Positions 1-64,000 of a stretch of DNA of 64,000 nt are shown piece after piece. Numbering within the stretch: position 1 is the stretch's first letter; each line of letters begins with the position of its first letter. The notes beneath the pieces were generated by a model. That model did not search any database, was not told the DNA's origin, and saw only the letters and a program-made list of their open reading frames with translations. Both the position numbers and the translations under genes were made by a program. The stretch covers positions 350,957 to 414,956 of the forward strand of contig PCWG01000042.1 in the NCBI GenBank assembly GCA_002787235.1. Reading direction: 5' to 3'. The DNA comes from Nitrospinae bacterium CG11_big_fil_rev_8_21_14_0_20_45_15. GTDB lineage: Bacteria; Nitrospinota; Nitrospinia; Nitrospinales; VA-1.

Positions 1-31
1 AAGTGCGTTGCCTTCAAGGAACGCGCTTTTT
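1..31 (+). terminator. Terminator hairpin, copy 1 of a repeated element
   Basis: A stem of about 9 bp (one G-T wobble) with loop GCCTTCAAGG is followed by a T-run. It is probably the terminator of a gene outside the window. Stem, loop and tail are nearly identical to the hairpin at 2529-2562, so the sensor kinase gene lies between two copies. The rest up to 341 holds no gene I can support and is presumably the promoter and leader of the kinase. Confidence 0.7.
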
Positions 32-341
32 GTTTGTGATGGCGGCTTCAATTGGATAATAGTATTTCTCCAGACCGAACCCCCACTGGTATATACATTC
101 AGTATTTATCAACAGTGTTATGGCAGTAATCCGTTTGTCTAATCAGGAAGACACTAATATTGACCCAAAAGGCAAATAGTGAGACTATTGAGGGGAATTT
201 AACGCACCCTTCTTTATCCAATATAAACTTTCACTCTGTCGGGCTGATTTCTATGACCCTAAATTCTCATCTGGGAAATTTTGGTAGAAAAATTTGCCTG
301 TTTGGAAGCACTCAAGTGCTGAATCCGTTGATGGTTCAGTC

Positions 342-2159
342 ATGAAGTTTTCGACCAAAATTGGAGTTAGTTTTCTGGCTTTGTCTCTCATACTAGGCGG
401 TGTGTTTACCTCTCTATTGGCCTTTCGTTCCTATGATTTTATTGTAAGCAAGTCTCGTATGCATTTAGAGACCCTTGCTTTCAATGCAATGGACAAATTT
501 TCCCGTTTTATGTATGAACGACAGTTGAATCTGGTGGAAATGTCCAATCGTCCCATATTCCGTTCCCGAAAAACAACTTTGGTCGAGTTGCAACAAACCT
601 TGCTCAAAGAAGCAAAAACCAATCCCTTGTTTTCCTCCATATCAATTTTTGATCTTGATCGGATCCGCCTGGCCGATTCTCAAAATTTGAACTTGGGAAA
701 GCAAGACCCTCTCCATTCTCATTGGCAAGATATTTTAAGCGGTCAGCTGTCGACGGCATCAAGCATTGAGCTATCTTCCAGTCTTAATATGCCAACTTTT
801 TACTTTGCGGCACCCATCTACGATGAAGAAAATAAGCCGTTTCGAGCCCTCGTGATGCGTGTCACGCCGACGGAATTGAACGGGATATTTAATAAACAAC
901 TCCAAGGTTCATCTATCGAGGATTATAATTGGGATCTGATCGATAATTCCGGCAGGCTGTTGTATTCCAGTCACCAGCCTAAGGGTATATTTAAAACGGA
1001 TATGAGTCTTTTTACCGATCATATAAATTCTCAGCCCGATCAAAACTTTGGAAACTACTTCATCACTGATCCAGCAAATGGCCAGGAAAAATTTGTTGTT
1101 TTTGTTCGAGAGCAGGGATATCTCGGATATCACAGCAACGACATGATTTTGCTTCTCCATATTCCTTCAGATATTGCTTTTAAATCTGCTTTGGAGTACA
1201 GCCGGAAAAGTATCGAGATTTTTCTTTTCTTTGCAATAATTTTGGCCTTGATCGGTCTGTGGTATGGCCGGAAGATGGCACACCCGATAAAAAAACTGCA
1301 ACAGGCCGTTGCACGTTACGGGAAGGGAGATGATGAGCCGGATCTGGTTGTCAATTCCAATGATGAAATTGGGGAACTGACGCTAGAATTTAAAAAAATG
1401 ATCAAGGCTCGAAAACTGGCTGAAGATACTCTCGAACGGGTATGGGAACAATCTCTTGAAAGCAGGAAAATTGAAAGTCTGGGATACCTTACAGAGGGGG
1501 TGTGTCACGAAATACTAAACCCCCTCAACATCATGTCCATTCAAATCCAGATGCTGTCCAAAAAATACAAGGACACCCTAAAAATCGAACATTCGTTTGA
1601 AACCTTGAATCATCAAATCGATCGAATTCATGGAACGGTAACCTCATTACAAGACTTGGCGAATATTTCAGGGGCCCAAAAGGCAGACGTCCAAATCAAT
1701 GACCTGCTGGAAAAAACCTTGGAACTGGTTGTCAACTCACCCAAAAATCAGAATATAGTTTTTATTAAAAATTTTTCTCCGGATCTTCCTCAAGCTTGCC
1801 TTGATCTCCACGAGGTGATGCAAGCGTTTTACCAAGTTCTCCAAAATGCGTTAGAGGCAATGCCTCAAGGTGGGAAGTTAACCATCCAAACCGGGCATTA
1901 TCAAGATGCCAGAGGAGTTAAAATCATCGAAGTACGGCTCACTGATACGGGAGTAGGTATTTCAAAAGAAAATTTGTCAAAGGTTATGGAACCCTTCTAT
2001 TCAACCAAGCCAACGCTTTACCGTGTTGGCATGGGCTTATCCCTTTGCCAGAAAAATATTGTCAAAAATGGGGGTAGAGTCCGCATAGAAAGCGAAGAGG
2101 GGCAGGGGACAACGGTCATCTTTGAGTTGCCGATGAAACAGAATTTGAAGATGGAATAA
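342..2159 (+). CDS. Membrane-bound sensor histidine kinase (HAMP, HisKA, HATPase)
   Basis: Two-component sensor of about 605 residues. An N-terminal membrane segment (residues about 8-28) is followed by a periplasmic sensor region of about 260 residues, a second membrane segment near residue 300, a HAMP-like linker, and a cytoplasmic kinase core. The phospho-accepting His is residue 389 in the motif CHEILNPLN. The N box (QVLQNALEAMPQGG), G1 box (DTGVGIS) and a GMGLSL G2 box are all intact, so it should be active. The HEILNPL form of the H box resembles NtrB/ZraS-type kinases. I chose the ATG at 342; the in-frame ATG at 294 would add a hydrophilic stretch ahead of the membrane anchor. No cognate regulator is adjacent, and the signal is unknown. 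Confidence 0.9.
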   Translation: MKFSTKIGVSFLALSLILGGVFTSLLAFRSYDFIVSKSRMHLETLAFNAMDKFSRFMYERQLNLVEMSNRPIFRSRKTTLVELQQTLLKEAKTNPLFSSISIFDLDRIRLADSQNLNLGKQDPLHSHWQDILSGQLSTASSIELSSSLNMPTFYFAAPIYDEENKPFRALVMRVTPTELNGIFNKQLQGSSIEDYNWDLIDNSGRLLYSSHQPKGIFKTDMSLFTDHINSQPDQNFGNYFITDPANGQEKFVVFVREQGYLGYHSNDMILLLHIPSDIAFKSALEYSRKSIEIFLFFAIILALIGLWYGRKMAHPIKKLQQAVARYGKGDDEPDLVVNSNDEIGELTLEFKKMIKARKLAEDTLERVWEQSLESRKIESLGYLTEGVCHEILNPLNIMSIQIQMLSKKYKDTLKIEHSFETLNHQIDRIHGTVTSLQDLANISGAQKADVQINDLLEKTLELVVNSPKNQNIVFIKNFSPDLPQACLDLHEVMQAFYQVLQNALEAMPQGGKLTIQTGHYQDARGVKIIEVRLTDTGVGISKENLSKVMEPFYSTKPTLYRVGMGLSLCQKNIVKNGGRVRIESEEGQGTTVIFELPMKQNLKME

Positions 2160-2528
2160 AACGAATTAACGGACCTGAGTGAAACGTCTTTAGCAAGTAG
2201 AACAAATTTAATATTCACTTTACGATTTTCCTTGCAGAAGACTGTCCCTGTAAAACACATTCCATATTGGTTTCAGTATAGGGATACATCACTGGAAATG
2301 GTCTGAACAGGCTTATTTAAAAAATATTGAAAAAAGTGGTTGCGGAATTTGCAACGAGACCCATATTAAGAGTGTGGTTCAGGGTTGAGTAAAAGGGGTT
2401 AAACCTTGATTTGGAGAAGGACTATGACGCCACCTAACAGTTTGGTTTACAGATTGCCGATGATTTAACAAAACAAAGTTCATACATAAGTGTGAACGCT
2501 GGGTTCACCGAGCCAGCAAACAAAATAG
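2160..2528. other. Intergenic region without a supported gene
   Basis: No convincing gene. A short open frame of about 45 codons (around 2249-2387, plus strand, containing CGICNETH) has no start or ribosome site I would defend. A small GTGAAC/GTTCAC hairpin lies near 2492-2508. The region may hold decayed coding sequence. Confidence 0.4.
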
Positions 2529-2562
2529 AAAAAGCGCGTTGCCTTCAAGGAACGCGCTTTTT
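2529..2562. terminator. Bidirectional terminator hairpin, copy 2
   Basis: A perfect 12-bp stem (AAAAAGCGCGTT / AACGCGCTTTTT) with loop GCCTTCAAGG. It has an A-run on the left and a T-run on the right, so it can end the plus-strand kinase transcript and the minus-strand glycan operon that ends at 2606. Its sequence repeats that of positions 1-31. Confidence 0.85.
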
Positions 2563-2605
2563 ATTTGCGATGAAATTTTAACTCCAACGGCAGGAGGAGA
2601 GAGTT

Positions 2606-3589
2606 TCAGGCCATTGCCTCTATTGCCGATACGACTCGAAAAATACCTTTCCCATCAATGAGCTTCCTTCCAGCTTCATGCATCTGTCTTAGTTGCTCGG
2701 CGGTTAATTCCAAAGCGTTCATCACGTCAGACTCATTGAATTTTTCTACCACTCCCAGATAGAGCGCGGCCCCTTTTTCCTGTGCGTAGAGGGCTTTTCG
2801 CGTTTGATGTTCTGCCATACTGACGACCAGAGGGATGGCTCCTGCGGCGATAGCCTCGTGCATGATGATTCCACCAGAACAAAATGCAGAGCCACTCTGC
2901 GACAGACGCTCTGCCATGTTGGAAATATCCCGTTCGAGTTTGAAGCTCAGTGTTCCTTGCAGGGATTCCAGGCGCGTGTGCCAAGGGTAGCCAGACCCAA
3001 CGACCACTGTAAGATCTATCTCGGGGCGCAGAGATTTCAGTATCTGCACCGTTTTTTGTGTGACGTTGAAGGGGTCCACTCCGCCCATGCAGATGAGAAC
3101 GGGCTCCAATGAAAAGGCGCGATTCGCTGTTCTGTTTATTTGTGCGAAAGAGGGGTGCAGTGCAATATTTTCCAGCCCAAAAAGTGTGCGCACGGAAGAG
3201 GGGGTGGGTGCGGATGTTTTTTCTGTCAAATTCGCATCGATCAATAAATCGACATGATTGCGTCCCGGTCCGAGATCTTCAAAATCCACGATGTATTTTG
3301 CCTTGCCTCTGACTTGTGCGATGAATTCTGATGTCGTATCGAGCCTGTCCAGAATGACGATTTCAAAAAATGTGGGCCAGTTAGAGGGCCATGCTTCTTC
3401 AATTTTTGTGATGTGGAAAGGGAGATTTTCACGTATTAAGATTTCAATTGCGGGGGCATATTCCGGGATGAAGTATTGCGGTGAAAATCCGTGTTCCTGG
3501 AGAACTTTACCCAGATGCAGTTGCCGATAAAGATGGCCCATGCCACGTTCGACACCTGCATCCAGTTTGATTGCCAGTTCTTTTTTCAC
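2606..3589 (-). CDS. PseG/SpsG-like nucleotide-sugar hydrolase or glycosyltransferase
   Basis: 327 residues resembling PseG (UDP-2,4-diacetamido-trideoxy-altrose hydrolase of pseudaminic acid synthesis) and spore-coat SpsG proteins, which share the GT-B fold. Family marks visible are the N-terminal glycine-rich GMGHLYR segment, the YIVDFEDLGPGRN region, the ICMGGVDPFN strand-turn that starts the C-terminal nucleotide-binding domain, and CSGGIIMHEAIAAG with a following EHQ near residues 245-275. The start codon is GTG and overlaps the stop of the upstream GT2 gene by 4 bp (GTGA), so the two are translationally coupled. No other pseudaminic acid genes are near, so the exact sugar is unknown; the role is inferred to be surface glycan or nonulosonate modification. 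Confidence 0.75.
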   Translation of the reverse strand: MKKELAIKLDAGVERGMGHLYRQLHLGKVLQEHGFSPQYFIPEYAPAIEILIRENLPFHITKIEEAWPSNWPTFFEIVILDRLDTTSEFIAQVRGKAKYIVDFEDLGPGRNHVDLLIDANLTEKTSAPTPSSVRTLFGLENIALHPSFAQINRTANRAFSLEPVLICMGGVDPFNVTQKTVQILKSLRPEIDLTVVVGSGYPWHTRLESLQGTLSFKLERDISNMAERLSQSGSAFCSGGIIMHEAIAAGAIPLVVSMAEHQTRKALYAQEKGAALYLGVVEKFNESDVMNALELTAEQLRQMHEAGRKLIDGKGIFRVVSAIEAMA

Positions 3590-4542
3590 GATTGCGAAGG
3601 ATTTTTTTTTGCATTGATGAGGGCCAGTGCTTGCCTGTCGGTGAGGACAAGATTTGCTTTTTGTTCGAGTTCTCGTCCTTTAAGGGCAAGGGGAAGTCTT
3701 TTCAATGCCATCCAGAAGCAAACCCAGAAACGGAATTTCAATTTCAACAAATCACGCAGAAGGTACAGAGGGGTGTGAATCAGAATGGATGTGGTCAGCC
3801 GCCGATCCAGAATGTTTTTCCAGAGGAAGAGATAATTGTTTCTACCGGAAATATAACCGATCTGTTTGCGTTTTTCCTGCTGTGTGATCGTTGCTTGAAC
3901 TTTATGGTAGGCAATGGCTTTGGGCTCGTAAGCAATCGCCCAACCGCGTTTGAGCGCGCGGTAACTCAAGTCAATTTCTTCGTAGTAAAGTGGATGGTAG
4001 AGCGAGTCGAATCCGCCGAGCTGAAGGTATTGTTGCCGGTTGACCATGAACCCGGCCCCACATGCGAAAAGGGTTTGGCTGTCGTCTTCGGCGTCTTTCT
4101 CGTAAAGAAAGAAATGTCCGTCCTTAAAATAACCGCCACGATTGCCGTATAAAAAGGTGCTTTCGTCGAAGCTGAAAAACTTGCCGCTCACAGCGAAAGT
4201 TTCTTTTTCCTCGAATTTATTTGCCAGATGAAAAAGGGCTTCCTCGTGCAGTTTGACATCGTTGTTCATCGGCATCACGATGGGCGAGTCGGCCAACCCG
4301 ACGGCGTAATTATTGGCTCCCTGAAAGCCCAGATTTTTTGGAGTACGCTCCCGTCTAACGGTGGGGAATTGATTGGCGAGAACGTCGAGACTGTTGTCGG
4401 AACTGCAATCGTCGATCACCAGTACTTCATAAGTGCGGGCCTTGTCGAAGGCAACCGCTTTCAATACGGAGGGGAGGCACTCTTTTAATAAATCGGCCCC
4501 ATTCCAATTGGTGATAATGAGAGTGATGTCATTATTTTTCAT
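3586..4542 (-). CDS. Family 2 glycosyltransferase
   Basis: About 318 residues, cytoplasmic GT-A fold. The N-terminal ITNWNGADLL motif, the VIDDCSSDNS nucleotide-binding motif, the MNNDVKLHE metal-binding region (DxD-like) and the YEEIDLSYR acceptor/catalytic segment are typical of rhamnosyl- or WbbL-like GT2 enzymes that build O-antigen or other surface glycans. The C-terminal 60 residues are basic and may associate with the membrane. I prefer the ATG at 4542 over the upstream in-frame start at 4572, because the family begins a few residues before the ITLIITNWN strand. It is the first gene of a two-gene operon with the PseG/SpsG-like gene downstream. Confidence 0.85.
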   Translation of the reverse strand: MKNNDITLIITNWNGADLLKECLPSVLKAVAFDKARTYEVLVIDDCSSDNSLDVLANQFPTVRRERTPKNLGFQGANNYAVGLADSPIVMPMNNDVKLHEEALFHLANKFEEKETFAVSGKFFSFDESTFLYGNRGGYFKDGHFFLYEKDAEDDSQTLFACGAGFMVNRQQYLQLGGFDSLYHPLYYEEIDLSYRALKRGWAIAYEPKAIAYHKVQATITQQEKRKQIGYISGRNNYLFLWKNILDRRLTTSILIHTPLYLLRDLLKLKFRFWVCFWMALKRLPLALKGRELEQKANLVLTDRQALALINAKKNPSQS

Positions 4543-4822
4543 GAGTTTTTCCCGGTGAAGAACCGGGAACAATGAACCAATCGTTGTATGGGCATCTTTA
4601 ATAATTCAATATTATATCTTAAGGCAACTCGCGGACCCTTATTTTTTAAGGGCCACTCATGGCCAAAAGCAATTTTAACAGGTACCCTTAAGTGAAAACG
4701 TTACACGTTGAGCATTGACGGAAAATCACTGATTCAGATACAGAGAGTCAAACATGTCCGTTCGATCGCCAGACATTGTTTGATTTTTTATTTGCCTTCT
4801 ACCTGAACGGAGGCAGGAATCA
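4543..4822. other. Intergenic and promoter region of the glycan operon
   Basis: No gene seen. It contains a CCCTTA/TAAGGG hairpin (4636-4652) and an adjacent GGCC/GGCC palindrome (4651-4664). It must hold the promoter of the minus-strand GT2 operon and the end of the transcript coming from 5434. Confidence 0.4.
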
Positions 4823-5434
4823 TCAAGCTTTCGGTGTGTATTTGAATTTGCAGTAGGTTCCCAGTTTCATGAACATGTTGTTCAATTTCAAATCCACATA
4901 ATCTTCTCTGGCCTTGGCTGGAATCTGATCGAAGCAACAGGCGGTTTCAATATAATCTGTGCGACCGAAACGGATGAAAAATTGGGCAAACCAGCACCTG
5001 TCCATTTTGTAAGTCCATTCTTTTTCATCGCAACGTTTGTGATCGAGCAAAAAACTTTCCCAGGAATAAATTGCGTCTATTTTTGGTGTCTGTTTTTCGA
5101 CAAAAGTTTTGAAAGGATTGTCCGAAGATTTTTCCTCTGCAATTTCTTTTTCTCTTTCAGGCGCGGTCCATTCAGTGAGGGCTGAAGTGATCATTTTTCT
5201 GGCCTTGTCCTGGCGGACGTTGTAATCACCCAGTGTGTTATGTGTGGTGTACATGAATAAGGCAATGGTGGTCAGATATTGGATTTCTGGCTTGAGTGAG
5301 TCGCCATTTTCAAATTCCCAAAGCTGGATGAAGCTATCACGGATTTTACTTTTATCGATTTCGTATTCACCAGTTTCCAGCAATTCCAGTAAAGGGTCGA
5401 CTCGTTGTCCAGGTTCGGCGTATGTTTTGTCCAT
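4823..5434 (-). CDS. Conserved hypothetical protein, possibly ATC hydrolase-like
   Basis: 203 residues, soluble and mostly helical, without a signal peptide or membrane segment. The C-terminal third (RCWFAQFFIRFGRTDYIE, then ACCFDQIP, and near the end LGTYCKFKY) resembles the C-terminal domain of proteins annotated as L-2-amino-thiazoline-4-carboxylate hydrolase. In that family a Cys, a CxxD motif and a final LG-x-CxF motif recur. The similarity is by eye and weak, so substrate and activity are unknown. It stands alone: the gene upstream is more than 5.5 kb coordinates and ends at 5562, and the gap of 127 bp suggests either its own promoter or read-through from the malic enzyme operon. Confidence 0.6.
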   Translation of the reverse strand: MDKTYAEPGQRVDPLLELLETGEYEIDKSKIRDSFIQLWEFENGDSLKPEIQYLTTIALFMYTTHNTLGDYNVRQDKARKMITSALTEWTAPEREKEIAEEKSSDNPFKTFVEKQTPKIDAIYSWESFLLDHKRCDEKEWTYKMDRCWFAQFFIRFGRTDYIETACCFDQIPAKAREDYVDLKLNNMFMKLGTYCKFKYTPKA

Positions 5435-5561
5435 ATTCCTGCCATTTCAAAGTGTTAATAATAAAGCGTCAACCTAACATAGTTTTAAATTATGTATCAA
5501 CAAGAATGAACGAGCGGTTGTTAGATGCTGAAGCCAGATGATCGCAGTGTAGTCTGACGTT

Positions 5562-7007
5562 TCAATTTCGTTGCAGAGATCTTCTATTGGCGACTCCGGT
5601 TGCGACCGCGGCTTTTTTAACGGCCTCCGCAACTTTTGGGGCAACCTCGGGATCGAAGGCACTGGGGATGATGTAGTCGGGTTGAAGGTAATCCGGGTGG
5701 ATACAGTCCGCAATGGCTTGTGCCGCTCCCATTTTCATTTCTTCATTGATGGTATGGGCGCAACAATCGAGAGCACCTCTGAATATTCCGGGGAAGCAGA
5801 GGACATTGTTTATCTGGTTGGGATAATCACTTCTTCCTGTAGCCATGATTTTTACATGGGGCATGGCAAGCTCGGGCATGATTTCAGGAATAGGATTGGC
5901 CATGGCAAAGACGACCGGGTCCTTCGCCATTTTCTTGATATGCTCGACTTTTAATAATCCCGGCCCGGAAACTCCCATGAACAGATCGGCACCGGACATG
6001 ACATCGTTCAGATCCCCTTTTTCATTATTGGGATTGGTATGATCGGCGAACCATTGTTTGGCGGGATTGAGATCGTTTCTACCTTTGTGTATGGCCCCGT
6101 TGCGGTCGCAGGCGATCAAATTTTTCACACCGAGTTGCATGATCATTTTAGAGCAGGCAGTGCCAGCGGCACCTGATCCCATGACAACGACTTTCAGATT
6201 TTCAGGCTTTTTATCCACGACTTTTAAAGCATTGATGAGGGCGGCTGTGATGACCACGGCGGTGCCATGCTGATCGTCATGAAATACAGGTATATCCAGC
6301 TCTTCTCTGAGACGTTGTTCGATTTCAAAACAACGTGGTGCTGAAATGTCCTCCAGATTGATGCCGCCAAATCCTGGGCTGATGTTTTTCACCGTTCGTA
6401 TGATTTCTTCCGTGTCTTTGGTATCCAGGCAGATGGGGTAGGCGTCTACATTGGCGAATTCCTTGAACAACATTGCCTTGCCTTCCATCACGGGCATGGC
6501 GGCACAGGGTCCGATGTCACCCAGTCCCAATACGGCCGTTCCGTCACTCACGACAGCAACGGAATTCTTTTTGATCGTCAATTTATAGGCATCCGCAGGA
6601 TTGTTGTGGATGGCCATGCAAATGCGCCCGACACCGGGGGTGTAGGCCATGGATAAATCGTCTCGCGTTTTCACCGGTACCCGATTTTTGATTTCAATTT
6701 TTCCACCGAGATGAATGAGGAAAGTTCGGTCAGACCAGCTCAATACTTCGAGCCCATCAATTTCTCCCAACGCCGTCACAATTTCCTCTCCATGCTCAGG
6801 ATTAGCGGTGTAGATGCTGAAATCTCTTATCGAACCGGAATGTTTCAGTGGACGAACAATGTCTATGGAACCGACCGAGGCGTTTTTTTGAGCGATCAAC
6901 TGTGTGGCTTGTGCAAGGGCGTGGATGGAGCCCGACATCTTTAAGCGGACTACGATGCTATTGCCTGCGTTAGAAGGAGCAGTTGGTTCTTTAGGAGAGT
7001 CGTTCAT
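5562..7007 (-). CDS. NAD(P)-dependent malic enzyme with N-terminal ACT domain
   Basis: 481 residues. Oxidatively decarboxylates malate to pyruvate and CO2. The first 85 or so residues form an ACT-like regulatory domain, followed by the malic enzyme N-terminal domain ([40 protein letters not shown]) and the NAD-binding domain ([20 protein letters not shown] near residue 290). The catalytic Tyr in AYTPGV, the Lys in VMEGKA and the metal-binding DDQHGT are all present. It lies 15 bp downstream of the YqeG-like phosphatase gene, so the two are probably co-transcribed. An ACT domain on a short bacterial malic enzyme suggests allosteric control by an amino acid; the ligand cannot be told from sequence. 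Confidence 0.93.
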
Positions 7008-7022
7008 TGTGAATGTCCTTGG

Positions 7023-7583
7023 TCAGTTAGATGGGCGTTTTGCGCAGTATAACGCAAATCTTCGAGTGATTCGATGCATCAATTTTTCGGCTCCATTACG
7101 AATGGGGTCAACGTATATGAACTTCATACCTGCGTCTACGGCTCCCCCATCGGTGACATAATTGTCTCCTACCATGCAAACTTTTTCGGGATGGTTTATT
7201 TGCAGAACCTGCCGGACAGCGTAGTCAAACCCTTTGGGATCGGGCTTGGCCGGGGCATCCCGAACAATGGGTATATTGGTGAATTGTTCGAAACGATTGT
7301 CGTCGGCATTGGTGAAAATTGCTACCTTCAATCCGCATGCAACCAGATTCAAGGCATGACGGACATTTTCTTCGGGAAAGTGTTGACATCCCTGTGGACC
7401 CAGCACCCCGTCGGCGTCAAGAACAAGCCCCTGTATACCGTCCGCGATCAAATGTTCGGATGGAATATCTACGAATCGTTGGACAGAAAGATAGGTTGCC
7501 GTTCTTTCTGGATAAAAGGGAAGGGCGATAAAACGCCGAATTTTGCAAAATGTCAAACCTTCGCGACTTTTAGCAGAAGCCAT
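7023..7583 (-). CDS. YqeG-like HAD-superfamily phosphatase
   Basis: 186 residues. HAD motif I is VLDADGVL (near residue 55), motif II is IFTNADDN, motif III is the KPDPKGFDYA lysine, and motif IV is CMVGDNYVTDGGA. The short cap and overall order match YqeG/phosphatidylglycerophosphatase-like HAD proteins. The DxDGxL form, where many YqeG proteins have DxDNTL, leaves open a phosphoglycolate- or sugar-phosphatase role. It is the first gene of the operon with malic enzyme, 15 bp apart. The N-terminal 40 residues are basic and unconserved in appearance. Confidence 0.75.
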   Translation of the reverse strand: MASAKSREGLTFCKIRRFIALPFYPERTATYLSVQRFVDIPSEHLIADGIQGLVLDADGVLGPQGCQHFPEENVRHALNLVACGLKVAIFTNADDNRFEQFTNIPIVRDAPAKPDPKGFDYAVRQVLQINHPEKVCMVGDNYVTDGGAVDAGMKFIYVDPIRNGAEKLMHRITRRFALYCAKRPSN

Positions 7584-7711
7584 TTGTAATTTTTAAGATA
7601 AAATTTTTCATTAATATTTCAATGCCATTGGATTGATTATACCCCTTTGAGGAAGGAAATTCTTGATGGGATACATGCTTGATTATCTTTGCCAGGAAGG
7701 CCAGGGAAGCT

Positions 7712-8296
7712 CTAACTATTTGAGATTTGTTCTTTCACCTCATTAATGCATCCAGGACAATAGCCCAGATAAGACTGTGTTTTCGCTTTTTCTTTCAAGT
7801 ATGTTTCAATGGTTACCCAGTTTTCTTCATTGTGACTTTCATGAACATTTTTGCAGACCTTTTTACAAATCGCACAAAAATGCAGAAATTTTTCATATTC
7901 TGCAATTCGTCTTTTCTGGTCACAATATTCCAGGCACTTATTTACTTTGAAAGTAAGTTCTGAAGGCATGCAGGGCTTTTGAATATAATCATAGGCATTT
8001 AATTTCAATGCCTGTATCGCTGTGTCAAGAGAAGGGTTGCCTGTGATGATCATTACCAGAACATCGGGATCAATGGCTTTAGCCTGTTTTAAAACATCAA
8101 TGCCACTGATATCTCCCATGTCCAAATCCAGAAGCAATAAATCGAACAACGAACCTTTGATTTTTTCAAGTGCATCAGCTCCATCCTTACAAAGAGTGAT
8201 GTTATACCCATAAGGACTCAGGGTCTGAAAAAATAGATCCCGAAGAGTAGAGTCGTCGTCGGCGATCAAAATAGAGTGAGGAGTAATATCGGTCAT
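7712..8296 (-). CDS. Response regulator with C-terminal Cys-rich (putative metal-binding) tail
   Basis: 194 residues. Receiver domain (1-125) with acidic pocket ADDD, phospho-acceptor Asp57 (LLLDLDMGD), Thr in IITGNPS and the conserved KP pair in YIQKPCMP. There is no DNA-binding output domain. The tail carries Cys141, Cys144 and Cys148 (CAICKKVC), then W..IETYL and a final CPGC (Cys180, Cys183). This C-x2-C-K ... W-x2-IE-x-Y ... CP-x-C arrangement recurs at the C-termini of some kinases and response regulators and looks like a metal or Fe-S site; that role is an inference. It is a single gene with divergent neighbours. Confidence 0.85.
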   Translation of the reverse strand: MTDITPHSILIADDDSTLRDLFFQTLSPYGYNITLCKDGADALEKIKGSLFDLLLLDLDMGDISGIDVLKQAKAIDPDVLVMIITGNPSLDTAIQALKLNAYDYIQKPCMPSELTFKVNKCLEYCDQKRRIAEYEKFLHFCAICKKVCKNVHESHNEENWVTIETYLKEKAKTQSYLGYCPGCINEVKEQISNS

Positions 8297-8467
8297 TATA
8301 TAAGATTTCTTAGATTTACAATTTATTGTATTATATTTTATCTTAAACCTTATTACACGGCAAGTTAATTAGAGCAGTTTAGGGTGAGTTGTAACGCTTG
8401 TCAGGCTATGATGCTTGGGCGTATTTTGAAAGTTATGAAACAATTTGGATTGTAATTTGAAAGTACG

Positions 8468-9076
8468 ATGAATCGAGAGATCGGTAAATTTAGAAATATT
8501 CATCCAGGTGGCAGTGTATTTGTTATGGCATCGGGTGTATCTCTCAGTCAGTTGGATCTATCAAAGCTGAAGGGGAAGATGGTGATAGGGTTGAACCGTT
8601 CGGTTTTGATCTATCCCAATCCCAATTACCACTGCGTCATGGATTTGCGGCTTTTTAAACAATATTCAGAACTTCTGGAGAGTGTTCCTGAATTATTCAC
8701 GTTTAAAGATAGACCTTTTGGCACAGAGTTGGAGTTGATTGCGGCGGAAGGATTTTCATGGAACCTCGAAAACGGAATTTATTCCGGCTATACCGTTTCC
8801 TATTTTGCTTTGCAAATTGCGGTATTTATGGGCTTCAAAAATATTTTCTATTTGGGACTCGACCTGAAGAACGTAGGTGAAAAAACACATTTTTTTGGGC
8901 ATGATTTTCATTCGGCCAACCACGATCGAACTGAATTCCCAAAAATGATAAAGATGATGGAGTATGGTGCCGAAACTCTGAGAGATTCAAGGATTAAGGT
9001 CTATAATTGCAGTCCTATTTCCCAACTCAAAGGTTTTCCCTTTATGAGCTATGAAGAAGCCCTGGTTTATTTTTAA
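8468..9076 (+). CDS. Conserved protein resembling DUF115/MptE-like or GT42-like enzymes
   Basis: 202 residues, soluble. It opens with a glycine-rich loop in VFVMASGVSLSQLDLSKLKG and an IGLNRS strand followed by HCVMD. That is the arrangement seen in DUF115/MptE-like proteins and Cst-type (GT42) sialyltransferases (GxGxSL ... N/D). Later it has YSGYTVSYFALQIAVFMGF and YLGLDLK, the second half of the same fold, then HFFGHDFH. The overall pattern supports a nucleotide- or sugar-nucleotide-using enzyme of surface-polysaccharide type, but no substrate can be given. It is an orphan gene; the 170-bp AT-rich region upstream presumably holds its promoter and that of the divergent response regulator. 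Confidence 0.7.
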   Translation: MNREIGKFRNIHPGGSVFVMASGVSLSQLDLSKLKGKMVIGLNRSVLIYPNPNYHCVMDLRLFKQYSELLESVPELFTFKDRPFGTELELIAAEGFSWNLENGIYSGYTVSYFALQIAVFMGFKNIFYLGLDLKNVGEKTHFFGHDFHSANHDRTEFPKMIKMMEYGAETLRDSRIKVYNCSPISQLKGFPFMSYEEALVYF

Positions 9077-9156
9077 CACTATAGTTTCAGGGTTGTTCCG
9101 AGAAGAAACAGGCTACATTTTTTTAGAAAAAATCGTTGCCTGAATGGATGGTCTTC

Positions 9157-9582
9157 TTAAGGCGAGGTTGAGATGTTTTTGTTTGAAGTGTGTTCGGTAG
9201 CGAAAATAAAATCCTCGGCTCCTGCTTCTCTGGCCATTCCTATTATTTTGCCGAAAAGTCCAAATTCAATGTTTTTGTCTGCCTGAATTTCTACAGTTTT
9301 TTTCTTATCCGAAGAAAACTGTTTTTTAAATTCCTCGGGCAGTGCTTCCGAATGTATTGTCACTCCGTCGATTTCGAGCGCACCGGTTTTAGAGATAACA
9401 AGTACAATACGTTCTTTTTCTATTTCATTGGAAGATTTGGCTTCTGGCAGATCAACTTGCATCTTGGATTTGGAAGCGGTCGATGTCAGCATGAAAAATA
9501 TCAGTAGCAAAAAAACGACATTGATCATGGGAACCAGGTCCAGCCGAAAAGGTTCTCGCTCAGTTTGTTTGAATTTCAGCAT
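9157..9582 (-). CDS. exbD: ExbD/TolR-family protein with Asp-to-Asn change in the TM helix
   Basis: 141 residues: short cytoplasmic N-terminus, one membrane helix (about 17-38) and a periplasmic domain. The helix reads PMINVVFLLLIFF. In E. coli ExbD and TolR, and in the upstream paralogue here (PLIDVVFLLLIFF), the N is an Asp that carries protons and is essential. The codon is AAT, so a single base separates it from Asp. It is the last gene of the Ton cluster, 44 bp after the first exbD. It may form a heterodimer with that Asp-bearing ExbD, with only one proton-carrying site; this is inferred. Confidence 0.88.
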   Translation of the reverse strand: MLKFKQTEREPFRLDLVPMINVVFLLLIFFMLTSTASKSKMQVDLPEAKSSNEIEKERIVLVISKTGALEIDGVTIHSEALPEEFKKQFSSDKKKTVEIQADKNIEFGLFGKIIGMAREAGAEDFIFATEHTSNKNISTSP

Positions 9583-9626
9583 GATATCTCAGTGCAAAAT
9601 GTATTCGGATTAGATTTTAATTCAAA

Positions 9627-10016
9627 TCACATAATAATTGAAAAATCTTTGGCCCCTGATTGTCGGGCCACGTCAAGTGCTTTTGCGAACAGATCGTAGG
9701 GCGTTTCCGGGTCGGATTCAATTTCTAAAATCTTATTGGTTTTACCCTGCAATTCAGTCTTTAGCTTTTCAGCGAGTTCCCCCAATGTCACCAAATCGTC
9801 ATTGAGCCGAAAGGTCCCGTTTTTATGGATAGACAATCTTGATATTCTTTCTGGAGACGAAGAGGGAGCGATCCCGTTAGGTAAATTCACATCCATGCCC
9901 TGCCCAGGGGTGGCGAAAGTGAGCATGAAAAAAATCAGAAGCAGGAACACCACATCAATCAACGGGGCAAGATCTGTTTTGAATTTTTTCTTTTTTCTGG
10001 TTTCTATTTGAAACAT
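9627..10016 (-). CDS. exbD: ExbD/TolR-family proton-channel subunit
   Basis: 129 residues. N-terminal basic segment, single membrane helix (about 15-36) with the conserved proton-carrying Asp in PLIDVVFLLLIFF, and a periplasmic domain ending at IIM. Works with ExbB to use the proton gradient and energise TonB. It starts 16 bp after exbB and is followed 44 bp later by a second exbD whose Asp is replaced by Asn. Confidence 0.92.
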   Translation of the reverse strand: MFQIETRKKKKFKTDLAPLIDVVFLLLIFFMLTFATPGQGMDVNLPNGIAPSSSPERISRLSIHKNGTFRLNDDLVTLGELAEKLKTELQGKTNKILEIESDPETPYDLFAKALDVARQSGAKDFSIIM

Positions 10017-10032
10017 GTTTTTAAAGCCCAGA

Positions 10033-10737
10033 TTATATTCGTGAAGGAACTATTTCAGGTGCCAGATTGATGGAGTGATGTTTTTCCGAATCATTGGATT
10101 GTGATTGATTGTCGAGGAAATGGATAAACAGCTGACCGTATTTACTCATTTGAAAAGATACTGTTTCAATTTTTCGCTCAAAATAATGCAACATGACAAC
10201 GGTGGGAATCGCGACGGCCAAACCTGCGGCAGTTGTGAGCAAAGCTTCCCAAATGCCACCTGCCAGTACACTGGGGTCCACCTGGCCCTGATATTGGGCA
10301 ACTTTATTGAAGGCTTGAACCATGCCGATGACGGTTCCCAACAATCCCATCAAGGGGGAAATGGTCGCAATGACTTCAAGCCCACGAATATTTTTGCCGT
10401 AGTTGATCAGTTCTTCCTGACCTGCAAGGGATAATTTTTCTTCCAGCTTCCAGCGTGGCATATTCTGTTCAGTCAAACCGGCTTGAATTATTTTTGCCAG
10501 AGGATTGGGGAATTGACTGCAATGCGTCAATGCTTTTTCGACATTGCCTTTGTGGAGGAAGTCCTGTATCGCTTTATAAAACTCATCCATGTTGACAGAC
10601 GAATTTTTAAAAAAGATCAGACGCTCGATGATAATAGCCAGGGCGATTATAGAGCAAAGGCATATTGGAATCATGATGATTCCGCCTTTGCCAATCAAGT
10701 CTATTGTCGATTGTAGAAATCCAGTAGTCTCATTCAT
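10033..10737 (-). CDS. exbB: ExbB/TolQ/MotA-family proton-channel protein
   Basis: 234 residues. First membrane helix at about 17-38 (GGIIMIPICLCSIIALAII), cytoplasmic loop, and two helices at about 118-140 and 160-185. The signatures GLEVIATISPLMGLLGTVIG and GGIWEALLTTAAGLAVAIP are the MotA/TolQ/ExbB channel motif, with the pore-lining Thr residues. Forms the ExbB pentamer around ExbD and drives TonB. The adjacent tonB gene makes ExbB more likely than TolQ. Confidence 0.92.
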   Translation of the reverse strand: MNETTGFLQSTIDLIGKGGIIMIPICLCSIIALAIIIERLIFFKNSSVNMDEFYKAIQDFLHKGNVEKALTHCSQFPNPLAKIIQAGLTEQNMPRWKLEEKLSLAGQEELINYGKNIRGLEVIATISPLMGLLGTVIGMVQAFNKVAQYQGQVDPSVLAGGIWEALLTTAAGLAVAIPTVVMLHYFERKIETVSFQMSKYGQLFIHFLDNQSQSNDSEKHHSINLAPEIVPSRI

Positions 10738-10782
10738 TATTTTTTTCTCACTTTAATCGGTGCCTGTTGCATCGGTGTTAAT

Positions 10783-11520
10783 TTATTGATCCTGCACCAT
10801 GTCGGGTTTGCCGTCAAAATTACGGTCGAGTTCAATTTGGCTTAGCTTTCCAGCGGCGTCATAGTGCTCCCAGCGGTCAACCTTGTCGTCTCCGTTGGAG
10901 TCGTATTCAACTTTTTGGACCGCGTTGGATTCTGAAAAGTATTGCCATTGTTCGGGACGTCCGTTGCCATCGATATCAAAAGCCACACGCTCAATTTTAC
11001 CGTTTGCTGTGAAATAATCCCATCGATCTACTTTTCCGTTATTGTTTGTATCGCGTTCGATTCTCGTGATTTTTTCATTGGCATCGAAAAATGTCCAAGA
11101 GTCCATTTTCTGATCGTTGTTTTCGTCAAATTCTATTTTGTTCAGTTTCCCATTCTCACCATAATATTCTTTGGTATCGATCGAACCATTCAGTTTTGTG
11201 TCCCTTTCAATTCTGTCTACCTTGCCATTTTGCGCGTAGTATTGAAAATGGTCCATCACACCGTCATAGTTTGTGTCAAATTGAACCAGCTCCAGTACTT
11301 TGTCAGATCGGAACAGTTCGATCTGGTCAACTTTCCCATCATGATTATTGTCGTATTCAATTTTTTGGACGATTCCATTTGCATCCTTATGATGCCACTG
11401 ATCGATTTTTCCGTCGAAGTCAGAGTCCATCTTCGTGATGCCAGCATGTGCCGGTATTACTGAGAGCAAAGTGGCTGTTAGAATCAGACCTTTGATGAAG
11501 AATTTATTTTTGTTGTTCAT
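10783..11520 (-). CDS. Secreted EF-hand-like calcium-loop tandem-repeat protein
   Basis: 245 residues with a Sec signal peptide (cleavage likely after AHA, about residue 26). The mature protein is almost entirely eight or nine tandem 25-residue repeats of the form DxNxDGKxDxW-x-YY-x4-NGK-x2-RIExD. Each carries a DxNxDGxxD loop like an EF-hand or dockerin calcium site, followed by a predicted two-strand hairpin. It lies inside the Ton operon, 7 bp after tonB and 45 bp before exbB, so it should act with the Ton machinery in the periplasm or at the outer membrane. Its function is unknown; calcium binding is inferred from the loops. Confidence 0.82.
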   Translation of the reverse strand: MNNKNKFFIKGLILTATLLSVIPAHAGITKMDSDFDGKIDQWHHKDANGIVQKIEYDNNHDGKVDQIELFRSDKVLELVQFDTNYDGVMDHFQYYAQNGKVDRIERDTKLNGSIDTKEYYGENGKLNKIEFDENNDQKMDSWTFFDANEKITRIERDTNNNGKVDRWDYFTANGKIERVAFDIDGNGRPEQWQYFSESNAVQKVEYDSNGDDKVDRWEHYDAAGKLSQIELDRNFDGKPDMVQDQ

Positions 11521-11527
11521 TTTAATT

Positions 11528-12754
11528 TCACCTCATTACAAACGAAATGGGAATCTTAATAGTCATGGTTTGGAGTGCCAGCCGAACGGGAATCGGATTA
11601 TAAGGTCCGGCTTTTTCTACGGCACGAAGGGCCTCTGTATCTAAAATAGAGTGACCAGATGATTCATTGATGGACAAGCTTTTAACGGTTCCTTTACTGT
11701 CCACTTGAAAGGCAACAACGACTCTACCTTCGATTTCCTTTTGTCTGGCCAGACTGGGATATTTTTTTACGAGTTTGACTTTTTCCAATATGGTTGAAGC
11801 ATATTCCTTCCAGATCAAATTGAATTCATCCTCAGATAGAGTTTCTTTTTTTATAGTTTCTATCGGGGCCATTGCTCTGGGTCCGACATTTGGGGAAAGG
11901 CTTGCGACTTCGAAACCTCGTATCAGATCGGAGGGTCTGCGACCGTTTTGACCTTTGCTGATGATTTTAGATCCTTCAACTGTTTTTGCCTGAATCTGTG
12001 TGAATGCGTTGGCTATGCCTCGCGCTGCGATCAATTGAGTTTTTTGGACTGAAGTTTGGTTTTGGGAGAAATTGGAATAAGTGTGTTTGGGTTGCGTTAT
12101 GAAATGACTGCTCTGCGAACCAGAATTAAAAGAAACCTGAACGATTCTTGCCCGTTGCGAAGGAGCGTTGTTTGTGGGGCTGAATATTGGCTTTGCTATT
12201 TCCCTGTAAGTATTCTGTGAAGTGTTGCTCAAAACAGTTTGTACAAGCCTTGCGCGACTGTTTGTTTGGGATTGCGTAAAGCTATTGACAGATGGAATTG
12301 CTTGGGCTGAAACGGCATGCACACTCATTGAGGCAGTGACTTCTCGCTTGGGTTGGATCAATGTGGGTGTAGCTATGGGTTCCGGTCTAGATAGGGGGGT
12401 CATAGCGGTAACAGGTGCGATTGCTTGAGGCAAATGAACGCTGGGACTTGGGTTTGTTTTTTTGACGATCTCGACAGATACCTGTTTTGCTAAAGGGCGA
12501 GCGGCGACTTCAACAGGCTTTATCTGAGGTTTGATGATTTTGGGACTGGGTTTGGCAAGGAGTTCCTTTTTTGGAACCGGCTGTATTTCAGGTTTCTTTT
12601 TAAAGTCAAGACGCACCGTTTCCCATTTTTTCTTGGGTGGTTTTATGACGGGGGAATCCTGATCTGGAAGCGACAAAGCAGGCAGAAGCATCAGGTGTAA
12701 GCCCAGTGAAAAAATTAAGGCGTGTTTTAGTTTGAATGATTTGATAGAGATCAT
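11528..12754 (-). CDS. tonB: TonB-family energy transducer
   Basis: 408 residues. An N-terminal membrane anchor (about 10-28) is followed by a long Pro/Lys-rich linker (PPKKKWETV, repeated KP and IKP) and an unusually long Ser/Asn/Gln-rich low-complexity section (about 150-290). The C-terminal TonB domain has YPSLARQKEIEGRVVVAF, DSKGTVKSL and SGHSILDTEALRAVEKAGP. TonB passes ExbBD energy to outer-membrane receptors. At 408 residues it is much longer than E. coli TonB (239), because of the middle section, which could reach across a wide periplasm. It lies between the Asp-box lipoprotein and the repeat protein. No TonB-dependent receptor gene is in the window. Confidence 0.9.
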   Translation of the reverse strand: MISIKSFKLKHALIFSLGLHLMLLPALSLPDQDSPVIKPPKKKWETVRLDFKKKPEIQPVPKKELLAKPSPKIIKPQIKPVEVAARPLAKQVSVEIVKKTNPSPSVHLPQAIAPVTAMTPLSRPEPIATPTLIQPKREVTASMSVHAVSAQAIPSVNSFTQSQTNSRARLVQTVLSNTSQNTYREIAKPIFSPTNNAPSQRARIVQVSFNSGSQSSHFITQPKHTYSNFSQNQTSVQKTQLIAARGIANAFTQIQAKTVEGSKIISKGQNGRRPSDLIRGFEVASLSPNVGPRAMAPIETIKKETLSEDEFNLIWKEYASTILEKVKLVKKYPSLARQKEIEGRVVVAFQVDSKGTVKSLSINESSGHSILDTEALRAVEKAGPYNPIPVRLALQTMTIKIPISFVMR

Positions 12755-12794
12755 GGCAATGTTTGCGTGTAAGGTTTGAGCTTTGACTGAATGA

Positions 12795-14084
12795 TTATTT
12801 CAGCCGACCTCTGCATAGAACTGCTTTCGGGCCATCTTCACCAATTTCTGTCCAAGTCGCATAGATCCTTCCTCCACTTCCAGGGTATAACGAAGGATAG
12901 GAAATACTGTCTCCCAGAAATGGTAATTTTTCTGGTTTGGATGGCTTCCCATCAGCAATTTTTACCAGCCAGGGCTGTATGCTTCCCCATCCATTGTTTG
13001 TGTTTGGCTCCCGGCCTTGAAAAATCAGCCAGGGTTCCCCTTCAATGATCTGCATGTCCGGGTGATTGGCGTCATAAACGTTTCCCTGTATCTCGCCAAG
13101 GTAATCAAAACTTTGACCGTTGTCAGAGGACACAGCCGCCTTCAATGCGGCTTTGTTGTTCGCACCGCTGTACCATGCGACGTATAACTTCCCATGGGTG
13201 AAATTCATTGCAGGCCCTGAATGAGCGCAACCGTTGACCTTCCAACCTTCTTTAGTGACACGAGTTTCTTTAGACCAGGTCTGTCCTTTGTCCGAAGAAC
13301 TCGCAACCACAATGAAACGATTGTCACCTGAATAAACGTGACGCCATGCGATGAATACCTGGCCGTCATTTCCAAAGGCAAGGGCAGGGCGACAACAGGG
13401 GCAGATCGCGCCTGCTACCTTAATATTCGCTCCAAACGTTTTGCCTTGATCAAAAGATCGGGCAATGTATAGAGAAGAGGTTCCAGCCGGATTTGTTTCC
13501 TTGTCACGACCATCGAGCCAGGCTATATAAATTGTCCCATCAGGACTCACACTCATGGTTTGAAAGTTATATGAAGTCTTCTCAGGTCCATCCGTTATTT
13601 TGATTTCAGGACTGAAACTTCTACCAAAATTCATGGAACGTGAAAACATGATGGAGTCGCCACCCTGCCACAGGGCAAACATGCCTATGCCCGGACCTTG
13701 CTGAATGATGGGATCATTTTCTCCATGGGCACTGATGCCGGCCTGATTAATGGGATAGGCTTTTGCAAAGGTATCCCCCATGTTGTGCGAACTGGTATAC
13801 AAGAGGTTTTGTTGCCCGTCTTCATTCCGTTTGGCGTAAATAAAATTCATCCCCTCAGAAGTTTTCAAGATCATATCGAGACCATTGCCTTCGCTGACAA
13901 CTTTTGGCTTGCTTTCCCAAGTGGCTAAAATATTTTGATCTTTCAGGGCCTTGTTCTGAATATCCCCTTCGGTCACTGTTTCCGGTGCATTGTTGACTGG
14001 CAGTCCCGAACATGAAATGAAAACAAATGAAAAAAATAACGTGATAAAACCCGGCACTGCGTAGAATTTGTTTTGAATGTGCAT
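12795..14084 (-). CDS. Lipoprotein with sialidase-like Asp-box beta-propeller and CPCC motif
   Basis: 429 residues. The signal peptide ends in FISC, a plausible lipobox with lipidated Cys25. At least four Asp-box-like turns are visible (ARSFDQGKTFG, ASSSDKGQTWS, AVSSDNGQSFD, SRSMNFGRSFS), typical of six-bladed sialidase-type propellers. The catalytic sialidase residues are not evident, so it is probably not a sialidase. A cluster ICPCCRPALAFG (Cys228, Cys230, Cys231) and a later GCAHSGP (Cys286, His288) look like a metal site. It is the first gene of the Ton cluster, 40 bp before tonB. A role in metal binding or delivery is a hypothesis from the motif and neighbours. Confidence 0.75.
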   Translation of the reverse strand: MHIQNKFYAVPGFITLFFSFVFISCSGLPVNNAPETVTEGDIQNKALKDQNILATWESKPKVVSEGNGLDMILKTSEGMNFIYAKRNEDGQQNLLYTSSHNMGDTFAKAYPINQAGISAHGENDPIIQQGPGIGMFALWQGGDSIMFSRSMNFGRSFSPEIKITDGPEKTSYNFQTMSVSPDGTIYIAWLDGRDKETNPAGTSSLYIARSFDQGKTFGANIKVAGAICPCCRPALAFGNDGQVFIAWRHVYSGDNRFIVVASSSDKGQTWSKETRVTKEGWKVNGCAHSGPAMNFTHGKLYVAWYSGANNKAALKAAVSSDNGQSFDYLGEIQGNVYDANHPDMQIIEGEPWLIFQGREPNTNNGWGSIQPWLVKIADGKPSKPEKLPFLGDSISYPSLYPGSGGRIYATWTEIGEDGPKAVLCRGRLK

Positions 14085-14393
14085 AATGCAACCTTTTATA
14101 TCCAGCTTGTTTGTCCAATTACATGTGAAAAACAGTCCCAGCTTTTAAAGCGGGAAATATCTTCTGTTAAACCGCTCGGATCATTGATGAAGAAAATGAA
14201 GCGAAACGACGTTCAGACCCGAAGTTCATCTACCAACGGTCGCAATCAGGGTGAATAGGCAGTTTATGACTGACTGCAATCATGGATTCGTAGAAACGGT
14301 CAAACTCTAAAAAAAAGAGAGCGACAACGACTCGATGAGACGCATCAAACCTTAACAACTGAAAGAAAATTTAAAGTATGGAAAACGGGCGTT
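14085..14393. other. Intergenic region upstream of the Ton cluster
   Basis: No gene supported. It should carry the promoter of the minus-strand Ton cluster and the end of the His-rich protein transcript. I see no clear Fur-like box or strong hairpin in it. Confidence 0.35.
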
Positions 14394-14825
14394 TTACAGA
14401 AAGCGGGGAGGGGGGTCGCTTAGGTCAGATACGGGGTACTTTTCTGATGATCGAATAGAGTGGATTTTGTGGGCGGTAGACGAAACAGTCGGTATGAAAA
14501 ACTCGGATTTGATCAGGTCCTTGGCATGGGAAAAGACTTTTGCCGGGAGAGAACCGGGTGAATGACTGTTGCAACTGGAATAAAGACCAAAATCGCGATG
14601 AGCCGTCAAAGGTTTTTGCTTATGTGGACAAAATTTCTCGGCACTGTGATTTTTAAGAATACAGTGCAGGGAAAGAGGACTTTCCGTTTTGCTGAACGGT
14701 GAAACCCCATCATGGTTGTCATGAATGGCCTGAAAATCATGCGTATGCACATGTGTCATCGCATGAGCATTGGAAATGCCCCAAAGCGAAAAAAACAAGA
14801 AAAATAAGAAGGTAACTTTGCGCAA
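14394..14825 (-). CDS. Small secreted His-rich protein
   Basis: 143 residues with a strong Sec signal peptide (about 1-22, cleavage after NAHA). The mature part is rich in His: MTHVHTHDF, IHDNHD, LHCILKNH, FCPHKQ, AHRDF, NSHS, and ends PPPRFL. The HCILKNH...FCPH arrangement is like that of small periplasmic proteins encoded next to copper or heavy-metal resistance and uptake genes, but I do not recognise a named family. It lies 309 bp upstream of the Ton cluster on the same strand, so a shared metal-related role is possible. No catalytic motif is seen. Confidence 0.6.
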   Translation of the reverse strand: MRKVTFLFFLFFSLWGISNAHAMTHVHTHDFQAIHDNHDGVSPFSKTESPLSLHCILKNHSAEKFCPHKQKPLTAHRDFGLYSSCNSHSPGSLPAKVFSHAKDLIKSEFFIPTVSSTAHKIHSIRSSEKYPVSDLSDPPPRFL

Positions 14826-14945
14826 GATTTTGAACTTTCAGGCAGTGATTGACAACATCATAAAATAAAGTTTATTAAGAGAAAGCTAGCTCCATTAGTT
14901 AAAGTTGTCAAGGTATTTCAACACAATAAAGACATAATTTAAATT

Positions 14946-14980
14946 AAAAATCAGGACGATTTTTGCATCCTGATTTTTTT
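14946..14980 (+). terminator. Rho-independent terminator-like hairpin
   Basis: Stem AAATCAGGA / TCCTGATTT with an 11-base loop and a run of seven T. It is near the centre of the 435-bp gap between the His-rich protein gene (minus) and mtnP (plus). With an A-run on the left it could also act on the minus strand, but no minus-strand gene ends there, so it may end a small plus-strand transcript. Confidence 0.55.
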
Positions 14981-15205
14981 AATGAACTTAGAGAGGTGTT
15001 TAAATATCGCAGGTACTTTTTAAAGAATCGATAAATTTTGATCCATTCTGCCAGATGGATTATAAACCCGATTTATTTCAAGAAACGCACACGCTAGTAA
15101 CTTGCCAATTAACTTGTTTTCATTTATGATGTCAAAGGTTTACCAGCCAGTAAACTTTATTTCATCCTTTCGTTTGGTTCTACCTTTTAATCATCATCAG
15201 AGACT

Positions 15206-15227
15206 CCGGCAAATGCCGGTTTTTTTT
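15206..15227 (+). promoter_or_regulatory. Attenuator-like hairpin ahead of mtnP
   Basis: Stem CCGGC / GCCGG with a 4-base loop directly followed by eight T, ending 33 bp before the mtnP start. A terminator at this place suggests that mtnP transcription is attenuated in its leader, or that a short upstream transcript ends here. No known riboswitch core was recognised before it. Confidence 0.5.
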
Positions 15228-15260
15228 GTTAATAGTTTTCCTGAATCAGGAGTTTTTTGC

Positions 15261-16121
15261 ATGGACAATATTTTACTGGGAGTCATTGGCGGGAGCGGAC
15301 TTTACAAGATGAAGGATCTTACAATTCTTGAAACGCGCACCGTGGAGACGCCGTTTGGATCCCCTTCAGATGAAGTGGTGATTGGCGAACTCAATGGAGC
15401 CCGATTGGCTTTCATCCCCCGTCATGGAACGGGACATAGTATTCCACCCTCTGAAATCAACTACCGCGCGAATATCTACGCCATGAAAAAGTTGGGGGTA
15501 GATCGTATTGTTTCTATCAGTGCAGTCGGAAGCATGAAAGAAGAATATCCACCTGGACATTTTGTTATTCCCGACCAGTTCATTGATCGCACCCATCGCC
15601 GAATTTCTACTTTTTTTTCAAACGGAATTGTCGGGCATGTCAGCTTTGCAGACCCGGTGTGTTCCCAGCTTTCAGACATGCTTGAAGAAGCGGCAGGGCT
15701 AGTCGGAGCCCAGGCGCATCGTGGCGGAACTTATATCTGTATTGAAGGGCCACAATTTTCCAGCCGAGCCGAGTCGAATGTTTATCGGCAATGGGGTGTT
15801 GACGTGATTGGTATGACCAACGTTACAGAGGCGAAACTTGCCCGTGAAGCTGGAATTTGCTACGCCACTCTGGCACTGGTCACGGATTACGATTGCTGGA
15901 AAGTCGAAGAGGAAGAAGTGACCCTCGCGGCTGTGTTGGAAATCATGCATAAAAATGTTGAGATGGCGCAGAAGGTACTCAAGGAAGTTGCCGGAAAAAT
16001 GGTTGCAACTCCGCCTTGGGATTGCAGACAAGCCTCAGCGAATGCGATCGTGACCAACCGGGATTTGGTGCCAGAAAAATTAAAGAACGATTTATCTATT
16101 TTATTCGACGATCTAAAATAA
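15261..16121 (+). CDS. mtnP: S-methyl-5'-thioadenosine phosphorylase
   Basis: 286 residues. Cleaves 5'-methylthioadenosine with phosphate to adenine and methylthioribose-1-phosphate in methionine salvage. Family marks: GVIGGSGLY at the N-terminus, the phosphate-binding RHGTGHSIPPSEINYRAN, SISAVGS, the YICIEGPQFSSRAES signature near residue 165, and GMTNVTEAKLAREAGICYA with the purine-site Asp in TDYDCWK. I chose the ATG at 15261, which follows an AGGAG at 15248-15252. An in-frame extension to 15102 would run across a terminator hairpin and is not part of the family. hemL follows 49 bp later. Confidence 0.93.
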   Translation: MDNILLGVIGGSGLYKMKDLTILETRTVETPFGSPSDEVVIGELNGARLAFIPRHGTGHSIPPSEINYRANIYAMKKLGVDRIVSISAVGSMKEEYPPGHFVIPDQFIDRTHRRISTFFSNGIVGHVSFADPVCSQLSDMLEEAAGLVGAQAHRGGTYICIEGPQFSSRAESNVYRQWGVDVIGMTNVTEAKLAREAGICYATLALVTDYDCWKVEEEEVTLAAVLEIMHKNVEMAQKVLKEVAGKMVATPPWDCRQASANAIVTNRDLVPEKLKNDLSILFDDLK

Positions 16122-16170
16122 CGTCACCACCCGTCGGCGATTTCGAGTCCGGCCTGTAATTTGAGGAAAT

Positions 16171-17463
16171 ATGCTGAATAGAAGCGAATCTGAAAAACTT
16201 TTTATCCGCGCCAAGGAGCACATTCCCGGTGGTGTGAACAGCCCCGTACGTGCATTCAATGCAGTGGGGGGGCATCCTCTCTTCATCGAAAAAGCAAAGG
16301 GCGCACGTATCACCGATGTAGATGGTAACGTATACATTGACTATGTAGGGTCCTGGGGACCTTTGATACTGGGACACGCGCATCCAAAGATTGTCGAAGC
16401 TGTGATCTCGCAAGCGAAAAAAGGTACCAGCTTCGGGGCACCTCATATCGCTGAAATTGAACTGGCCGAAAAAGTGACTTCGGCCATTCCCTCCATGGAA
16501 ACCGTTCGCATGGTCAATTCGGGAACCGAAGCAGTGATGAGCGCAATCCGGCTTGCACGGGGCGTGACAGGGCGAGATTTGATCGTTAAATTTGAAGGCT
16601 GTTATCACGGCCATGCAGACAGCTTGCTGGTCAAAGCCGGTTCCGGTGTCGCTTCGTTGGGAATCCCGGACAGTCCAGGGGTTCCTGCCGATTTAGCAAA
16701 ACAGACCTTGACGCTTCCCTACAACGATTCTGAAAAAGTCCGTGAATTGTTTGCCCTGAGAGGGAAAGACATTGCCTGTCTGATTGTAGAACCCATTGCA
16801 GGCAATATGGGAGTGGTTCTGCCGAAAGAGGGATTTCTGCAAACTTTGCGCGAAGTCACTCAGGAAAACGGTGCGCTTCTTATTTTTGACGAAGTCATCA
16901 CAGGGTTTCGCGTGGCCCTGGGTGGAGCGCAACAAATATACGGCATCAAGCCGGACTTGACCTGTCTGGGCAAAATCATTGGCGGCGGTCTGCCCGTGGG
17001 TGCCTACGGTGGACGCAAAGATATCATGAACAACATTGCACCGCTGGGTCCGGTTTATCAGGCCGGAACCCTTTCTGGCAATCCGTTGGCCATGGTGGCT
17101 GGAATTGCGATGATCGATGTTCTTTCAGATCCCGCTGTTTATGAAGAACTTGACAGAAAAGCCGAAACCTTGTGTGCAGGGTTGCTGGGACATGCAAAAA
17201 GGCTCGGAATACCAGCACAAATCTGTAGAGTGGGTTCGATGTTTTCGATGTATTTTACCGATCAGAATATCGTCGATTTTGCTTCGGTAAAAACCTCTGA
17301 TGCTGAATTCTTTAAACGGTACTTCAATGCTTTGCTGGATGAAGGCGTTGCAATCGCTCCATCACCATTCGAAGCAGGATTTGTCAATACAGCCCATACC
17401 GATGAAGATATACAGTCGACCCTGAAAATAGCCGGAAGGGCTATGGAAAAGGCGATGGCTTGA
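16171..17463 (+). CDS. hemL: Glutamate-1-semialdehyde 2,1-aminomutase
   Basis: 430 residues, the usual length. A PLP enzyme that converts glutamate-1-semialdehyde to 5-aminolevulinate in the C5 pathway of heme synthesis, consistent with the heavy use of c-type hemes in this window. Visible marks: [41 protein letters not shown], the FDEVITGFR aspartate that contacts PLP, and the PLP lysine in [17 protein letters not shown] (near residue 272). It sits between mtnP and eno with gaps of about 50 bp. Confidence 0.96.
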
Positions 17464-17510
17464 ATCTCCGTCACTTATATAATGAGAAAAATATTGAATA
17501 GGGGTGTTTC

Positions 17511-18806
17511 ATGAGTGAAATAGCAGGATTGCAAGCAAGGCAAGTGCTCGATTCTCGCGGTAACCCAACGATTGAAGTAGATGTTTTGCTTGATTCGGGT
17601 ATCAACGGTCGTGCCATGGTTCCCTCTGGAGCTTCCACCGGTTCTCGTGAAGCGGTAGAGCTTCGCGATGGTGATCCCAAGCATTACATGGGAAAAGGAG
17701 TTCTGAAAGCTGTCAAGAACGTCAATGAGAAAATTTTACCCGAAATCGTCGGGATCGAAGTGACAGAGCAAATTTTGATCGATCGACTCATGATCGAAAT
17801 GGATGGCACCAAAAATAAAAGCAAACTGGGTGCCAACGCCATCCTTGGAGTTTCATTGGCCGTGGCCCGGGCCGCTTCAAATGAGTTGGAAGTGCCTTTG
17901 TTTCAGTATATCGGTGGCACCAATGCGAAAGAACTTCCCGTGCCAATGATGAATGTGCTCAATGGCGGTGCGCATGCCGACAACAATGTAGATATACAGG
18001 AGTTCATGATCGTTCCCATCGGTGCCCGTAGCTTTTCACAGGCTTTGAGAATGGGAACAGAAATTTTTCATCATCTCAAATCAGTGCTTAAAAGTAAGAA
18101 ATACAACACTGCGGTGGGTGACGAAGGGGGTTTCGCGCCAGATTTGAAATCCAACGCAGAAGCCATTGAAGTCATTCTCCTGGCGATCAAGTCGGCAGGT
18201 TATAAAGCTGGAAAAGACGTTTGCCTGGCTCTCGATGTGGCCGCAAGTGAACTTTATTCCAAGAAAAAGTATAATTTGGCTGCGGAGAAAAACGCCAAAT
18301 TGAGCACCGAAGAGATGGTTGATTATATTGCAAGCTTGACTGCTAAATATCCGATCATCAGCGTTGAAGATGGCTTGGACGAAAGTGATTGGGCGGGTTG
18401 GAAGCAATTGACGGATAAAATAGGGGACAAGGTTCAAGTAGTAGGGGATGACGTATTCGTTACCAACACTGCAATTTTGAAAAAAGGCATTCGCGATGGC
18501 ATTGCCAATTCAATATTGATCAAAGTCAATCAAATTGGAACGCTTACAGAAACTCTGGATGCGGTTGAGATGGCAAAGCGGGCAGGGTACACCGCTGTTA
18601 TCTCCCATCGTTCCGGTGAAACAGAAGATTCTACTATCGCAGATTTGGCCGTAGCGGTGAACGCGGGGCAGATCAAAACAGGATCGCTTTGTCGGACCGA
18701 TCGAGTCGCCAAGTACAATCAATTGTTAAGAATTGAAGAAATCCTTGGCGATACCGCTGTATACCCCGGCAAAGACGCCTTTTATAATTTATCCCAATTT
18801 CGTTAA
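17511..18806 (+). CDS. eno: Enolase
   Basis: 431 residues, full length. Interconverts 2-phosphoglycerate and phosphoenolpyruvate. Marks: [30 protein letters not shown], the metal ligands in [16 protein letters not shown] and GDDVFVTN, and the enolase signature [13 protein letters not shown] followed by SHRSGETED, which holds the catalytic Lys and the substrate-binding His-Arg. GGGG lies just upstream of the ATG (TAGGGGTGTTTCATG). Confidence 0.97.
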
Positions 18807-18847
18807 CCTTTTGATAGAATAAGCAGTAGGCGTTTTAAAGTAGGGTT

Positions 18848-18886
18848 ACCACCCTGTATAGGTTTTCACCTTGCAGGGTGGTCTTT
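18848..18886 (+). terminator. Terminator after eno
   Basis: Perfect 9-bp stem ACCACCCTG / CAGGGTGGT with a 17-base loop, followed by a weak T-rich stretch. It lies 41 bp after the eno stop codon. Confidence 0.7.
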
Positions 18887-18963
18887 AGAAAATTTTATTT
18901 TTACCCGCATTGGCACTATGGGAAACTATTTTATTTTCATCTGCTATTTGAAGCTTTTTAATC

Positions 18964-19278
18964 ATGAATAATAAATCGACTTACTCCAAAGTCATCCTCC
19001 TGAATGCCACGTTTTTTTTGGTGATGATGGGTGTGGCCGTTTTTCATGAAGATGGAATCCTTACCGTGTTCAAATTCGAAGGTCAAATGGACTCACTAGA
19101 GAGCAGTAACGAGGCCCTTCGCAAAGAGAACGAGCAACTGCAAAGAAAAATCAATGCCTTGCGGAGTGACCCGTATGCCATTGAAAAGATAGCCCGTGAA
19201 AAGCTTAATTTAGCGAAACCCGATGAGAAGGTGTATCGAATTCTTCCCTACAAATCCTCCCGACGCCCTCCCGCCTGA
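18964..19278 (+). CDS. FtsB/DivIC-family septum protein
   Basis: 104 residues. One membrane helix near the N-terminus (about 8-28) is followed by a coiled coil (about 38-65: ESSNEALRKENEQLQRKI) and the FtsB-type tail DPYAIEKIAREKLNLAKPDEKV. FtsB-like proteins form part of the FtsQLB complex that controls septal peptidoglycan synthesis. Its place just after eno is the common arrangement in proteobacteria. Medium-length linker and tail are complete. Confidence 0.85.
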   Translation: MNNKSTYSKVILLNATFFLVMMGVAVFHEDGILTVFKFEGQMDSLESSNEALRKENEQLQRKINALRSDPYAIEKIAREKLNLAKPDEKVYRILPYKSSRRPPA

Positions 19279-19729
19279 GGGCAGATATTTTAAGTAAACT
19301 CTTTACCTAAATCTACCGATAAAACCTTCATGGATGTGATTGGTTTGATAATTTACCTTTTGTAATTTATAGAGTTATCAGTCTAACCCCTCTTAAATAA
19401 AAAAAATTGTCGCCGGGAAGAGTGATTTTACATTCTCTGGCCCTGTATTTTTTTTTAAAAAATCCATATTATGGCACGAAAAAAAAATCAAAAAAGTGCA
19501 ATAAGATATTGATATTTCTAAGATAAATGGTAAAGTAGACATCATTCGAAAACAAAATATTTCTGTTGCTATCTCGGTCACCCACAGGGCTTTGTGGTCA
19601 ATGTTGGGACGAGATTATTGCAAAACTTTTTGTCATTTTAACCAAGTTCAATGACAGTTTGCAGGGAATTTTTTGGGTAATTCGTTTGAGTCTTCAAGAT
19701 TGAGTATTTCTAATACGTTCGGAGGAGAT
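19279..19729. other. AT-rich intergenic region ahead of the HU/IHF gene
   Basis: 450 bp without a supported gene. It is very AT-rich (poly-A and poly-T tracts around 19396-19410 and 19448-19490), with a small hairpin CCACA/TGTGG near 19580-19597. It probably holds the HU/IHF promoter; the A/T tracts could be bent DNA. Confidence 0.4.
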
Positions 19730-20011
19730 ATGACCAAGCAAGACATTATAAATCGTGTGTGCAATAAAGCAGATTTGTCTAGAGCCAAGGCTGAAGAAGC
19801 AGTGGAAACTGTTATTGAGCTGATCAAGGAATCTCTAGGAGCAGGGGAGCCTGTAATTTTGAGGCGATTTGGGACTTTTCAGGTTCGTGCCAAAACCAAA
19901 CGAATGGGTAGAAATCCCAAAACGGGTGAAGAGGCAGAAATTACAGCACGAAGAGTGGTTCGGTTTAAATCGGGAAAGCACTTTAAAAGTGCTGTGAACG
20001 AAGAAGATTGA
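19730..20011 (+). CDS. HU/IHF-family DNA-binding protein
   Basis: 93 residues. Small nucleoid protein that bends DNA as a dimer. The N-terminus MTKQDIINRVCNKADLS, the central GAGEPVILRRFGTFQVR and the DNA-minor-groove arm region GRNPKTGEEAEITARRVVRFKSG are typical. The sequence is closer to IHF-alpha than to HU in the arm, but subunit type is not certain. The ATG at 19730 follows GGAGGAG at 19721; an upstream in-frame start would add a non-homologous 19 residues. Confidence 0.9.
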   Translation: MTKQDIINRVCNKADLSRAKAEEAVETVIELIKESLGAGEPVILRRFGTFQVRAKTKRMGRNPKTGEEAEITARRVVRFKSGKHFKSAVNEED

Positions 20012-20043
20012 TTAAAAAGTTTCAAGCAGTGCAAAATACAAAT

Positions 20044-21093
20044 TTATAAAATCATCATCGCATCGCCGTAACTGAAAAAACGATATTTCATTTTCACCGC
20101 TTCCTCATAAGCACCTTTAATCAGGCGGGTTCCTCCGAAAGCACACGTAAGGAGGAACAATGTGGATTTAGGGAGATGGAAATTTGTCAGTAGTAGGTCA
20201 GTATTTTTGAATACATGACCGGGGTAAATAAAGATTCCAGTCCTGCCACAAATCCCCCCCTTTTGGGGCATATCCTTTAAATTTATTGATTCCAACGTTC
20301 TCAGGCTGGTACTTCCTACAGCAAGGATTGCCTGTTGCCTGTCTTTTGCCGTTCGGATTTTCCCCAAGTTTTCTGTTGAAATTTCAAACGCCTCCTTTTC
20401 CATGATATGTTCAGTGATTTCTTCCGTTCGTATCGATTGAAAAGTACCGGGTCCGACCCTTAGAGTGACATAAGCTGTATCAATTTGATTTTGGGACAGT
20501 TTTTCCAATAACTCAGGCGTGAAATGCAAACCCGCCGTCGGTGCCGCGACAGCCCCTTCATTTTCAGCAAAAACTGTTTGGTACCTTTCCCTATCGAGAA
20601 GGTTCAAAGCAGGGGAGTCGTCTTTTCCTCTTTTTATATAAGGAGGCAGTGGCATACGTCCCAATCGACTGAGTTCTGCTGACAAATCATCTGATTCAAT
20701 AAATTTTAGCACTGCGTAAGAACCCTCTCTGCTCAGGAAGGTCGCTTTTAACGAGCCTGGTGGGAAATTCAAGACATCACCGGCCCTCAACTTTGAAAGT
20801 CCTTTGAGCAAAGCCCTGCAAGTGCCATTGATGACCGGACTCGTCAGTAAAACATCTACCTCACGGCCTGATTTCTCAACAAAACCGTAGAATTTGGCAG
20901 GAGTCACCTTCACATTGTTAAGAACCATCAAAGGACTGTTTCGCAAGAAACCTGGCAAGTCGTTGAAACTGTGATGTGAAACAGTCTCGGTTTGACGATC
21001 TACAACCATCAGGCGAGAGGCATTGCGCGATGCGGGGGGCACCTGTGCGATCAATTCAGAGGGCAATTCAAAATCAAAGTCAGACAGTCTCAA
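20044..21093 (-). CDS. queA: tRNA preQ1(34) S-adenosylmethionine ribosyltransferase-isomerase
   Basis: About 350 residues. Transfers the ribosyl part of SAM to preQ1 in tRNA, making epoxyqueuosine. Typical marks: RLSDFDFELP at the N-terminus, RNASRLMVVDR, ENEGAVAAPTAGLHFT, YVTLRVGPGTF and the C-terminal TNFHLPKSTLFLLTCAFGG. I placed the start at a TTG (21093), because the family starts MxLSDFDF. The only ATG in frame (21219) would add 42 hydrophobic residues not found in QueA. No strong ribosome site precedes the TTG, so the exact start is uncertain. Convergent with the HU/IHF gene, 32 bp apart. Confidence 0.9.
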   Translation of the reverse strand: MRLSDFDFELPSELIAQVPPASRNASRLMVVDRQTETVSHHSFNDLPGFLRNSPLMVLNNVKVTPAKFYGFVEKSGREVDVLLTSPVINGTCRALLKGLSKLRAGDVLNFPPGSLKATFLSREGSYAVLKFIESDDLSAELSRLGRMPLPPYIKRGKDDSPALNLLDRERYQTVFAENEGAVAAPTAGLHFTPELLEKLSQNQIDTAYVTLRVGPGTFQSIRTEEITEHIMEKEAFEISTENLGKIRTAKDRQQAILAVGSTSLRTLESINLKDMPQKGGICGRTGIFIYPGHVFKNTDLLLTNFHLPKSTLFLLTCAFGGTRLIKGAYEEAVKMKYRFFSYGDAMMIL

Positions 21094-21409
21094 TGGAATT
21101 TTAAACCGGGTAATGGTGAATAATACTTTATTTATCAGGTAATTATAAAACGAGCAAACAGGAATGGCAAAAAGGCTCAGTAAAAAATTATGTTTAAATA
21201 AAAAAGCGAAGCATAGCATTTTGTTTTACCTAATAACCAATTAAACTTATAAATTCAGACCTTAAAATACCGTATGATTTTTGCTCTCAAAAGCTCAGGA
21301 TAGTTATATTTTATTGACCCTAAGCAGGTTTTATATTATCCTTCAAACGTTTAGATTAAGAAGGATAAATTGAGTAGTAAATACTGTACTTGTTCTTTGA
21401 GGGGAAATA
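21094..21409. other. Divergent promoter region queA / c554-like cytochrome
   Basis: About 316 bp, AT-rich. No gene beyond a doubtful N-terminal extension of queA. It must hold the promoters of both flanking genes. A GGGG ribosome site lies just before the ATG at 21410. Confidence 0.4.
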
Positions 21410-22315
21410 ATGTTGAAATTTATAAAATCTATTAGCTTGGTCTGGGTTGCCGTCTTTTTGGTGATGGGGAGTTCAGGCGATGCGTTGGCCAAAAAGAAGA
21501 AAAAAGTACCTTTGACACCCAAATTTGTTGGTGCTGTTAAATGTAACGGAAGTTGTCACGATCCATATTATCAAGGTTGGAAGAAGTCTCCTCATGGTGG
21601 CACTTATAATTTATTGAAACCTGGTGAAAGAGCAGAAGCCAAAAAGCGCGTCAAGCTTGATCCAGAAAAAGATTACACAACCACTCCGCTTTGTTTGCGT
21701 TGTCATACAACAGGTTATGGTCAAACAGGTGGATTCAAGCCGTCTGATTCTAAAAAGCCAAGCCCGATCGATCCTACAGAGCCGAATTTAGAACAGGTCG
21801 GTTGTGAAATGTGTCATACCGTCGCGGGTGGTTCCCAAATCCGGGTGGTTATGAAGAACACCAAGGGCGATTTCAAGAAGGCAGATACTGAAAAATACGG
21901 TCAACGCTGGGATTATGCCAACGTATGTACCCGTTGTCATACACACCCCAACACTCCTTTTCAGCCAAGTGTTCACGACAAATACAAGTTCAATTTTGAA
22001 GAACGCAAGAAAAAGGTTCATCAATTTGAGAAGTATGTGACTGAAGACAACATCGATCAAAAACTTCAAAAGAAGGAAGATCGTGCTAAGGAAGTGGGCC
22101 AAACCGAGAAAACTCCGCTTGTGATCGAAGATTTTGAAATCGTCGAGAAGAAGGGAAAAGAGAAGTTGAAATTTAAGAAGGGAACACTTCCCTACAATAA
22201 AGTTTCAAGTAAAGAGAAAAAGAAGTTCAAAAAGGCTCATGGCAAGAAGTATAAAAAAACGAAAGAATGGGAAGAATTTATAATGAATCGTGAGAACTAC
22301 AACTACAAAAAATAG
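21410..22315 (+). CDS. Periplasmic tetraheme cytochrome of the c554 type with a CX3CH motif
   Basis: 301 residues with a Sec signal peptide (cleavage after about residue 27, DALA). Four heme sites: CNGSCH (45-50, a CX3CH variant), CLRCH (95-99), CEMCH (132-136) and CTRCH (173-177). The FVGAVKC...DPYYQGWKKSPHG start and the order of sites resemble the cytochrome c554 family, which carries electrons from HAO in ammonia oxidisers and occurs in many multiheme systems. After heme 4 the protein changes to a long Lys/Glu-rich tail of about 120 residues with almost no Cys, ending in a basic segment. This tail is unusual for c554. The gene stands alone and ends in a strong terminator. Confidence 0.8.
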   Translation: MLKFIKSISLVWVAVFLVMGSSGDALAKKKKKVPLTPKFVGAVKCNGSCHDPYYQGWKKSPHGGTYNLLKPGERAEAKKRVKLDPEKDYTTTPLCLRCHTTGYGQTGGFKPSDSKKPSPIDPTEPNLEQVGCEMCHTVAGGSQIRVVMKNTKGDFKKADTEKYGQRWDYANVCTRCHTHPNTPFQPSVHDKYKFNFEERKKKVHQFEKYVTEDNIDQKLQKKEDRAKEVGQTEKTPLVIEDFEIVEKKGKEKLKFKKGTLPYNKVSSKEKKKFKKAHGKKYKKTKEWEEFIMNRENYNYKK

Positions 22316-22384
22316 CCAGCTTGGTTTATTTGAGGTAGTCGTCAGGTTCTATCTATCCTGATCTTTTAGCAGGTTTTTATAGAG

Positions 22385-22419
22385 AAAGGTCTGGTCCAAA
22401 ACGGACCAGACCTTTTTTT
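22385..22419 (+). terminator. Strong Rho-independent terminator
   Basis: A 13-bp stem AAAGGTCTGGTCC / GGACCAGACCTTT with loop AAAAC, then seven T. It ends the c554-like gene and touches the first in-frame ATG of the next gene (22420), which supports the later start at 22456 for that gene. Confidence 0.92.
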
Positions 22420-22455
22420 ATGCAGAATAATTTCGAACATTCCGTTAAGAAAATA

Positions 22456-23838
22456 ATGTCACTAAAAGAATTCAAAAAGAAAATACTCTGTATCGGTGCC
22501 GGCTATGTTGGCGGGCCTACGATGACCGTCATTGCCAACAAATGCCCAGAATACAAAGTTACGGTTGTAGATATCTCTAAACCTCGTATCGATGCCTGGA
22601 ATTCGGAAGAGCTTCCGATTTATGAGATAGGATTGAAAGAGCGTGTCCTCTCTTCAAGAGGGAAAAATCTGTTTTTTTCCACAGATGTTGATAAAGAAAT
22701 TGAAGAAGCGGATATTATTTTTGTTGCTGTCCATACTCCGACCAAGACATTTGGAGAGGGGGCAGGCAGGGCCGCTGACTTGCAGTTCATAGAAAAGACC
22801 GCACGTCGGATAAAGGCTGTTGCCAGAACCCCGAAAATTGTTGTCGAAAAAAGTACCCTTCCCGTTCGCGCCGCAGAAACTTTGGCGACGATTTTACACT
22901 CTGGCGAACATGAGGTTCGTTTTGAGATTTTATCCAATCCCGAATTTATGGCCGAAGGAACAGCGATTCAGGATATGGAGCATCCAGACAGAATTCTTAT
23001 CGGATACAACGAATCTGAAAGCGGACGTCTGGCACGGGATGAATTGATGAATGTCTATCTGAACTGGGTGCCACGCGAAAAATTGATCACGACCAATTTG
23101 TGGAGCAGTGAGCTCTCGAAGCTTGTTTCTAACGCATTTCTGGCGCAGAGGATTTCATCCATCAACAGCATCGCCGCCCTGTGTGAAGAAACTGAAGCGG
23201 ATGTGGTTGAAGTGGCGAATGCGGTGGGAAAAGATTCACGCATTGGTTCCAAATTTTTGCGCGCGGGAGTCGGTTTTGGTGGCTCCTGCTTTCGTAAAGA
23301 TATCCTACACTTGGCCTATTTGTGTGAATACTACGGTTTGATCGAAGTGGCTCGTTTCTGGGAGCAGGTCGTCACGCTCAATGATTACCAAATCGGGCGT
23401 TTTGTGAAACAAATCCTTCAAGCCATGTTCAATACGCTCGTCGGTAAAAAAATAGCCCTGTTTGGCTATGCGTTCAAACCCGATACCAGTGATACGCGCG
23501 ATGCACCCGCAGGTTATATTTGTCACCACCTGCTCAAGGAAAAAGCCAAACTCTCTATTGTAGACCCCTACGCACTTGATAATGCCCGGACGGAATTGCC
23601 CGGGGACGAAGGCATTGAGTTTGAAAAAGACCCGTACAAGGCTATTCAGGGCGCACACGCCATCGCTCTTGTTACGGAGTGGGATTGTTTCCGAGATCTG
23701 GATTACAAGCGTATTTTTTCAGAAATGGAAAAACCCGCTTTCATCTTCGATGGGCGCAACCTTTTAAACCATCAGGCATTGTTTGATATAGGTTTTAATG
23801 TCTACGCTGTAGGCAAACCACCTCGCAGTCATTTGTAA
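22456..23838 (+). CDS. UDP-glucose 6-dehydrogenase, animal/plant type
   Basis: 460 residues. NAD-dependent four-electron oxidation of UDP-glucose to UDP-glucuronate for capsule or glycan precursors. Visible: Rossmann motif CIGAGYVGGPT, VVDISKPRIDAWNS, VHTPTKTFG, the VEKSTLPVRAAE and NPEFMAEGTAI segments, catalytic Cys in GFGGSCFRKD, and C-terminal FGYAFKPDTSDTRDAPA. Many of these segments match the animal and plant enzymes (IGAGYVGGPTxxVIA, AWNSxxLPIYExGL, GKNLFFST, TPTKTxGxGxGRAADL, GGSCFxKDxLxLxYLCE) rather than the shorter bacterial Ugd. The start was placed at the ATG inside a weak ribosome site, because the upstream ATG abuts the terminator. Confidence 0.92.
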   Translation: MSLKEFKKKILCIGAGYVGGPTMTVIANKCPEYKVTVVDISKPRIDAWNSEELPIYEIGLKERVLSSRGKNLFFSTDVDKEIEEADIIFVAVHTPTKTFGEGAGRAADLQFIEKTARRIKAVARTPKIVVEKSTLPVRAAETLATILHSGEHEVRFEILSNPEFMAEGTAIQDMEHPDRILIGYNESESGRLARDELMNVYLNWVPREKLITTNLWSSELSKLVSNAFLAQRISSINSIAALCEETEADVVEVANAVGKDSRIGSKFLRAGVGFGGSCFRKDILHLAYLCEYYGLIEVARFWEQVVTLNDYQIGRFVKQILQAMFNTLVGKKIALFGYAFKPDTSDTRDAPAGYICHHLLKEKAKLSIVDPYALDNARTELPGDEGIEFEKDPYKAIQGAHAIALVTEWDCFRDLDYKRIFSEMEKPAFIFDGRNLLNHQALFDIGFNVYAVGKPPRSHL

Positions 23839-23869
23839 TAATACAGATCAAGATAGTATAAGCTTCTGG

Positions 23870-23898
23870 GGAGCATCCTTTAAGGATGCTCCTTTTTT
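23870..23898 (+). terminator. Terminator after the UDP-glucose dehydrogenase gene
   Basis: Stem GGAGCATCC / GGATGCTCC with loop TTTAA and a run of six T. The remaining 187 bp before the hybrid kinase gene hold nothing else I can support. Confidence 0.88.
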
Positions 23899-24085
23899 GG
23901 TTTCCCCCCATCCCTTGCACTTCAATTTATCATTTTTGAGTGTATCGCTATCAACACTATTTTATTTAAGGCTTTAAAACTTCCATGCTTTTATTTAACC
24001 TTGTATGTGTATTTAAATTGTATTGAGAAATCTCAGTTCCAGCGGAAATTCTTAAATATTTGAAAAGATAATTAAGAAAAAAAAT

Positions 24086-26197
24086 ATGAAATATGCGATG
24101 GGAAAAACCAGCCTCAAGCTGAAATTTATAATATTGATCGTTGTCATGGCAGTCATTTTCACAGCCAATTTTTTAGTGCTCAATCGAGTGACGGATGAAA
24201 TTCAGATAAACTGGACAGATTATCTGGAGCAAATTTCAGAGCGAAAAAAAGACTTGATGGCGATCAAGTCTCAGCTTGGTTATGGAGGGGGTATCCATAA
24301 TTTTAAAAATTATATTCTTCGTCGAGATGCCAAATACTTCGAGGCGGCGCACCAGAAAATCACTCAGGCAATAGAGATTGTCAAAAACTATGGTTTGATT
24401 GAGGGGATATCCAGCGAGGAAAGAGCTTCTCTGGACACTTTGCTGATCGTTTTTGAAAAATATCATTCGGCTTTGTTGAAGGCAAAGTCAATGTTTGAGA
24501 ATGGGAAACTTTCCAGTGAAGTCGATCCTTTAGTAAAAATCGAAGATGCTCCCGCGCTGGAAGCTTTCGTTACATTGGAGAAGGTTTATGATGAGTTGAC
24601 TTCAAACACGACTCAGAAAATCAGTGAGAGTATTTCCCGATCTCTCAATACTCTGGTTGGAAGTTTAACTTTTGCGTTCCTTGTGATCGTCGTTTTTTCG
24701 ATAGTGATTGCAAGATCCATGACCAAACCGTTGGAAATTGCACTCGATGAGGCGAAGAAAATTCAAAGTGAATTGGAACTTGCCAGCGAGGCGGCGGAAG
24801 CTGCAAATCTGGCGAAAAGTGTTTTTATAGCGAATATGAGTCATGAAATTCGAACTCCAATGAATGCGATTTTGGGTTACAGCCAAATCCTTCTTCGTGA
24901 TGTCGCGCTCACAAATGATCAAAGAAATGGGATTGAAAATATTTATAATGGAGGGAATCATCTCTTAGGGTTGATCAACGATATTCTGGATATATCCAAG
25001 ATAGAATCTGGAAGCATGGAATTGAACGAAAACGATTTTGATTTGCAATCGACGATAGAGTGGTTGTCCAGAATGTTTCAAGTTCGCTGTGCAGAAAAAC
25101 GTTTGACCTGGCAAGTGAACACTCTACCAGGCGATGCTGTGACGCTTCGAGGAGACGAAGGAAAGCTGAAGCAGACATTGATCAATCTTCTTGGCAATGC
25201 CGTGAAATTCACTCAAACAGGCACCGTGTCACTGCGAGTTTTAAAAAGCGAAGCGGACTTGTACCGATTTGAAGTCGAAGATACCGGGCCCGGCATTGAT
25301 TCTCTAGCTTTGAAAGATATTTTTTCACCTTTCAAACAAGGGTATTCCGGTTTGCGAGAAGGCGGTACGGGGCTTGGGCTCGCGATTGCAAAAAAACATG
25401 TGGAACTCATGAATGGACAATTGAACCTTGAAACTCAACTGGGCAAAGGGACAAAATTCTATTTCTCTATCCCGTTACCGAAGGCCAAAAAATCAGAGGA
25501 CGAACTGGTTAAAAAGGTGACAAAGGATCGCTTGATATTGGGATTGGCCCCAGGTCATCAGGTAAAGGCTCTGGTTGTGGATGATAATATTTTTAACCGA
25601 GAGATTTTGAGCCAGGTACTGAAGGAGATCAATATAGAAGTGAGAGAAGCAGAGAATGGGAAAATAGCTCTGAACAAAGTTCTGGAAGAAGATTATGACA
25701 TAGTTTTTATGGACATGCGAATGCCTGTCATGCGGGGAGAGGAAGCGGTAGAAAAGATACAGGAAAAACTTGGGAAAGATAAACCCAAAATTGTAGCCAT
25801 TACAGCCTCGGTACTTTCGCACGAGAGAGACAATTTTTTAGCTATGGGCTGTCACAGCTTTATTTCAAAACCATTTCAGATACATGAGATTTTTCAATCT
25901 CTAAAAGAACTTCTTGGCATTGAATATATGTATCAGGAGGGGGATGCGGCTAAAATTGGGAATGTTACAGAGTTTGATTTCCCTGAACTTTCTAAAATCA
26001 GAATTCCGGAAGATCTACGGATACGCCTCCAAGCAGAGGTGGAGCTTTATAAAGTGACTGAGGTGGAAAAAATTTTACAAGAGATATCCCAAATGGGAGA
26101 AGATGGACGATTACTGGTAGAACACCTTCAGATTTTTTTGAAAAATTATGACATGGAAGGAATTTTGGATGTTCTAAGAAAAATTAATCATGTATGA
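24086..26197 (+). CDS. Hybrid sensor histidine kinase / response regulator
   Basis: 703 residues. Membrane helices at about 10-30 and 190-212 flank a helical periplasmic sensor (about 30-190). The HisKA domain carries His253 ([20 protein letters not shown]) and is followed by an intact HATPase ([37 protein letters not shown]). A receiver domain (about 490-610) has its phospho-acceptor Asp543 (VFMDMRMPV), VVDDN and the KPF near its end. The C-terminal 100 residues are helical, in the position of an Hpt domain but without a clear phospho-His motif. It lies alone, so the partner regulator is elsewhere. Confidence 0.92.
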
Positions 26198-26246
26198 TTA
26201 CATTTTTGTAATGTCTCATTTTCCTCGAATTTTGCAGGAAAGACTT

Positions 26247-26412
26247 TTAACTTATCAGGCCGCTTTTTTCCTTTTGCACTTTGTTTGAGCTCGCTTTCGA
26301 CAAGATTTTTTTGAGAAGGTGAATGCTTCCGGGTGTGGTTTCGGCGATGGCGTTGTCGTCCAAATCCGGTTCCCGATATCATCCACCGATGTGGGGGCAA
26401 ACAGAGGCGCAC
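26247..26412 (-). pseudogene. typA: Decayed 3' fragment of a typA copy
   Basis: On the minus strand, 26369-26247 reads PDLDDNAIAETTPGSIHL, LKKIL and onward, ending in TAA. The C-terminus of the intact TypA (27239-29059) reads [21 protein letters not shown]: 12 of 21 residues agree, and the DNA agrees even better. Upstream (about 26382-26412) LPPHRWM in another frame matches TypA SPPRLM, so a frameshift separates the two blocks. The remainder of the gene is missing. It has the same orientation as intact typA and lies about 830 bp beyond its stop codon, with ppa between. Confidence 0.75.
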
Positions 26413-26526
26413 ACATAAAAATCCAAGTCTGTTTGAAATCTCTATTAATACTATTTTCTTTTACCCAATACCGGGTGAGAAATAAATCTTGAATGAATCT
26501 TCATTCCATAAAATAAGCGATTGATT

Positions 26527-27054
26527 ATGATTATTGATGCAATACCGATTGGCAAAGAACCTCCCTGGGATATTAACGTGATCATTGAAGTTCCATTTGG
26601 TCGAGAACCGGTAAAATATGAAATGGATAAGAAATCCGGTGCGCTATATGTGGACCGCGTGATGCATACTTCGATGCGTTATCCCTGCAATTATGGCTTT
26701 GTGCCTCACACACTGTCTGATGATGGTGACCCTATTGATGTTCTCGTAGCATCTCCTGTAGAATTTTTGTCAGGTTGTATCGTCCGATGCCGACCGATCG
26801 GAGTTCTGGAAATGGAGGATGAAAAAGGACCGGATGAAAAAATCCTGGCCGTTCCTGTGGATGAGCTGAATCCTTATTATGCACATGTTCAACAACACAC
26901 CGATTTGCCTGAAATTCTGCTGAAACAGATCGCGCATTTTTTTTCACATTACAAAGATTTAGAAGATGGCAAATGGGTCAAACTTGCAGGATGGGAAGGC
27001 GCAGATTATGCCGCGGATCTGATACAAAAAGCCATCGAAAGAGCGTCTGCTTAA
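26527..27054 (+). CDS. ppa: Inorganic pyrophosphatase (soluble, family I)
   Basis: 175 residues, typical length. Hydrolyses pyrophosphate to phosphate and so drives biosynthetic reactions. The active-site signature [10 protein letters not shown] (with metal-binding Asp residues), [24 protein letters not shown] and the C-terminal [19 protein letters not shown] are all present. I took the ATG at 26527; a TTG six bases earlier is in frame. It sits between a typA fragment and intact typA and is convergent with typA, with two terminator hairpins between them. Confidence 0.95.
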
Positions 27055-27077
27055 AGACCGGATTGATAAAGTTTACT

Positions 27078-27119
27078 CAGTCGTTTTCTAAAACAATGGT
27101 TTTAGGGAACGACTGTTTA
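27078..27119 (+). terminator. Terminator-like hairpin after ppa
   Basis: Stem CAGTCGTT / AACGACTG with an inner CTAAAAC/GTTTTAG stem, followed by TTTATTT. It lies 23 bp after the ppa stop. Confidence 0.65.
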
Positions 27120-27167
27120 TTTCCTCTGCCTTTGGGATTTTAGGGCTTGATTGGAAGCGGGTAGGGG

Positions 27168-27220
27168 ACAAAAAAATAGCCTGATTTTCACGATCTCTTG
27201 TGAAAATCAGGCTTCTTTTT
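27168..27220. terminator. Bidirectional terminator between ppa and typA
   Basis: A 13-bp perfect stem GCCTGATTTTCAC / GTGAAAATCAGGC with an 8-base loop, an A-run on the left and a T-rich stretch on the right. It probably serves typA on the minus strand and ppa on the plus strand. Confidence 0.88.
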
Positions 27221-27238
27221 TAGCAAATGGTTTTGCGC

Positions 27239-29059
27239 TTAAGCCACTTTTTTGTTTTTTGAACGCTTGCGCTCGTTTTCGTCGAGGATTCTCTTGCGAA
27301 GGCGAATGCTATTGGGTGTGATTTCAGCGATCTCGTCTTCGTTCAAGTAACCCAGAGTTTGCTCCAGACTCATGAGACGGGGAGGTGAAAGGCTGATGTT
27401 CTCATCCGAGCCTGAAGCTCGCATGTTGGTCAGCTTTTTTTCACGGCAGACATTCACGATCAAATCATTGTCCTTGTTATTTTCCCCAATCACCATACCG
27501 GCATAAACTTCATGACCCGGGCCGATGAAAAGAGTCCCGCGGTCTTGCAGATTGTACAAAGAGTAACCCGTTGAATAACCATTGTCCATAGACAGCAGTA
27601 CGCCGTTGTTCCTTCTTGCAATTTCACCACAATGTGGAACGTATTGCTTGAAGCTGTGATTCAAAATGCCGGTACCTTTGGTCAGTGTGAGAAAGTGGGA
27701 ACGGAACCCGAACAGACCGCGTGAAGGCATCTGGTATTCAAGACGGCTTGAACCCGTACCGGTATTTATAATATTCAGAAGGTTGGCTTTTCGTCTTCCC
27801 ATTTCTTCCATGACACCGCCCATGTATTCTTCTTCAACGTCGATGACAACGGCTTCTTCCGGTTCCATGGTATGGCCGTCCAGCTCCTTGAGAACCACTT
27901 CAGGTCGTGAAACGGCAAACTCAAAACCTTCGCGACGCATGGTTTCAATCAGGATAGAAAGAGCCAATTCGCCGCGACCCGAAACTTTGAATGAATCAGA
28001 CGATTCCGTGTCCTCGACTCGAAGTGCGACGTTGCTTCGGGTTTCTTTGTAAAGTCGGTCGCGAAGTTGTCGAGTGGTGACGAATTTTCCTTCGCGTCCT
28101 GCAAACGGAGACGTGTTGGTGATGAAATTGACTGAAAGCGTCGGCTCGTCGATTTCCAGCAGAGGCAAGGCTTCGGGACGAGTGGAACAGGCAATCGTCT
28201 CGCCAATGTCCATGTCCTTCATACCCGCGAGTCCAATGATGTCGCCGGTCGTTGCGATTTGGGCTTCTTTACGTAGCAGTCCTTCAAATGTGTAGAGTTT
28301 GGAAATTTTAAATTCAGTCTTTTTGCCTTCCCGGTTGATGTGGGTCACAGGCTTTTTGATGTCGAGAATGCCACGTTGCACTTTGCCGATCGCTATTCGA
28401 CCGACATAGTCGCTGTAGTCGATAGAGGATACGAGCATTTGAAAAGGCTCGTCTTCCTTACCAGCATGGGGCTCGACTTTTTCTATGATCAAATCCAGAA
28501 TGGGTTTCATGTCCAGATCCGGTCCATCGGGTTCGAGGCGGCAAAGACCTTGTTTGGCAGATGCGTAGAGAACTGAAAAATCCAGTTGCTCGTCGTTGGC
28601 CCCAAGATTGACAAACAGCTCGAATACTTCATCGAGAGCTTTATGAGGGTTGGCACCTTGACGATCGATCTTATTGATGATGACGATGGGTTTGAGACCC
28701 AGATCCAAAGATTTTTTCAAAACAAAACGAGTTTGTGGCATGGGGCCTTCGGCGGCATCAACGATCAGGAGAACCCCGTTGACCATCTTCAGGATACGCT
28801 CCACTTCACCGCCAAAATCAGCATGGCCGGGGGTATCAATGATATTTATTTTGTAATCATTGTAACGAATGGAAGCGTTTTTTGAAAAAATAGTGATGCC
28901 TCGTTCGCGCTCCAAGTCATTGCTATCCAGAATACAGACACCCGCCGTTTCGTTGTCGCGGAACATTCCGCTTTGCTTCAAAAGACAGTCTACCAAAGTT
29001 GTTTTACCGTGATCGACATGCGCAATGATGCCGATGTTTCGAATCAAATCTTGTTTCAT
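27239..29059 (-). CDS. typA: TypA/BipA ribosome-associated translational GTPase
   Basis: 606 residues, full length. EF-G-like GTPase involved in ribosome assembly and stress or cold adaptation. G1 [11 protein letters not shown], switch [14 protein letters not shown]3 [14 protein letters not shown] and G4 NKIDRQGAN are intact. The C-terminal TypA-specific domain has [21 protein letters not shown] and ends [17 protein letters not shown]. The start at 29059 begins directly with the G-domain. A decayed copy of its 3' end lies downstream on the same strand at about 26247-26412. Divergent from the xer gene with an AT-rich 181-bp region between. Confidence 0.97.
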
Positions 29060-29240
29060 TAGCTTAAAAATCCAGGTTGGATGTGGGAAAAGAAGGTCTA
29101 TATTATAAAGAGGAGTCTATGAAATTTATGAAATCAGGTAAAACGTATATTATGAACTATTTTATATTAGAAGTCATCTAAATAGCATTAATAATTTAAA
29201 ATAAATGTAACTTATTGAATAATATGTTATTATATCCAAT

Positions 29241-30119
29241 ATGAACGCTCTGCTCAAAGTTTTTTCTGACTATTTGGCCATTGAAAAAAGGTTGTCCCTC
29301 AACACTGTGTCGGCTTACTGTCGAGACATGGCCCATTTCGAAAAAATTCTAAAAGGACAGGCGGTAGAAACGATTTGTGGTTCCGATTTGCGATCCGCGT
29401 TGTTGCAAATGAAACAGGGCGGGTTGTCCTCCTCATCTTTGGCCAGACGCTTGTCCTCGGTCAAGGCGTTTTTCAAATTTTTAAAAAGTGAAAATTTGAT
29501 ATCCAAAGACCCTGCTGAAATTCTGGAATCCCCGCATCTCACAAAGAAATTGCCGGACACGCTTTCCACTGAAGAGGTGGATGCCTTGCTGGGTGCCCCG
29601 GAGATAAAAACCTCTGCGGGTTTGCGGGATCAGGCCATGCTGGAATTGTTGTACGGAACGGGCTTGCGGGTGTCGGAACTGGTTTGTTTGAAACTGTCGG
29701 ATCTGGATTTGCAGGTCGGTTATTTGCGCACGATGGGGAAGGGGAGCAAGGAGCGTGTGACTCCCATCGGTGAACCTGCGATTGAAGCTGTGAAAACCTA
29801 CTGCATCAGTGCCCGCCCGGATTTTTTGAAGGGCCGTTCTTCGTCCTATTTGTTTTTGACGCGAAGGGGAACGAGAATGACCCGACAGGGATTTTGGAAA
29901 TTATTAAAAAGTTATGTCCGCAAAGTCAATATTCGCAAAACCGTGTCCCCTCACACCCTGAGGCATGCATTCGCCACGCACCTGCTGGAAAATGGAGCCG
30001 ACCTGCGCTCAGTACAGATGATGCTGGGGCATTCGGACATCTCAACCACCCAGATATACACACACATTCTGGACGAGAGAATGCGCAAAATTCATAGCGA
30101 GTTCCACCCCCGCCCTTAA
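29241..30119 (+). CDS. Tyrosine recombinase of the XerC/XerD family
   Basis: 292 residues. N-terminal SAM-like core-binding domain (1-90; YLAIEKRLSLNTVSAYCRDM) and C-terminal catalytic domain with Arg143 (GTGLRVSEL), Lys167, His238 and Arg241 (HTLRHAFATHLL), His264 (LGHSDISTTQIYTH) and nucleophile Tyr273. Length and lack of extra domains fit the housekeeping recombinases that resolve chromosome dimers at dif, and the sequence leans to XerD. A decayed comM fragment begins 26 bp after its stop. A role as an island integrase cannot be ruled out, but nothing else mobile is near. Confidence 0.9.
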   Translation: MNALLKVFSDYLAIEKRLSLNTVSAYCRDMAHFEKILKGQAVETICGSDLRSALLQMKQGGLSSSSLARRLSSVKAFFKFLKSENLISKDPAEILESPHLTKKLPDTLSTEEVDALLGAPEIKTSAGLRDQAMLELLYGTGLRVSELVCLKLSDLDLQVGYLRTMGKGSKERVTPIGEPAIEAVKTYCISARPDFLKGRSSSYLFLTRRGTRMTRQGFWKLLKSYVRKVNIRKTVSPHTLRHAFATHLLENGADLRSVQMMLGHSDISTTQIYTHILDERMRKIHSEFHPRP

Positions 30120-30145
30120 ATGTATTTCAAACCTATAACCGTTGT

Positions 30146-30325
30146 ATCAAAACCAGATGTCGCGGTCGAGTGAGGGGAAGGTGCTTGTCGAAAGCAACCC
30201 GATCCCATTTAAGCAATTCCTGTACGCTATGGATGTTGGTTATTTCGAAAGCTTCATCCAGTGTTAGCTAATAAGGGAAGAATCGTGGGAGGCATTTCGC
30301 CAGCATGGTTTTGCCGCTTTATTAG
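30146..30325 (-). pseudogene. comM: Decayed, internally deleted fragment of a comM copy
   Basis: Positions 30146-30174 match the end of intact comM (31112-31141) with one substitution and encode SLDRDIWF-stop on the minus strand, as SLDRDTWF-stop in ComM. After a short junction, about 30205-30325 matches an internal part of comM (about 31855-31980), including the shared stretch TTTCGCCAGCATGG. Roughly 700 bp between these two blocks have been lost. It has the same orientation as comM, lies about 800 bp beyond its stop, and a small zinc-ribbon gene is between. Confidence 0.78.
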
Positions 30326-30370
30326 AAACAACCTTATTAACAACATCGCATCTATTAAACCTTTAAGAAT

Positions 30371-30413
30371 TTACTAAGGGAGTGGAGTTAACTCACTCCC
30401 TTAGTAATTTTTT
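30371..30413. terminator. Terminator with long palindromic stem
   Basis: A 13-bp stem TTACTAAGGGAGT / ACTCCCTTAGTAA encloses a second palindrome GAGTTAACTC; the whole 36 bases are almost fully self-complementary. A T-run follows on the plus strand. It lies just past the stop of the minus-strand zinc-ribbon gene. Confidence 0.75.
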
Positions 30414-30424
30414 AAGTTTGTAAA

Positions 30425-30628
30425 TTAATAATCTAAGCTTAAATCTTCCGGTTCAGTTTGAAAATATAGCCCCTTAGAATCAACCCTTCTACCAACTACT
30501 TTTAGCCTTTGGTTGCATTTGTAACAAGGAAGGTTTTTCATCATTAGATATTCCATAGGTTTTAATGGCCTTCTCTCTTTACAGTTATAGCACTCAATCT
30601 TTCCAGTTATACTAAAACCATCTTTCAT
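30425..30628 (-). CDS. Small zinc-ribbon-like protein
   Basis: 67 residues. Two CxxC pairs (Cys13/Cys16 in CYNCKERR and Cys35/Cys38 in CYKCNQR) spaced by about 18 residues form a plausible zinc ribbon. There is no signal peptide or other domain. Its size and lone setting suggest a regulatory or adaptor protein, but I do not recognise a named family. It is the only gene between intact comM and its decayed fragment, and a perfect terminator follows its stop, which supports a real transcript. Confidence 0.65.
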   Translation of the reverse strand: MKDGFSITGKIECYNCKERRPLKPMEYLMMKNLPCYKCNQRLKVVGRRVDSKGLYFQTEPEDLSLDY

Positions 30629-30730
30629 AATATTTGTCCTATTGTTGTTGACTTATAAAATATCGAGGGCTTATAATATTTCTTTATATGTTGATATCTT
30701 ATTAGTCATACTTTTAATTAAAAAACACAG

Positions 30731-30767
30731 GCCACTGTAGTCGCTCGTTACGACTACAGTGGCTTTT
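30731..30767 (+). other. Perfect 13-bp hairpin in a gene-free region
   Basis: Stem GCCACTGTAGTCG / CGACTACAGTGGC with loop CTCGTTA, flanked by CACA/TGTG and followed by TTTT. It could end an unseen small RNA or be a regulatory element. The rest of 30629-31113 (485 bp) is AT-rich and shows no gene. Confidence 0.55.
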
Positions 30768-31113
30768 GTGCTTTAGCCCCTTTTTTCTAACGTTTGAAAC
30801 TATACTACAGGTTGTGCTCGCTTAATACTTTAGCACTATATATTGCGGTGTCAACGGTCATTTTCCGTTGATTTATCAATCTGATAACTCTAGATATTTA
30901 AAGGGCTAATTTAATATTTATATTTATAGTGTATGTAAGTTTTTTAGCTTAAATAGCTTCATAAAGGTTTTTAGAAAAATATTTAGAATTTTCTGAGAGG
31001 TGTGATGAACCCTCAAAAAATGGTTCATGGATCAGATTGTGAATAATGATTTATGGGTTTGCTATGGATGTGTTTGTAAATTTAATAGTATGTAAAAATT
31101 AATCACGAATAAA

Positions 31114-32646
31114 TCAAAACCAGGTGTCGCGGTCGAGTGAGCGGTACTGAATGCCTTCGGCGACGTGTTCGGCGAGAATATTTTCTTCTCCTGCGAGATC
31201 GGCAATGGTGCGCGCGACCTTGAGAATGCGGTCATGGGCACGGGCACTGAGTCCCAGTTTTTCCATGGATAATGACATGATGTTGCGACCGGCTTCGTCG
31301 AGCACGCAATATTTTTTCAATTGCCGATTTGTCATGCCGGAGTTGAAGAAGTTGCGTTCGCCCTGGAATCGCTGGAGTTGAATTTTCCGTGCGGCTTCAA
31401 CGCGCTTGCGGATTTGCGCTGAGGGTTCGCCCGATGCCTCGCTGGACAGTTCTTTGTACTTCAAAGCGGGCACTTCGATATGGATGTCAATGCGGTCGAG
31501 CAGGGGGCCGGATATTTTGGAAACGTATTTGCGTATCTGCATGGCACTGCAATGACATTCTCTTTGCGGATCGTTCTTGTAACCGCAGGGGCAGGGGTTC
31601 ATGGCAGAGACCAGTGTGAAATTTGCGGGATAGGTCACCGAGGCTGAAGCGCGTGAGATGGAGACTTCTTCTTCCTCCAGCGGTTGGCGCATGACTTCAA
31701 GAACGTTGCGTTTGAATTCGGGCAATTCGTCGAGGAAGAGCAGGCCGTTGTGAGCGAGCGATACTTCGCCGGGCATGGGGAAGCGTCCGCCTCCGATCAA
31801 CCCGGCATCGGAGATGGTGTGGTGTGGGGCGCGAAAGGGTCTGGCGGTCACCAGACCGACGCCATTTTTCAGCAATCCCAATACGCTGTGGATTTTAGTG
31901 GTTTCGATGGCTTCGTCCAGCGTCAAATCAGGAAGAATGGTGGCGATGCGTTTCGCCAGCATGGATTTCCCGCTACCGGGCGGTCCTATCAACAGGATAT
32001 TGTGTCCGCCTGAGGCGGTGATTTCCAGTGCCCGCTTGACCTGATGCTGGCCCTTAACATCGCTCAAGTCGATTTCATATTGATTCCCTTGCAGGGTGTT
32101 CAACGGGTCAATGGAACGATAGGGGGCGATCTCCAGATCACCGTTTAAGAAGTCGAGGGCTTCCGGCAAGGTTGCGATGGGGTAAATATTGATTCCTTCC
32201 ACCACCGAGGCTTCGGCGACATTTTCAAGAGGTAACAGCAACGAAGAAATTTTCCTGTCCCGCGCCATGGTGGCGATGGACATGACCCCGCGAACGGGTT
32301 TCACACGTCCGTCGAGTGAAAGCTCGCCAAGGATCAAAACGTCTTTGAAGGACTCTTCCTTGATAAGCCCGTTGGCTGAGAGGATGCCGAGAGCGATGGG
32401 TAAATCGAAGGCCGAACCTTCTTTTTTGATATCGGCCGGTGCCAGATTGATGGTGATGCGTTGCAGGGGAAGTTCCAGATTGGCGTTGCGGATGGCGGCA
32501 GATACACGATCTGCGCTTTCTTTGACGGCGGTGTCGGGCAGGCCGACGATCGATAGGTTGGGAATACCGGGAGCGAGGGTCACCTCGACTTCCACCAACC
32601 AACCTTCTATCCCTTGAACGGATGCGCTATTGATTCGAGGAACCAT
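31114..32646 (-). CDS. comM: ComM/YifB-family Mg-chelatase-like ATPase
   Basis: 510 residues. AAA+ hexameric helicase; in naturally competent bacteria ComM promotes branch migration during transformation. N-terminal Lon-like S5/protease-fold domain (1-170, with NLAPADIKKEGSAFDLPIA), then the AAA+ core with Walker A LIGPPGSGKSMLAKR, FRAPHHTISDAG, Walker B LLFLDELPEF, sensor NPCPCGYKND with clustered Cys, and RIDIHIEVP. The C-terminal Mg_chelatase_C domain ends SLDRDTWF. A second, decayed piece of the gene is at 30146-30325. Single gene with a 174-bp gap to the next. Confidence 0.95.
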   Translation of the reverse strand: MVPRINSASVQGIEGWLVEVEVTLAPGIPNLSIVGLPDTAVKESADRVSAAIRNANLELPLQRITINLAPADIKKEGSAFDLPIALGILSANGLIKEESFKDVLILGELSLDGRVKPVRGVMSIATMARDRKISSLLLPLENVAEASVVEGINIYPIATLPEALDFLNGDLEIAPYRSIDPLNTLQGNQYEIDLSDVKGQHQVKRALEITASGGHNILLIGPPGSGKSMLAKRIATILPDLTLDEAIETTKIHSVLGLLKNGVGLVTARPFRAPHHTISDAGLIGGGRFPMPGEVSLAHNGLLFLDELPEFKRNVLEVMRQPLEEEEVSISRASASVTYPANFTLVSAMNPCPCGYKNDPQRECHCSAMQIRKYVSKISGPLLDRIDIHIEVPALKYKELSSEASGEPSAQIRKRVEAARKIQLQRFQGERNFFNSGMTNRQLKKYCVLDEAGRNIMSLSMEKLGLSARAHDRILKVARTIADLAGEENILAEHVAEGIQYRSLDRDTWF

Positions 32647-32820
32647 GTTTGCTTTTACCCTGAAAAGTGGACACTGAATCAGACCACAATCAGGTCAATA
32701 GAGACTCTTATTATCTTTTAGACAGTATGAGTGCCTGAAAATAGGAGTTTATGAATGATATATCCCGGGTTTGTTTTTATGCGCATCCAGTGGGATCCAA
32801 ATAGAGTCAAGCTGGTTGAT

Positions 32821-34455
32821 TCAGGCTGTTAAATATTCCAATACCGGTGCGGGTAAATTTTTCTTGCCTGTAATAATTTCAGCGTATTCGTTACTCAAAT
32901 CTTCAAATGTTTGTTTCCCAACGGCATTGTTTTGTTCCGCGATTTTGATGCGTGGGAATTCATGTCGAGGCAACTTAGCATATAAAACAAATGTTTTCTG
33001 GAGCCCTAAAAGTTCTTCCCGGGAGATGGTTGGCATCTTCAAAATAGCTTTGAAGTAAGCAAATGCCGATGTGCTTAAAGAAATATCTTCTATTTTTTCA
33101 TCGGAGTCTTCTGGAAGGTAACCTTTTTTATATGCAACGTCGTAAAGCTCTGTCCCTTTATAAGGGTTGTATAAATACGCATTGATTGTAGCCGATTTTA
33201 CGGTTCTGTTAAGCTCAATGGTATCGAAAATCAATTCTCTTGTTTCATCAGGATAGCCCATGATGTTATTGACTGTGACCGGGATATCCGCTTCTTCTAA
33301 AATTTTCAGACTACCGATTATTCTGGTGTTTGACATTCTACGCTTAAGAACTTTACTGCGAAACTCTTCATTCCCATGTTCGAGGCCAATGTTAATGTTC
33401 GAGATGTTCATATCCTTGAGCATTTTTACTCGCTCTTCGGTGATCGTTTCGGGTCGGGTTTGTATCCAGAAAGGTAAGTGAATTTCTTTTGTGTAAAGTT
33501 CGGCGAGCTGCTGAAAATTCTTTGGAGGCATTGCAAAGAATGTTTCGGCATTAAAATACACATAGTTGACTTCATATTTTTCAATAAAATATTTTATTTC
33601 ATCTATGACTCGTTGAGGACTTTTGATTCTATGGTAGTTTTGATCGGTTTCACGGTAAATCACATTCAATGAAGGATCTTCACAAAATGTACACTGGTAA
33701 GGGCAACCTCTTTGTAACTCGATTGGGAGCATTCGCAAAACCTGTCCCTGCATAGGCCTGAAGAATCTATCCTTTTCGAATAACGAATAATCTGCGTAAG
33801 GCAAATCATTCATATTCATCAGTGGCCCCAGAGGATTTTTAATGATATTTCCGTCTGCCTGCTTGATCCAAAGGTTGGGGATGTGTTCGTAGCTTTCGCC
33901 GGATGCCAGAGCTTTACACAAATCAAGCATTGTATTTTCGCCTTCACCCAAACAGAGAAAATCAATGGATTCTTCAATTGCTACTTCTTCAGGCGAAAAG
34001 GTGGGGTACACGCCTCCAGCGATAACCGGGATTCCTCTCTGATGTGCTTCCCGGGTGTATTGGACACCAATAGAAAACGTATCCGCCAAGAGTGAAACAC
34101 CTACCAAGTCAGGTTGATACTCGTCTAGCAACTTCTTAAAATCATCCATCGGTGAGTGAAGCTTTTTGGCAACGGATGTATTAACTTTTGATTGTTTGAG
34201 TTGAAGTAAAGAGGTCCGCACATCGTCAAATGTCGCAGTCCCATCAGTGTAAAGCGTGGTATCAAACAATCGAACATCTATATCGTGTTTTTTTAATACG
34301 GCTGAGATTATCGACACGCCCGCCGGGAGAAGCAAATTTGCGAGTGGAAAATTAGGGTAAATCAGCAGAACTTTAAAGCCAGAGCAACTCTTTTTCTCAG
34401 CATTTTGTTCTTCTGGATCTTTTTCGGATTTTTTTGTACCAGATGGCTCAAGCAT
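32821..34455 (-). CDS. Cobalamin-binding radical SAM protein
   Basis: 544 residues. N-terminal B12-binding domain (about 25-200: VLLIYPNFPLANLLLPAGV, PDLVGVSLLADTF, VIAGGVYPTFSPEEV) and radical SAM domain (about 220-430) with the iron-sulfur motif CPYQCTFC (CxxxCxxC). Class B radical SAM enzymes with this layout carry out methylations or rearrangements on natural products, lipids or hopanoids, mostly with methylcobalamin; the substrate here is unknown. The N-terminal 20 residues are charged and poorly conserved in appearance. A truncated TylF-like methyltransferase lies 220 bp upstream, which hints at a once larger biosynthetic locus. Confidence 0.88.
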   Translation of the reverse strand: MLEPSGTKKSEKDPEEQNAEKKSCSGFKVLLIYPNFPLANLLLPAGVSIISAVLKKHDIDVRLFDTTLYTDGTATFDDVRTSLLQLKQSKVNTSVAKKLHSPMDDFKKLLDEYQPDLVGVSLLADTFSIGVQYTREAHQRGIPVIAGGVYPTFSPEEVAIEESIDFLCLGEGENTMLDLCKALASGESYEHIPNLWIKQADGNIIKNPLGPLMNMNDLPYADYSLFEKDRFFRPMQGQVLRMLPIELQRGCPYQCTFCEDPSLNVIYRETDQNYHRIKSPQRVIDEIKYFIEKYEVNYVYFNAETFFAMPPKNFQQLAELYTKEIHLPFWIQTRPETITEERVKMLKDMNISNINIGLEHGNEEFRSKVLKRRMSNTRIIGSLKILEEADIPVTVNNIMGYPDETRELIFDTIELNRTVKSATINAYLYNPYKGTELYDVAYKKGYLPEDSDEKIEDISLSTSAFAYFKAILKMPTISREELLGLQKTFVLYAKLPRHEFPRIKIAEQNNAVGKQTFEDLSNEYAEIITGKKNLPAPVLEYLTA

Positions 34456-34677
34456 TATTTTAATCTCTAGTTCAATATTTTAATCAGGAATTCGGTTAAC
34501 TAGCTTTGATATTATTACCCGCCCAAAATTATAAGTCAATGAACTCTTGATTTTACACGGAATATGCTGACACGATTAAGCTACGTAACGGGTAATTGAA
34601 TTATCAAAAGGGGTGGAATTTTGATTCCGATCCGGCAAGAATAATCGACCCGGTTTAAAAGAATATGTTGATTCGTT

Positions 34678-34959
34678 TCAGCAAAATACTGGTCCGTCGC
34701 CGAGCGAGACGCTCAAAAATTCCCGCTCTTGTTCCCAAAGTTTGGAATAGGGGACTCCGTGTATGTCCACATCCTTATCACTGAGTTTGGGCATGCCCTC
34801 AAAAGTATCCTGCAAATATATATTTCTCTCTCGCTCGTTTAAGGCAATGAGAGTTAATGCGGAAAGCATGGAACTGCCTCCACGCCAAACGCCATAATCC
34901 ACGAAATTGCCTGCAATACCGCCGAACAGGCTTATATCATCTATTGCAAAGAATAATAG
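34678..34959 (-). pseudogene. Truncated TylF/macrocin-O-methyltransferase-like fragment
   Basis: The minus strand reads SLFGGIAGNFVDYGVWRGG, then SSMLSALTLIALN, IYLQDTFEGMPKLSDKDVD, GVPYSKLWEQ, ending at a TGA after DGPVFC. This is the N-terminal half of the SAM-binding fold of TylF-family O-methyltransferases (GDFVExGVWRGGSxxL ... YLyDTFEGMP), which are about 230-260 residues. The frame is closed upstream by TAA near 34960, and the C-terminal half is missing. A start at the GTG at 34902 would give only 74 residues. It is most likely a relic. Confidence 0.7.
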
Positions 34960-35021
34960 TTAAGTCTCTGGAAAACTTTTTTAATCGACATTCTCGACCG
35001 ATTTTTCTAAAGGGATCGTTT

Positions 35022-35963
35022 TTATAAGGGAACTTTGATGGTATCGAGGATATCCATTAGAATGGCGGTGGTTTCCTGATTGTTGTTCTCCTGCGCTCCG
35101 ATTCGGGAAAATGGGATCACCCTGTGTTTAAAAACGGGAAGGGTCAGGGCCTTGATATCATCGGGAATGCAATAATTGCGTCCTTCGATCAGGGCACGGG
35201 CTCTTGCGGCCTGCTGAAGGATCAATCCTCCCCGTGGGCTGACACCCAATTGCAGATGTTTGTGGTTGCGTGTTGCGGAGACGATGTTCAGCACATAATC
35301 GGTCAGGGAATTGTCCATGGCGACCTGTTCGACGTTATTTTGTAATTGAAGCAGTTCCTCTGTTGTGAGAACAGAAGCGACGGATTGTGAATGGTTGCCC
35401 TGTTGTGCGGAAAGCATGCGGCGTTCATCCTCTGGCGCGGGGTAGCCCATGGAGACGCACATCATGAAACGGTCCATCTGCGATTCGGGGAGAGGGTGCG
35501 CGCCGTGGCTTTCTACAGGATTCTGGGTGGCGATGACCATGAACGGTTCTTCCAGTGGGTGGCTATGGTTGTCAACAGAAACCTGGCGTTCGCTCATGGC
35601 TTCCAATAAGGCACTCTGGGTACGGGGAGTGGCGCGATTGATCTCATCTGCCAAGACGATATTTGAAAACAGAGGGCCTTTTTTGAAATGGAAATTCTTT
35701 GTGTCGCGGTCGTAAATGGATACGCCGGTGATGTCTGCGGGTAGCAGGTCGTTGGTGAACTGGATACGTTTGAAATCCAGATCAATGGATCGGGCCAGAG
35801 TCTGTGCCAAAGTGGTTTTGCCTACGCCGGGGACATCTTCAATCAAAAGGTGACCTTTGGCCAGCAGAACGATGATGGCAGATTGAATGACGTCTGATTT
35901 TCCGTAAATGACGCGTTCTATATTTTTTTGCAGGTTGGCGATTCTATTTTGATCGTCGTTCAT
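35022..35963 (-). CDS. MoxR-family AAA+ ATPase
   Basis: 313 residues. Walker A EDVPGVGKTTLAQT (about 38-50), Walker B LADEINRATPRTQSALLEAM, sensor I ATQNPVESHGAHPLPESQMDRF and sensor II SPRGGLILQQAARARALIEG. MoxR proteins act as chaperone-like ATPases in assembly of metalloenzymes or envelope complexes, usually encoded with DUF58 and VWA-domain proteins. No such partners are visible here. It follows the uracil-DNA glycosylase gene by 31 bp, so it is probably co-transcribed with it. Confidence 0.92.
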   Translation of the reverse strand: MNDDQNRIANLQKNIERVIYGKSDVIQSAIIVLLAKGHLLIEDVPGVGKTTLAQTLARSIDLDFKRIQFTNDLLPADITGVSIYDRDTKNFHFKKGPLFSNIVLADEINRATPRTQSALLEAMSERQVSVDNHSHPLEEPFMVIATQNPVESHGAHPLPESQMDRFMMCVSMGYPAPEDERRMLSAQQGNHSQSVASVLTTEELLQLQNNVEQVAMDNSLTDYVLNIVSATRNHKHLQLGVSPRGGLILQQAARARALIEGRNYCIPDDIKALTLPVFKHRVIPFSRIGAQENNNQETTAILMDILDTIKVPL

Positions 35964-35994
35964 ACGATTGATGGTGTCTGTCTGGAAGGAGGAA

Positions 35995-36723
35995 TCAGCG
36001 TTTGAGTTCGGCGAGTGCTTTTTTCATGTCTTCATGCACCGCTTTTCTGTTTTCCAAAGTGTAAGCGCGTAACAAATACGCGGGATGGAAGGTGGGCATG
36101 AGTTTGATTCCTTTGTACTCTTGCCATTGTCCCCGTTCTTTGGTGATGGCGACTTTTCTCCCCAACAAGGTCTCCGTTGCGGGTTTTCCCAAAGTGACGA
36201 TGACCTTGGGGTGGATCGCCTGCAATTGCTTTTCGAGAAAGGGAATGCAGGCACTGACCTCATCTGATTCCGGATCACGATTCCCCGGGGGCCTGCATTT
36301 GACGATATTGCAGATATAGGTATCTTGAGCACGATTCAGGCCCATGCCTTTTTCTATGATTTCCGTCAGTTTTTTTCCGGCGCGACCCACAAAAGGCAAG
36401 CCTTGCTCATCCTCCTCGGCCCCCGGTCCTTCGCCAACGAAAACCAGTTGCGCGTTGGGGTTGCCCGAACCAAAGACGATATTTTTTCTACCCTCACAAA
36501 GCTTGCAACGGTCACAATCCCCCATTTCCGCGCGAATATGATCGAGAGCTTGGGCAATGCCTGTTTGACCCGACCGGATCGGGATCGATTGCGAAGGGCG
36601 GGCTGAGGCTGAGGACAAGTCCAGTTGACTGTTGCACGGGATTTCGTCAATCCCGTGATCTTGCAGTCGGATCAATTGATTCTTCAACTTACGCAGATGG
36701 GCTGATTTTTGATGGGCTGTCAT
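35995..36723 (-). CDS. Uracil-DNA glycosylase, family 4 (Fe-S)
   Basis: 242 residues. Removes uracil from DNA as the first step of base-excision repair. The core (about 65-240) shows the 4Fe-4S cluster ligands (Cys70, Cys73, then KCRPPGN and the later ACIPFL Cys), the catalytic loop [17 protein letters not shown] and the HPAYLLR end motif with the conserved His. The N-terminal 60 residues are Ser- and Gln-rich and look disordered. First gene of a pair with moxR. A decayed ruvC-like stretch lies immediately upstream. Confidence 0.93.
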
Positions 36724-36745
36724 GGTCAGAAGAATATCAAAGGAA

Positions 36746-36856
36746 CTATTTCATTACAACAACAGTTCCCTGTGTCAGGCGGGTCACCTTATGATGATGC
36801 CAGAGTAGGAAGCCCATGCGCTGGTATCAGACCGAACCGGGATCGATGCCGATTAT
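36746..36856 (-). pseudogene. ruvC: Relic of a ruvC-like 5' end
   Basis: Read from 36856 down, the minus strand gives IIGIDPGSV, an in-frame stop, then YQRMGFLLW, HHHKVTRLTQGTVV and a second stop. The IGIDPGS start, a G-rich turn about 8 residues later, and a following KVTRLxxGTxV strand match the first 37 residues of RuvC, the Holliday junction resolvase, where this Asp is catalytic. No continuation was found. It lies 22 bp upstream of the uracil-DNA glycosylase start. The identification rests on a short stretch. Confidence 0.5.
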
Positions 36857-37079
36857 AATTTTTAAACAGACTTGAGCTTCTTGATTTCTTATCTTAAAAT
36901 CACATTTTTAAATCACTATAAAAAGAGTTATTGAGCCCTGTTGAACTCAATTTGCCGATGATGTTTTATAAGTCATGTAAATAGAAGTGTTTTGACCTTA
37001 AAGTGAAATCTGAACCATTTGATTGCATCGGAGAATTGACTTTATATCTGTTAAAATAGTATTAGTTCAATAATTTCAA

Positions 37080-37108
37080 TTGTTTCCGAGCGTCTGTTGG
37101 TTTATAAT
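37080..37108 (+). promoter_or_regulatory. Candidate sigma-70-type promoter
   Basis: TTGTTT, a 17-base spacer and a perfect TATAAT (37103-37108). Transcription would begin near 37115, about 25 bp before the 98-residue coiled-coil gene, whose ribosome site AAGGGAGG is at 37128-37135. The region from 36857 to this point shows nothing else. Confidence 0.55.
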
Positions 37109-37140
37109 CTACCTCAATCAACTTATGAAGGGAGGCCGTT

Positions 37141-37437
37141 ATGTCGGGACTCAAGAGTGCGTTGGAATTGAGCTTGGAGCGATCAGCGGAACATGCCCAG
37201 GGGAATCTGAGCGACAAGCAAAAGAATGAAATTTCTGCAATTCGCATTGAGTACAAAGCTAAAATTGCGGATAAAGAAGTGATCCTTGATAGTAAAATCA
37301 AACGACTGGGCGAGAGAACACCCCCTGAGCAAATTCCCATGGCTATCGAAGGACTGAAACAGGAATTTTCTATGGCAAAGAAATCTCTGGAAGAAGAGAT
37401 GGAAGTAAAAATAGAAAAAGTACGAAATAAAAAATAA
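37141..37437 (+). CDS. Small coiled-coil protein of unknown function
   Basis: 98 residues, strongly charged and helical (e.g. SGLKSALELSLERSAEHAQG, KIKRLGERTPPEQIP, SLEEEMEVKIEKVRNKK). No Cys, signal peptide or membrane segment. It is preceded by a good promoter and a near-perfect ribosome site and followed 37 bp later by argS, so it should be expressed with argS. I do not recognise a named family; a structural or regulatory partner role is only a guess. Confidence 0.75.
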   Translation: MSGLKSALELSLERSAEHAQGNLSDKQKNEISAIRIEYKAKIADKEVILDSKIKRLGERTPPEQIPMAIEGLKQEFSMAKKSLEEEMEVKIEKVRNKK

Positions 37438-37474
37438 ATACTTAATTATATATATTTAGAATATAAAAGATAAT

Positions 37475-39139
37475 ATGAAACATCATATCAGGCAATTGAT
37501 TGCGGAGGCTTTGGAGCAGGCGCGCAGTGCGGGAGATTTGCAGTATGACTCCGAGCTGGACATTGTTGTTGAAAAGCCGAAAAACGAAGGGCAGGGTGAT
37601 TTTTCGACAACCGTTGCCTTGATTCTGGCCAAGTCTCAAAAGAAAAATCCGCGGGCAGTGGCGGAATCTATTCGTAAATATTTGCCGTCAGGAAACTCAG
37701 AGGTGGCTTCGGTAGAAATTGCGGGGCCGGGTTTTATCAACTTTACAATGACGCGAGAGTTTTTTCTTTCTCGATTGAAGGATATCCCGCGACAGGGCGA
37801 TCGGTTTGGCAATGTCAATGTCGGTAAAAATGAAAAGGTACTGCTGGAGTTTGTCAGCGCGAATCCAACGGGACCCTTGCATATCGGTCACGGCAGAGGA
37901 GCGGCCGTTGGGCATTCTCTGAGTCTTTTGTTAAAGCGTGCGGGTTTTGCTGTGGAGACGGAATATTACGTCAATGATGTGGGCAACCAGATGAACAATT
38001 TGGGCCGATCCACCTGGTTACGATACCGCGAGTTGCTCGGAGAAGCGATTGAGTTCCCGGACGATCTGTATCGTGGGGAATATGTCAAGGGCACGGCACA
38101 GGAAATCATTGACGAAAAGGGAAAAGAGTTTTTAGGGAAATCAGAGGAAGAGGTGCTTCCTTTTTTTAGAAAATTTGCGAGCGATTCCATCCTCAACGGC
38201 ATACGTGAAGATTTGAATGTGTTTGGCGTTACGTTTGACCGATGGTTCAGCGAAGGTTCTTTGTATGAAGGCGATAGGGTGGCGAAAGCGGTGGACTGGC
38301 TGAAGGACAAAGGTTATGTCTATGAAAAGGATGGAGCCGTCTGGTTACGATCTTCTGACTTTGAGGATGAGAAAGACCGCGTTTTGGTCAAACAAACTGG
38401 GGAGAGAACCTATTTTTGCTCGGACATCGCCTATCACAAAGACAAGGTGGATCGAGGATTTTCTAAAATCATAGATCTTTGGGGGGCCGATCATCATGGT
38501 TATGTGCCGCGTATGCAGGCCGTTTTAGAGGCCATGGGCTATTCTAAAGACGTGTTCAAGGTATTATTGGTTCAGTTTGTGACTCTGGTGCGGGGCAAGG
38601 AGAAGGTGTCCATGTCCACGCGTTCTGGAGAATTTATTACCCTGGCCGAAGTGTTGCAAGAGGTTGGTGTGGACGCGGCTCGGTATTTTTTCCTCATGCG
38701 AAGTTCCGACACGCATCTGGATTTTGATCTGGAGCTGGCGAAAGAAGAAGCCCCGGAGAACCCCGTTTTTTATATTCAATACGCACACGCGCGCATTTGT
38801 AGCATTTTCCGCAATGCGGGTGAAAGTGGATTGACTGTGCCGGGGCCAGAAGAGGTCGATCTCTCCGTGATTGAAGAGGCTGATGCTTTTTCACTGATTC
38901 AAAAAATGCTGGCTCTGCCCGAAGTCATCGAGAAAAGTGCCTTGGCTTTTGAGGTGCATCGAGTGCCGCATTTTCTGCACGATCTGGTTTCTGAATTTCA
39001 TTCTTATTACGCCAAGCACCGGGTCGTTTCTGAAGATCGATCTTTGAGTCTGGCACGTATGTTTTTACTGAATTGCGTAAAAACTACCATCGCCAATGGT
39101 TTGTCTATCATGGGAGTTTCAGCTCCAGATAAAATGTGA
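37475..39139 (+). CDS. argS: Arginyl-tRNA synthetase
   Basis: 554 residues. Charges tRNA-Arg. N-terminal Add-1 domain (1-110, with GFINFTMT), catalytic domain with the HIGH motif in GPLHIGHGRGAAVG near residue 132, SDIAYHKDKVDRGF, WGADHHGYVPRM, and the KMSKS-like region as KEKVSMSTRSGEFITL. The C-terminal anticodon-binding DALR domain runs from about 420 (YIQYAHARI) to the end with FHSYYAKHRV. A 33-bp gap to the SPOR gene suggests joint transcription. Confidence 0.96.
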   Translation: MKHHIRQLIAEALEQARSAGDLQYDSELDIVVEKPKNEGQGDFSTTVALILAKSQKKNPRAVAESIRKYLPSGNSEVASVEIAGPGFINFTMTREFFLSRLKDIPRQGDRFGNVNVGKNEKVLLEFVSANPTGPLHIGHGRGAAVGHSLSLLLKRAGFAVETEYYVNDVGNQMNNLGRSTWLRYRELLGEAIEFPDDLYRGEYVKGTAQEIIDEKGKEFLGKSEEEVLPFFRKFASDSILNGIREDLNVFGVTFDRWFSEGSLYEGDRVAKAVDWLKDKGYVYEKDGAVWLRSSDFEDEKDRVLVKQTGERTYFCSDIAYHKDKVDRGFSKIIDLWGADHHGYVPRMQAVLEAMGYSKDVFKVLLVQFVTLVRGKEKVSMSTRSGEFITLAEVLQEVGVDAARYFFLMRSSDTHLDFDLELAKEEAPENPVFYIQYAHARICSIFRNAGESGLTVPGPEEVDLSVIEEADAFSLIQKMLALPEVIEKSALAFEVHRVPHFLHDLVSEFHSYYAKHRVVSEDRSLSLARMFLLNCVKTTIANGLSIMGVSAPDKM

Positions 39140-39172
39140 TCTGTTTTTCTGGCAACCGAAGCGGAGTGATAT

Positions 39173-40039
39173 ATGATAAGGGCACTTAAATCCTTTACCA
39201 TCATAGCGATTCTCGCATTTGCGGGGATGGGGATGTATTACGCTGGAAAAAATGCGTTGAGTTTATTTGATCCAGCTGAGAAATCTGCCCCTGTCAAAGT
39301 CGCAAAAAAGATTGCCCCTGCGAAGTCTGTGCGAGTCGAAGAGCCTAAAGATACGTTAAACAAGCAAAGAGCAAAAGAAGCAAGCCAGCCCTTTACATTT
39401 TACGAAATCCTCAATGACAAGAGCATGGATAAGTTTATGGGGCTGGATGGGAAAGTTCATACTGTCGTATACCCTTCAACCTCACCCAAAATTACAGAAG
39501 AAACAAATTCCGCAAGTGATGAATCACCCGAACCGGAAGATGATGATTCTTTAGCAGAAGAGCCCATGATGGCTTTGGAGGCCTTGGAAGCCGCTCTCAC
39601 CAAACTTGTAAGCAGTACGCCGCCCTCCCAGAAGACAGAGCCCGATCCAGCGAAAGTCATGGTGGCAGAAAAAGTTTCTTCCGATCCCCTGCAATCCTTG
39701 AAACTACTGCAACCTATTTCGACTTCTCCAGTGGTGCAATTAGCGCGATTGAACGCCACACCCGGAACAAAAGGTTTGAATTCCGTTGTGGGTCAGCAAA
39801 GGGAAGGCTATTCGCTTCAGGTCAGTTCCCTGAAAGACATCAGTAAGGCGCAAGAATTGGTTGGGAAATTGCAAAAGAAGGGTTACACCGCCTATTTTAA
39901 AACCGCCGTAGTTCCCACGGGCGGTGTCTGGAACCGTGTATACATCGGCCCCTTCGCTCAGTTAGACCAAGCCAAAACCATCCGAACACATTACGCCAAA
40001 GCCGAAGGCACCTCACCTTTACTGGTCAAACTGCCCTGA
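39173..40039 (+). CDS. Membrane-anchored SPOR-domain protein
   Basis: 288 residues. An N-terminal signal anchor (about 8-26: FTIIAILAFAGMGMYYAG) is followed by a long Lys/Pro/Glu- and Ser-rich linker (about 40-205) and a C-terminal SPOR domain (about 210-285: GYSLQVSSLKDISKAQEL, LQKKGYTAYF, WNRVYIGPF). SPOR domains bind denuded peptidoglycan at the septum, so this protein should sit in the inner membrane and reach the cell-division site. It is the last gene of the argS unit. Confidence 0.9.
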   Translation: MIRALKSFTIIAILAFAGMGMYYAGKNALSLFDPAEKSAPVKVAKKIAPAKSVRVEEPKDTLNKQRAKEASQPFTFYEILNDKSMDKFMGLDGKVHTVVYPSTSPKITEETNSASDESPEPEDDDSLAEEPMMALEALEAALTKLVSSTPPSQKTEPDPAKVMVAEKVSSDPLQSLKLLQPISTSPVVQLARLNATPGTKGLNSVVGQQREGYSLQVSSLKDISKAQELVGKLQKKGYTAYFKTAVVPTGGVWNRVYIGPFAQLDQAKTIRTHYAKAEGTSPLLVKLP

Positions 40040-40354
40040 TTCGCAGTCAAGTATCCTTTGATTACAGACTATGGCACTGTAACCGCGCCCGCTTTCTATC
40101 CTTACTCCCGAAAGCGGTGGGAAATTCATTTAGCAAACTGAACTATTTATATTGGAAGAGACAAAGAAATTTGAATTGCGGGAGATAGAGGACCTCGCCC
40201 CATCCGTGCGGGGCGGGCGCTCACAGTGTTGTAACGGCACGGCGAAAACACTGTCGTTGAAAATAATATAAGCCATTTTTTATTTGGAATCAATATTCAA
40301 GTTATCCAGAATTGAGGAGTCCGGTTTTAAAATTAGCGATTTGTAGTGGTCTTT
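40040..40354. other. Intergenic region with several strong hairpins
   Basis: No gene. It holds a CGCTTTC/GAAAGCG hairpin (near 40090-40118), a GC-rich GCCCC/GGGGC hairpin (near 40197-40211) and an ACAGTGTT/AACACTGT hairpin (near 40224-40255). It lies between the convergent SPOR and TPR genes. The amount of stable structure exceeds what a single terminator needs, and a structured RNA is possible, but I recognise no known one. Confidence 0.5.
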
Positions 40355-41794
40355 CTACTCCACGATTTCACTTCCCGGTGCGGGGACGGCACGGATCAGT
40401 CCGGGTCCGGAGTCACTCAAATAACGTTCTTCGGCTTCGCTGAAGTCTTGCAGTATCTCAATAGGATCGTCCACTCGGACATCCCCCTGATAAGTCACGG
40501 GGCTGTCGTACATGGTATTGAAGCGGTAGCCTTTGATATCGTCCTGATACAATTTGCGTCTCACTTCTTTTGCGTCAAATGTAAACTCGACCGAGGACTC
40601 ACTATTGGAGCTGATGGTGATGGTGGCCTTTTGTGTCGGTGAATAGGTATGCCAGGCGACGACTTCATAGGTTCCGGGCGGAATATTTTCTATGCTGAAG
40701 CGTCCGTCTTTGTCGGTGACTGCATAATACGGGTTATCGACGATGAAACCATGCGTTTGCAAAAAGGGATGCAGGTTGCACTTGATCGTAAATTCTTCAA
40801 CATCCTCGCGTACAAAAGCGTCCCGAATTTGGGTGCTGTGTGGTAAAACGGTTTTGTAAGCCAATTGGGTGATGTTTTTACCGGCAAATTCATAAGTCGC
40901 GATTTCGTGGTTGATCGGATCGGTATTTTCTACTAATAGATCCTCTCCATTGCGGATACCTATGGCATATTTGTCAGAGTGACACCTTGCGATGTGAAAG
41001 GTTTGCATTTGGGATGCGAAAGGCTTCCCCTTTGGGACCGCTCTGATGGCTACGACGGTGTCCTGTAGTCCGCCTTCATTAGAAACCACATAATCACGTA
41101 AGAGTCTGTGACCTTTGCCGTCTGACATGCGGGTACAGAATTCAATATTGGGTGAGTGGATGAGGTTGAAGGCTCGTACTCGGGGTGTTTCCCCGATCAT
41201 TTTGACTTGCCCTTTGAGTGTGCCGCCATCGCTGATGGACATGATTTTATAGCCAGGTGGTGCTTGGGAATGAAGTTGCTGAGCCAGTTTCCTGTTTCTG
41301 CGATACAAGATTTTTACTTGTTCAAGAACTTCGTCACGACGATTTTGCAGAAGATAGATGACTCCCAGTTCGTAATCTGCGCGGACCAGTCGTGGGTTCA
41401 ATTTCAGGGCGGCTTTGTATTCAGTTTCTGCCTCTGCCAGTAAATTGAGTCGGGCAAAAGAGGCTCCCCGGTTGTATCGAAGTGCGGCGGTGTCGTAACC
41501 CAGAGCCAGTGCTTTTTCAAAGGCCAGTAACGCCAATTTATGATGCCCCAGTTGGCTCAATGCGACCCCTAGATTGGCGTGTGCCAATTTGTGATCGGGT
41601 TTGAGTGCCACGGCTTTTTGAAATTCTTCAGTCGCAGAAGTCCAGTCGAGCTCTTGACTCAGTTGGAGCCCTTTTTGATAAAAGGCTTCAGCGGGATGCG
41701 GCTTGTCTTTCGCGAACGCTGAGCCGGAAAGGAGGATACATAGGAGTAAAGGTGCGACTGCCAGTTTTCTAAATAGTGATTCAGTGCATTTCAT
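40355..41794 (-). CDS. Periplasmic TPR protein with cupredoxin-like and carboxypeptidase-regulatory-like domains
   Basis: 479 residues with a Sec signal peptide (1-28, cleavage after AFA). Residues about 30-180 are three or four TPR units (AFYQKGLQLSQELDWTSATEEFQKA, HANLGVALSQLGHHKLALLAF and so on). A second part (about 190-360) has an Ig/cupredoxin-like pattern with the motif KCNLHPFLQTHGFIV, whose Cys and two His could bind copper. A third (about 365-430) is a prealbumin-like domain (DKDGRFSIENIPPGTYEVVAWHTY). CxxHP...H motifs of this sort are common in plastocyanin-like proteins of respiratory clusters. Its function is unknown; copper binding is an inference. Confidence 0.78.
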   Translation of the reverse strand: MKCTESLFRKLAVAPLLLCILLSGSAFAKDKPHPAEAFYQKGLQLSQELDWTSATEEFQKAVALKPDHKLAHANLGVALSQLGHHKLALLAFEKALALGYDTAALRYNRGASFARLNLLAEAETEYKAALKLNPRLVRADYELGVIYLLQNRRDEVLEQVKILYRRNRKLAQQLHSQAPPGYKIMSISDGGTLKGQVKMIGETPRVRAFNLIHSPNIEFCTRMSDGKGHRLLRDYVVSNEGGLQDTVVAIRAVPKGKPFASQMQTFHIARCHSDKYAIGIRNGEDLLVENTDPINHEIATYEFAGKNITQLAYKTVLPHSTQIRDAFVREDVEEFTIKCNLHPFLQTHGFIVDNPYYAVTDKDGRFSIENIPPGTYEVVAWHTYSPTQKATITISSNSESSVEFTFDAKEVRRKLYQDDIKGYRFNTMYDSPVTYQGDVRVDDPIEILQDFSEAEERYLSDSGPGLIRAVPAPGSEIVE

Positions 41795-41965
41795 GTAAAA
41801 TCATATGTCCAAAAGAGGTTGCCGTAAATTTCTAGAGTCGTTACTTTAAAATTCAGGAAGATTGGGTTCTAACCGACAGTTTTTAGTTTTACTGTATCAG
41901 TCCTGCTTTGACCTTGTCAAATACTGCAAGCCCGTCCATTTTTGCCAAAATGTTTGTGTGATGTG

Positions 41966-42946
41966 ATGACCGATTTTCAAACGACATTCAGTCCTGCTTT
42001 ATTCATCCAAGGCCCATTGTTGCAAACGATTGTGGGTTCGCAATTTCCTGGAACCTATGCCATGCCCACAGCCCATTATCATAAATTGGATTTGGGTCTG
42101 GGAGATAAGACCTTTGTACTGGAAATAAAATCTATCGATGCTCGCCTTTCTCCCGTTGTTCTAATGGCGCATGGAATGGGGGGCTGTTCTCATTCCGGTT
42201 ATATGAAACGCATTACGAACAAGCTCCATCAACGTGGATTCCCTGTTTTGTTAATGAATCAGCGCGGCTCTGGAGCGGCGTTGGGTATGAGTCGGCGTTT
42301 GTGGAACGGTGGTGACAGTGAAGATTTGCATCATGCCGTTCAGTTTGCCCTTCAGCTTTATCCTGATCGTGATTTATTGATCGCGGGTTTCTCCTTGAGT
42401 GCAAATATTTTGTTGAAGTATCTGGGGGAGGGCAGAAATATTTCATCTCGAATTCGAGGTGCTTTTGCCGTCAACCCTCCGGTAGATCTGAGATCCGCCA
42501 GCCACATATTGTCTCATTCCCCTGCATGTCGTATATTCAATCGATATTACATGAAACTTCTCAAACGTCAGCTCACTGCTGTTGAAGAATGTTTCCCTTG
42601 TTCGACTTTGAATAAAAACCCTCGCACGATCTGGGAGTTTGATGTTTTATACACCGCTCCAGCCGGAGGATTTGCAGACGTGGAGGATTATTATTCAAAA
42701 TCCAGTTCGGGCCAGTATTTGAAATCGATAAAAATTCCGACCATATTACTATGTTCCGAAGACGATCCATTTATTCCCCCCAGCCATTTTAAAAGTTTGA
42801 AAATGAGCCCGGCCGTCGACTTTGTAAACCCTGAGTATGGAGGTCACATGGGCTATATTTCCAAAGGAAAAACATCTTTTGGTGACAGGCGTTGGTTGGA
42901 TGAGGTCATCATGGACTGGGTTGAGAAACGCTCGCATTTATCCTGA
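41966..42946 (+). CDS. YheT-like alpha/beta hydrolase
   Basis: 326 residues. YheT-family hydrolases have a long N-terminal part and the sequence MAHGMGGCSHSGYMKR as oxyanion-hole region, seen here near residue 75, then NQRGSGAALG. The nucleophile elbow is GFSLSAN, with Ser as nucleophile (near residue 145); later DDPFIP carries the Asp and GGHMGYI the His of the triad. Substrates are probably lipids or esters, but are not known. I chose the ATG at 41966 rather than a TTG eight codons upstream. Only 8 bp separate it from the ABC permease gene, so it heads the operon. Confidence 0.85.
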   Translation: MTDFQTTFSPALFIQGPLLQTIVGSQFPGTYAMPTAHYHKLDLGLGDKTFVLEIKSIDARLSPVVLMAHGMGGCSHSGYMKRITNKLHQRGFPVLLMNQRGSGAALGMSRRLWNGGDSEDLHHAVQFALQLYPDRDLLIAGFSLSANILLKYLGEGRNISSRIRGAFAVNPPVDLRSASHILSHSPACRIFNRYYMKLLKRQLTAVEECFPCSTLNKNPRTIWEFDVLYTAPAGGFADVEDYYSKSSSGQYLKSIKIPTILLCSEDDPFIPPSHFKSLKMSPAVDFVNPEYGGHMGYISKGKTSFGDRRWLDEVIMDWVEKRSHLS

Positions 42947-42954
42947 TTTAAAGA

Positions 42955-44643
42955 ATGAACACTCAAAAAAAATCTGATTTGCTCTGGCTGTTTGCTCTGC
43001 GTTTGCGGATTTTTGGAAACCATCTCCGGTCTGCCGAAAAAAATGCTAGATGGCGTTGGCTGTCACTATCGGTCCTTGGGATTTTGTTTATAGCGGGAGA
43101 TTATTATTTTTTTCATCGCATCATAGCGCATCTGGGGGGGCTTCCGTTTCAAGCGGGGGATGAGTTGATACCGCAATTGCTCAACGTGGTTTTTCTGACA
43201 CTTTTTGTCATGGGCATGTTCTCAGGCATCATCGTATCCATTTCCCTGTTTTACATGGCACCCGATCTTGAATTTTTACACGCGCTTCCCGTTTCAACCC
43301 ATTCGATTTTGTCTTCCCGTATGGTCACTTGTGTATTGCACAGTTCGTGGATGATGCTTTTGTTTTCTATACCCATCTTCACGGCTTACGGCGTTTATTA
43401 TGAATTGTCTGCCGGCTACTATTTGTACATGGTCGTGTCGCTTCTGCCATTTTTAACAATCCCCTGCGTGCTAGGGGTTTTGGGAACGCTTCTGCTGATG
43501 CGATATTTTCCTTCGCGCAGAATTTATCAAACGCTTTCACTGGTGGGATTGATGTTTCTGGTTGGGCTGATCATGTACCTTCGGTTCTTATCTCCGGAAA
43601 AATTCTTTGGCAAAAATGTTTCCGACGAAGGGATCATGCTTTTTGTTGAAAGCTTAAAAGTTCCTGATTACTCCTTTTTACCGAGTTCCTGGATCACACT
43701 GGGTTTGACACAATGGAAAGTGCAAAACCTGGCTTCCGCCTTTTGGAATATGGCTTATCTATTCCTTTGCGTGATCTTATTAATCGTGATTTTACGATGG
43801 CTGGGGAACCGCATTTACATTGATGGCTGGCGATTGGCTGGAGAGGCCAATAATGCTCCTCCAGAATCTAAAACCTCCAAGTTGAAACTTGAAAAGTCAT
43901 TCAAAAAGATTTCAATGCACCGTGTTTTGTGGAAAAGAGACATTCGTCTTTTTTTTAGAGATCCAGAGCAATGGTCACAAATATTTATTTTATGCGCCCT
44001 CGTTATCGTGTATCTGTTTAATGTGATGAATCTTCCGTTGAATAATGCGATTCTGAAAAACGTCGTTTCCGTTTTGAACATCGGTCTGGTCGGCTTTGTG
44101 TTATCCGCACTGGCTTCCCGCTTTATATTCACCGCCCCCAGTCTGGAGGGCAGGATGTTCTGGGCGGTGTATGCATCACCCGCGTCTATGAGAACTTTGT
44201 TGTGGAGTAAATTTTTTTTGTTTTTTCCTCCCATGCTGGTATTGGCAGAATTATTGGCGGTGGCATCGAATTATTTACTGCAAGTCGACTCCTATGTAAT
44301 GATTGTCTCGATCATCGGTGTGTCTTTGATCGCGTTTGCGGTAACGGGTCTGGCATTGGGGCTGGGTGCACTTTATCCCATGTTCCGGCATGACAACACG
44401 GCAGAAATTTCCAGCGGCACAGGAGGTATTCTGTTTATGATTGCCAGTCTGGGTTATCTCGGACTTTTTATGGCACTGGGGGCTCGGCCGGTATATGTTC
44501 ATTTTAACGAGGTTTTTTTGTCGCGCATGGTTCCCGGACTCGATAGTGGATTTTGTTATTTTCTGGTCGTCATTTTAACTTTGGCTGTTGCATTGATCCC
44601 CATGCATAAGGGCGTGCAGGCTTTGGAAAAAATGGATATTTAA
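42955..44643 (+). CDS. ABC-2-type exporter permease-like membrane protein
   Basis: 562 residues with about twelve membrane segments in two halves separated by a soluble region near 300-335 (which contains KLEKSFKKISMHRVLWKRD). It resembles the large single-chain permeases of ABC exporters found beside an ATPase gene. No ABC ATPase is adjacent here, so either the partner lies elsewhere or this class acts alone. Substrate unknown. It lies 8 bp after the YheT-like gene and 27 bp before rarA, which suggests a shared transcript. Confidence 0.75.
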   Translation: MNTQKKSDLLWLFALRLRIFGNHLRSAEKNARWRWLSLSVLGILFIAGDYYFFHRIIAHLGGLPFQAGDELIPQLLNVVFLTLFVMGMFSGIIVSISLFYMAPDLEFLHALPVSTHSILSSRMVTCVLHSSWMMLLFSIPIFTAYGVYYELSAGYYLYMVVSLLPFLTIPCVLGVLGTLLLMRYFPSRRIYQTLSLVGLMFLVGLIMYLRFLSPEKFFGKNVSDEGIMLFVESLKVPDYSFLPSSWITLGLTQWKVQNLASAFWNMAYLFLCVILLIVILRWLGNRIYIDGWRLAGEANNAPPESKTSKLKLEKSFKKISMHRVLWKRDIRLFFRDPEQWSQIFILCALVIVYLFNVMNLPLNNAILKNVVSVLNIGLVGFVLSALASRFIFTAPSLEGRMFWAVYASPASMRTLLWSKFFLFFPPMLVLAELLAVASNYLLQVDSYVMIVSIIGVSLIAFAVTGLALGLGALYPMFRHDNTAEISSGTGGILFMIASLGYLGLFMALGARPVYVHFNEVFLSRMVPGLDSGFCYFLVVILTLAVALIPMHKGVQALEKMDI

Positions 44644-44670
44644 AAGAATAATTGTTTCGGAAAATCATTT

Positions 44671-45966
44671 ATGGAACTGTTTCCTGAATTTGAAAATTCA
44701 TCTTCTGCACCCGCACCCTTGGCGGAAAGACTGCGCCCATCCAGCTGGGATGATCTGGTGGGGCAAGAGCAACTGATAGGAGCCAATTCTCCCCTTTCCA
44801 GTTTGCTTCGCAAGGGGGGAAACTTTTCATTTATATTGTGGGGGCCGCCCGGTTCTGGGAAGACCACCATTGCGCGTTTGACCTCCAAGACCACTCAATG
44901 TGAATTTTGCGAAGTCAGTGCCGTGAGCGCAGGTGTCGCCGACATACGCAAAGTCATTACGTTGGCACAGAAATTGTGGAAATCGTCCCAACGGAAAACG
45001 ATTCTTTTTATAGACGAAATTCATCGCTTTAATAAAGCCCAGCAGGATGCGGTCTTGCCGTTCATCGAAAACGGGACGTTGCGCCTCATCGGTTCGACCA
45101 CGGAAAATCCGTCTTTTGAAGTCATACCGGCTTTACGCTCCCGATGTCAGATTTTCAGACTCAATTATCTGACCCGAGAGGCCATGCGCGAGCTTTTGGA
45201 CAAGGCACTCAAAGACACGGAAAAAGGCTTGGGGAAAATGAATCTCTGTATCGAAGAGACGGCCTTGAACCTGATTACCGAATACGCCAATGGCGATGCC
45301 AGAAGGGCTCTCAATGCTTTGGAAGCGGCCGCCGATTGGAGTGCTGGAAATAAGACGCAGGGATGCATCGAAACAGTTGATTTATCTATTATGCAAGGTA
45401 TATTGCAACAGTCTGCCGTTCTGTATGATAAAGGCGGGACAGAACATTACGATCATGCTTCGGCCTATCAGAAAAGTTTGCGCGGTTCTGATCCCGATGC
45501 GGCGATTTATTGGCTTGCAAAAATGATAGCGGGAGGCGAAGATCCTCGTTTTATTGTTCGGCGGTTGCTCGTTACCGCCGCAGAAGATGTTGGCAATGCC
45601 GACCCACAAGCTTTGGTGATTGCAAATGCAACGGCGGAAGCAGTGGAGCGTTTGGGTTGGCCCGAAGCCAGAATTCCTTTAGCTCAGGCAACGATTTATG
45701 TGGCCAAGGCTCCAAAGGACAATTCTGCGATTTGTGCCATTGACGAAGCATTGAGTGATATTCGAGATAAAGGCTTGTCTTTTCCGGTTCCGCCGCATCT
45801 CAGAGACACTCATTATGCAGACGCAAAAACTCGTTACGGTTACGGAAAAGATTATAAATACCCGCATGATTATCCTGGTAATTATGTCGAACAGGATTAT
45901 CTTCCGGAAGAGCTGACAGGAAGAAAATACCTGTCGACCAAAAAACAAGAGAGGAAAATTAATTAA
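44671..45966 (+). CDS. rarA: Replication-associated recombination protein RarA (MgsA)
   Basis: 431 residues, full length. AAA+ ATPase of the clamp-loader group that acts at stalled replication forks. N-terminal [18 protein letters not shown], Walker [15 protein letters not shown] (about 57), Walker [16 protein letters not shown], sensor [12 protein letters not shown], and the RarA-specific C-terminal tetramerisation domain with [19 protein letters not shown] and [18 protein letters not shown]. Overlap of function with SerB downstream is unlikely; the linkage is positional. Confidence 0.95.
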
Positions 45967-45967
45967 G

Positions 45968-46414
45968 ATGCCTCGTTTTAAAGATGCCGAATCCCTCTTT
46001 GAGGGGAGACAGCGCGGCAATCAATTCATGGCCAGTGGACAGCGGTTGACTGCTGAAGACCTTCGTTTGCTTTGGGCCAGCCCAAAAATGAAGGAAATCA
46101 CCTGGTTGGATCTCGACGACAATGTAATTGGGGATGAAGGACTCATAGATTTGTCGCAATGCGATCATCTGGAAAATATCCAGTATTTGAACCTCAATAA
46201 AAATGGTGTGACTGACAAAGGAGTTAATGCTCTCGCTGAATCCACAAAACTCCCGAAGCTGAAACGTCTGCACTTGAAAAATAACCCGATTGAAGGAGCA
46301 GGCGTGGTTTCCCTGTTTAACTCCACAACACTGGAAAGCCTGTCAGTTTTTCAAATTCATGATGGTTGGACCTGCAAGAAAAAAGAAGGCTGGCGCTACA
46401 GCTCAAACATATGA
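45968..46414 (+). CDS. Leucine-rich-repeat protein (ribonuclease-inhibitor type)
   Basis: 148 residues. At least three LRR units of about 28 residues (ITWLDLDDNVIGDEGLIDLS, IQYLNLNKNGVTDKGVNALA, LKRLHLKNNPIEGAGVVSLF) form a short curved binding module. No signal peptide; cytoplasmic. It begins one base after the rarA stop and its last codon overlaps serB by 4 bp (ATGA), so it is tightly coupled to both. It probably binds another protein; the partner is unknown. Confidence 0.8.
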   Translation: MPRFKDAESLFEGRQRGNQFMASGQRLTAEDLRLLWASPKMKEITWLDLDDNVIGDEGLIDLSQCDHLENIQYLNLNKNGVTDKGVNALAESTKLPKLKRLHLKNNPIEGAGVVSLFNSTTLESLSVFQIHDGWTCKKKEGWRYSSNI

Positions 46415-47658
46415 CTTCACCTGAAAAAGAAGCGGGTTGGCAATTGCATGTCCATATTGCAGGGCGAGACCGACCCGGTATACTGGCTGAAACCATGGAA
46501 GCGATTCGCAACTATGGGCTGGATATTCTGGACATCAAGCAATTCGTGTTCAACGGTCTGCTAAATTTGTCCCTGTTGCTGGATCGACATCAGGATATTT
46601 CGATTGATGAGTTTAAGGAAGCATTGGATAAATTTTCTGAACAAGCAGGGGTGAAAGTCAATGTTTACTCCTGGAATGCCGATGTGCGCCCGGACGCTCC
46701 CTATAAATTCCGATCGGTAGTGACCCTTTTGAGTTCCTCCATCACCTTTCTTGCTTTACAGGAATTGCTGGACACCTTTGCCGCAAAAGACATCAATGTA
46801 TTGCGCATTGAACAGTTGGACCATGGTGACAGACACGTTATGGAATTTGTCATCGGTACCAGAGAGACACATTCTGCGGTGGATGTTTTGAATCCTCTCG
46901 TGCAATTCAAACAAAATTATACAGTAGACATCGCGGTTCAGGATGACACACTTTTCCGACGCAATAAACGCCTCATTGTGTTCGATGCCGACATGACTTT
47001 TGTGCAATGCGAAGTGATAGACGAATTGGGAAAACTCGCAGGGCAGGGGGAGCGCATGGCTGAAATCACAAAAAAGGCAATGAATGGAGAAGTCGATTTT
47101 ACTCAGGCTCTGAAAGAGCGTGTTGCGTTGTTGAAAGGTTTGAAAAGAGAACAGCTCAATGCCTTGGCGGATCGTATTCCGTTGACACCCGGAGCCGAAA
47201 ATCTGGTGCGCATTTTAAAGTACCTTGGTTTCAAAGTCGCCATTGTCAGCGGTGGATTCCAATTTTTCATTGATCGCCTGCAATACAAATACGGTTTGGA
47301 TTACGGATTCTCCAACTGCTTGAAAATGGAAAACGACGAACTCACAGGTGAACTGGAGGGCGAAATCATTGATGCCAAAGCCAAGGAGAAAATACTGATT
47401 TCCCTGGCCAAGAGAGAAAATCTTTCGTTGAAGCAGGTGGTTGCCGTAGGCGATGGTGCCAACGATATTTTCATGTTGGCGCGCGCTGGACTCGGGATTG
47501 CTTTCAACGCGAAACCCATTGTCCAGCAAGCGGCGCAGGCCAGTATCAACGTTCCCAATTTAGAATTGATACTTTATTTTTTAGGCATCAGTGGTAAAGA
47601 ACTCAGCGAGCTTAATGAATTGGCCAAAAGCGAAGAATCCAAGGAATGTTTGCACTGA
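46411..47658 (+). CDS. serB: Phosphoserine phosphatase with N-terminal ACT domains
   Basis: 415 residues. Last step of serine synthesis. Two ACT domains (about 1-165: HVHIAGRDRPGILAETMEAIR and the second with SSSITFLALQELLDTF) are followed by the HAD phosphatase core. Motif I is VFDADMTFVQ (nucleophile Asp and general-acid Asp), motif II is the Ser in VAIVSGGFQFF, then KAKEKI lysine and VGDGANDIFML as motif III. The start ATG at 46411 overlaps the LRR gene stop by 4 bp (ATGA); a start at 46366 would add 15 charged residues within the LRR gene. Double-ACT SerB enzymes are typically controlled by serine. Confidence 0.93.
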   Translation: MTSPEKEAGWQLHVHIAGRDRPGILAETMEAIRNYGLDILDIKQFVFNGLLNLSLLLDRHQDISIDEFKEALDKFSEQAGVKVNVYSWNADVRPDAPYKFRSVVTLLSSSITFLALQELLDTFAAKDINVLRIEQLDHGDRHVMEFVIGTRETHSAVDVLNPLVQFKQNYTVDIAVQDDTLFRRNKRLIVFDADMTFVQCEVIDELGKLAGQGERMAEITKKAMNGEVDFTQALKERVALLKGLKREQLNALADRIPLTPGAENLVRILKYLGFKVAIVSGGFQFFIDRLQYKYGLDYGFSNCLKMENDELTGELEGEIIDAKAKEKILISLAKRENLSLKQVVAVGDGANDIFMLARAGLGIAFNAKPIVQQAAQASINVPNLELILYFLGISGKELSELNELAKSEESKECLH

Positions 47659-47691
47659 CCTGGCAAAACAATAATTTTAAATAAACCTGCC

Positions 47692-49026
47692 GTGACTTAC
47701 CCCAGCCCATCGCCATTGGAACAGAGCCCTTCGAATCGTGTGACCGAAGAATACCGTATTTTGCATAAGGTCGCGAAAATTTTACAATCGCCAAGTGACT
47801 TGGAAAAATTATTACAGGATGCGATGCAGTCCATCATAGAGTTTAAGGAACTTAAGGTTGAAAATAAGGCGGGTATTTTTTTAGCTGATGAAAAGAAGCG
47901 GGTATTAAGGTTGTTCAATACTTATGGAGCTTTCTCAGAGGAGTTTCTTGAAAAGGAAAAGGAAGTTCCATTTGGTGATTGCCTGTGCGGTCGCGTAGCC
48001 GTTTCAGGTGAACTTCTTATGAGTGAAAGTTGTTTCTCTGACGTGCGTCATGAAAGAACTTTTTCTGACATGAAGGTTCATGGTCATTACATCGTTCCTT
48101 TAAAAAGTCAGGGATATTTGGTCGGAGTTATGTTTCTTTACACCGATACAAATCCTTCATGGTATCAACACAGTCAGGAAGTTTTACTTTCTATTGGTGG
48201 CTTGATTGCTGACACCATCCAAAGAAAGAAACTTGAAGAAGAACTCGCCAGACATCGGCAAACCCTGGAAGATTTGATCGTCAAACGCACAGAAAATTTA
48301 CGCGCAACCAACCAAACTCTCCTTGATGAAATTGAAAAGCACGAAGAAACGCAAAAAACTCTGTTAAATTCTCAGGATCAATTACGAAAACTCAGCAATC
48401 AGATACAGACTATCAGAGAAGAAGAAAAATCGCGCATTTCAAGGGAGGTTCACGACGAACTCGGACAATCTTTGACGGGATTAAAAATGGATCTTTTGCA
48501 TGTAAAAGACAAGTGTCCTGAAGAATCCGTTGAACTTCGAGAACAGTTAGAAGCGATGATCGCTGTGGTCGACAATACGATCAAGTCAGTACAAAGAATA
48601 GCCATGGAACTTCGCCCTCCTATATTGGATGCCTTTGGAATTTGCGAAGCGATCGTTTGGCAGGCAAGGGAATGCACTAAGAAACTGGGAATTCGTTTTG
48701 ATCTTCAAGGTCTGCAAGAGCAAGTGAAAATCGAGCAAGATCTTCAGACCACATTGTTTCGAGTTTTTCAGGAAACTCTTACCAACATTGTGCGTCATGC
48801 CGCCGCGAGTCGAGTTGAAGTGAGTTTGTATACAGAATCTGAATGTTTGATTTTAATGATTCGGGATAATGGCAAGGGAATGAATGAAGATGATATCAAA
48901 CATTCTGATTCGTTGGGACTGATCGGAATAAGGGAGCGTGTCCATGCCTGGGAAGGTGAGGTTGAATTTCAGGGCAGTCCGGGAAAAGGAACAACGGTAA
49001 CAGTAAAAATTCCTTTAAAAAAATGA
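47692..49026 (+). CDS. GAF-domain sensor kinase of the NarX/DegS type
   Basis: 444 residues, soluble. A GAF domain (about 30-185, with FGDCLCGRVAVSGELL and HGHYIVPLKSQ) is followed by a coiled-coil linker (about 185-245), a HisKA_3 domain with His254 (SREVHDELGQSLTGLKMDLL), and a HATPase (about 345-440: VFQETLTNIVRHA, MIRDNGKGM, SLGLIGIRERV). Start is a GTG. This is the typical partner of NarL-type regulators, and such a gene follows 7 bp later. The Cys in CLCG of the GAF domain could hold a ligand or cluster. Signal unknown. Confidence 0.92.
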   Translation: MTYPSPSPLEQSPSNRVTEEYRILHKVAKILQSPSDLEKLLQDAMQSIIEFKELKVENKAGIFLADEKKRVLRLFNTYGAFSEEFLEKEKEVPFGDCLCGRVAVSGELLMSESCFSDVRHERTFSDMKVHGHYIVPLKSQGYLVGVMFLYTDTNPSWYQHSQEVLLSIGGLIADTIQRKKLEEELARHRQTLEDLIVKRTENLRATNQTLLDEIEKHEETQKTLLNSQDQLRKLSNQIQTIREEEKSRISREVHDELGQSLTGLKMDLLHVKDKCPEESVELREQLEAMIAVVDNTIKSVQRIAMELRPPILDAFGICEAIVWQARECTKKLGIRFDLQGLQEQVKIEQDLQTTLFRVFQETLTNIVRHAAASRVEVSLYTESECLILMIRDNGKGMNEDDIKHSDSLGLIGIRERVHAWEGEVEFQGSPGKGTTVTVKIPLKK

Positions 49027-49033
49027 TGATCCG

Positions 49034-49678
49034 ATGACTGCAAAACCGATAAGAATTTTGATTGCCGACGACCATGAAATTGTTCGAAAAGGTATCCGAA
49101 CGATCATTTCTGAAACTCCAGATTTTGAGCTTGTCGGAGAAGTTGAAAATGGCAATGAAGCATTACAGAAATTGAAAACAGTAAAAGTCGATGTGTTGTT
49201 AATGGACTTTGATATGCCTGGTAAAAATGGTTTGGATACATTGATCGAATTGAAATCAATCTTACCCAAACTGCCAGTCATTATTTTGAGCGTTTTCCCA
49301 GAAGACCATTACGGAATGCGATTCTTAAAAGCTGGTGCCTCCGGGTATTTGGGTAAAGCCAGTGCCTCAGGGCAACTCGTCGAGGCTATCCGGAAAGTGG
49401 CAAAGGGAGGGAAATTTGTTTCTCCCGATCTTGCAGATAAACTGGTCAATGACCTAAACAAAGATTCTGAAAAACTCCCTCACGAAATGCTGACCGACAG
49501 GGAATTTCAGGTTTTTCGTATGCTTGCGAGTGGCAATAAATTGAAAGATATTGCCAACCAGCTCTGCCTCAGTATCAACACCATCAGTACCTATCGGGGG
49601 CGAATTCTCGAAAAAATGGATATGCAGTCCAATTCCGATTTGATTCATTATGCGATCAAAACGGGTCTGATAAAATAA
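49034..49678 (+). CDS. NarL/FixJ-type response regulator
   Basis: 214 residues. Receiver (1-120) with ADDHE, phospho-acceptor Asp58 (VLLMDFDMPG), Ser in VIILSVFP and the conserved Lys in GYLGKAS. C-terminal LuxR-type HTH (about 150-210): LTDREFQVFRMLASGNKLKDIANQL, then SINTISTYRGRILEKM. Binds DNA and regulates transcription on phosphorylation by the GAF kinase just upstream, 7 bp apart. The target promoter is not known. The DUF1264 gene 257 bp downstream is one possible target. Confidence 0.94.
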   Translation: MTAKPIRILIADDHEIVRKGIRTIISETPDFELVGEVENGNEALQKLKTVKVDVLLMDFDMPGKNGLDTLIELKSILPKLPVIILSVFPEDHYGMRFLKAGASGYLGKASASGQLVEAIRKVAKGGKFVSPDLADKLVNDLNKDSEKLPHEMLTDREFQVFRMLASGNKLKDIANQLCLSINTISTYRGRILEKMDMQSNSDLIHYAIKTGLIK

Positions 49679-49733
49679 TCTTTGGAAACATCCTACCAAC
49701 CGTTTTACCTTTCCTGCAATAAAATCTGTCCTG

Positions 49734-49757
49734 TTTTGTAGTAGTACGACTACAAAA
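49734..49757 (+). terminator. Hairpin after the NarL regulator gene
   Basis: Perfect 9-bp stem TTTTGTAGT / ACTACAAAA with loop AGTACG, 55 bp after the stop. It has no good T-run, so it may be a weak terminator or a regulator-binding palindrome. Confidence 0.5.
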
Positions 49758-49935
49758 TAAATTGAGATTTTATGTCAATTATTTGGTCATTCCATTTATA
49801 TCCTTACTCTCTGATCTTCTGTATACTTTTATTAAGCTCTGAAATTCTCAGAGTATTCTTACAGGGTTGGGCGAATATAAAAAGGTTAGAAATTTCAATT
49901 ACCACTATTCACAATAAAAATAAAAGGAGCATCAA

Positions 49936-50472
49936 ATGAATTTCGTAAAATGTGTAAAAGCCGTTTGTTTGTCATTTGCATTAATCACCGCGCTTTCAAC
50001 GCAAGCCATTGCGGGTGATCCGCCTCCACCTAATCCGTTAGAGGGCTACACGATTCACGTTTCTGCTCCTCATATCATGGATGGCGAGGTTATCGGACCC
50101 TTTCACCATTTTTGCAAGCCGATCAACGATGAAATCATTCAGTGCATTTTGTTCGAATCGACGGAACCCAATGCAAGGATAACGGAAATAGAGTACATGG
50201 TTTCTAAAGAATTGGTTGCTAAAGTGATTCCTGAATGGTCCCATAAGCAAAATTGGCACGATCATGCAGAAGAGATTGCGACCGGTCGAGTGGCCATTCA
50301 CAACCCGACAACTCCTGAAGAACAAAAGAAACTTGCAGAGTATGTTGGTAAAACGGATGGAATTATTTTTCATCTTTGGCCCGATGGTGCTCCAATTCCG
50401 GATGGTTCTGTCATGATTCCCCAATCCATAGGACATTGGGAAGCACAACACGGTAAATTAACCGATAAGTAA
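49936..50472 (+). CDS. Secreted DUF1264 (oil-body-associated-like) protein
   Basis: 178 residues with a Sec signal peptide (about 1-27, cleavage after AIAG region). DUF1264 marks are PHHFCKPINDEIIQCILFES, the central YMVSKELVAKVIPEWSHKQNWHDH, and FHLWPDGAPIPDGSVMIPQS near the C-terminus. Relatives include plant oil-body-associated proteins; the bacterial function is unknown. An AAGGAG ribosome site lies upstream (AAAAGGAGCATCAAATG). It lies alone between two gene-free regions of more than 250 bp. Confidence 0.85.
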   Translation: MNFVKCVKAVCLSFALITALSTQAIAGDPPPPNPLEGYTIHVSAPHIMDGEVIGPFHHFCKPINDEIIQCILFESTEPNARITEIEYMVSKELVAKVIPEWSHKQNWHDHAEEIATGRVAIHNPTTPEEQKKLAEYVGKTDGIIFHLWPDGAPIPDGSVMIPQSIGHWEAQHGKLTDK

Positions 50473-50511
50473 ATGATTGTTAAGTATCGATCAGTATATT
50501 GTAACTAAAAG

Positions 50512-50574
50512 ATGATCGCTGGTTCTGATTCACTATGATTTGGATTTGTACAGTGATAAGGAATCGGCGATCAT
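50512..50574 (+). other. Long imperfect hairpin in a gene-free region
   Basis: Outer stem ATGATCGC / GCGATCAT with inner matches GATTC/GAATC and TCACT/AGTGA, followed by a T-rich stretch (TTTCTTTTT). It lies 39 bp after the DUF1264 stop and may be its terminator. The rest of 50473-50795 (323 bp) has no gene. Confidence 0.55.
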
Positions 50575-50795
50575 TGAATTTCTTTTTAAATTACCAAATG
50601 TTAAAATATTCCCAAGCGGATATTGAGTGATTTATAATTTAGTTAGGATGCATCGAATCATTTGAATTGTTTTGAGAAGTGCTATAGCAGTCGCAGGCAT
50701 CTTTTGGTCAGGAAAAATACTGGACTGAAGAGACGGAATGATTAAAAGGTGTGATTAAAACATCCATGGTTTAAACCTAAAGTTAGGAATATTAA

Positions 50796-51809
50796 ATGAC
50801 TACTTTAAATTCAGGATTCAATCATAGAGGTTGTTTTGGTTTGCTCATGCTGGTTCTTTTGCTCAGTTTCAATGCAAACGCATGGGCGGATTCGCAGACG
50901 GCAAAAGATTTGGTAAAAAATTCATGCTCCACCTGTCATAAATTTGAAGGCAAGCCTGAATCTAAATTTAATTTGAAGGCACCGGACTTGATGTGGGGTG
51001 GCAACAAATATCAAAGGAGCTGGTTACTGCGATACCTGCAAGGGAAAGAAGAAAATTTATACCCTAAAGGCTACCGTTGGGATCAGGGCTCAGAGCCTTT
51101 CAAACACACCACACTTTCAGAAGCTCAGGCAAATAAAGTTGCCGATTATTTTGAAAAAAATCTTCTCGATAAACGCGTTGAGAAAAGCTTTGTGGATATG
51201 TCCACCTTCAATGAGATGGAAAAAAATTTAGGTGAGAAAATTTATAGAGACTTTTCATGTTTTGGATGTCATCAAATCAAAGAAGATGGAAAAAAAATAG
51301 GTGGGCCCATCAGTGTGACCCTTTATGATGCAGGCAAACGGTACAATCTGGACTGGTGGACTCAATTTGCCAAAAATCCACAGGATTTTACTCCCCATAG
51401 TGGTGAATATCTGGCAGACCTCACGCCCTTGCAAGCTCGTTATATCATAGGATATGTGATGACTTTGGGAGTGGAGGATTTCAACTATTTCAAACCCTGG
51501 GAAACGGAACCCTTTAAAAAGGCAGATGCCAAGCGCGGTTCCAAAGTATACAAAGAGTATTGCGTTCAGTGTCATGGACCCCAAGGGCGCGGTGACGGAC
51601 CGGGGGCATCTGGTCTGGACCCTAAGCCTGCGGTGCATGCGGATCTTCCTTTGAGTGATTATCCTGACGATTACCTTTACTTTTTGATTTATTACGGCGG
51701 CAAGAGTGTTGGTAAGTCTCCCAATATGCCTAATTGGGGACTCACTATCCCAACACAGGGTATCGCGGATGTGATCGCTTATTTACGTACTACTTTTAAG
51801 GGCAATTAA
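50796..51809 (+). CDS. Periplasmic triheme cytochrome c
   Basis: 337 residues with a Sec signal peptide (about 1-31, cleavage after AWA). Three CxxCH sites: CSTCH (44-48), CFGCH (155-159) and CVQCH (256-260). Axial Met candidates are present in the first domain (DLMWGG) and at the end (PNMPNWG). The first domain (CSTCHKFEG...APDLMWGGNKYQRSWLLRYLQG) is a characteristic C-terminal-type cytochrome arrangement, and the third is a class I c-type (CVQCHGPQGRGDGPGASG). It probably shuttles electrons between periplasmic oxidoreductases. Gene stands alone with a terminator after it. Confidence 0.88.
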   Translation: MTTLNSGFNHRGCFGLLMLVLLLSFNANAWADSQTAKDLVKNSCSTCHKFEGKPESKFNLKAPDLMWGGNKYQRSWLLRYLQGKEENLYPKGYRWDQGSEPFKHTTLSEAQANKVADYFEKNLLDKRVEKSFVDMSTFNEMEKNLGEKIYRDFSCFGCHQIKEDGKKIGGPISVTLYDAGKRYNLDWWTQFAKNPQDFTPHSGEYLADLTPLQARYIIGYVMTLGVEDFNYFKPWETEPFKKADAKRGSKVYKEYCVQCHGPQGRGDGPGASGLDPKPAVHADLPLSDYPDDYLYFLIYYGGKSVGKSPNMPNWGLTIPTQGIADVIAYLRTTFKGN

Positions 51810-51905
51810 AAATCAAAGCCCTTCTCGGAACACAAAGAATGATTGCGGTCAGGCTTGCACAAAAGAAGTTGTGAGAGTTTGTATGGGTCAGGATTTGTGA
51901 TTGTC

Positions 51906-51938
51906 GGGAGGGGCTTTCATTTGCCCCCTCCCTCTATC
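51906..51938 (+). terminator. GC-rich terminator hairpin between convergent genes
   Basis: Stem GGGAGGGGC / GCCCCCTCCC with an 8-base loop, lying between the triheme cytochrome (plus) and the aldehyde dehydrogenase (minus). It lacks a long T-run, so it may work in both directions. Confidence 0.65.
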
Positions 51939-51967
51939 ATTGCCTCTAAAATCAACCGATCTGTTGG

Positions 51968-53362
51968 CTAGAGGGCTTTGGATTTGATGACTATCAGTTT
52001 CTCTTCGGTCATTTCTTCCATGGCGGGAAGAATGCCGCCGACTCCCATCCCCGATTCTTTCGCTCCTCCAAAAGGCATCCAGTCTACACGGAATGCGGTG
52101 TGGTCGTTGACCATCACAGCTTTGGCATTGAGACGTTTCACGGTGTCGAGCGCGACATCCAGATTCTGCGTGAACACAGCGGCCTGAAAAGAAAAAGGGC
52201 TGTCGTTCGCTTGATCTATGGCCGCAAGGCGATCTGTAAAGGAGTAAATGACAACAACGGGTCCAAATATCTCTTTGCAGGACACGTTGACGTTGGCAGG
52301 AGGATTCAAAATTACCGTAGGTTCGTAGCAGGTTTCACCCATTTTGTTGCCACCTGTCAGAACCTGTGCTCCGGCAGATTTAGCTTCGGTCACCCAATCG
52401 TGTACCCGGTTCACATCATCTATGCTTATCAGTGGTCCGACTTCGGTTGCAGGGTCGAGTGGGTCTCCGACTTTCAATTCTTTGGCCATTTTAGCAAGTC
52501 TTGTGGAGAACTCATGTACTTTGCTTTCGTGCACGAAAATTTTCTGAACAGAAACACAGACTTGCCCCGCGTGGTAAAATCCTCCCTTGAGCAGGCTGGG
52601 TAGTGCTGCTTCGATATCCGCATCGGCATCTACAATCACAGGGGCGGCTCCCCCATGTTCCAACGCACACCGTGTTCCCGGTGCCAGCTTGGAACGCAGA
52701 CTCCAACCAACCTTGCCCGATCCTATGAAAGTCAGGAAAGCAACTCGTGGATCGGTTGCCAGTTTTTCTCCCAGCGATCCAGAACAGACCATCGCCTGAC
52801 ACCATTCCCTGGGCAAGCCCGCTTCGAAAAGACAATCGAGCAGGTTGAAGCAGGAGAGGGGGGTGGAGCGTGCGGGCTTAACGATGACAGGGCATCCTAC
52901 AGCGATTGCGGGAATGATTTGATGCACGATGAGGTTGAACGGGTGGTTGAAGGCACTGATCGCGACGACCACACCGATCGGCTCTCGTATCGTTATTGCC
53001 ATTCTCTGAGCTGACGCGGGATTGAGATTCATCGGAATTTCGTGTCCGGCCAGGCCTCCCATGGATCGCGCAGCTTCCCGGATTCCTTGAACTGCTCTGG
53101 CCAGTTCAACTTTGGAGTCCATCAAAGGTTTGCCACCTTCTTCAGCCGATTGCCGGGCATACTCTTCTTGCCGTTGTTCGACCAGATTGGCCGTTTTCTC
53201 CAAGATGGCCATCCGTTCATATACGGGCAAACGTTTGTCATGGCTCTTCGACAGAGCCGAAGCAACTTGCAGAGCTTTTTCAATATCGGCTTCAGAATTC
53301 AACGGCAGTTCTTTGATGAGATGCCCATCAAAGGGGGATGTGACTTTCAATTGTTCGACCAT
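51968..53362 (-). CDS. Aldehyde dehydrogenase family protein
   Basis: 464 residues. NAD(P)-dependent oxidation of an aldehyde to the acid. Visible: VVVAISAFNHPFNLIVHQIIPAIAVGCPV, KPARSTPLS, the nucleotide-binding FIGSGKVGWSLR, general-base Glu in LEHGGAAPVIV, and the nucleophile Cys in YHAGQVCVSVQKIFV. The C-terminal NDSPFSFQAAVFT and FGGAKESGMG segments are typical. Specificity is unknown. It is the last gene of a probable three-gene set with larC and a SLOG-like gene; gaps are 20 and 13 bp. Confidence 0.92.
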   Translation of the reverse strand: MVEQLKVTSPFDGHLIKELPLNSEADIEKALQVASALSKSHDKRLPVYERMAILEKTANLVEQRQEEYARQSAEEGGKPLMDSKVELARAVQGIREAARSMGGLAGHEIPMNLNPASAQRMAITIREPIGVVVAISAFNHPFNLIVHQIIPAIAVGCPVIVKPARSTPLSCFNLLDCLFEAGLPREWCQAMVCSGSLGEKLATDPRVAFLTFIGSGKVGWSLRSKLAPGTRCALEHGGAAPVIVDADADIEAALPSLLKGGFYHAGQVCVSVQKIFVHESKVHEFSTRLAKMAKELKVGDPLDPATEVGPLISIDDVNRVHDWVTEAKSAGAQVLTGGNKMGETCYEPTVILNPPANVNVSCKEIFGPVVVIYSFTDRLAAIDQANDSPFSFQAAVFTQNLDVALDTVKRLNAKAVMVNDHTAFRVDWMPFGGAKESGMGVGGILPAMEEMTEEKLIVIKSKAL

Positions 53363-53382
53363 TTTCGCGACTCCTTAAAAAG

Positions 53383-54585
53383 TTAATCCCAATTCAGACT
53401 GTGGGCCAAACGGGAAATCTCCTGATAAACAGATTGCAGGGGACGTTTCTCGTTACGGGCAATTTTTTTACAATCTTCATATTCCGGGGTGATGCGTAAT
53501 ATTTCGCTTCCCAATCGACCGATTTTAACGCGAACCTTACCCATCGGTGTGATCAATTCACGGATTTGGCGATCCAACACCGTTCTGTCAACCGGGTAAT
53601 GGCGGATGCCGAGCGTGGAGGTTTCAGTCAAAAGGATGTGTGTGGCCTGTTCAAGTGTTTCTGCATCCACGAGTACGGAAATCTTATTGGCAGGTCGATT
53701 TTTCTTCATGAGAATAGGGGTCAGAAACACATCGAGGGCTCCGGCCTTGAACAGATTCTCAAAAACACAATCATAAAATTCCGGGTTCATGTCGTCGATG
53801 TTTGCTTCAATCATGTGCACCTTTTCATTGGGAGCAAGACAGAAGGATTCACCCAAAACAACGCGCAAGAGATTAGGGGTTTTTTCGATGATGTGATCGC
53901 CTGCCCCATAACCCGCACGGATGATTTTCATTGTGGGCATTGAGCCAAACCGTTCGGAAAAATATCCCATCAATGCGGCTCCGGTAGGCGTTGTCATTTC
54001 TTTTTGAACGCCAGAGGAAAAACAGGGTATGCCTTTGAGCAGTTTCAATGTTGCCGGGGCGGGAACCGGCAGGATTCCGTGCATGCACTCAACAAAACCT
54101 TCCCCTATGTTTAAAGGGGAGGCGAGGATGCTGTCGGGTGCCAGAATGTGTATGGCCAAAGCACTGCCGACCACATCGATGATGGAATCGATCGCACCTA
54201 CTTCATGAAAGTGAATTTTTTCTTTTGTAGTTCCATGCACTTCTGCTTCGGCAATCGCGATTCTGTCAAACACATGCAAAGAATTTGCTTTGACAGTTTC
54301 CGGTAAACGGGAGTTTTCCAATATGCTTTTGATGTCTGATAAATGCCGGGAGGGTTGTTTGAAAGTTTTGGATTTCGTAAGGCTGACGTTCACCTTTGTC
54401 CCAGAGATGCCGCCACGTTTTGCAACAGCGGCCTCGATTCGATAACCTTTCAGATCGAGAGATTTCAGACCTGCGCGGATGTCTTTGATATCCACCCCCA
54501 GATCGACGAGAGCACCCAGTACCATGTCTCCACTGACTCCGGAAAAACAGTCGAAATAGAGAATGCGCGAAACCGAACCTTTCAT
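53383..54585 (-). CDS. larC: LarC-like nickel-pincer cofactor protein
   Basis: 400 residues. LarC (DUF111) inserts nickel to complete the nickel-pincer cofactor used by lactate racemase and relatives. Visible: ILYFDCFSGVSGDMVLGALVDLG at the N-terminus, the DxxDxxGSA region (HFHEVGAIDSIIDVVGSAL), the middle ATLKLLKGIPCF and TPTGAALMGYF, and the C-terminal half with MIEANIDDMNPEFYDCV and GTLGIRHY-like sequence. Only the ATG at 54585 is followed directly by the family; an upstream start at 54651 would run into the SLOG gene. No larB, larE or larA is in the window. Confidence 0.9.
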   Translation of the reverse strand: MKGSVSRILYFDCFSGVSGDMVLGALVDLGVDIKDIRAGLKSLDLKGYRIEAAVAKRGGISGTKVNVSLTKSKTFKQPSRHLSDIKSILENSRLPETVKANSLHVFDRIAIAEAEVHGTTKEKIHFHEVGAIDSIIDVVGSALAIHILAPDSILASPLNIGEGFVECMHGILPVPAPATLKLLKGIPCFSSGVQKEMTTPTGAALMGYFSERFGSMPTMKIIRAGYGAGDHIIEKTPNLLRVVLGESFCLAPNEKVHMIEANIDDMNPEFYDCVFENLFKAGALDVFLTPILMKKNRPANKISVLVDAETLEQATHILLTETSTLGIRHYPVDRTVLDRQIRELITPMGKVRVKIGRLGSEILRITPEYEDCKKIARNEKRPLQSVYQEISRLAHSLNWD

Positions 54586-54598
54586 ATTGAATTTGAGA

Positions 54599-55144
54599 TT
54601 ATTTGAACGAATTTTTGAATAATTCAGCAATGGCCTTTTTGCCCTCGTCATTTAAAAAACGAGTGCCCGTCCCTGCAAATTGTTTTTTATGAATCTTGGC
54701 TGGGGATTTCTTCCATTTATCCTGATCCCACTTGAACCATTGAACTTCGTCTTGATCGAAAACATAAAGAGGTTTGTTGCAGATTTTGGCAAATTCGGCA
54801 CCCCATCCCGTTCCACCCTTGACCGTATTGTCTTCAAGAATTTTCCCGATGACAAAAACCTCTTCAGCGTGATTGATTTGATGCCAGATGCTTTGCAGAA
54901 CCTTTTTCATGAGCGGCCCCTGATTAAAGGACCGATTCATCAATTTTGATAGATAGGACAAGCTGACATCACCGTTCAGGAGCTCCTCTTTGGTCAAAAC
55001 TCTTACCCCTCTTTTTCGGGCGATTTTATGCCCTTCAAAAGTGTAATTGACTTCTTGAGCACCGGCTTCTTCTGCCTGTGCGCCAAATTCTGCTTCTGCG
55101 CCTTTTGCGCCGCCACTGAGTAACGTACAGTCCTGAGCTTTCAT
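54599..55144 (-). CDS. SLOG-like Rossmann-fold protein of unknown function
   Basis: 181 residues, soluble. The N-terminal TLLSGGAKGAEAEFG is a glycine-rich loop of the SLOG/DprA-LOG type that binds nucleotides or their derivatives. Further marks are VFVIGKILEDNTVKGGTGWG, NKPLYVFDQD, WFKWDQDKW and FAGTGTRFLND near the end. SLOG proteins process or sense nucleotide-like molecules; the ligand here is unknown. It is the first gene of the set with larC (13 bp) and the aldehyde dehydrogenase. Confidence 0.72.
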   Translation of the reverse strand: MKAQDCTLLSGGAKGAEAEFGAQAEEAGAQEVNYTFEGHKIARKRGVRVLTKEELLNGDVSLSYLSKLMNRSFNQGPLMKKVLQSIWHQINHAEEVFVIGKILEDNTVKGGTGWGAEFAKICNKPLYVFDQDEVQWFKWDQDKWKKSPAKIHKKQFAGTGTRFLNDEGKKAIAELFKNSFK

Positions 55145-55260
55145 AAATTCGATCTCCTCAAAATTTTAACTGAAGCAGGGGGGCTCGCATCACTAAACTA
55201 GGAGAATTTTGGGGATAGCGCAAGAAATAAAGTGATGCTGATGATTTTTCGACGGACATC

Positions 55261-55542
55261 TTAAGCCGTAGACTTATTTCGTCGAAAGAGCTTACCCCAA
55301 AGACTGGGTGATTTTTCTTTAACAAAGGATTGCTCAATTGTTTTTTTACTTGCTTGATATTCGTCGATATAAAATTGGATGAGAATATGACAGGAGTGAC
55401 AACCGCCACCTGCCTTGCATGTCTGTGTGACACTTTCGATGGAACTCAAATCACCCGTAGTTATTGTGTCACGAATGGTTTTTTCTGAAACCTGAAAGCA
55501 TTTACAAATGATTTCTTCTTGATCGTCGAGAGCTTGAGTCAC
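55261..55542 (-). CDS. Bfd-like [2Fe-2S] protein
   Basis: 93 residues. The Bfd/NifU-middle-type Fe-S domain has Cys13 and Cys15 (CKC) and then Cys42, Cys48 and Cys51 (CKAGGGCHSC), matching CxC-x~30-CxxC with an extra Cys. Bfd proteins transfer electrons to bacterioferritin to release iron, or serve as Fe-S electron carriers. The C-terminal 35 residues are basic (KLFRRNK). It is downstream of the octaheme cytochrome gene by 237 bp on the same strand, so it may be regulated separately. Confidence 0.82.
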   Translation of the reverse strand: MTQALDDQEEIICKCFQVSEKTIRDTITTGDLSSIESVTQTCKAGGGCHSCHILIQFYIDEYQASKKTIEQSFVKEKSPSLWGKLFRRNKSTA

Positions 55543-55661
55543 TTAAAAGTTAAAAATAAAAGGTTTGAATAGATACTGAGAATTGTTATCACTATAACAA
55601 GGGCAGGTCTGCTCTTCAATATTAAAACAAATAAAACACAGCTGTTTAAAGAACAGATTTG

Positions 55662-55702
55662 AGTTGCTACCAGCAGTCACGTGTGTGCAACAGGTAGCAA
55701 CT
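55662..55702. promoter_or_regulatory. Perfect 10-bp inverted repeat upstream of the Bfd-like gene
   Basis: AGTTGCTACC / GGTAGCAACT with a 21-base spacer. There is no T-run on either side, so it is less likely a terminator than an operator or an RNA hairpin in the leader of the Bfd-like gene. Confidence 0.5.
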
Positions 55703-55779
55703 CCGCTCTGTATGGGTTACCAGACATTCATTGTCGTTTTGTTGACGAGTTTTGAATGCTATGTGAAAATTTTTCAGAT

Positions 55780-57249
55780 TCAATTTTGGGCGTAACGTTT
55801 TTTGAATTCTTCCGCCGCCGCTTTACGTTTGCTTTTTTCCTCTTGGGACATTTTGCTCAGGAACCATTGATGTTCTTCTCGATTTAGAATTTCATTCAAT
55901 TTGGCAAGCACTTCCTTGGCCGCGGTTGCGTTACTGCCCTTTCTTCGGATCGCTTTCCGACAGGCTTTCTTTACTTCAGGAACAAAGTGAATATAGAAAC
56001 GTTCTGCGACTTCAAAAAAACCGTGCCATTGAGTATAATCCGGAGCCATCATTGAAGCACCGTGACGTGCTCTTCTGCCTTCATGGTGCCATAGGTAGAA
56101 GTAGGTCCACTCCAGCTCTTCATCGAATGCGGTTGGCGTTAAAACGCCACCAGCTTTCATCATGTTGATGATTTCCGTTGCCGGTTTTCCGAATTTGTCA
56201 TTGTACAGGTTGATGGCACTGTCAAATTGTGTGTAGAAACCATCCACATAACTTTCGGAGTGACACTTGCTACAAACATTCTTCATATTATCTCGGCGAT
56301 CTTCCCAAGACTCGACCGTTTCACCTGCCTTGATTGCCTTGGCATCGATCTTCTCTGAGACAGGAGGACGTAGATTCCATGATATCCGTCTACCTACGTC
56401 GTGGGTGACTTCCATATCGTCCGTCGCACTCATATGACAGGTTGCACAGGTTGGAGCGGCTGTGTACTCGATGCCAACACGCCATGGCTGTGCGTCCAGT
56501 TTCATGTCATCTTTAAAAGCCTTGAAAGCGATACCGTGTTTGGATTCCTCGTAGATTTCTTTTTGAGGATGATCGGGCCCCATATGACACTTGCCGCAAC
56601 TATCAGGTTGCCGGGAAACGGATACTGAAAATTGATGGCGTGAATGACACGCGGTGCAAGACCCTTTACTGCCATCGGGATTGATTCGTCCTATCCCTGT
56701 ATTGGGCCAGGTGGATGGATCGGGACGCCCGTTTTCCATTATCTTTACTACAGAGCCATGACATTGCCAGCAACCATTGATTGCCGCAGGGGATTGACCG
56801 TCCAGTCCCAGGCGACCGGTATTGCCTTCCACCACTTCCGCCAGCACATTGTCCAGAGAGCCAAGTATCTTGCCAGCATCGGCATGGTGGGAGGATTGAA
56901 ATTGTTCATTTTCTTTACTATGACATTTGGAACAATCGGCAGGGGAGACGATGACAGCAATCAGTTTACCCTCATGTTCCCATGCGTCCTTATCTGTTTT
57001 TTGAGCTTCATGGCAGTCGATACAACCAACACCGCGCAAGGCGTGCTTGCTGTTGCGCCATTGTTCGACTAATGAAGGGCTGGTGCTGGTATGGCACTCA
57101 ACGCATCTTTTGCTGGTTTGGGAAATTTTTATAGCCGCTTTTTTCCCGACCACGCGTTTGTTGTTTTCGACAGCACCAACGACCAATAGCGCGCCAAGAA
57201 AAAACACTCCGATAATTAAAATGACTATTCTTTTTGTATTGAGAGACAT
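55780..57249 (-). CDS. Membrane-anchored octaheme cytochrome c of the HAO family
   Basis: 489 residues with an uncleaved N-terminal membrane anchor (about 8-27). Eight CxxCH sites begin at Cys49, 76, 106, 160, 198, 218, 268 and 326. The spacing and the C-terminal segment RRARHGASMMAPDYTQWHGFFEV match hydroxylamine oxidoreductase-like octaheme proteins. Whether the Tyr that cross-links the catalytic heme 4 is present cannot be decided by eye; Tyr405 in APDYTQWHG is a candidate. It is 23 bp after the cytochrome b gene, so it is in the same operon, where a cytochrome c1 or f would be expected. Confidence 0.88.
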   Translation of the reverse strand: MSLNTKRIVILIIGVFFLGALLVVGAVENNKRVVGKKAAIKISQTSKRCVECHTSTSPSLVEQWRNSKHALRGVGCIDCHEAQKTDKDAWEHEGKLIAVIVSPADCSKCHSKENEQFQSSHHADAGKILGSLDNVLAEVVEGNTGRLGLDGQSPAAINGCWQCHGSVVKIMENGRPDPSTWPNTGIGRINPDGSKGSCTACHSRHQFSVSVSRQPDSCGKCHMGPDHPQKEIYEESKHGIAFKAFKDDMKLDAQPWRVGIEYTAAPTCATCHMSATDDMEVTHDVGRRISWNLRPPVSEKIDAKAIKAGETVESWEDRRDNMKNVCSKCHSESYVDGFYTQFDSAINLYNDKFGKPATEIINMMKAGGVLTPTAFDEELEWTYFYLWHHEGRRARHGASMMAPDYTQWHGFFEVAERFYIHFVPEVKKACRKAIRRKGSNATAAKEVLAKLNEILNREEHQWFLSKMSQEEKSKRKAAAEEFKKRYAQN

Positions 57250-57272
57250 TTTCTTTTCTTCAAATTAGAGGG

Positions 57273-58349
57273 TTAAGTTATTGCTTCCCATACAGTCAGA
57301 ACTAAGTAGAAAGTAAAACCGAAAAATCCGATGATGATACTCATTTCATATTTTGGAAGAAGCTTGACCAGTATTTGATCTATAAAGGGCCAGAAAAAGA
57401 TCACACCCGCAAAAAAGATCTGCCCTAATATGCCAAGGTACACATTCGTTAGTTTTAGCCATTTGAATGAAGCGTAAAAATACCATTCGGGTTTGATGTG
57501 CTCGGGTGTTGATAATGGATTGGCGCGTTCTCCCAATCCTGCGGGAAATATCACAGCCATCATGCTGAGAATATAGAAAATCAACATGACGAGAATGAGT
57601 TCTGTCATCACATGGTCGGGGAAAAGCGGATACGTTTTATGCTTAAGAGACTTTTCTTCATCAAATTCAAATTCGGTGACACCGTGTAATCGTACGAAAA
57701 TAATATGCAATCCGACCAGACTCGCCAGAGCGGCAGGAAAGATAACGACGTGAAAGACATACAGCCGGGTGAGGGTGTTGGCTCCTACCTCAGGTCCGCC
57801 CCGAATAAAATCTGATGCAAAAGGTCCAACTATTGGAACACTGTGAGCTATTTCTGTTCCCACCACAGCCGCCCAATAAGACAGTTGATCGTATATCAGG
57901 GAATATCCTGTAAATCCCAATCCAAGGATGGTGAAGAAAATAACAACACCCACCATCCAGTTCAATTCCCGTGGCTTTCGGTAAGCGTTGGTGAAATAGA
58001 CGCGAGCCATATGAAGTATAACGGTTACAATCATCAGCTCTGAAGCCCATTTGTGCAGGCTTCTGATGTACCAGCCAAATTTTACTTCGTGAGTTATTTT
58101 TGAAACACTGCTGTAAGCTTCTTCAGGAGTTGGTACATAGTAGAATAGCAAAAAAATGCCAGTGACGATTTGAATGCCAAAAAGGATAGCGGGTGTGCCA
58201 CCCAAGGCAAACCACCAATGTTTTAAATGATTTGGAACGGGTTCATTTGTAATGGTTTTCAATTCCTGCCAATCGACAGGAATTCGTTTTTTGACCCAAT
58301 CCAATGCAAGATCAATCTTAGACTCGCTCACTATAAACCTCTTCGACAT
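57273..58349 (-). CDS. Cytochrome b of a Rieske/cytochrome b complex (b6 + subunit IV in one chain)
   Basis: 358 residues with seven membrane helices (four of the b6 type and three of the subunit IV type). Heme His pairs: HKWASELMIVTVILH (13 residues between) and HVVIFPAALASLVGLH (14 between), the latter a b6f-like spacing. The Qo motif is PEWYFYASFKWLK. The b6 Cys that binds heme cn (FYCLGG) is Ala here (WFALGG), so that heme is not expected. The start overlaps the Rieske gene by 32 bp. Oxidises quinol and passes electrons to the Rieske protein. Confidence 0.93.
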   Translation of the reverse strand: MSKRFIVSESKIDLALDWVKKRIPVDWQELKTITNEPVPNHLKHWWFALGGTPAILFGIQIVTGIFLLFYYVPTPEEAYSSVSKITHEVKFGWYIRSLHKWASELMIVTVILHMARVYFTNAYRKPRELNWMVGVVIFFTILGLGFTGYSLIYDQLSYWAAVVGTEIAHSVPIVGPFASDFIRGGPEVGANTLTRLYVFHVVIFPAALASLVGLHIIFVRLHGVTEFEFDEEKSLKHKTYPLFPDHVMTELILVMLIFYILSMMAVIFPAGLGERANPLSTPEHIKPEWYFYASFKWLKLTNVYLGILGQIFFAGVIFFWPFIDQILVKLLPKYEMSIIIGFFGFTFYLVLTVWEAIT

Positions 58350-58776
58350 GAAGATAAATGGCTTGGTCTACAACTTCGACTTTGTACTTATTCAATGGTT
58401 TTGGAGGGGGCCCTTTTATCACCTTACCCTCTGCGTCGAAATATCCATCGTGGCAGGGGCAGTAAAATACATTTTCTGATTTTTTCCAAATAACGGTACA
58501 GCCAAGATGGGTGCATTTGGTAGAAAGGGCGATGTACTCTTTCCCTGTATTGACAATGGCTATTTTGTTGCCTTTGAGATCGTTGAATTTATAACTGTCA
58601 CCAACGAGAATTTTATCCGTCGTTGCGACAAATACCTTACGGGTTGGGGGTTTGCGCATGGATGGAAATAAAAATTGAACGGCGTAAACACTCCATAAGA
58701 CCAACCCCGCAAATAAACCGCCTCCCATCAAAGTGGTGGTTATGAAATCGCGTCTTGAAATTTTTTTAATTGTCAT
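58318..58776 (-). CDS. Rieske iron-sulfur protein
   Basis: 152 residues. N-terminal Tat-type SRRDF followed by one membrane helix (about 15-35). Box 1 CTHLGC and box 2 CPCHDGYFD bind the 2Fe-2S cluster through two Cys and two His; the disulfide Cys are present. Box 2 has Asp where most bc1 and b6f proteins have Gly-Ser (CPCHGS). It is the first gene of the operon with cytochrome b and octaheme cytochrome. Confidence 0.94.
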   Translation of the reverse strand: MTIKKISRRDFITTTLMGGGLFAGLVLWSVYAVQFLFPSMRKPPTRKVFVATTDKILVGDSYKFNDLKGNKIAIVNTGKEYIALSTKCTHLGCTVIWKKSENVFYCPCHDGYFDAEGKVIKGPPPKPLNKYKVEVVDQAIYLHVEEVYSERV

Positions 58777-59063
58777 TTCTCAGGTGAGTGAATCCAAATT
58801 AGTATTACCTAAATGTTGTTGCAAGAAAGGGGTCTCTTTATAGCAATCATAAATAAGATGGCGTGTACAATTATAAAATCATTAAACGCTCTATTTTGAA
58901 GATCATCTTAATTCAGTGTTTATTCCCCAAAGCAATTTATCTTCTTACATGATACCTTAATTTTCATAATTAAAAAATAGAGTTAGGTAAGGCGAATTAA
59001 AAATATGCTAGAATAATGTTTAGAGATTGTGGTTTTTAAACCAAAAATAAAGGTAATAAAGAC

Positions 59064-59414
59064 ATGCATTGTAAAACTTTTAAAGTATTTGTCGGATGGA
59101 GTGTGTTGGCATTTTCCCTTTTTATTTTTGTACAGCCCTGCTTGGCGAATGATGAAAAAGGTGGGGGTGACATTTGGTTCAAGGATACTAAAAGCCTGCC
59201 CCCCGTCCTATTCAGCCATGACCGGCATTTAAAAACTGGAAAAGTTTGTGCTGATTGCCATGACAAAATTTTCAAAAAAGAAAAAGGAAATCCTGAACAA
59301 GACAAAAACATAAAAATGAGAAACTTCAAGAAAGGCCAGTATTGTGGGTCATGCCATGATGGGGAGACGGCTTTTTCTGTAAAATCATCTTGTAATAAAT
59401 GCCACAAACCCTAG
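59064..59414 (+). CDS. Small periplasmic triheme cytochrome c7-type
   Basis: 116 residues with a Sec signal peptide (cleavage near LAND, about residue 29). Three heme sites: CADCH, CGSCH and CNKCH. The c7/c3-type context is clear in LFSHDRHLKTGKVCADCHDKI, where the first His pairs with a later heme. Such cytochromes move electrons between periplasmic enzymes. Its promoter region is shared with the divergent Rieske operon. It is separated from the monoheme cytochrome gene (minus strand) by 72 bp. Confidence 0.9.
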   Translation: MHCKTFKVFVGWSVLAFSLFIFVQPCLANDEKGGGDIWFKDTKSLPPVLFSHDRHLKTGKVCADCHDKIFKKEKGNPEQDKNIKMRNFKKGQYCGSCHDGETAFSVKSSCNKCHKP

Positions 59415-59486
59415 TGCTCAAGAATTAGATAATGCCAAAGTATTTCTTGATGAACGTGTATTTCGTTTCATGGGTTGTGATTGATT

Positions 59487-59996
59487 CTAATAAGAAGGCT
59501 CTGAACTGTGTTTCTCTGAAAAATGTCTAATGTAATGAATCAACTGCCATATTTGTTCGTCTGCCAGTCCCTTAAAAGCTGGCATAGCGGTTCCCGGTGA
59601 TCCATTTTGTATGATCCAGAATAATTGTCCGTCTGGCAGAGAGTCCATGGCTTGTGCGCAGGTAAAATTTCTTGGACTGGGGGTCAATTTACGTAATAGA
59701 ATGCTCAAGCCATTGCCACTGATACCATGACACACTCGACAGGGGCCGGGGACGGCATCAAAGTGAAATAATGTTTGGCCTGCAAAGATATTCCTTTCCG
59801 TTGGCTCCAAGGGATTGACTCGATTCAAATACTCGTCGGGAGCTTTTGGTGTGCTTCTTTTTTGCGGGCATAGGGGCTCGAACACCAATCCCTCCTCCAC
59901 TTTCATTCCCGGATGAGATGCCAAGGTCAGGCCCCAAGAAGACGGTGCTGGAATAAAAACACCTAAAGTTATCAAGAAAAGAATTGTTCGGATCAT
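59487..59996 (-). CDS. Secreted monoheme cytochrome c
   Basis: 169 residues with a Sec signal peptide (about 1-22). One CRVCHG heme site, followed by LRKLTPSPRNFTC and the axial-ligand segment GSPGTAMPAFKGLADEQIWQLIHYIRHF, typical of class I cytochromes c. The N-terminal 80 residues after the signal peptide have no heme. It is likely a soluble periplasmic carrier. Located between the c7-type gene and the oleB end, it does not share an operon with either. Confidence 0.88.
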   Translation of the reverse strand: MIRTILFLITLGVFIPAPSSWGLTLASHPGMKVEEGLVFEPLCPQKRSTPKAPDEYLNRVNPLEPTERNIFAGQTLFHFDAVPGPCRVCHGISGNGLSILLRKLTPSPRNFTCAQAMDSLPDGQLFWIIQNGSPGTAMPAFKGLADEQIWQLIHYIRHFSEKHSSEPSY

Positions 59997-60101
59997 ATCT
60001 TATTTCCTCTGAAAATTATTTTTCTGTACCTCTATAAGAGAGATACTCCGATAGAAAATATATTCCGGTCTCTATTTGGTTTAGATAGACTTTTGTGCGG
60101 G

Positions 60102-60989
60102 TTATTCTAGAGGGTTGGTGGATAAAAATTCTTTGAGAAGGGGAACGATTTGCTCATGAGCATCTTCCACTACATAATGACCCGCTTCTTCCATCACGTC
60201 AACGTTTGCTTTTGGATAATAGCTTTTCCATTTGTTCAGAAAGTGATCGTTGAAACAAAAATCCTGTTTTCCCCAAATGATTTGAATCGGGTGATCTTTA
60301 AAGAGATGCAGTTTGCTTTGGATATTCTGCACGACGCTGTAACTTGGAACGGAGGCAGACATGGGAATGTCTTGAACGAATCGTAAATTTGCGATGCGAT
60401 TTTCAGGGCTGTTGTAAGGGGCAAGATAACCCGCCTTTACTTGTCCAGTCATGCGTTTTCGATTTTTGCAGGCTCGATAGACAGCCCCTTTTGCGAACGC
60501 GTTGAAATATCGAATCGCCAGATCTCCGAACAACGGGAGTCTGCATAAATTGATGCTCAATGGAATATGAGGAGATAAAAATGCGGCGGTATTAAAAATC
60601 ACCAAACGGCGAATGAGTTCTGGCCGCCGGGTGGCAAACCCCATTCCTATTGCACCTCCCCAGTCATGGACGATCAAGGTCAAATCCTTAATCTCCAGTT
60701 TATTGACCAGGTTTTCCAGGTTGTCTATGTGTTGCGACAGGGTGTAGTTATAATTTTGCGGTTTGTCAGACAGCCCACAGCCGATATGGTCGGGAACGAT
60801 ACAACGATAATTGTTCCGAAAAGCTGAGGTCAGGTTTCTGTAGTAAAACGACCAACTGGGATTGCCGTGCAACATCAGAAGGTTTTCACCTTCACCTTCA
60901 TCCAGATAATGATATTTCAATTCCCCAAGTCGATGCCAGTGCGAATCAAATGGGTAGAGTTCCTTAAAAGGAGAAAGATCAACTACCAT
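60102..60989 (-). CDS. oleB: OleB-like alpha/beta hydrolase (haloalkane dehalogenase type)
   Basis: 295 residues. Nucleophile Asp in VHDWGGAIGMG, oxyanion region LHGNPSWSFYYRNL, charge relay near IQIIWGKQD, and catalytic His in EEAGHYVVEDA. In olefin biosynthesis OleB decarboxylates the beta-lactone made by OleC to a cis-olefin. Its start overlaps oleA by 7 bp (ATGGTAG), so the two are coupled. OleC and OleD genes are not downstream, where they are often found. Confidence 0.85.
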   Translation of the reverse strand: MVVDLSPFKELYPFDSHWHRLGELKYHYLDEGEGENLLMLHGNPSWSFYYRNLTSAFRNNYRCIVPDHIGCGLSDKPQNYNYTLSQHIDNLENLVNKLEIKDLTLIVHDWGGAIGMGFATRRPELIRRLVIFNTAAFLSPHIPLSINLCRLPLFGDLAIRYFNAFAKGAVYRACKNRKRMTGQVKAGYLAPYNSPENRIANLRFVQDIPMSASVPSYSVVQNIQSKLHLFKDHPIQIIWGKQDFCFNDHFLNKWKSYYPKANVDVMEEAGHYVVEDAHEQIVPLLKEFLSTNPLE

Positions 60990-62014
60990 TGGACACCAAG
61001 CATGAGACTGTTGAGCCCGCTCCCAATGCCCAATAATGCGATCTTGTCTCCTGACTGGAGTAATCCGCGTTCTTCACCGATGGCAAGTGTTGTTGGCAGG
61101 GAAGCGGAGCCGGTATTGCCTAAAAATTCCAGGGTAGGAAAATCTTTTTCAGAATCGAGTTCAAGCGTTTCAAAGAGTAGTTTCCGGTGTGCCGTACCGA
61201 CTTGATGACAGAAGACACGATCGACATCCTGATTGTTCCAGTTTAAGTTTTGTTTTGTCGCTTCCCAGGTTTTTCCCGCGAGTTTGCATCCCTCTCGTAA
61301 CATGGTTTCGGAGTCGGTTGCCATGAGCGGTGACGATACCGCTCCTGTGCCCTGACAAAGATTGTTGAAGCGTGTTTCTGCCATTGCCGCCCCTCCCAAA
61401 AGACGATGCCCTGTCGTGGATAGGTTCTTGTGTGTCAGTAACACAGCGACTGCTGAAGAGGCTATGGTCAATGAAGCGAAAGAAGATTTGATATCTGAAC
61501 GGGTGATTTCTGGACGTGATAAAAGTTCATTGATTGTTGATTCCACCAAAGGACCGCCGTTTTCTCCAGATACAATCAAACCTGCGGAAATTTGTCCCAG
61601 GTCTATCATGCTGGCGACGAAGATCATGCCATTGAGCACACCGAGGCAGGCATTCGAAATATCCAATACCTGTACGTTTGATTCCAATTGCAGATGATGA
61701 TGGACGATGGAAGCGGTTGCAGGCTCCAAAAAGTCGCGACAAACTGAAGCGTGGATGATACAGCCAATTTTCTTACGATCGAAGTTTGATTTTTTTAAGA
61801 CTTTCTCACCTGCAAGCGAACTGACTTCGCTTGGGCGTGTGTCGTTATCAAAAAAACGGCGTTCACGAATGCCGCTCATAAGCTCCAGACGTCCATAGGG
61901 CAGGTTCAGGCGGTCGTAGACAGGAGCCAATCGTTTTTCAATATCGCTGGAGGTGACAATTTTTTCAGGCAGATGATAGGAAAGGGCTTCAATACAAACG
62001 TTATTAAATTTCAT
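60983..62014 (-). CDS. oleA: OleA-type thiolase (3-oxoacyl-ACP synthase III-like)
   Basis: 343 residues. Condenses two acyl-CoA by a non-decarboxylative Claisen reaction. Nucleophile Cys is in DISNACLGVLNGM and the catalytic Glu in CRDFLEPATAS, with His in VFCHQVGTAHRK and Asn in LGNTGSASLP. The CRD-LEP sequence is typical of OleA rather than FabH. I put the start at the ATG at 62014, preceded by AAGGGGG. The ATG at 62041 lies deeper in the msbA-like gene. It overlaps that gene by 11 bp and oleB by 7 bp. Confidence 0.9.
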   Translation of the reverse strand: MKFNNVCIEALSYHLPEKIVTSSDIEKRLAPVYDRLNLPYGRLELMSGIRERRFFDNDTRPSEVSSLAGEKVLKKSNFDRKKIGCIIHASVCRDFLEPATASIVHHHLQLESNVQVLDISNACLGVLNGMIFVASMIDLGQISAGLIVSGENGGPLVESTINELLSRPEITRSDIKSSFASLTIASSAVAVLLTHKNLSTTGHRLLGGAAMAETRFNNLCQGTGAVSSPLMATDSETMLREGCKLAGKTWEATKQNLNWNNQDVDRVFCHQVGTAHRKLLFETLELDSEKDFPTLEFLGNTGSASLPTTLAIGEERGLLQSGDKIALLGIGSGLNSLMLGVQW

Positions 62015-63746
62015 TTTCAGCCCCCTTGAATTGGACCTCATAGTATTTTCGATACAGGCCCGAGTGCGCTAAAAGATCTTTGTGAACACCGGTTTCGACA
62101 ATCTGTCCTTGATCCATCACGACAATATTATCCGCATGTTTGATTGTCGAAAGTCTGTGGGCGATGACGATATTGGTGCGGTGTTCCATCAAATTGTGGA
62201 GAGCTTCTTGTACCAGTTTTTCAGATTCTGAGTCGAGTGAGGAAGTGGCCTCATCCAAAACAAGAATAGGGGCATCACGCAGGATGGCTCGGGCAATAGC
62301 GATTCTCTGCTTTTGTCCTCCCGAAAGTTTCACACCTCTCTCACCAATCATGGTTTCATAACCCTCATCCAATTTTTGAACGAAGCTATCTACATGAGCG
62401 GCTTTTGCGGCGGCCAATATCTGGTCTGGCGAAGCATTGGGTTCTCCAAAGAGAATATTATTCCAAATCGTGTCATTGAACAAAAAAGTGTCCTGCGTCA
62501 CGAGTGCCAGACAACCGCGCAAGGAGTTGATCCGAAAGTCTTTTATATTGGTTCCGTCGATCAGAATTTCTCCACTGCCGACATCAAAAAACCTAAACAG
62601 CATATCGACCAGCGTGGTTTTCCCTGCACCACTCATGCCGACAACAGCAACGACTTGAGATTTGCGAATGCTGAGATTGATGTTTTTGAGAACTTCAGTA
62701 GAGCGGGTCGGGTAACGAAAAGAAACATTTTTATATTCGATGCGATCATTCAAGCCTGAAAGTTCAAGAGATCCCTCCTGTACTTTTTCTTCTTCCATGT
62801 CCAGAATGGCAAACACTCTTTCCGCTCCAGCGAGGGAAATTTGAAAACTTGCAAAAATTTTGAACAACAAGCGGATAGGACCATAAAGCATGAAAAGGGC
62901 TACGAGAAAAGCTATGAATGTTCCCTGTGTTACGGTTCCCTTTATAACCTCTGTTCCTCCGTACCATAAAATAATGGTTGCGCTCAAAATTCCTAAAAAC
63001 TCAAGCAATGGAGAAGTGATTTCGACGTATTTAACGTTCTTCTTCATTACGGTAAGGTAGTCATTATTGAATCGATCAAATTTTTCAATTTCTCTTGGTT
63101 CCAGTCCAAAAGAACGAACTATTTTAACGCCAGAAAAAGACTCCAGTATGACCGAGTTCATGTGCCCGAGTATTTCCTGACCGCGATGACTCAATCGCTT
63201 TAATTTGCGGGCAATGTTTGAGACAGGAACCACGACCAGTGGGAAGATGACCATGGATATCAAAGCCCAGTCCCATTTCATGTAAAACAGCCAGCCGAGA
63301 AGGCCGATCAACATGATGCCATTCTGGATGACTTCTTTTAGCAGGCGGGTGACCGTGGACTGCATGACCGATGCGTCATTCATGATGCGGGAGATCAATT
63401 GTCCGACCTGATTTTTCTCAAAAAAACCAAAGGGCAGATGATGGATATGGTTGAACATCTGGCTTCGGACTTGGGAAATCAAATCCCAGGAAAGTCCAAA
63501 AATGATCAGATTTTGCGCGTAGGTCAATACAGCTTTCAAAAGATACAATAAGGCTAGGCCGATAGGTACGGCTTTGAGCATGAAATAATCTTTTTGGACA
63601 AAGATATCATCAAAGACTTTTTGGATAATAGGCACAGGGGATGTTGCGATTGCTCCAACGATAATGGAAAAAAATATCGCAAGGATCAACTTTGGTATGA
63701 AAGGGCGAACAAAACTGAGAACCCTTTTGTAAAGCTGGTAGTCCAT
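62004..63746 (-). CDS. MsbA-like ABC transporter (membrane + ATPase fused)
   Basis: 580 residues. Six-helix exporter domain (about 18-310) and ATPase with Walker A VGMSGAGKTTLVD, signature LSGGQKQRIAIARAIL, Walker B ILVLDEATSSLD and H-loop IAHRLSTI. This is the MsbA/lipid A exporter type, and it could flip lipid A or another lipid. It overlaps oleA by 11 bp, so it may export or sort the hydrocarbon or its precursor; that link is an inference. Confidence 0.9.
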   Translation of the reverse strand: MDYQLYKRVLSFVRPFIPKLILAIFFSIIVGAIATSPVPIIQKVFDDIFVQKDYFMLKAVPIGLALLYLLKAVLTYAQNLIIFGLSWDLISQVRSQMFNHIHHLPFGFFEKNQVGQLISRIMNDASVMQSTVTRLLKEVIQNGIMLIGLLGWLFYMKWDWALISMVIFPLVVVPVSNIARKLKRLSHRGQEILGHMNSVILESFSGVKIVRSFGLEPREIEKFDRFNNDYLTVMKKNVKYVEITSPLLEFLGILSATIILWYGGTEVIKGTVTQGTFIAFLVALFMLYGPIRLLFKIFASFQISLAGAERVFAILDMEEEKVQEGSLELSGLNDRIEYKNVSFRYPTRSTEVLKNINLSIRKSQVVAVVGMSGAGKTTLVDMLFRFFDVGSGEILIDGTNIKDFRINSLRGCLALVTQDTFLFNDTIWNNILFGEPNASPDQILAAAKAAHVDSFVQKLDEGYETMIGERGVKLSGGQKQRIAIARAILRDAPILVLDEATSSLDSESEKLVQEALHNLMEHRTNIVIAHRLSTIKHADNIVVMDQGQIVETGVHKDLLAHSGLYRKYYEVQFKGAENEI

Positions 63747-63867
63747 ATTAATTGGCTATCTGTTTAGGAGACTGCGGCGACATCAAATGTTTTCCAAGTC
63801 AGAATCTAAATGATATCAAGAGTATCAGAACAAAGAATCTATCCTAATACAAATCGAATGGAATAAA

Positions 63868-63907
63868 ATAAAAAAACCCGTATTTACGCAGTGAACGTAA
63901 ATACGGG
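63868..63907 (-). terminator. Rho-independent terminator on the minus strand
   Basis: Perfect 12-bp stem CCCGTATTTACG / CGTAAATACGGG with a 7-base loop, and on the minus strand a long T-run after it (the A-run at 63867-63876). It ends the gene coming in from the right edge. Confidence 0.88.
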
Positions 63908-63961
63908 GCGATGCTATTTTTTATAGGAACAAAATGCAAAGAAATGAATCTTTAAAAACAG

Positions 63962-64000
63962 TTAGGCTGAAACTTCATTTTTTGGAATAAAGTCTTCCAA
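63962..64000 (-). CDS. C-terminal end of a gene cut by the right edge
   Basis: On the minus strand the window edge reads LEDFIPKNEVSA followed by TAA, and a strong terminator lies 54 bp further. Twelve residues are too few to identify the protein. Confidence 0.45.
   Translation of the reverse strand: MEDFIPKNEVSA

Follow-up and report, generated by a model that had tools for sequence, protein, structure and literature searches.

The window, the whole 64,000-nucleotide stretch of DNA analyzed, carries an overlapping three-gene unit on its minus strand. The genes encode a Rieske [2Fe-2S] subunit (58318–58776), a cytochrome b (57273–58349), and an octaheme cytochrome c (55780–57249). The first two genes overlap by 32 bp, and 23 bp separate cytochrome b from the octaheme gene. 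These distances, together with domain matches that are not due to chance (PF00355, E 2.6e-14; PF00033, E 2.8e-53; PF13447, E 5.6e-29, in gene order), bear out the initial annotation of the genes as one overlapping or closely spaced unit. A promoter scan gave results at chance level. The 152-residue Rieske subunit has an N-terminal anchor with an RRDF motif, and its canonical ligands lie in CTHLGC (58498–58515, minus strand) and CPCHDGYF (58438–58461, minus strand). In high-potential Rieske proteins, the Ser and Tyr of the CPCHGSxY motif raise the Em. The window protein has Gly and Phe at these two positions, and because the Em-raising residues are replaced, its potential is probably lower than that of the high-potential proteins. 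The 358-residue cytochrome b is an unsplit b6-type protein (also PF00032, E 5.8e-10) that has the b6 and subunit IV parts within one chain, and its best relatives among solved structures are cytochrome b6 and subunit IV. The b6f-type features present in the two proteins are the Rieske ligands, the four b-heme histidines (H-X13-H and H-X14-H, with the spacing of 14 in the second pair), and the Qo motif PEWY (57480–57491). The Cys is missing at the heme-ci position (FALGG, 58194–58211).

The octaheme gene encodes a 489-residue HAO-fold cytochrome c with eight CXXCH motifs. The best solved structure by sequence is IhOCC (4qo5, E 7.5e-47). A structure model of the protein (pLDDT 85.8, pTM 0.80) falls into the HAO fold family in Foldseek, where 4qo5 is matched with E 1.1e-17. 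Residues 3–32 of the model form one helix that contains the N-terminal hydrophobic anchor (residues 8–27; 57169–57228, minus strand) described in the initial annotation. An uncleaved-looking N-terminal anchor is found in all 21 Rieske/b-linked octahemes examined, and the NrfH-, NrfD-, and b561-linked homologs mostly have ordinary signal peptides. The retention of the anchor in the Rieske/b-linked type and the linkage itself support a quinol-linked enzyme. The octaheme protein is the sole c-type subunit encoded in the unit, which agrees with the proposal that it takes the place of cytochrome c1 or f.

The fourth CXXCH (CWQCH, residues 160–164; 56758–56772, minus strand) corresponds to the heme-4 motif of HAO by motif order and alignment and is predicted to hold the active-site heme 4. 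In the Pro-Asp-His stretch at residues 225–227 (56569–56577, minus strand), Asp226-His227 align with Asp267-His268 of Nitrosomonas europaea HAO, which we take to be catalytic residues, and this Asp-His pair is invariant in two comparisons (50/50 and 20/20). Trp408-His409-Gly410 (56020–56028, minus strand) occupies the site of the HAO cross-link Tyr, with Trp408 aligned to Tyr491 of HAO 6m0p (precursor numbering; 467 in the mature protein) within GGWTYTEG. The alignment check suggested in the initial annotation thus finds Trp in place of the heme-4 cross-link Tyr, and W-H-G is invariant in 50 of 50 sequences. A P460-type hydroxylamine oxidase is therefore unlikely, and the Trp predicts a reductase. 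These data bear on the idea that hydroxylamine, or another nitrogen compound, is oxidized and that the electrons pass through Rieske/b to the quinone pool. The protein does lie within the HAO superfamily, and Rieske/b complexes are reversible, but we know of no ammonia oxidation in these hosts. The Tyr goes with oxidative HAOs and its absence with reductive ones (PMC12758564). We regard oxidation as very improbable, and of the two electron flow directions first considered, that toward the quinone pool is not upheld.

The octaheme protein belongs to the Ignicoccus-OCC branch. Eight CXXCH motifs, PF13447, and the HAO fold are the features of the OCC superfamily, and all are present. IhOCC is the nearest solved structure by both sequence and fold, although its identity to the window protein is only about 25%. 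We know of no Rieske/cytochrome b partner for IhOCC. An insert between hemes 4 and 5, NTGIGRINPDGS (56668–56703, minus strand), is common to the octaheme protein and IhOCC in the alignments and is missing in HAO, HDH, and HAOr-type proteins. The title of Parey et al. 2016 describes IhOCC as membrane-associated. Other octaheme classes fit poorly. The score against the NCBIfam HDH model NF052343 is 70.6 bits, below the cut-off of 900, and the protein lacks the Tyr that is cross-linked to the heme 4 of the neighboring subunit in oxidative HAO and HDH. Foldseek E-values are 0.24 for the Thioalkalivibrio-type ONR (3f29) and 0.2–0.6 for NrfA, and there is no CXXCK active-site heme among the motifs, eight of eight being CXXCH.

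This octaheme type occurs in 13 of 77 Nitrospinota genomes. The cytochrome b occurs in the same 13 genomes only, adjoining the octaheme gene, and neither gene is found without the other. The Rieske gene also adjoins in the 11 of 11 Nitrospinota loci whose contig extends far enough. Two carriers are the bins SI048 and SI073, whose names point to Saanich Inlet. Outside Nitrospinota, 11 further loci carry the triad, spread over roughly eight nominal phyla (KSB1, Chlorobiota, Bacteroidota, Poribacteria, Planctomycetota including Ca. Anammoxibacter, Acidobacteriota, Spirochaetota, and UBP7). The divergence of the three proteins runs in parallel (Mantel r of pairwise distances 0.956, 0.932, and 0.957; 0/2000 permutations), and on the OCC tree the Rieske/b label changes twice compared to 18.2 times when shuffled. 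The octaheme protein is neither always separately encoded in relatives nor a member of a family without a membrane complex, the two outcomes that the initial annotation had named as contrary to its proposal. Other octaheme homologs pair with different quinol dehydrogenases, namely NrfH/NapC, NrfD, and b561. The gene order in the Chlorobiota loci is Rieske-cytb-OCC-napA-napG-napH. In class-level relatives, genes for an NrfH/NapC-type cytochrome, Amt, PII, and glutamine synthetase lie next to the octaheme gene, and a gammaproteobacterial homolog has AmtB and an MFS transporter as neighbors. A seeming molybdopterin neighbor at one locus (L111) was in the wrong frame, had no family match, and was discarded.

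The host genome encodes an NxrA that matches 7b04 over its full length, and the organism is a marine nitrite oxidizer of the Nitrospinaceae. A NirA-like protein is also encoded (534 bits, slightly below the 594-bit cut-off), and assimilation by itself would thus not require the unit. A NirA ortholog (at least 60% identity) is present in 7 of the 13 Nitrospinota carriers. There is no clear anticorrelation, and the octaheme as a NirA substitute in NirA-less genomes was rejected. No NrfA scored above the cut-off in the host, and the window's ORFs include no amt, glnK, nap, or glnA gene beside the triad. A 169-residue monoheme cytochrome c (59487–59996, minus strand; PF13442, E 2.5e-9) is encoded near the triad and is a possible electron carrier, by association only.

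At 8 of 10 Nitrospinota loci, a monoheme cytochrome c gene of the same cluster lies close to the triad, as might be expected if the octaheme protein were an electron wire only. The unit would then be a variant complex III in which quinol electrons reach a monoheme cytochrome c and then NXR partners or oxidases, or flow the opposite way, and in which heme 4 is non-catalytic. A large octaheme c, of 895 residues with monoheme domains, is likewise part of the core Nitrospina complex III encoded in this genome. The HAO fold, the invariant Asp-His, and the active-site motif order argue against a wire, and the homologs have NrfH/NrfD-type donors, as a terminal enzyme would have. A complete Rieske/b complex is also already present in the core genome. 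A wire function is accordingly given little weight. The triad is not that core complex. The complex III of Nitrospina gracilis includes an 'atypical octaheme' (PMC3578206), and its operon, which like the triad comes from Nitrospinota, also joins a Rieske protein and a b6-type cytochrome b to an octaheme c. However, that operon is a separate locus in the window genome, its b6 and IV are split, and its octaheme consists of monoheme cytochrome c domains. Another cytochrome b locus has PPWQ and no recognized Rieske gene, in agreement with the 'second copy' of the literature. As a third cytochrome b locus, the window triad stands apart from both and is accessory.

The octaheme protein is predicted to be a membrane-anchored terminal reductase, and the unit as a whole is probably a quinol:nitrite reductase that forms ammonium and in which the octaheme substitutes for cytochrome c1 or f. 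The b6-type cytochrome b, through its Qo site, and the Rieske protein would oxidize (mena)quinol. The Rieske cluster would hand the high-potential electron straight to the membrane-anchored octaheme, in the position of c1 or f, and heme 4 would carry out the six-electron reduction of nitrite to ammonium in the periplasm. We infer that the proteins form a physical complex, that nitrite is the substrate and ammonium the product, and that a Q-cycle conserves energy. The unit could serve nitrite assimilation or low-oxygen nitrite ammonification in the nitrite oxidizer; a purely assimilatory role is less certain because NirA co-occurs.

The same quinol-fed complex might instead reduce nitrite to NO, or reduce hydroxylamine or NO in detoxification. 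Reductive octahemes are promiscuous. NirA in the host covers assimilation, and the Kuenenia HAOr, which has no Tyr cross-link, forms NO from nitrite (PMC12758564). In contrast, the nearest fold is IhOCC and not HAOr, Arg294 sits where the HAO active site has Tyr334 in the alignment, homologs neighbor Amt, PII, glutamine synthetase, AmtB, and NapA, and Nitrospira expression data suggest ammonium supply. We consider these products unlikely.

A broader form of the nitrite-to-ammonium proposal is tentative. It holds that the octaheme is an integral part of one electrogenic (Q-cycle) quinol:nitrite reductase, that the host respires nitrite, or nitrate via reverse NXR, to ammonium at low oxygen, and that the triad belongs to a module that has been widely transferred and in which the octaheme swaps among at least four kinds of quinol dehydrogenase. 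Nitrospinota are the main marine nitrite oxidizers. If the nitrite-to-ammonium reading is right, some of them could turn nitrite into ammonium with quinol electrons, and nitrification would be tied to ammonium supply in oxygen-poor water. The comparison also reveals a general principle, in which one octaheme reductase family is served by several quinol-oxidizing modules and the Rieske/b version retains the anchor. A Rieske/b donor, in contrast to NrfH donors, could conserve energy while nitrite is reduced.

This gene order has already been published for Nitrospira moscoviensis, and Caldithrix has a comparable published set; the triad is apparently unreported in Nitrospinota. Nitrospira moscoviensis and Nitrospira japonica have two Rieske/cyt b (petBC) genes upstream of ONR, near glnA, amtB, and glnK; the cluster is transcribed with nitrite as the sole N source, the N. 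japonica ONR is not expressed with ammonia, and electron donation from the quinone pool was proposed (PMC6606698, PMC5767232, PMC12342949). The likeness, compared by gene order, is Rieske/cyt b followed by an octaheme in a nitrite oxidizer, and NapC replaces petBC in some Nitrospira lineages, as in relatives of the window octaheme. The Nitrospira hosts mostly lack NirA, whereas the window triad lies away from glnA, amtB, and glnK in a host with NirA; the clustering and the NirA-less host recur in the NrfH-linked class-level relatives. Caldithrix abyssi, which lacks Nrf, converts nitrate to ammonium and has Nap and a Rieske/b-eHao set (Cabys_2558-2556), and direct transfer from Rieske/b to the octaheme and a periplasmic enzyme were proposed (PMC5317091). 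Compared by description, it shares an adjoining Rieske protein, cytochrome b, and octaheme without the Tyr ligand. Its set differs in being linked to nap and in the periplasmic enzyme proposed for it, and most Calditrichota homologs found sit with a pentaheme protein and not with Rieske/b. The analogy to anammox bacteria drawn in the initial annotation holds in part. In Kuste4569-4574, cytochrome b is split, a hexa/octaheme is encoded separately, and both a further HAO-like protein and an NAD(P) oxidoreductase are included (PMC12954380). Shared features are a Rieske/b complex, a multiheme c that replaces cytochrome f, and an HAO-like octaheme, but the window cytochrome b is unsplit and the unit has no NAD(P) oxidoreductase or separate multiheme gene. 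By these comparisons, the Nitrospira ONR-Rieske/b and Caldithrix Rieske/b-eHao systems appear to be nearer known relatives of the triad than the anammox complex.

The Rieske gene (58318-58776, minus strand; Pfam Rieske), the cytochrome b gene (57273-58349, minus; Cytochrome_B and Cytochrom_B_C), and the octaheme gene (55780-57249, minus; Multi-haem_cyto, eight CXXCH motifs) form a closely packed unit with a 32-bp overlap between the first two genes and a 23-bp gap between the second and third. These coordinates and domains bear out the operon proposed in the initial annotation. Among solved structures, cytochrome b6 and subunit IV come closest to the cytochrome b, which combines both in one chain. 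Its Qo motif is PEWY, its b-heme His pairs have spacings of 13 and 14, and Ala occupies the position of the b6f heme-ci Cys. In the Rieske motif, CPCHDGYF, the Ser and Tyr typical of high-potential Rieske proteins are missing. Loss of this Ser/Tyr in bc1 mutants reduces the potential, and by analogy the potential of the window Rieske protein would be lowered. A triheme cytochrome c7 gene (nanowire_3heme family; 59064-59414, plus) is divergent from the Rieske gene, and a small BFD-like [2Fe-2S] protein is encoded on the octaheme's strand, 237 bp 3' of that gene (55261-55542, minus).

The octaheme was also proposed to be anchored at its N terminus and to replace cytochrome c1 or f. The anchor is supported by a hydrophobic, uncleaved-looking N-terminal segment in all 21 Rieske/b-linked octahemes, typically S-L-N-x-K, about 20 apolar residues, and then a charged stretch, and by the structure model, in which residues 3-32 form one helix. 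The octaheme of L104, a locus whose sequence ends before its Rieske and cytochrome b genes, has the anchor as well. NrfH-, NrfD-, and b561-linked octahemes mostly carry signal peptides with an A-x-A end, the two segment types being told apart by eye. Of all the evidence, the anchor speaks most strongly for the octaheme standing in for cytochrome c1 or f.

The octaheme (at least 76% identity) and the triad-type cytochrome b (at least 71%) occur in the identical 13 of 77 Nitrospinota genomes, and none of the 77 has one without the other. The two genes are adjacent in all 13 carriers, and the Rieske gene adjoins them in 11/11 Nitrospinota loci of sufficient length. Most Nitrospinales genomes encode up to two further types of cytochrome b, and the triad is therefore accessory and patchy. 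Its named relatives are Nitrospinaceae. Identity with the "atypical octaheme" of the published Nitrospina complex III (PMC3578206) was rejected because a complex of that type (Rieske, split b6/IV, and an 895-aa octaheme of monoheme domains) is encoded at a separate locus in the window genome. Most Nitrospinales carry an unsplit cytochrome b whose Qo motif is degenerate, PPWQ (L079:7618-8640; window genome contig C37, about 585,700), and which has no recognised Rieske gene. A secreted protein of ~270 aa with a CarboxypepD_reg-like domain lies beside the triad with a monoheme cytochrome in six of ten Nitrospinota loci (L068:6260-7084, L076:11664-12467, and four others) and is absent from the window.

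The window genome is 3.37 Mb in 45 contigs (completeness 97.5%). The start of C37 encodes a 1151-aa protein that matches nitrite oxidoreductase subunit A (7b04) end to end, which marks the host as a nitrite oxidiser. The genome encodes a NirA-like protein, and no NrfA was found in it above the cut-off. Of the 13 triad carriers, 7 have a NirA orthologue, which means that the triad does not simply substitute for NirA.

In sequence and fold, the octaheme is nearest to Ignicoccus IhOCC (4qo5), with which it shares an insert between hemes 4 and 5, then to Kustc0458 and HAO; it is distant from the ONR/NrfA folds. The initial annotation had allowed either oxidation or reduction of a nitrogen compound. 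The cross-link Tyr491 of HAO (467 mature) lies within GGWTYTEG and aligns with Trp408, part of a W-H-G motif invariant in 50/50 octahemes. HAO Asp267-His268 is retained as the invariant Asp226-His227. HAO Tyr334 is replaced by Arg294, also invariant in the 50; some members of the NrfH-linked class-level group have Glu or Lys at this position. In the literature, oxidation is ascribed to enzymes with the Tyr and reduction to those without it (PMC12758564). Because Trp stands at the cross-link site, the octaheme is predicted to work as a reductase, and hydroxylamine oxidation is not favored.

Relatives beyond the phylum were sought by scanning genome contigs, and the best 79 loci of 568 relatives were retained. 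Among these, the order Rieske, cytochrome b, octaheme recurs in eleven non-Nitrospinota loci, which the database records, mostly MAGs, name as KSB1, Chlorobiota (two), Bacteroidales (two), Poribacteria, Ca. Anammoxibacter, Solibacteraceae, Spirochaetia, a planctomycete, and UBP7. Other octaheme partners are an NrfH/NapC-like cytochrome, an NrfD, ferredoxin, and tetraheme set, and a nine-heme b561 protein. No partner was recognised for 27 of the 98 labelled loci. Partner labels are strongly clustered on the octaheme tree (5 changes for all five groups versus 38.2 when shuffled). Pairwise distances across 21 triads correlate at r = 0.956 (octaheme-cytochrome b), 0.932 (octaheme-Rieske), and 0.957 (cytochrome b-Rieske), values that no permutation reached and that species relatedness inflates. 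These correlations show co-inheritance of the triad, not contact. In Calditrichota (L224-L229, L232, and L233), the gene after the octaheme homologue encodes a ~500-aa pentaheme protein that may be another type of quinol dehydrogenase partner. Ca. Anammoxibacter has a second Rieske/cytochrome b locus (L219:7005-11348), which encodes, in this order, a Rieske protein, a 371-aa cytochrome b, an N-terminally anchored nine-CXXCH protein, and a Tyr-containing HAO, and which lies close to ammonium transporter genes. Another Ca. Anammoxibacter protein (L177:856-2592), from an anammox-related genome, is very close to Nitrosomonas HAO (6m0p, E 7e-253); it has the cross-link Tyr and bears a hydrophobic anchor at its C terminus.

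The neighbors of octaheme homologues bear on the substrate. In class-level relatives (families f5 and f9), the octaheme adjoins an NrfH/NapC-type cytochrome, and several of these loci also hold ammonium transporters, PII, and glutamine synthetase. In a gammaproteobacterial locus, the octaheme is accompanied by AmtB and MFS genes, and the Chlorobiota triads are followed by napA, napG, and napH. Through these associations, the neighboring genes point to reduction of nitrite to ammonium as the putative reaction. The triad may carry out energy-conserving ammonification at low oxygen.

Comparable sets are known. In N. moscoviensis, an octaheme nitrite reductase (ONR) with two upstream Rieske/cytochrome b genes is highly transcribed when nitrite is the sole nitrogen source (PMC6606698), and the ONR gene of N. 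japonica is close to glnA, amtB, and glnK (PMC5767232). Most Nitrospirales ONR genomes have adjacent petBC; in a quarter, NapC takes its place (PMC12342949). Caldithrix abyssi, in which Rieske, cytochrome b, and eHao genes adjoin nap, reduces nitrate to ammonium without Nrf (PMC5317091). The terms octaheme, hydroxylamine, and HAO are all absent from the main text of a Nitrospinota comparative study (PMC10839748). Work on MAGs of nitrifiers in a tunnel, the source of several carriers, mentions only unspecified multiheme clusters (PMC11995701). The arrangement is already known from Nitrospira, with a similar set in Caldithrix, and its occurrence in Nitrospinota is apparently unreported. Since those sets are published and we found no description of the triad in Nitrospinota, the Nitrospinota triad is an addition to a known kind.
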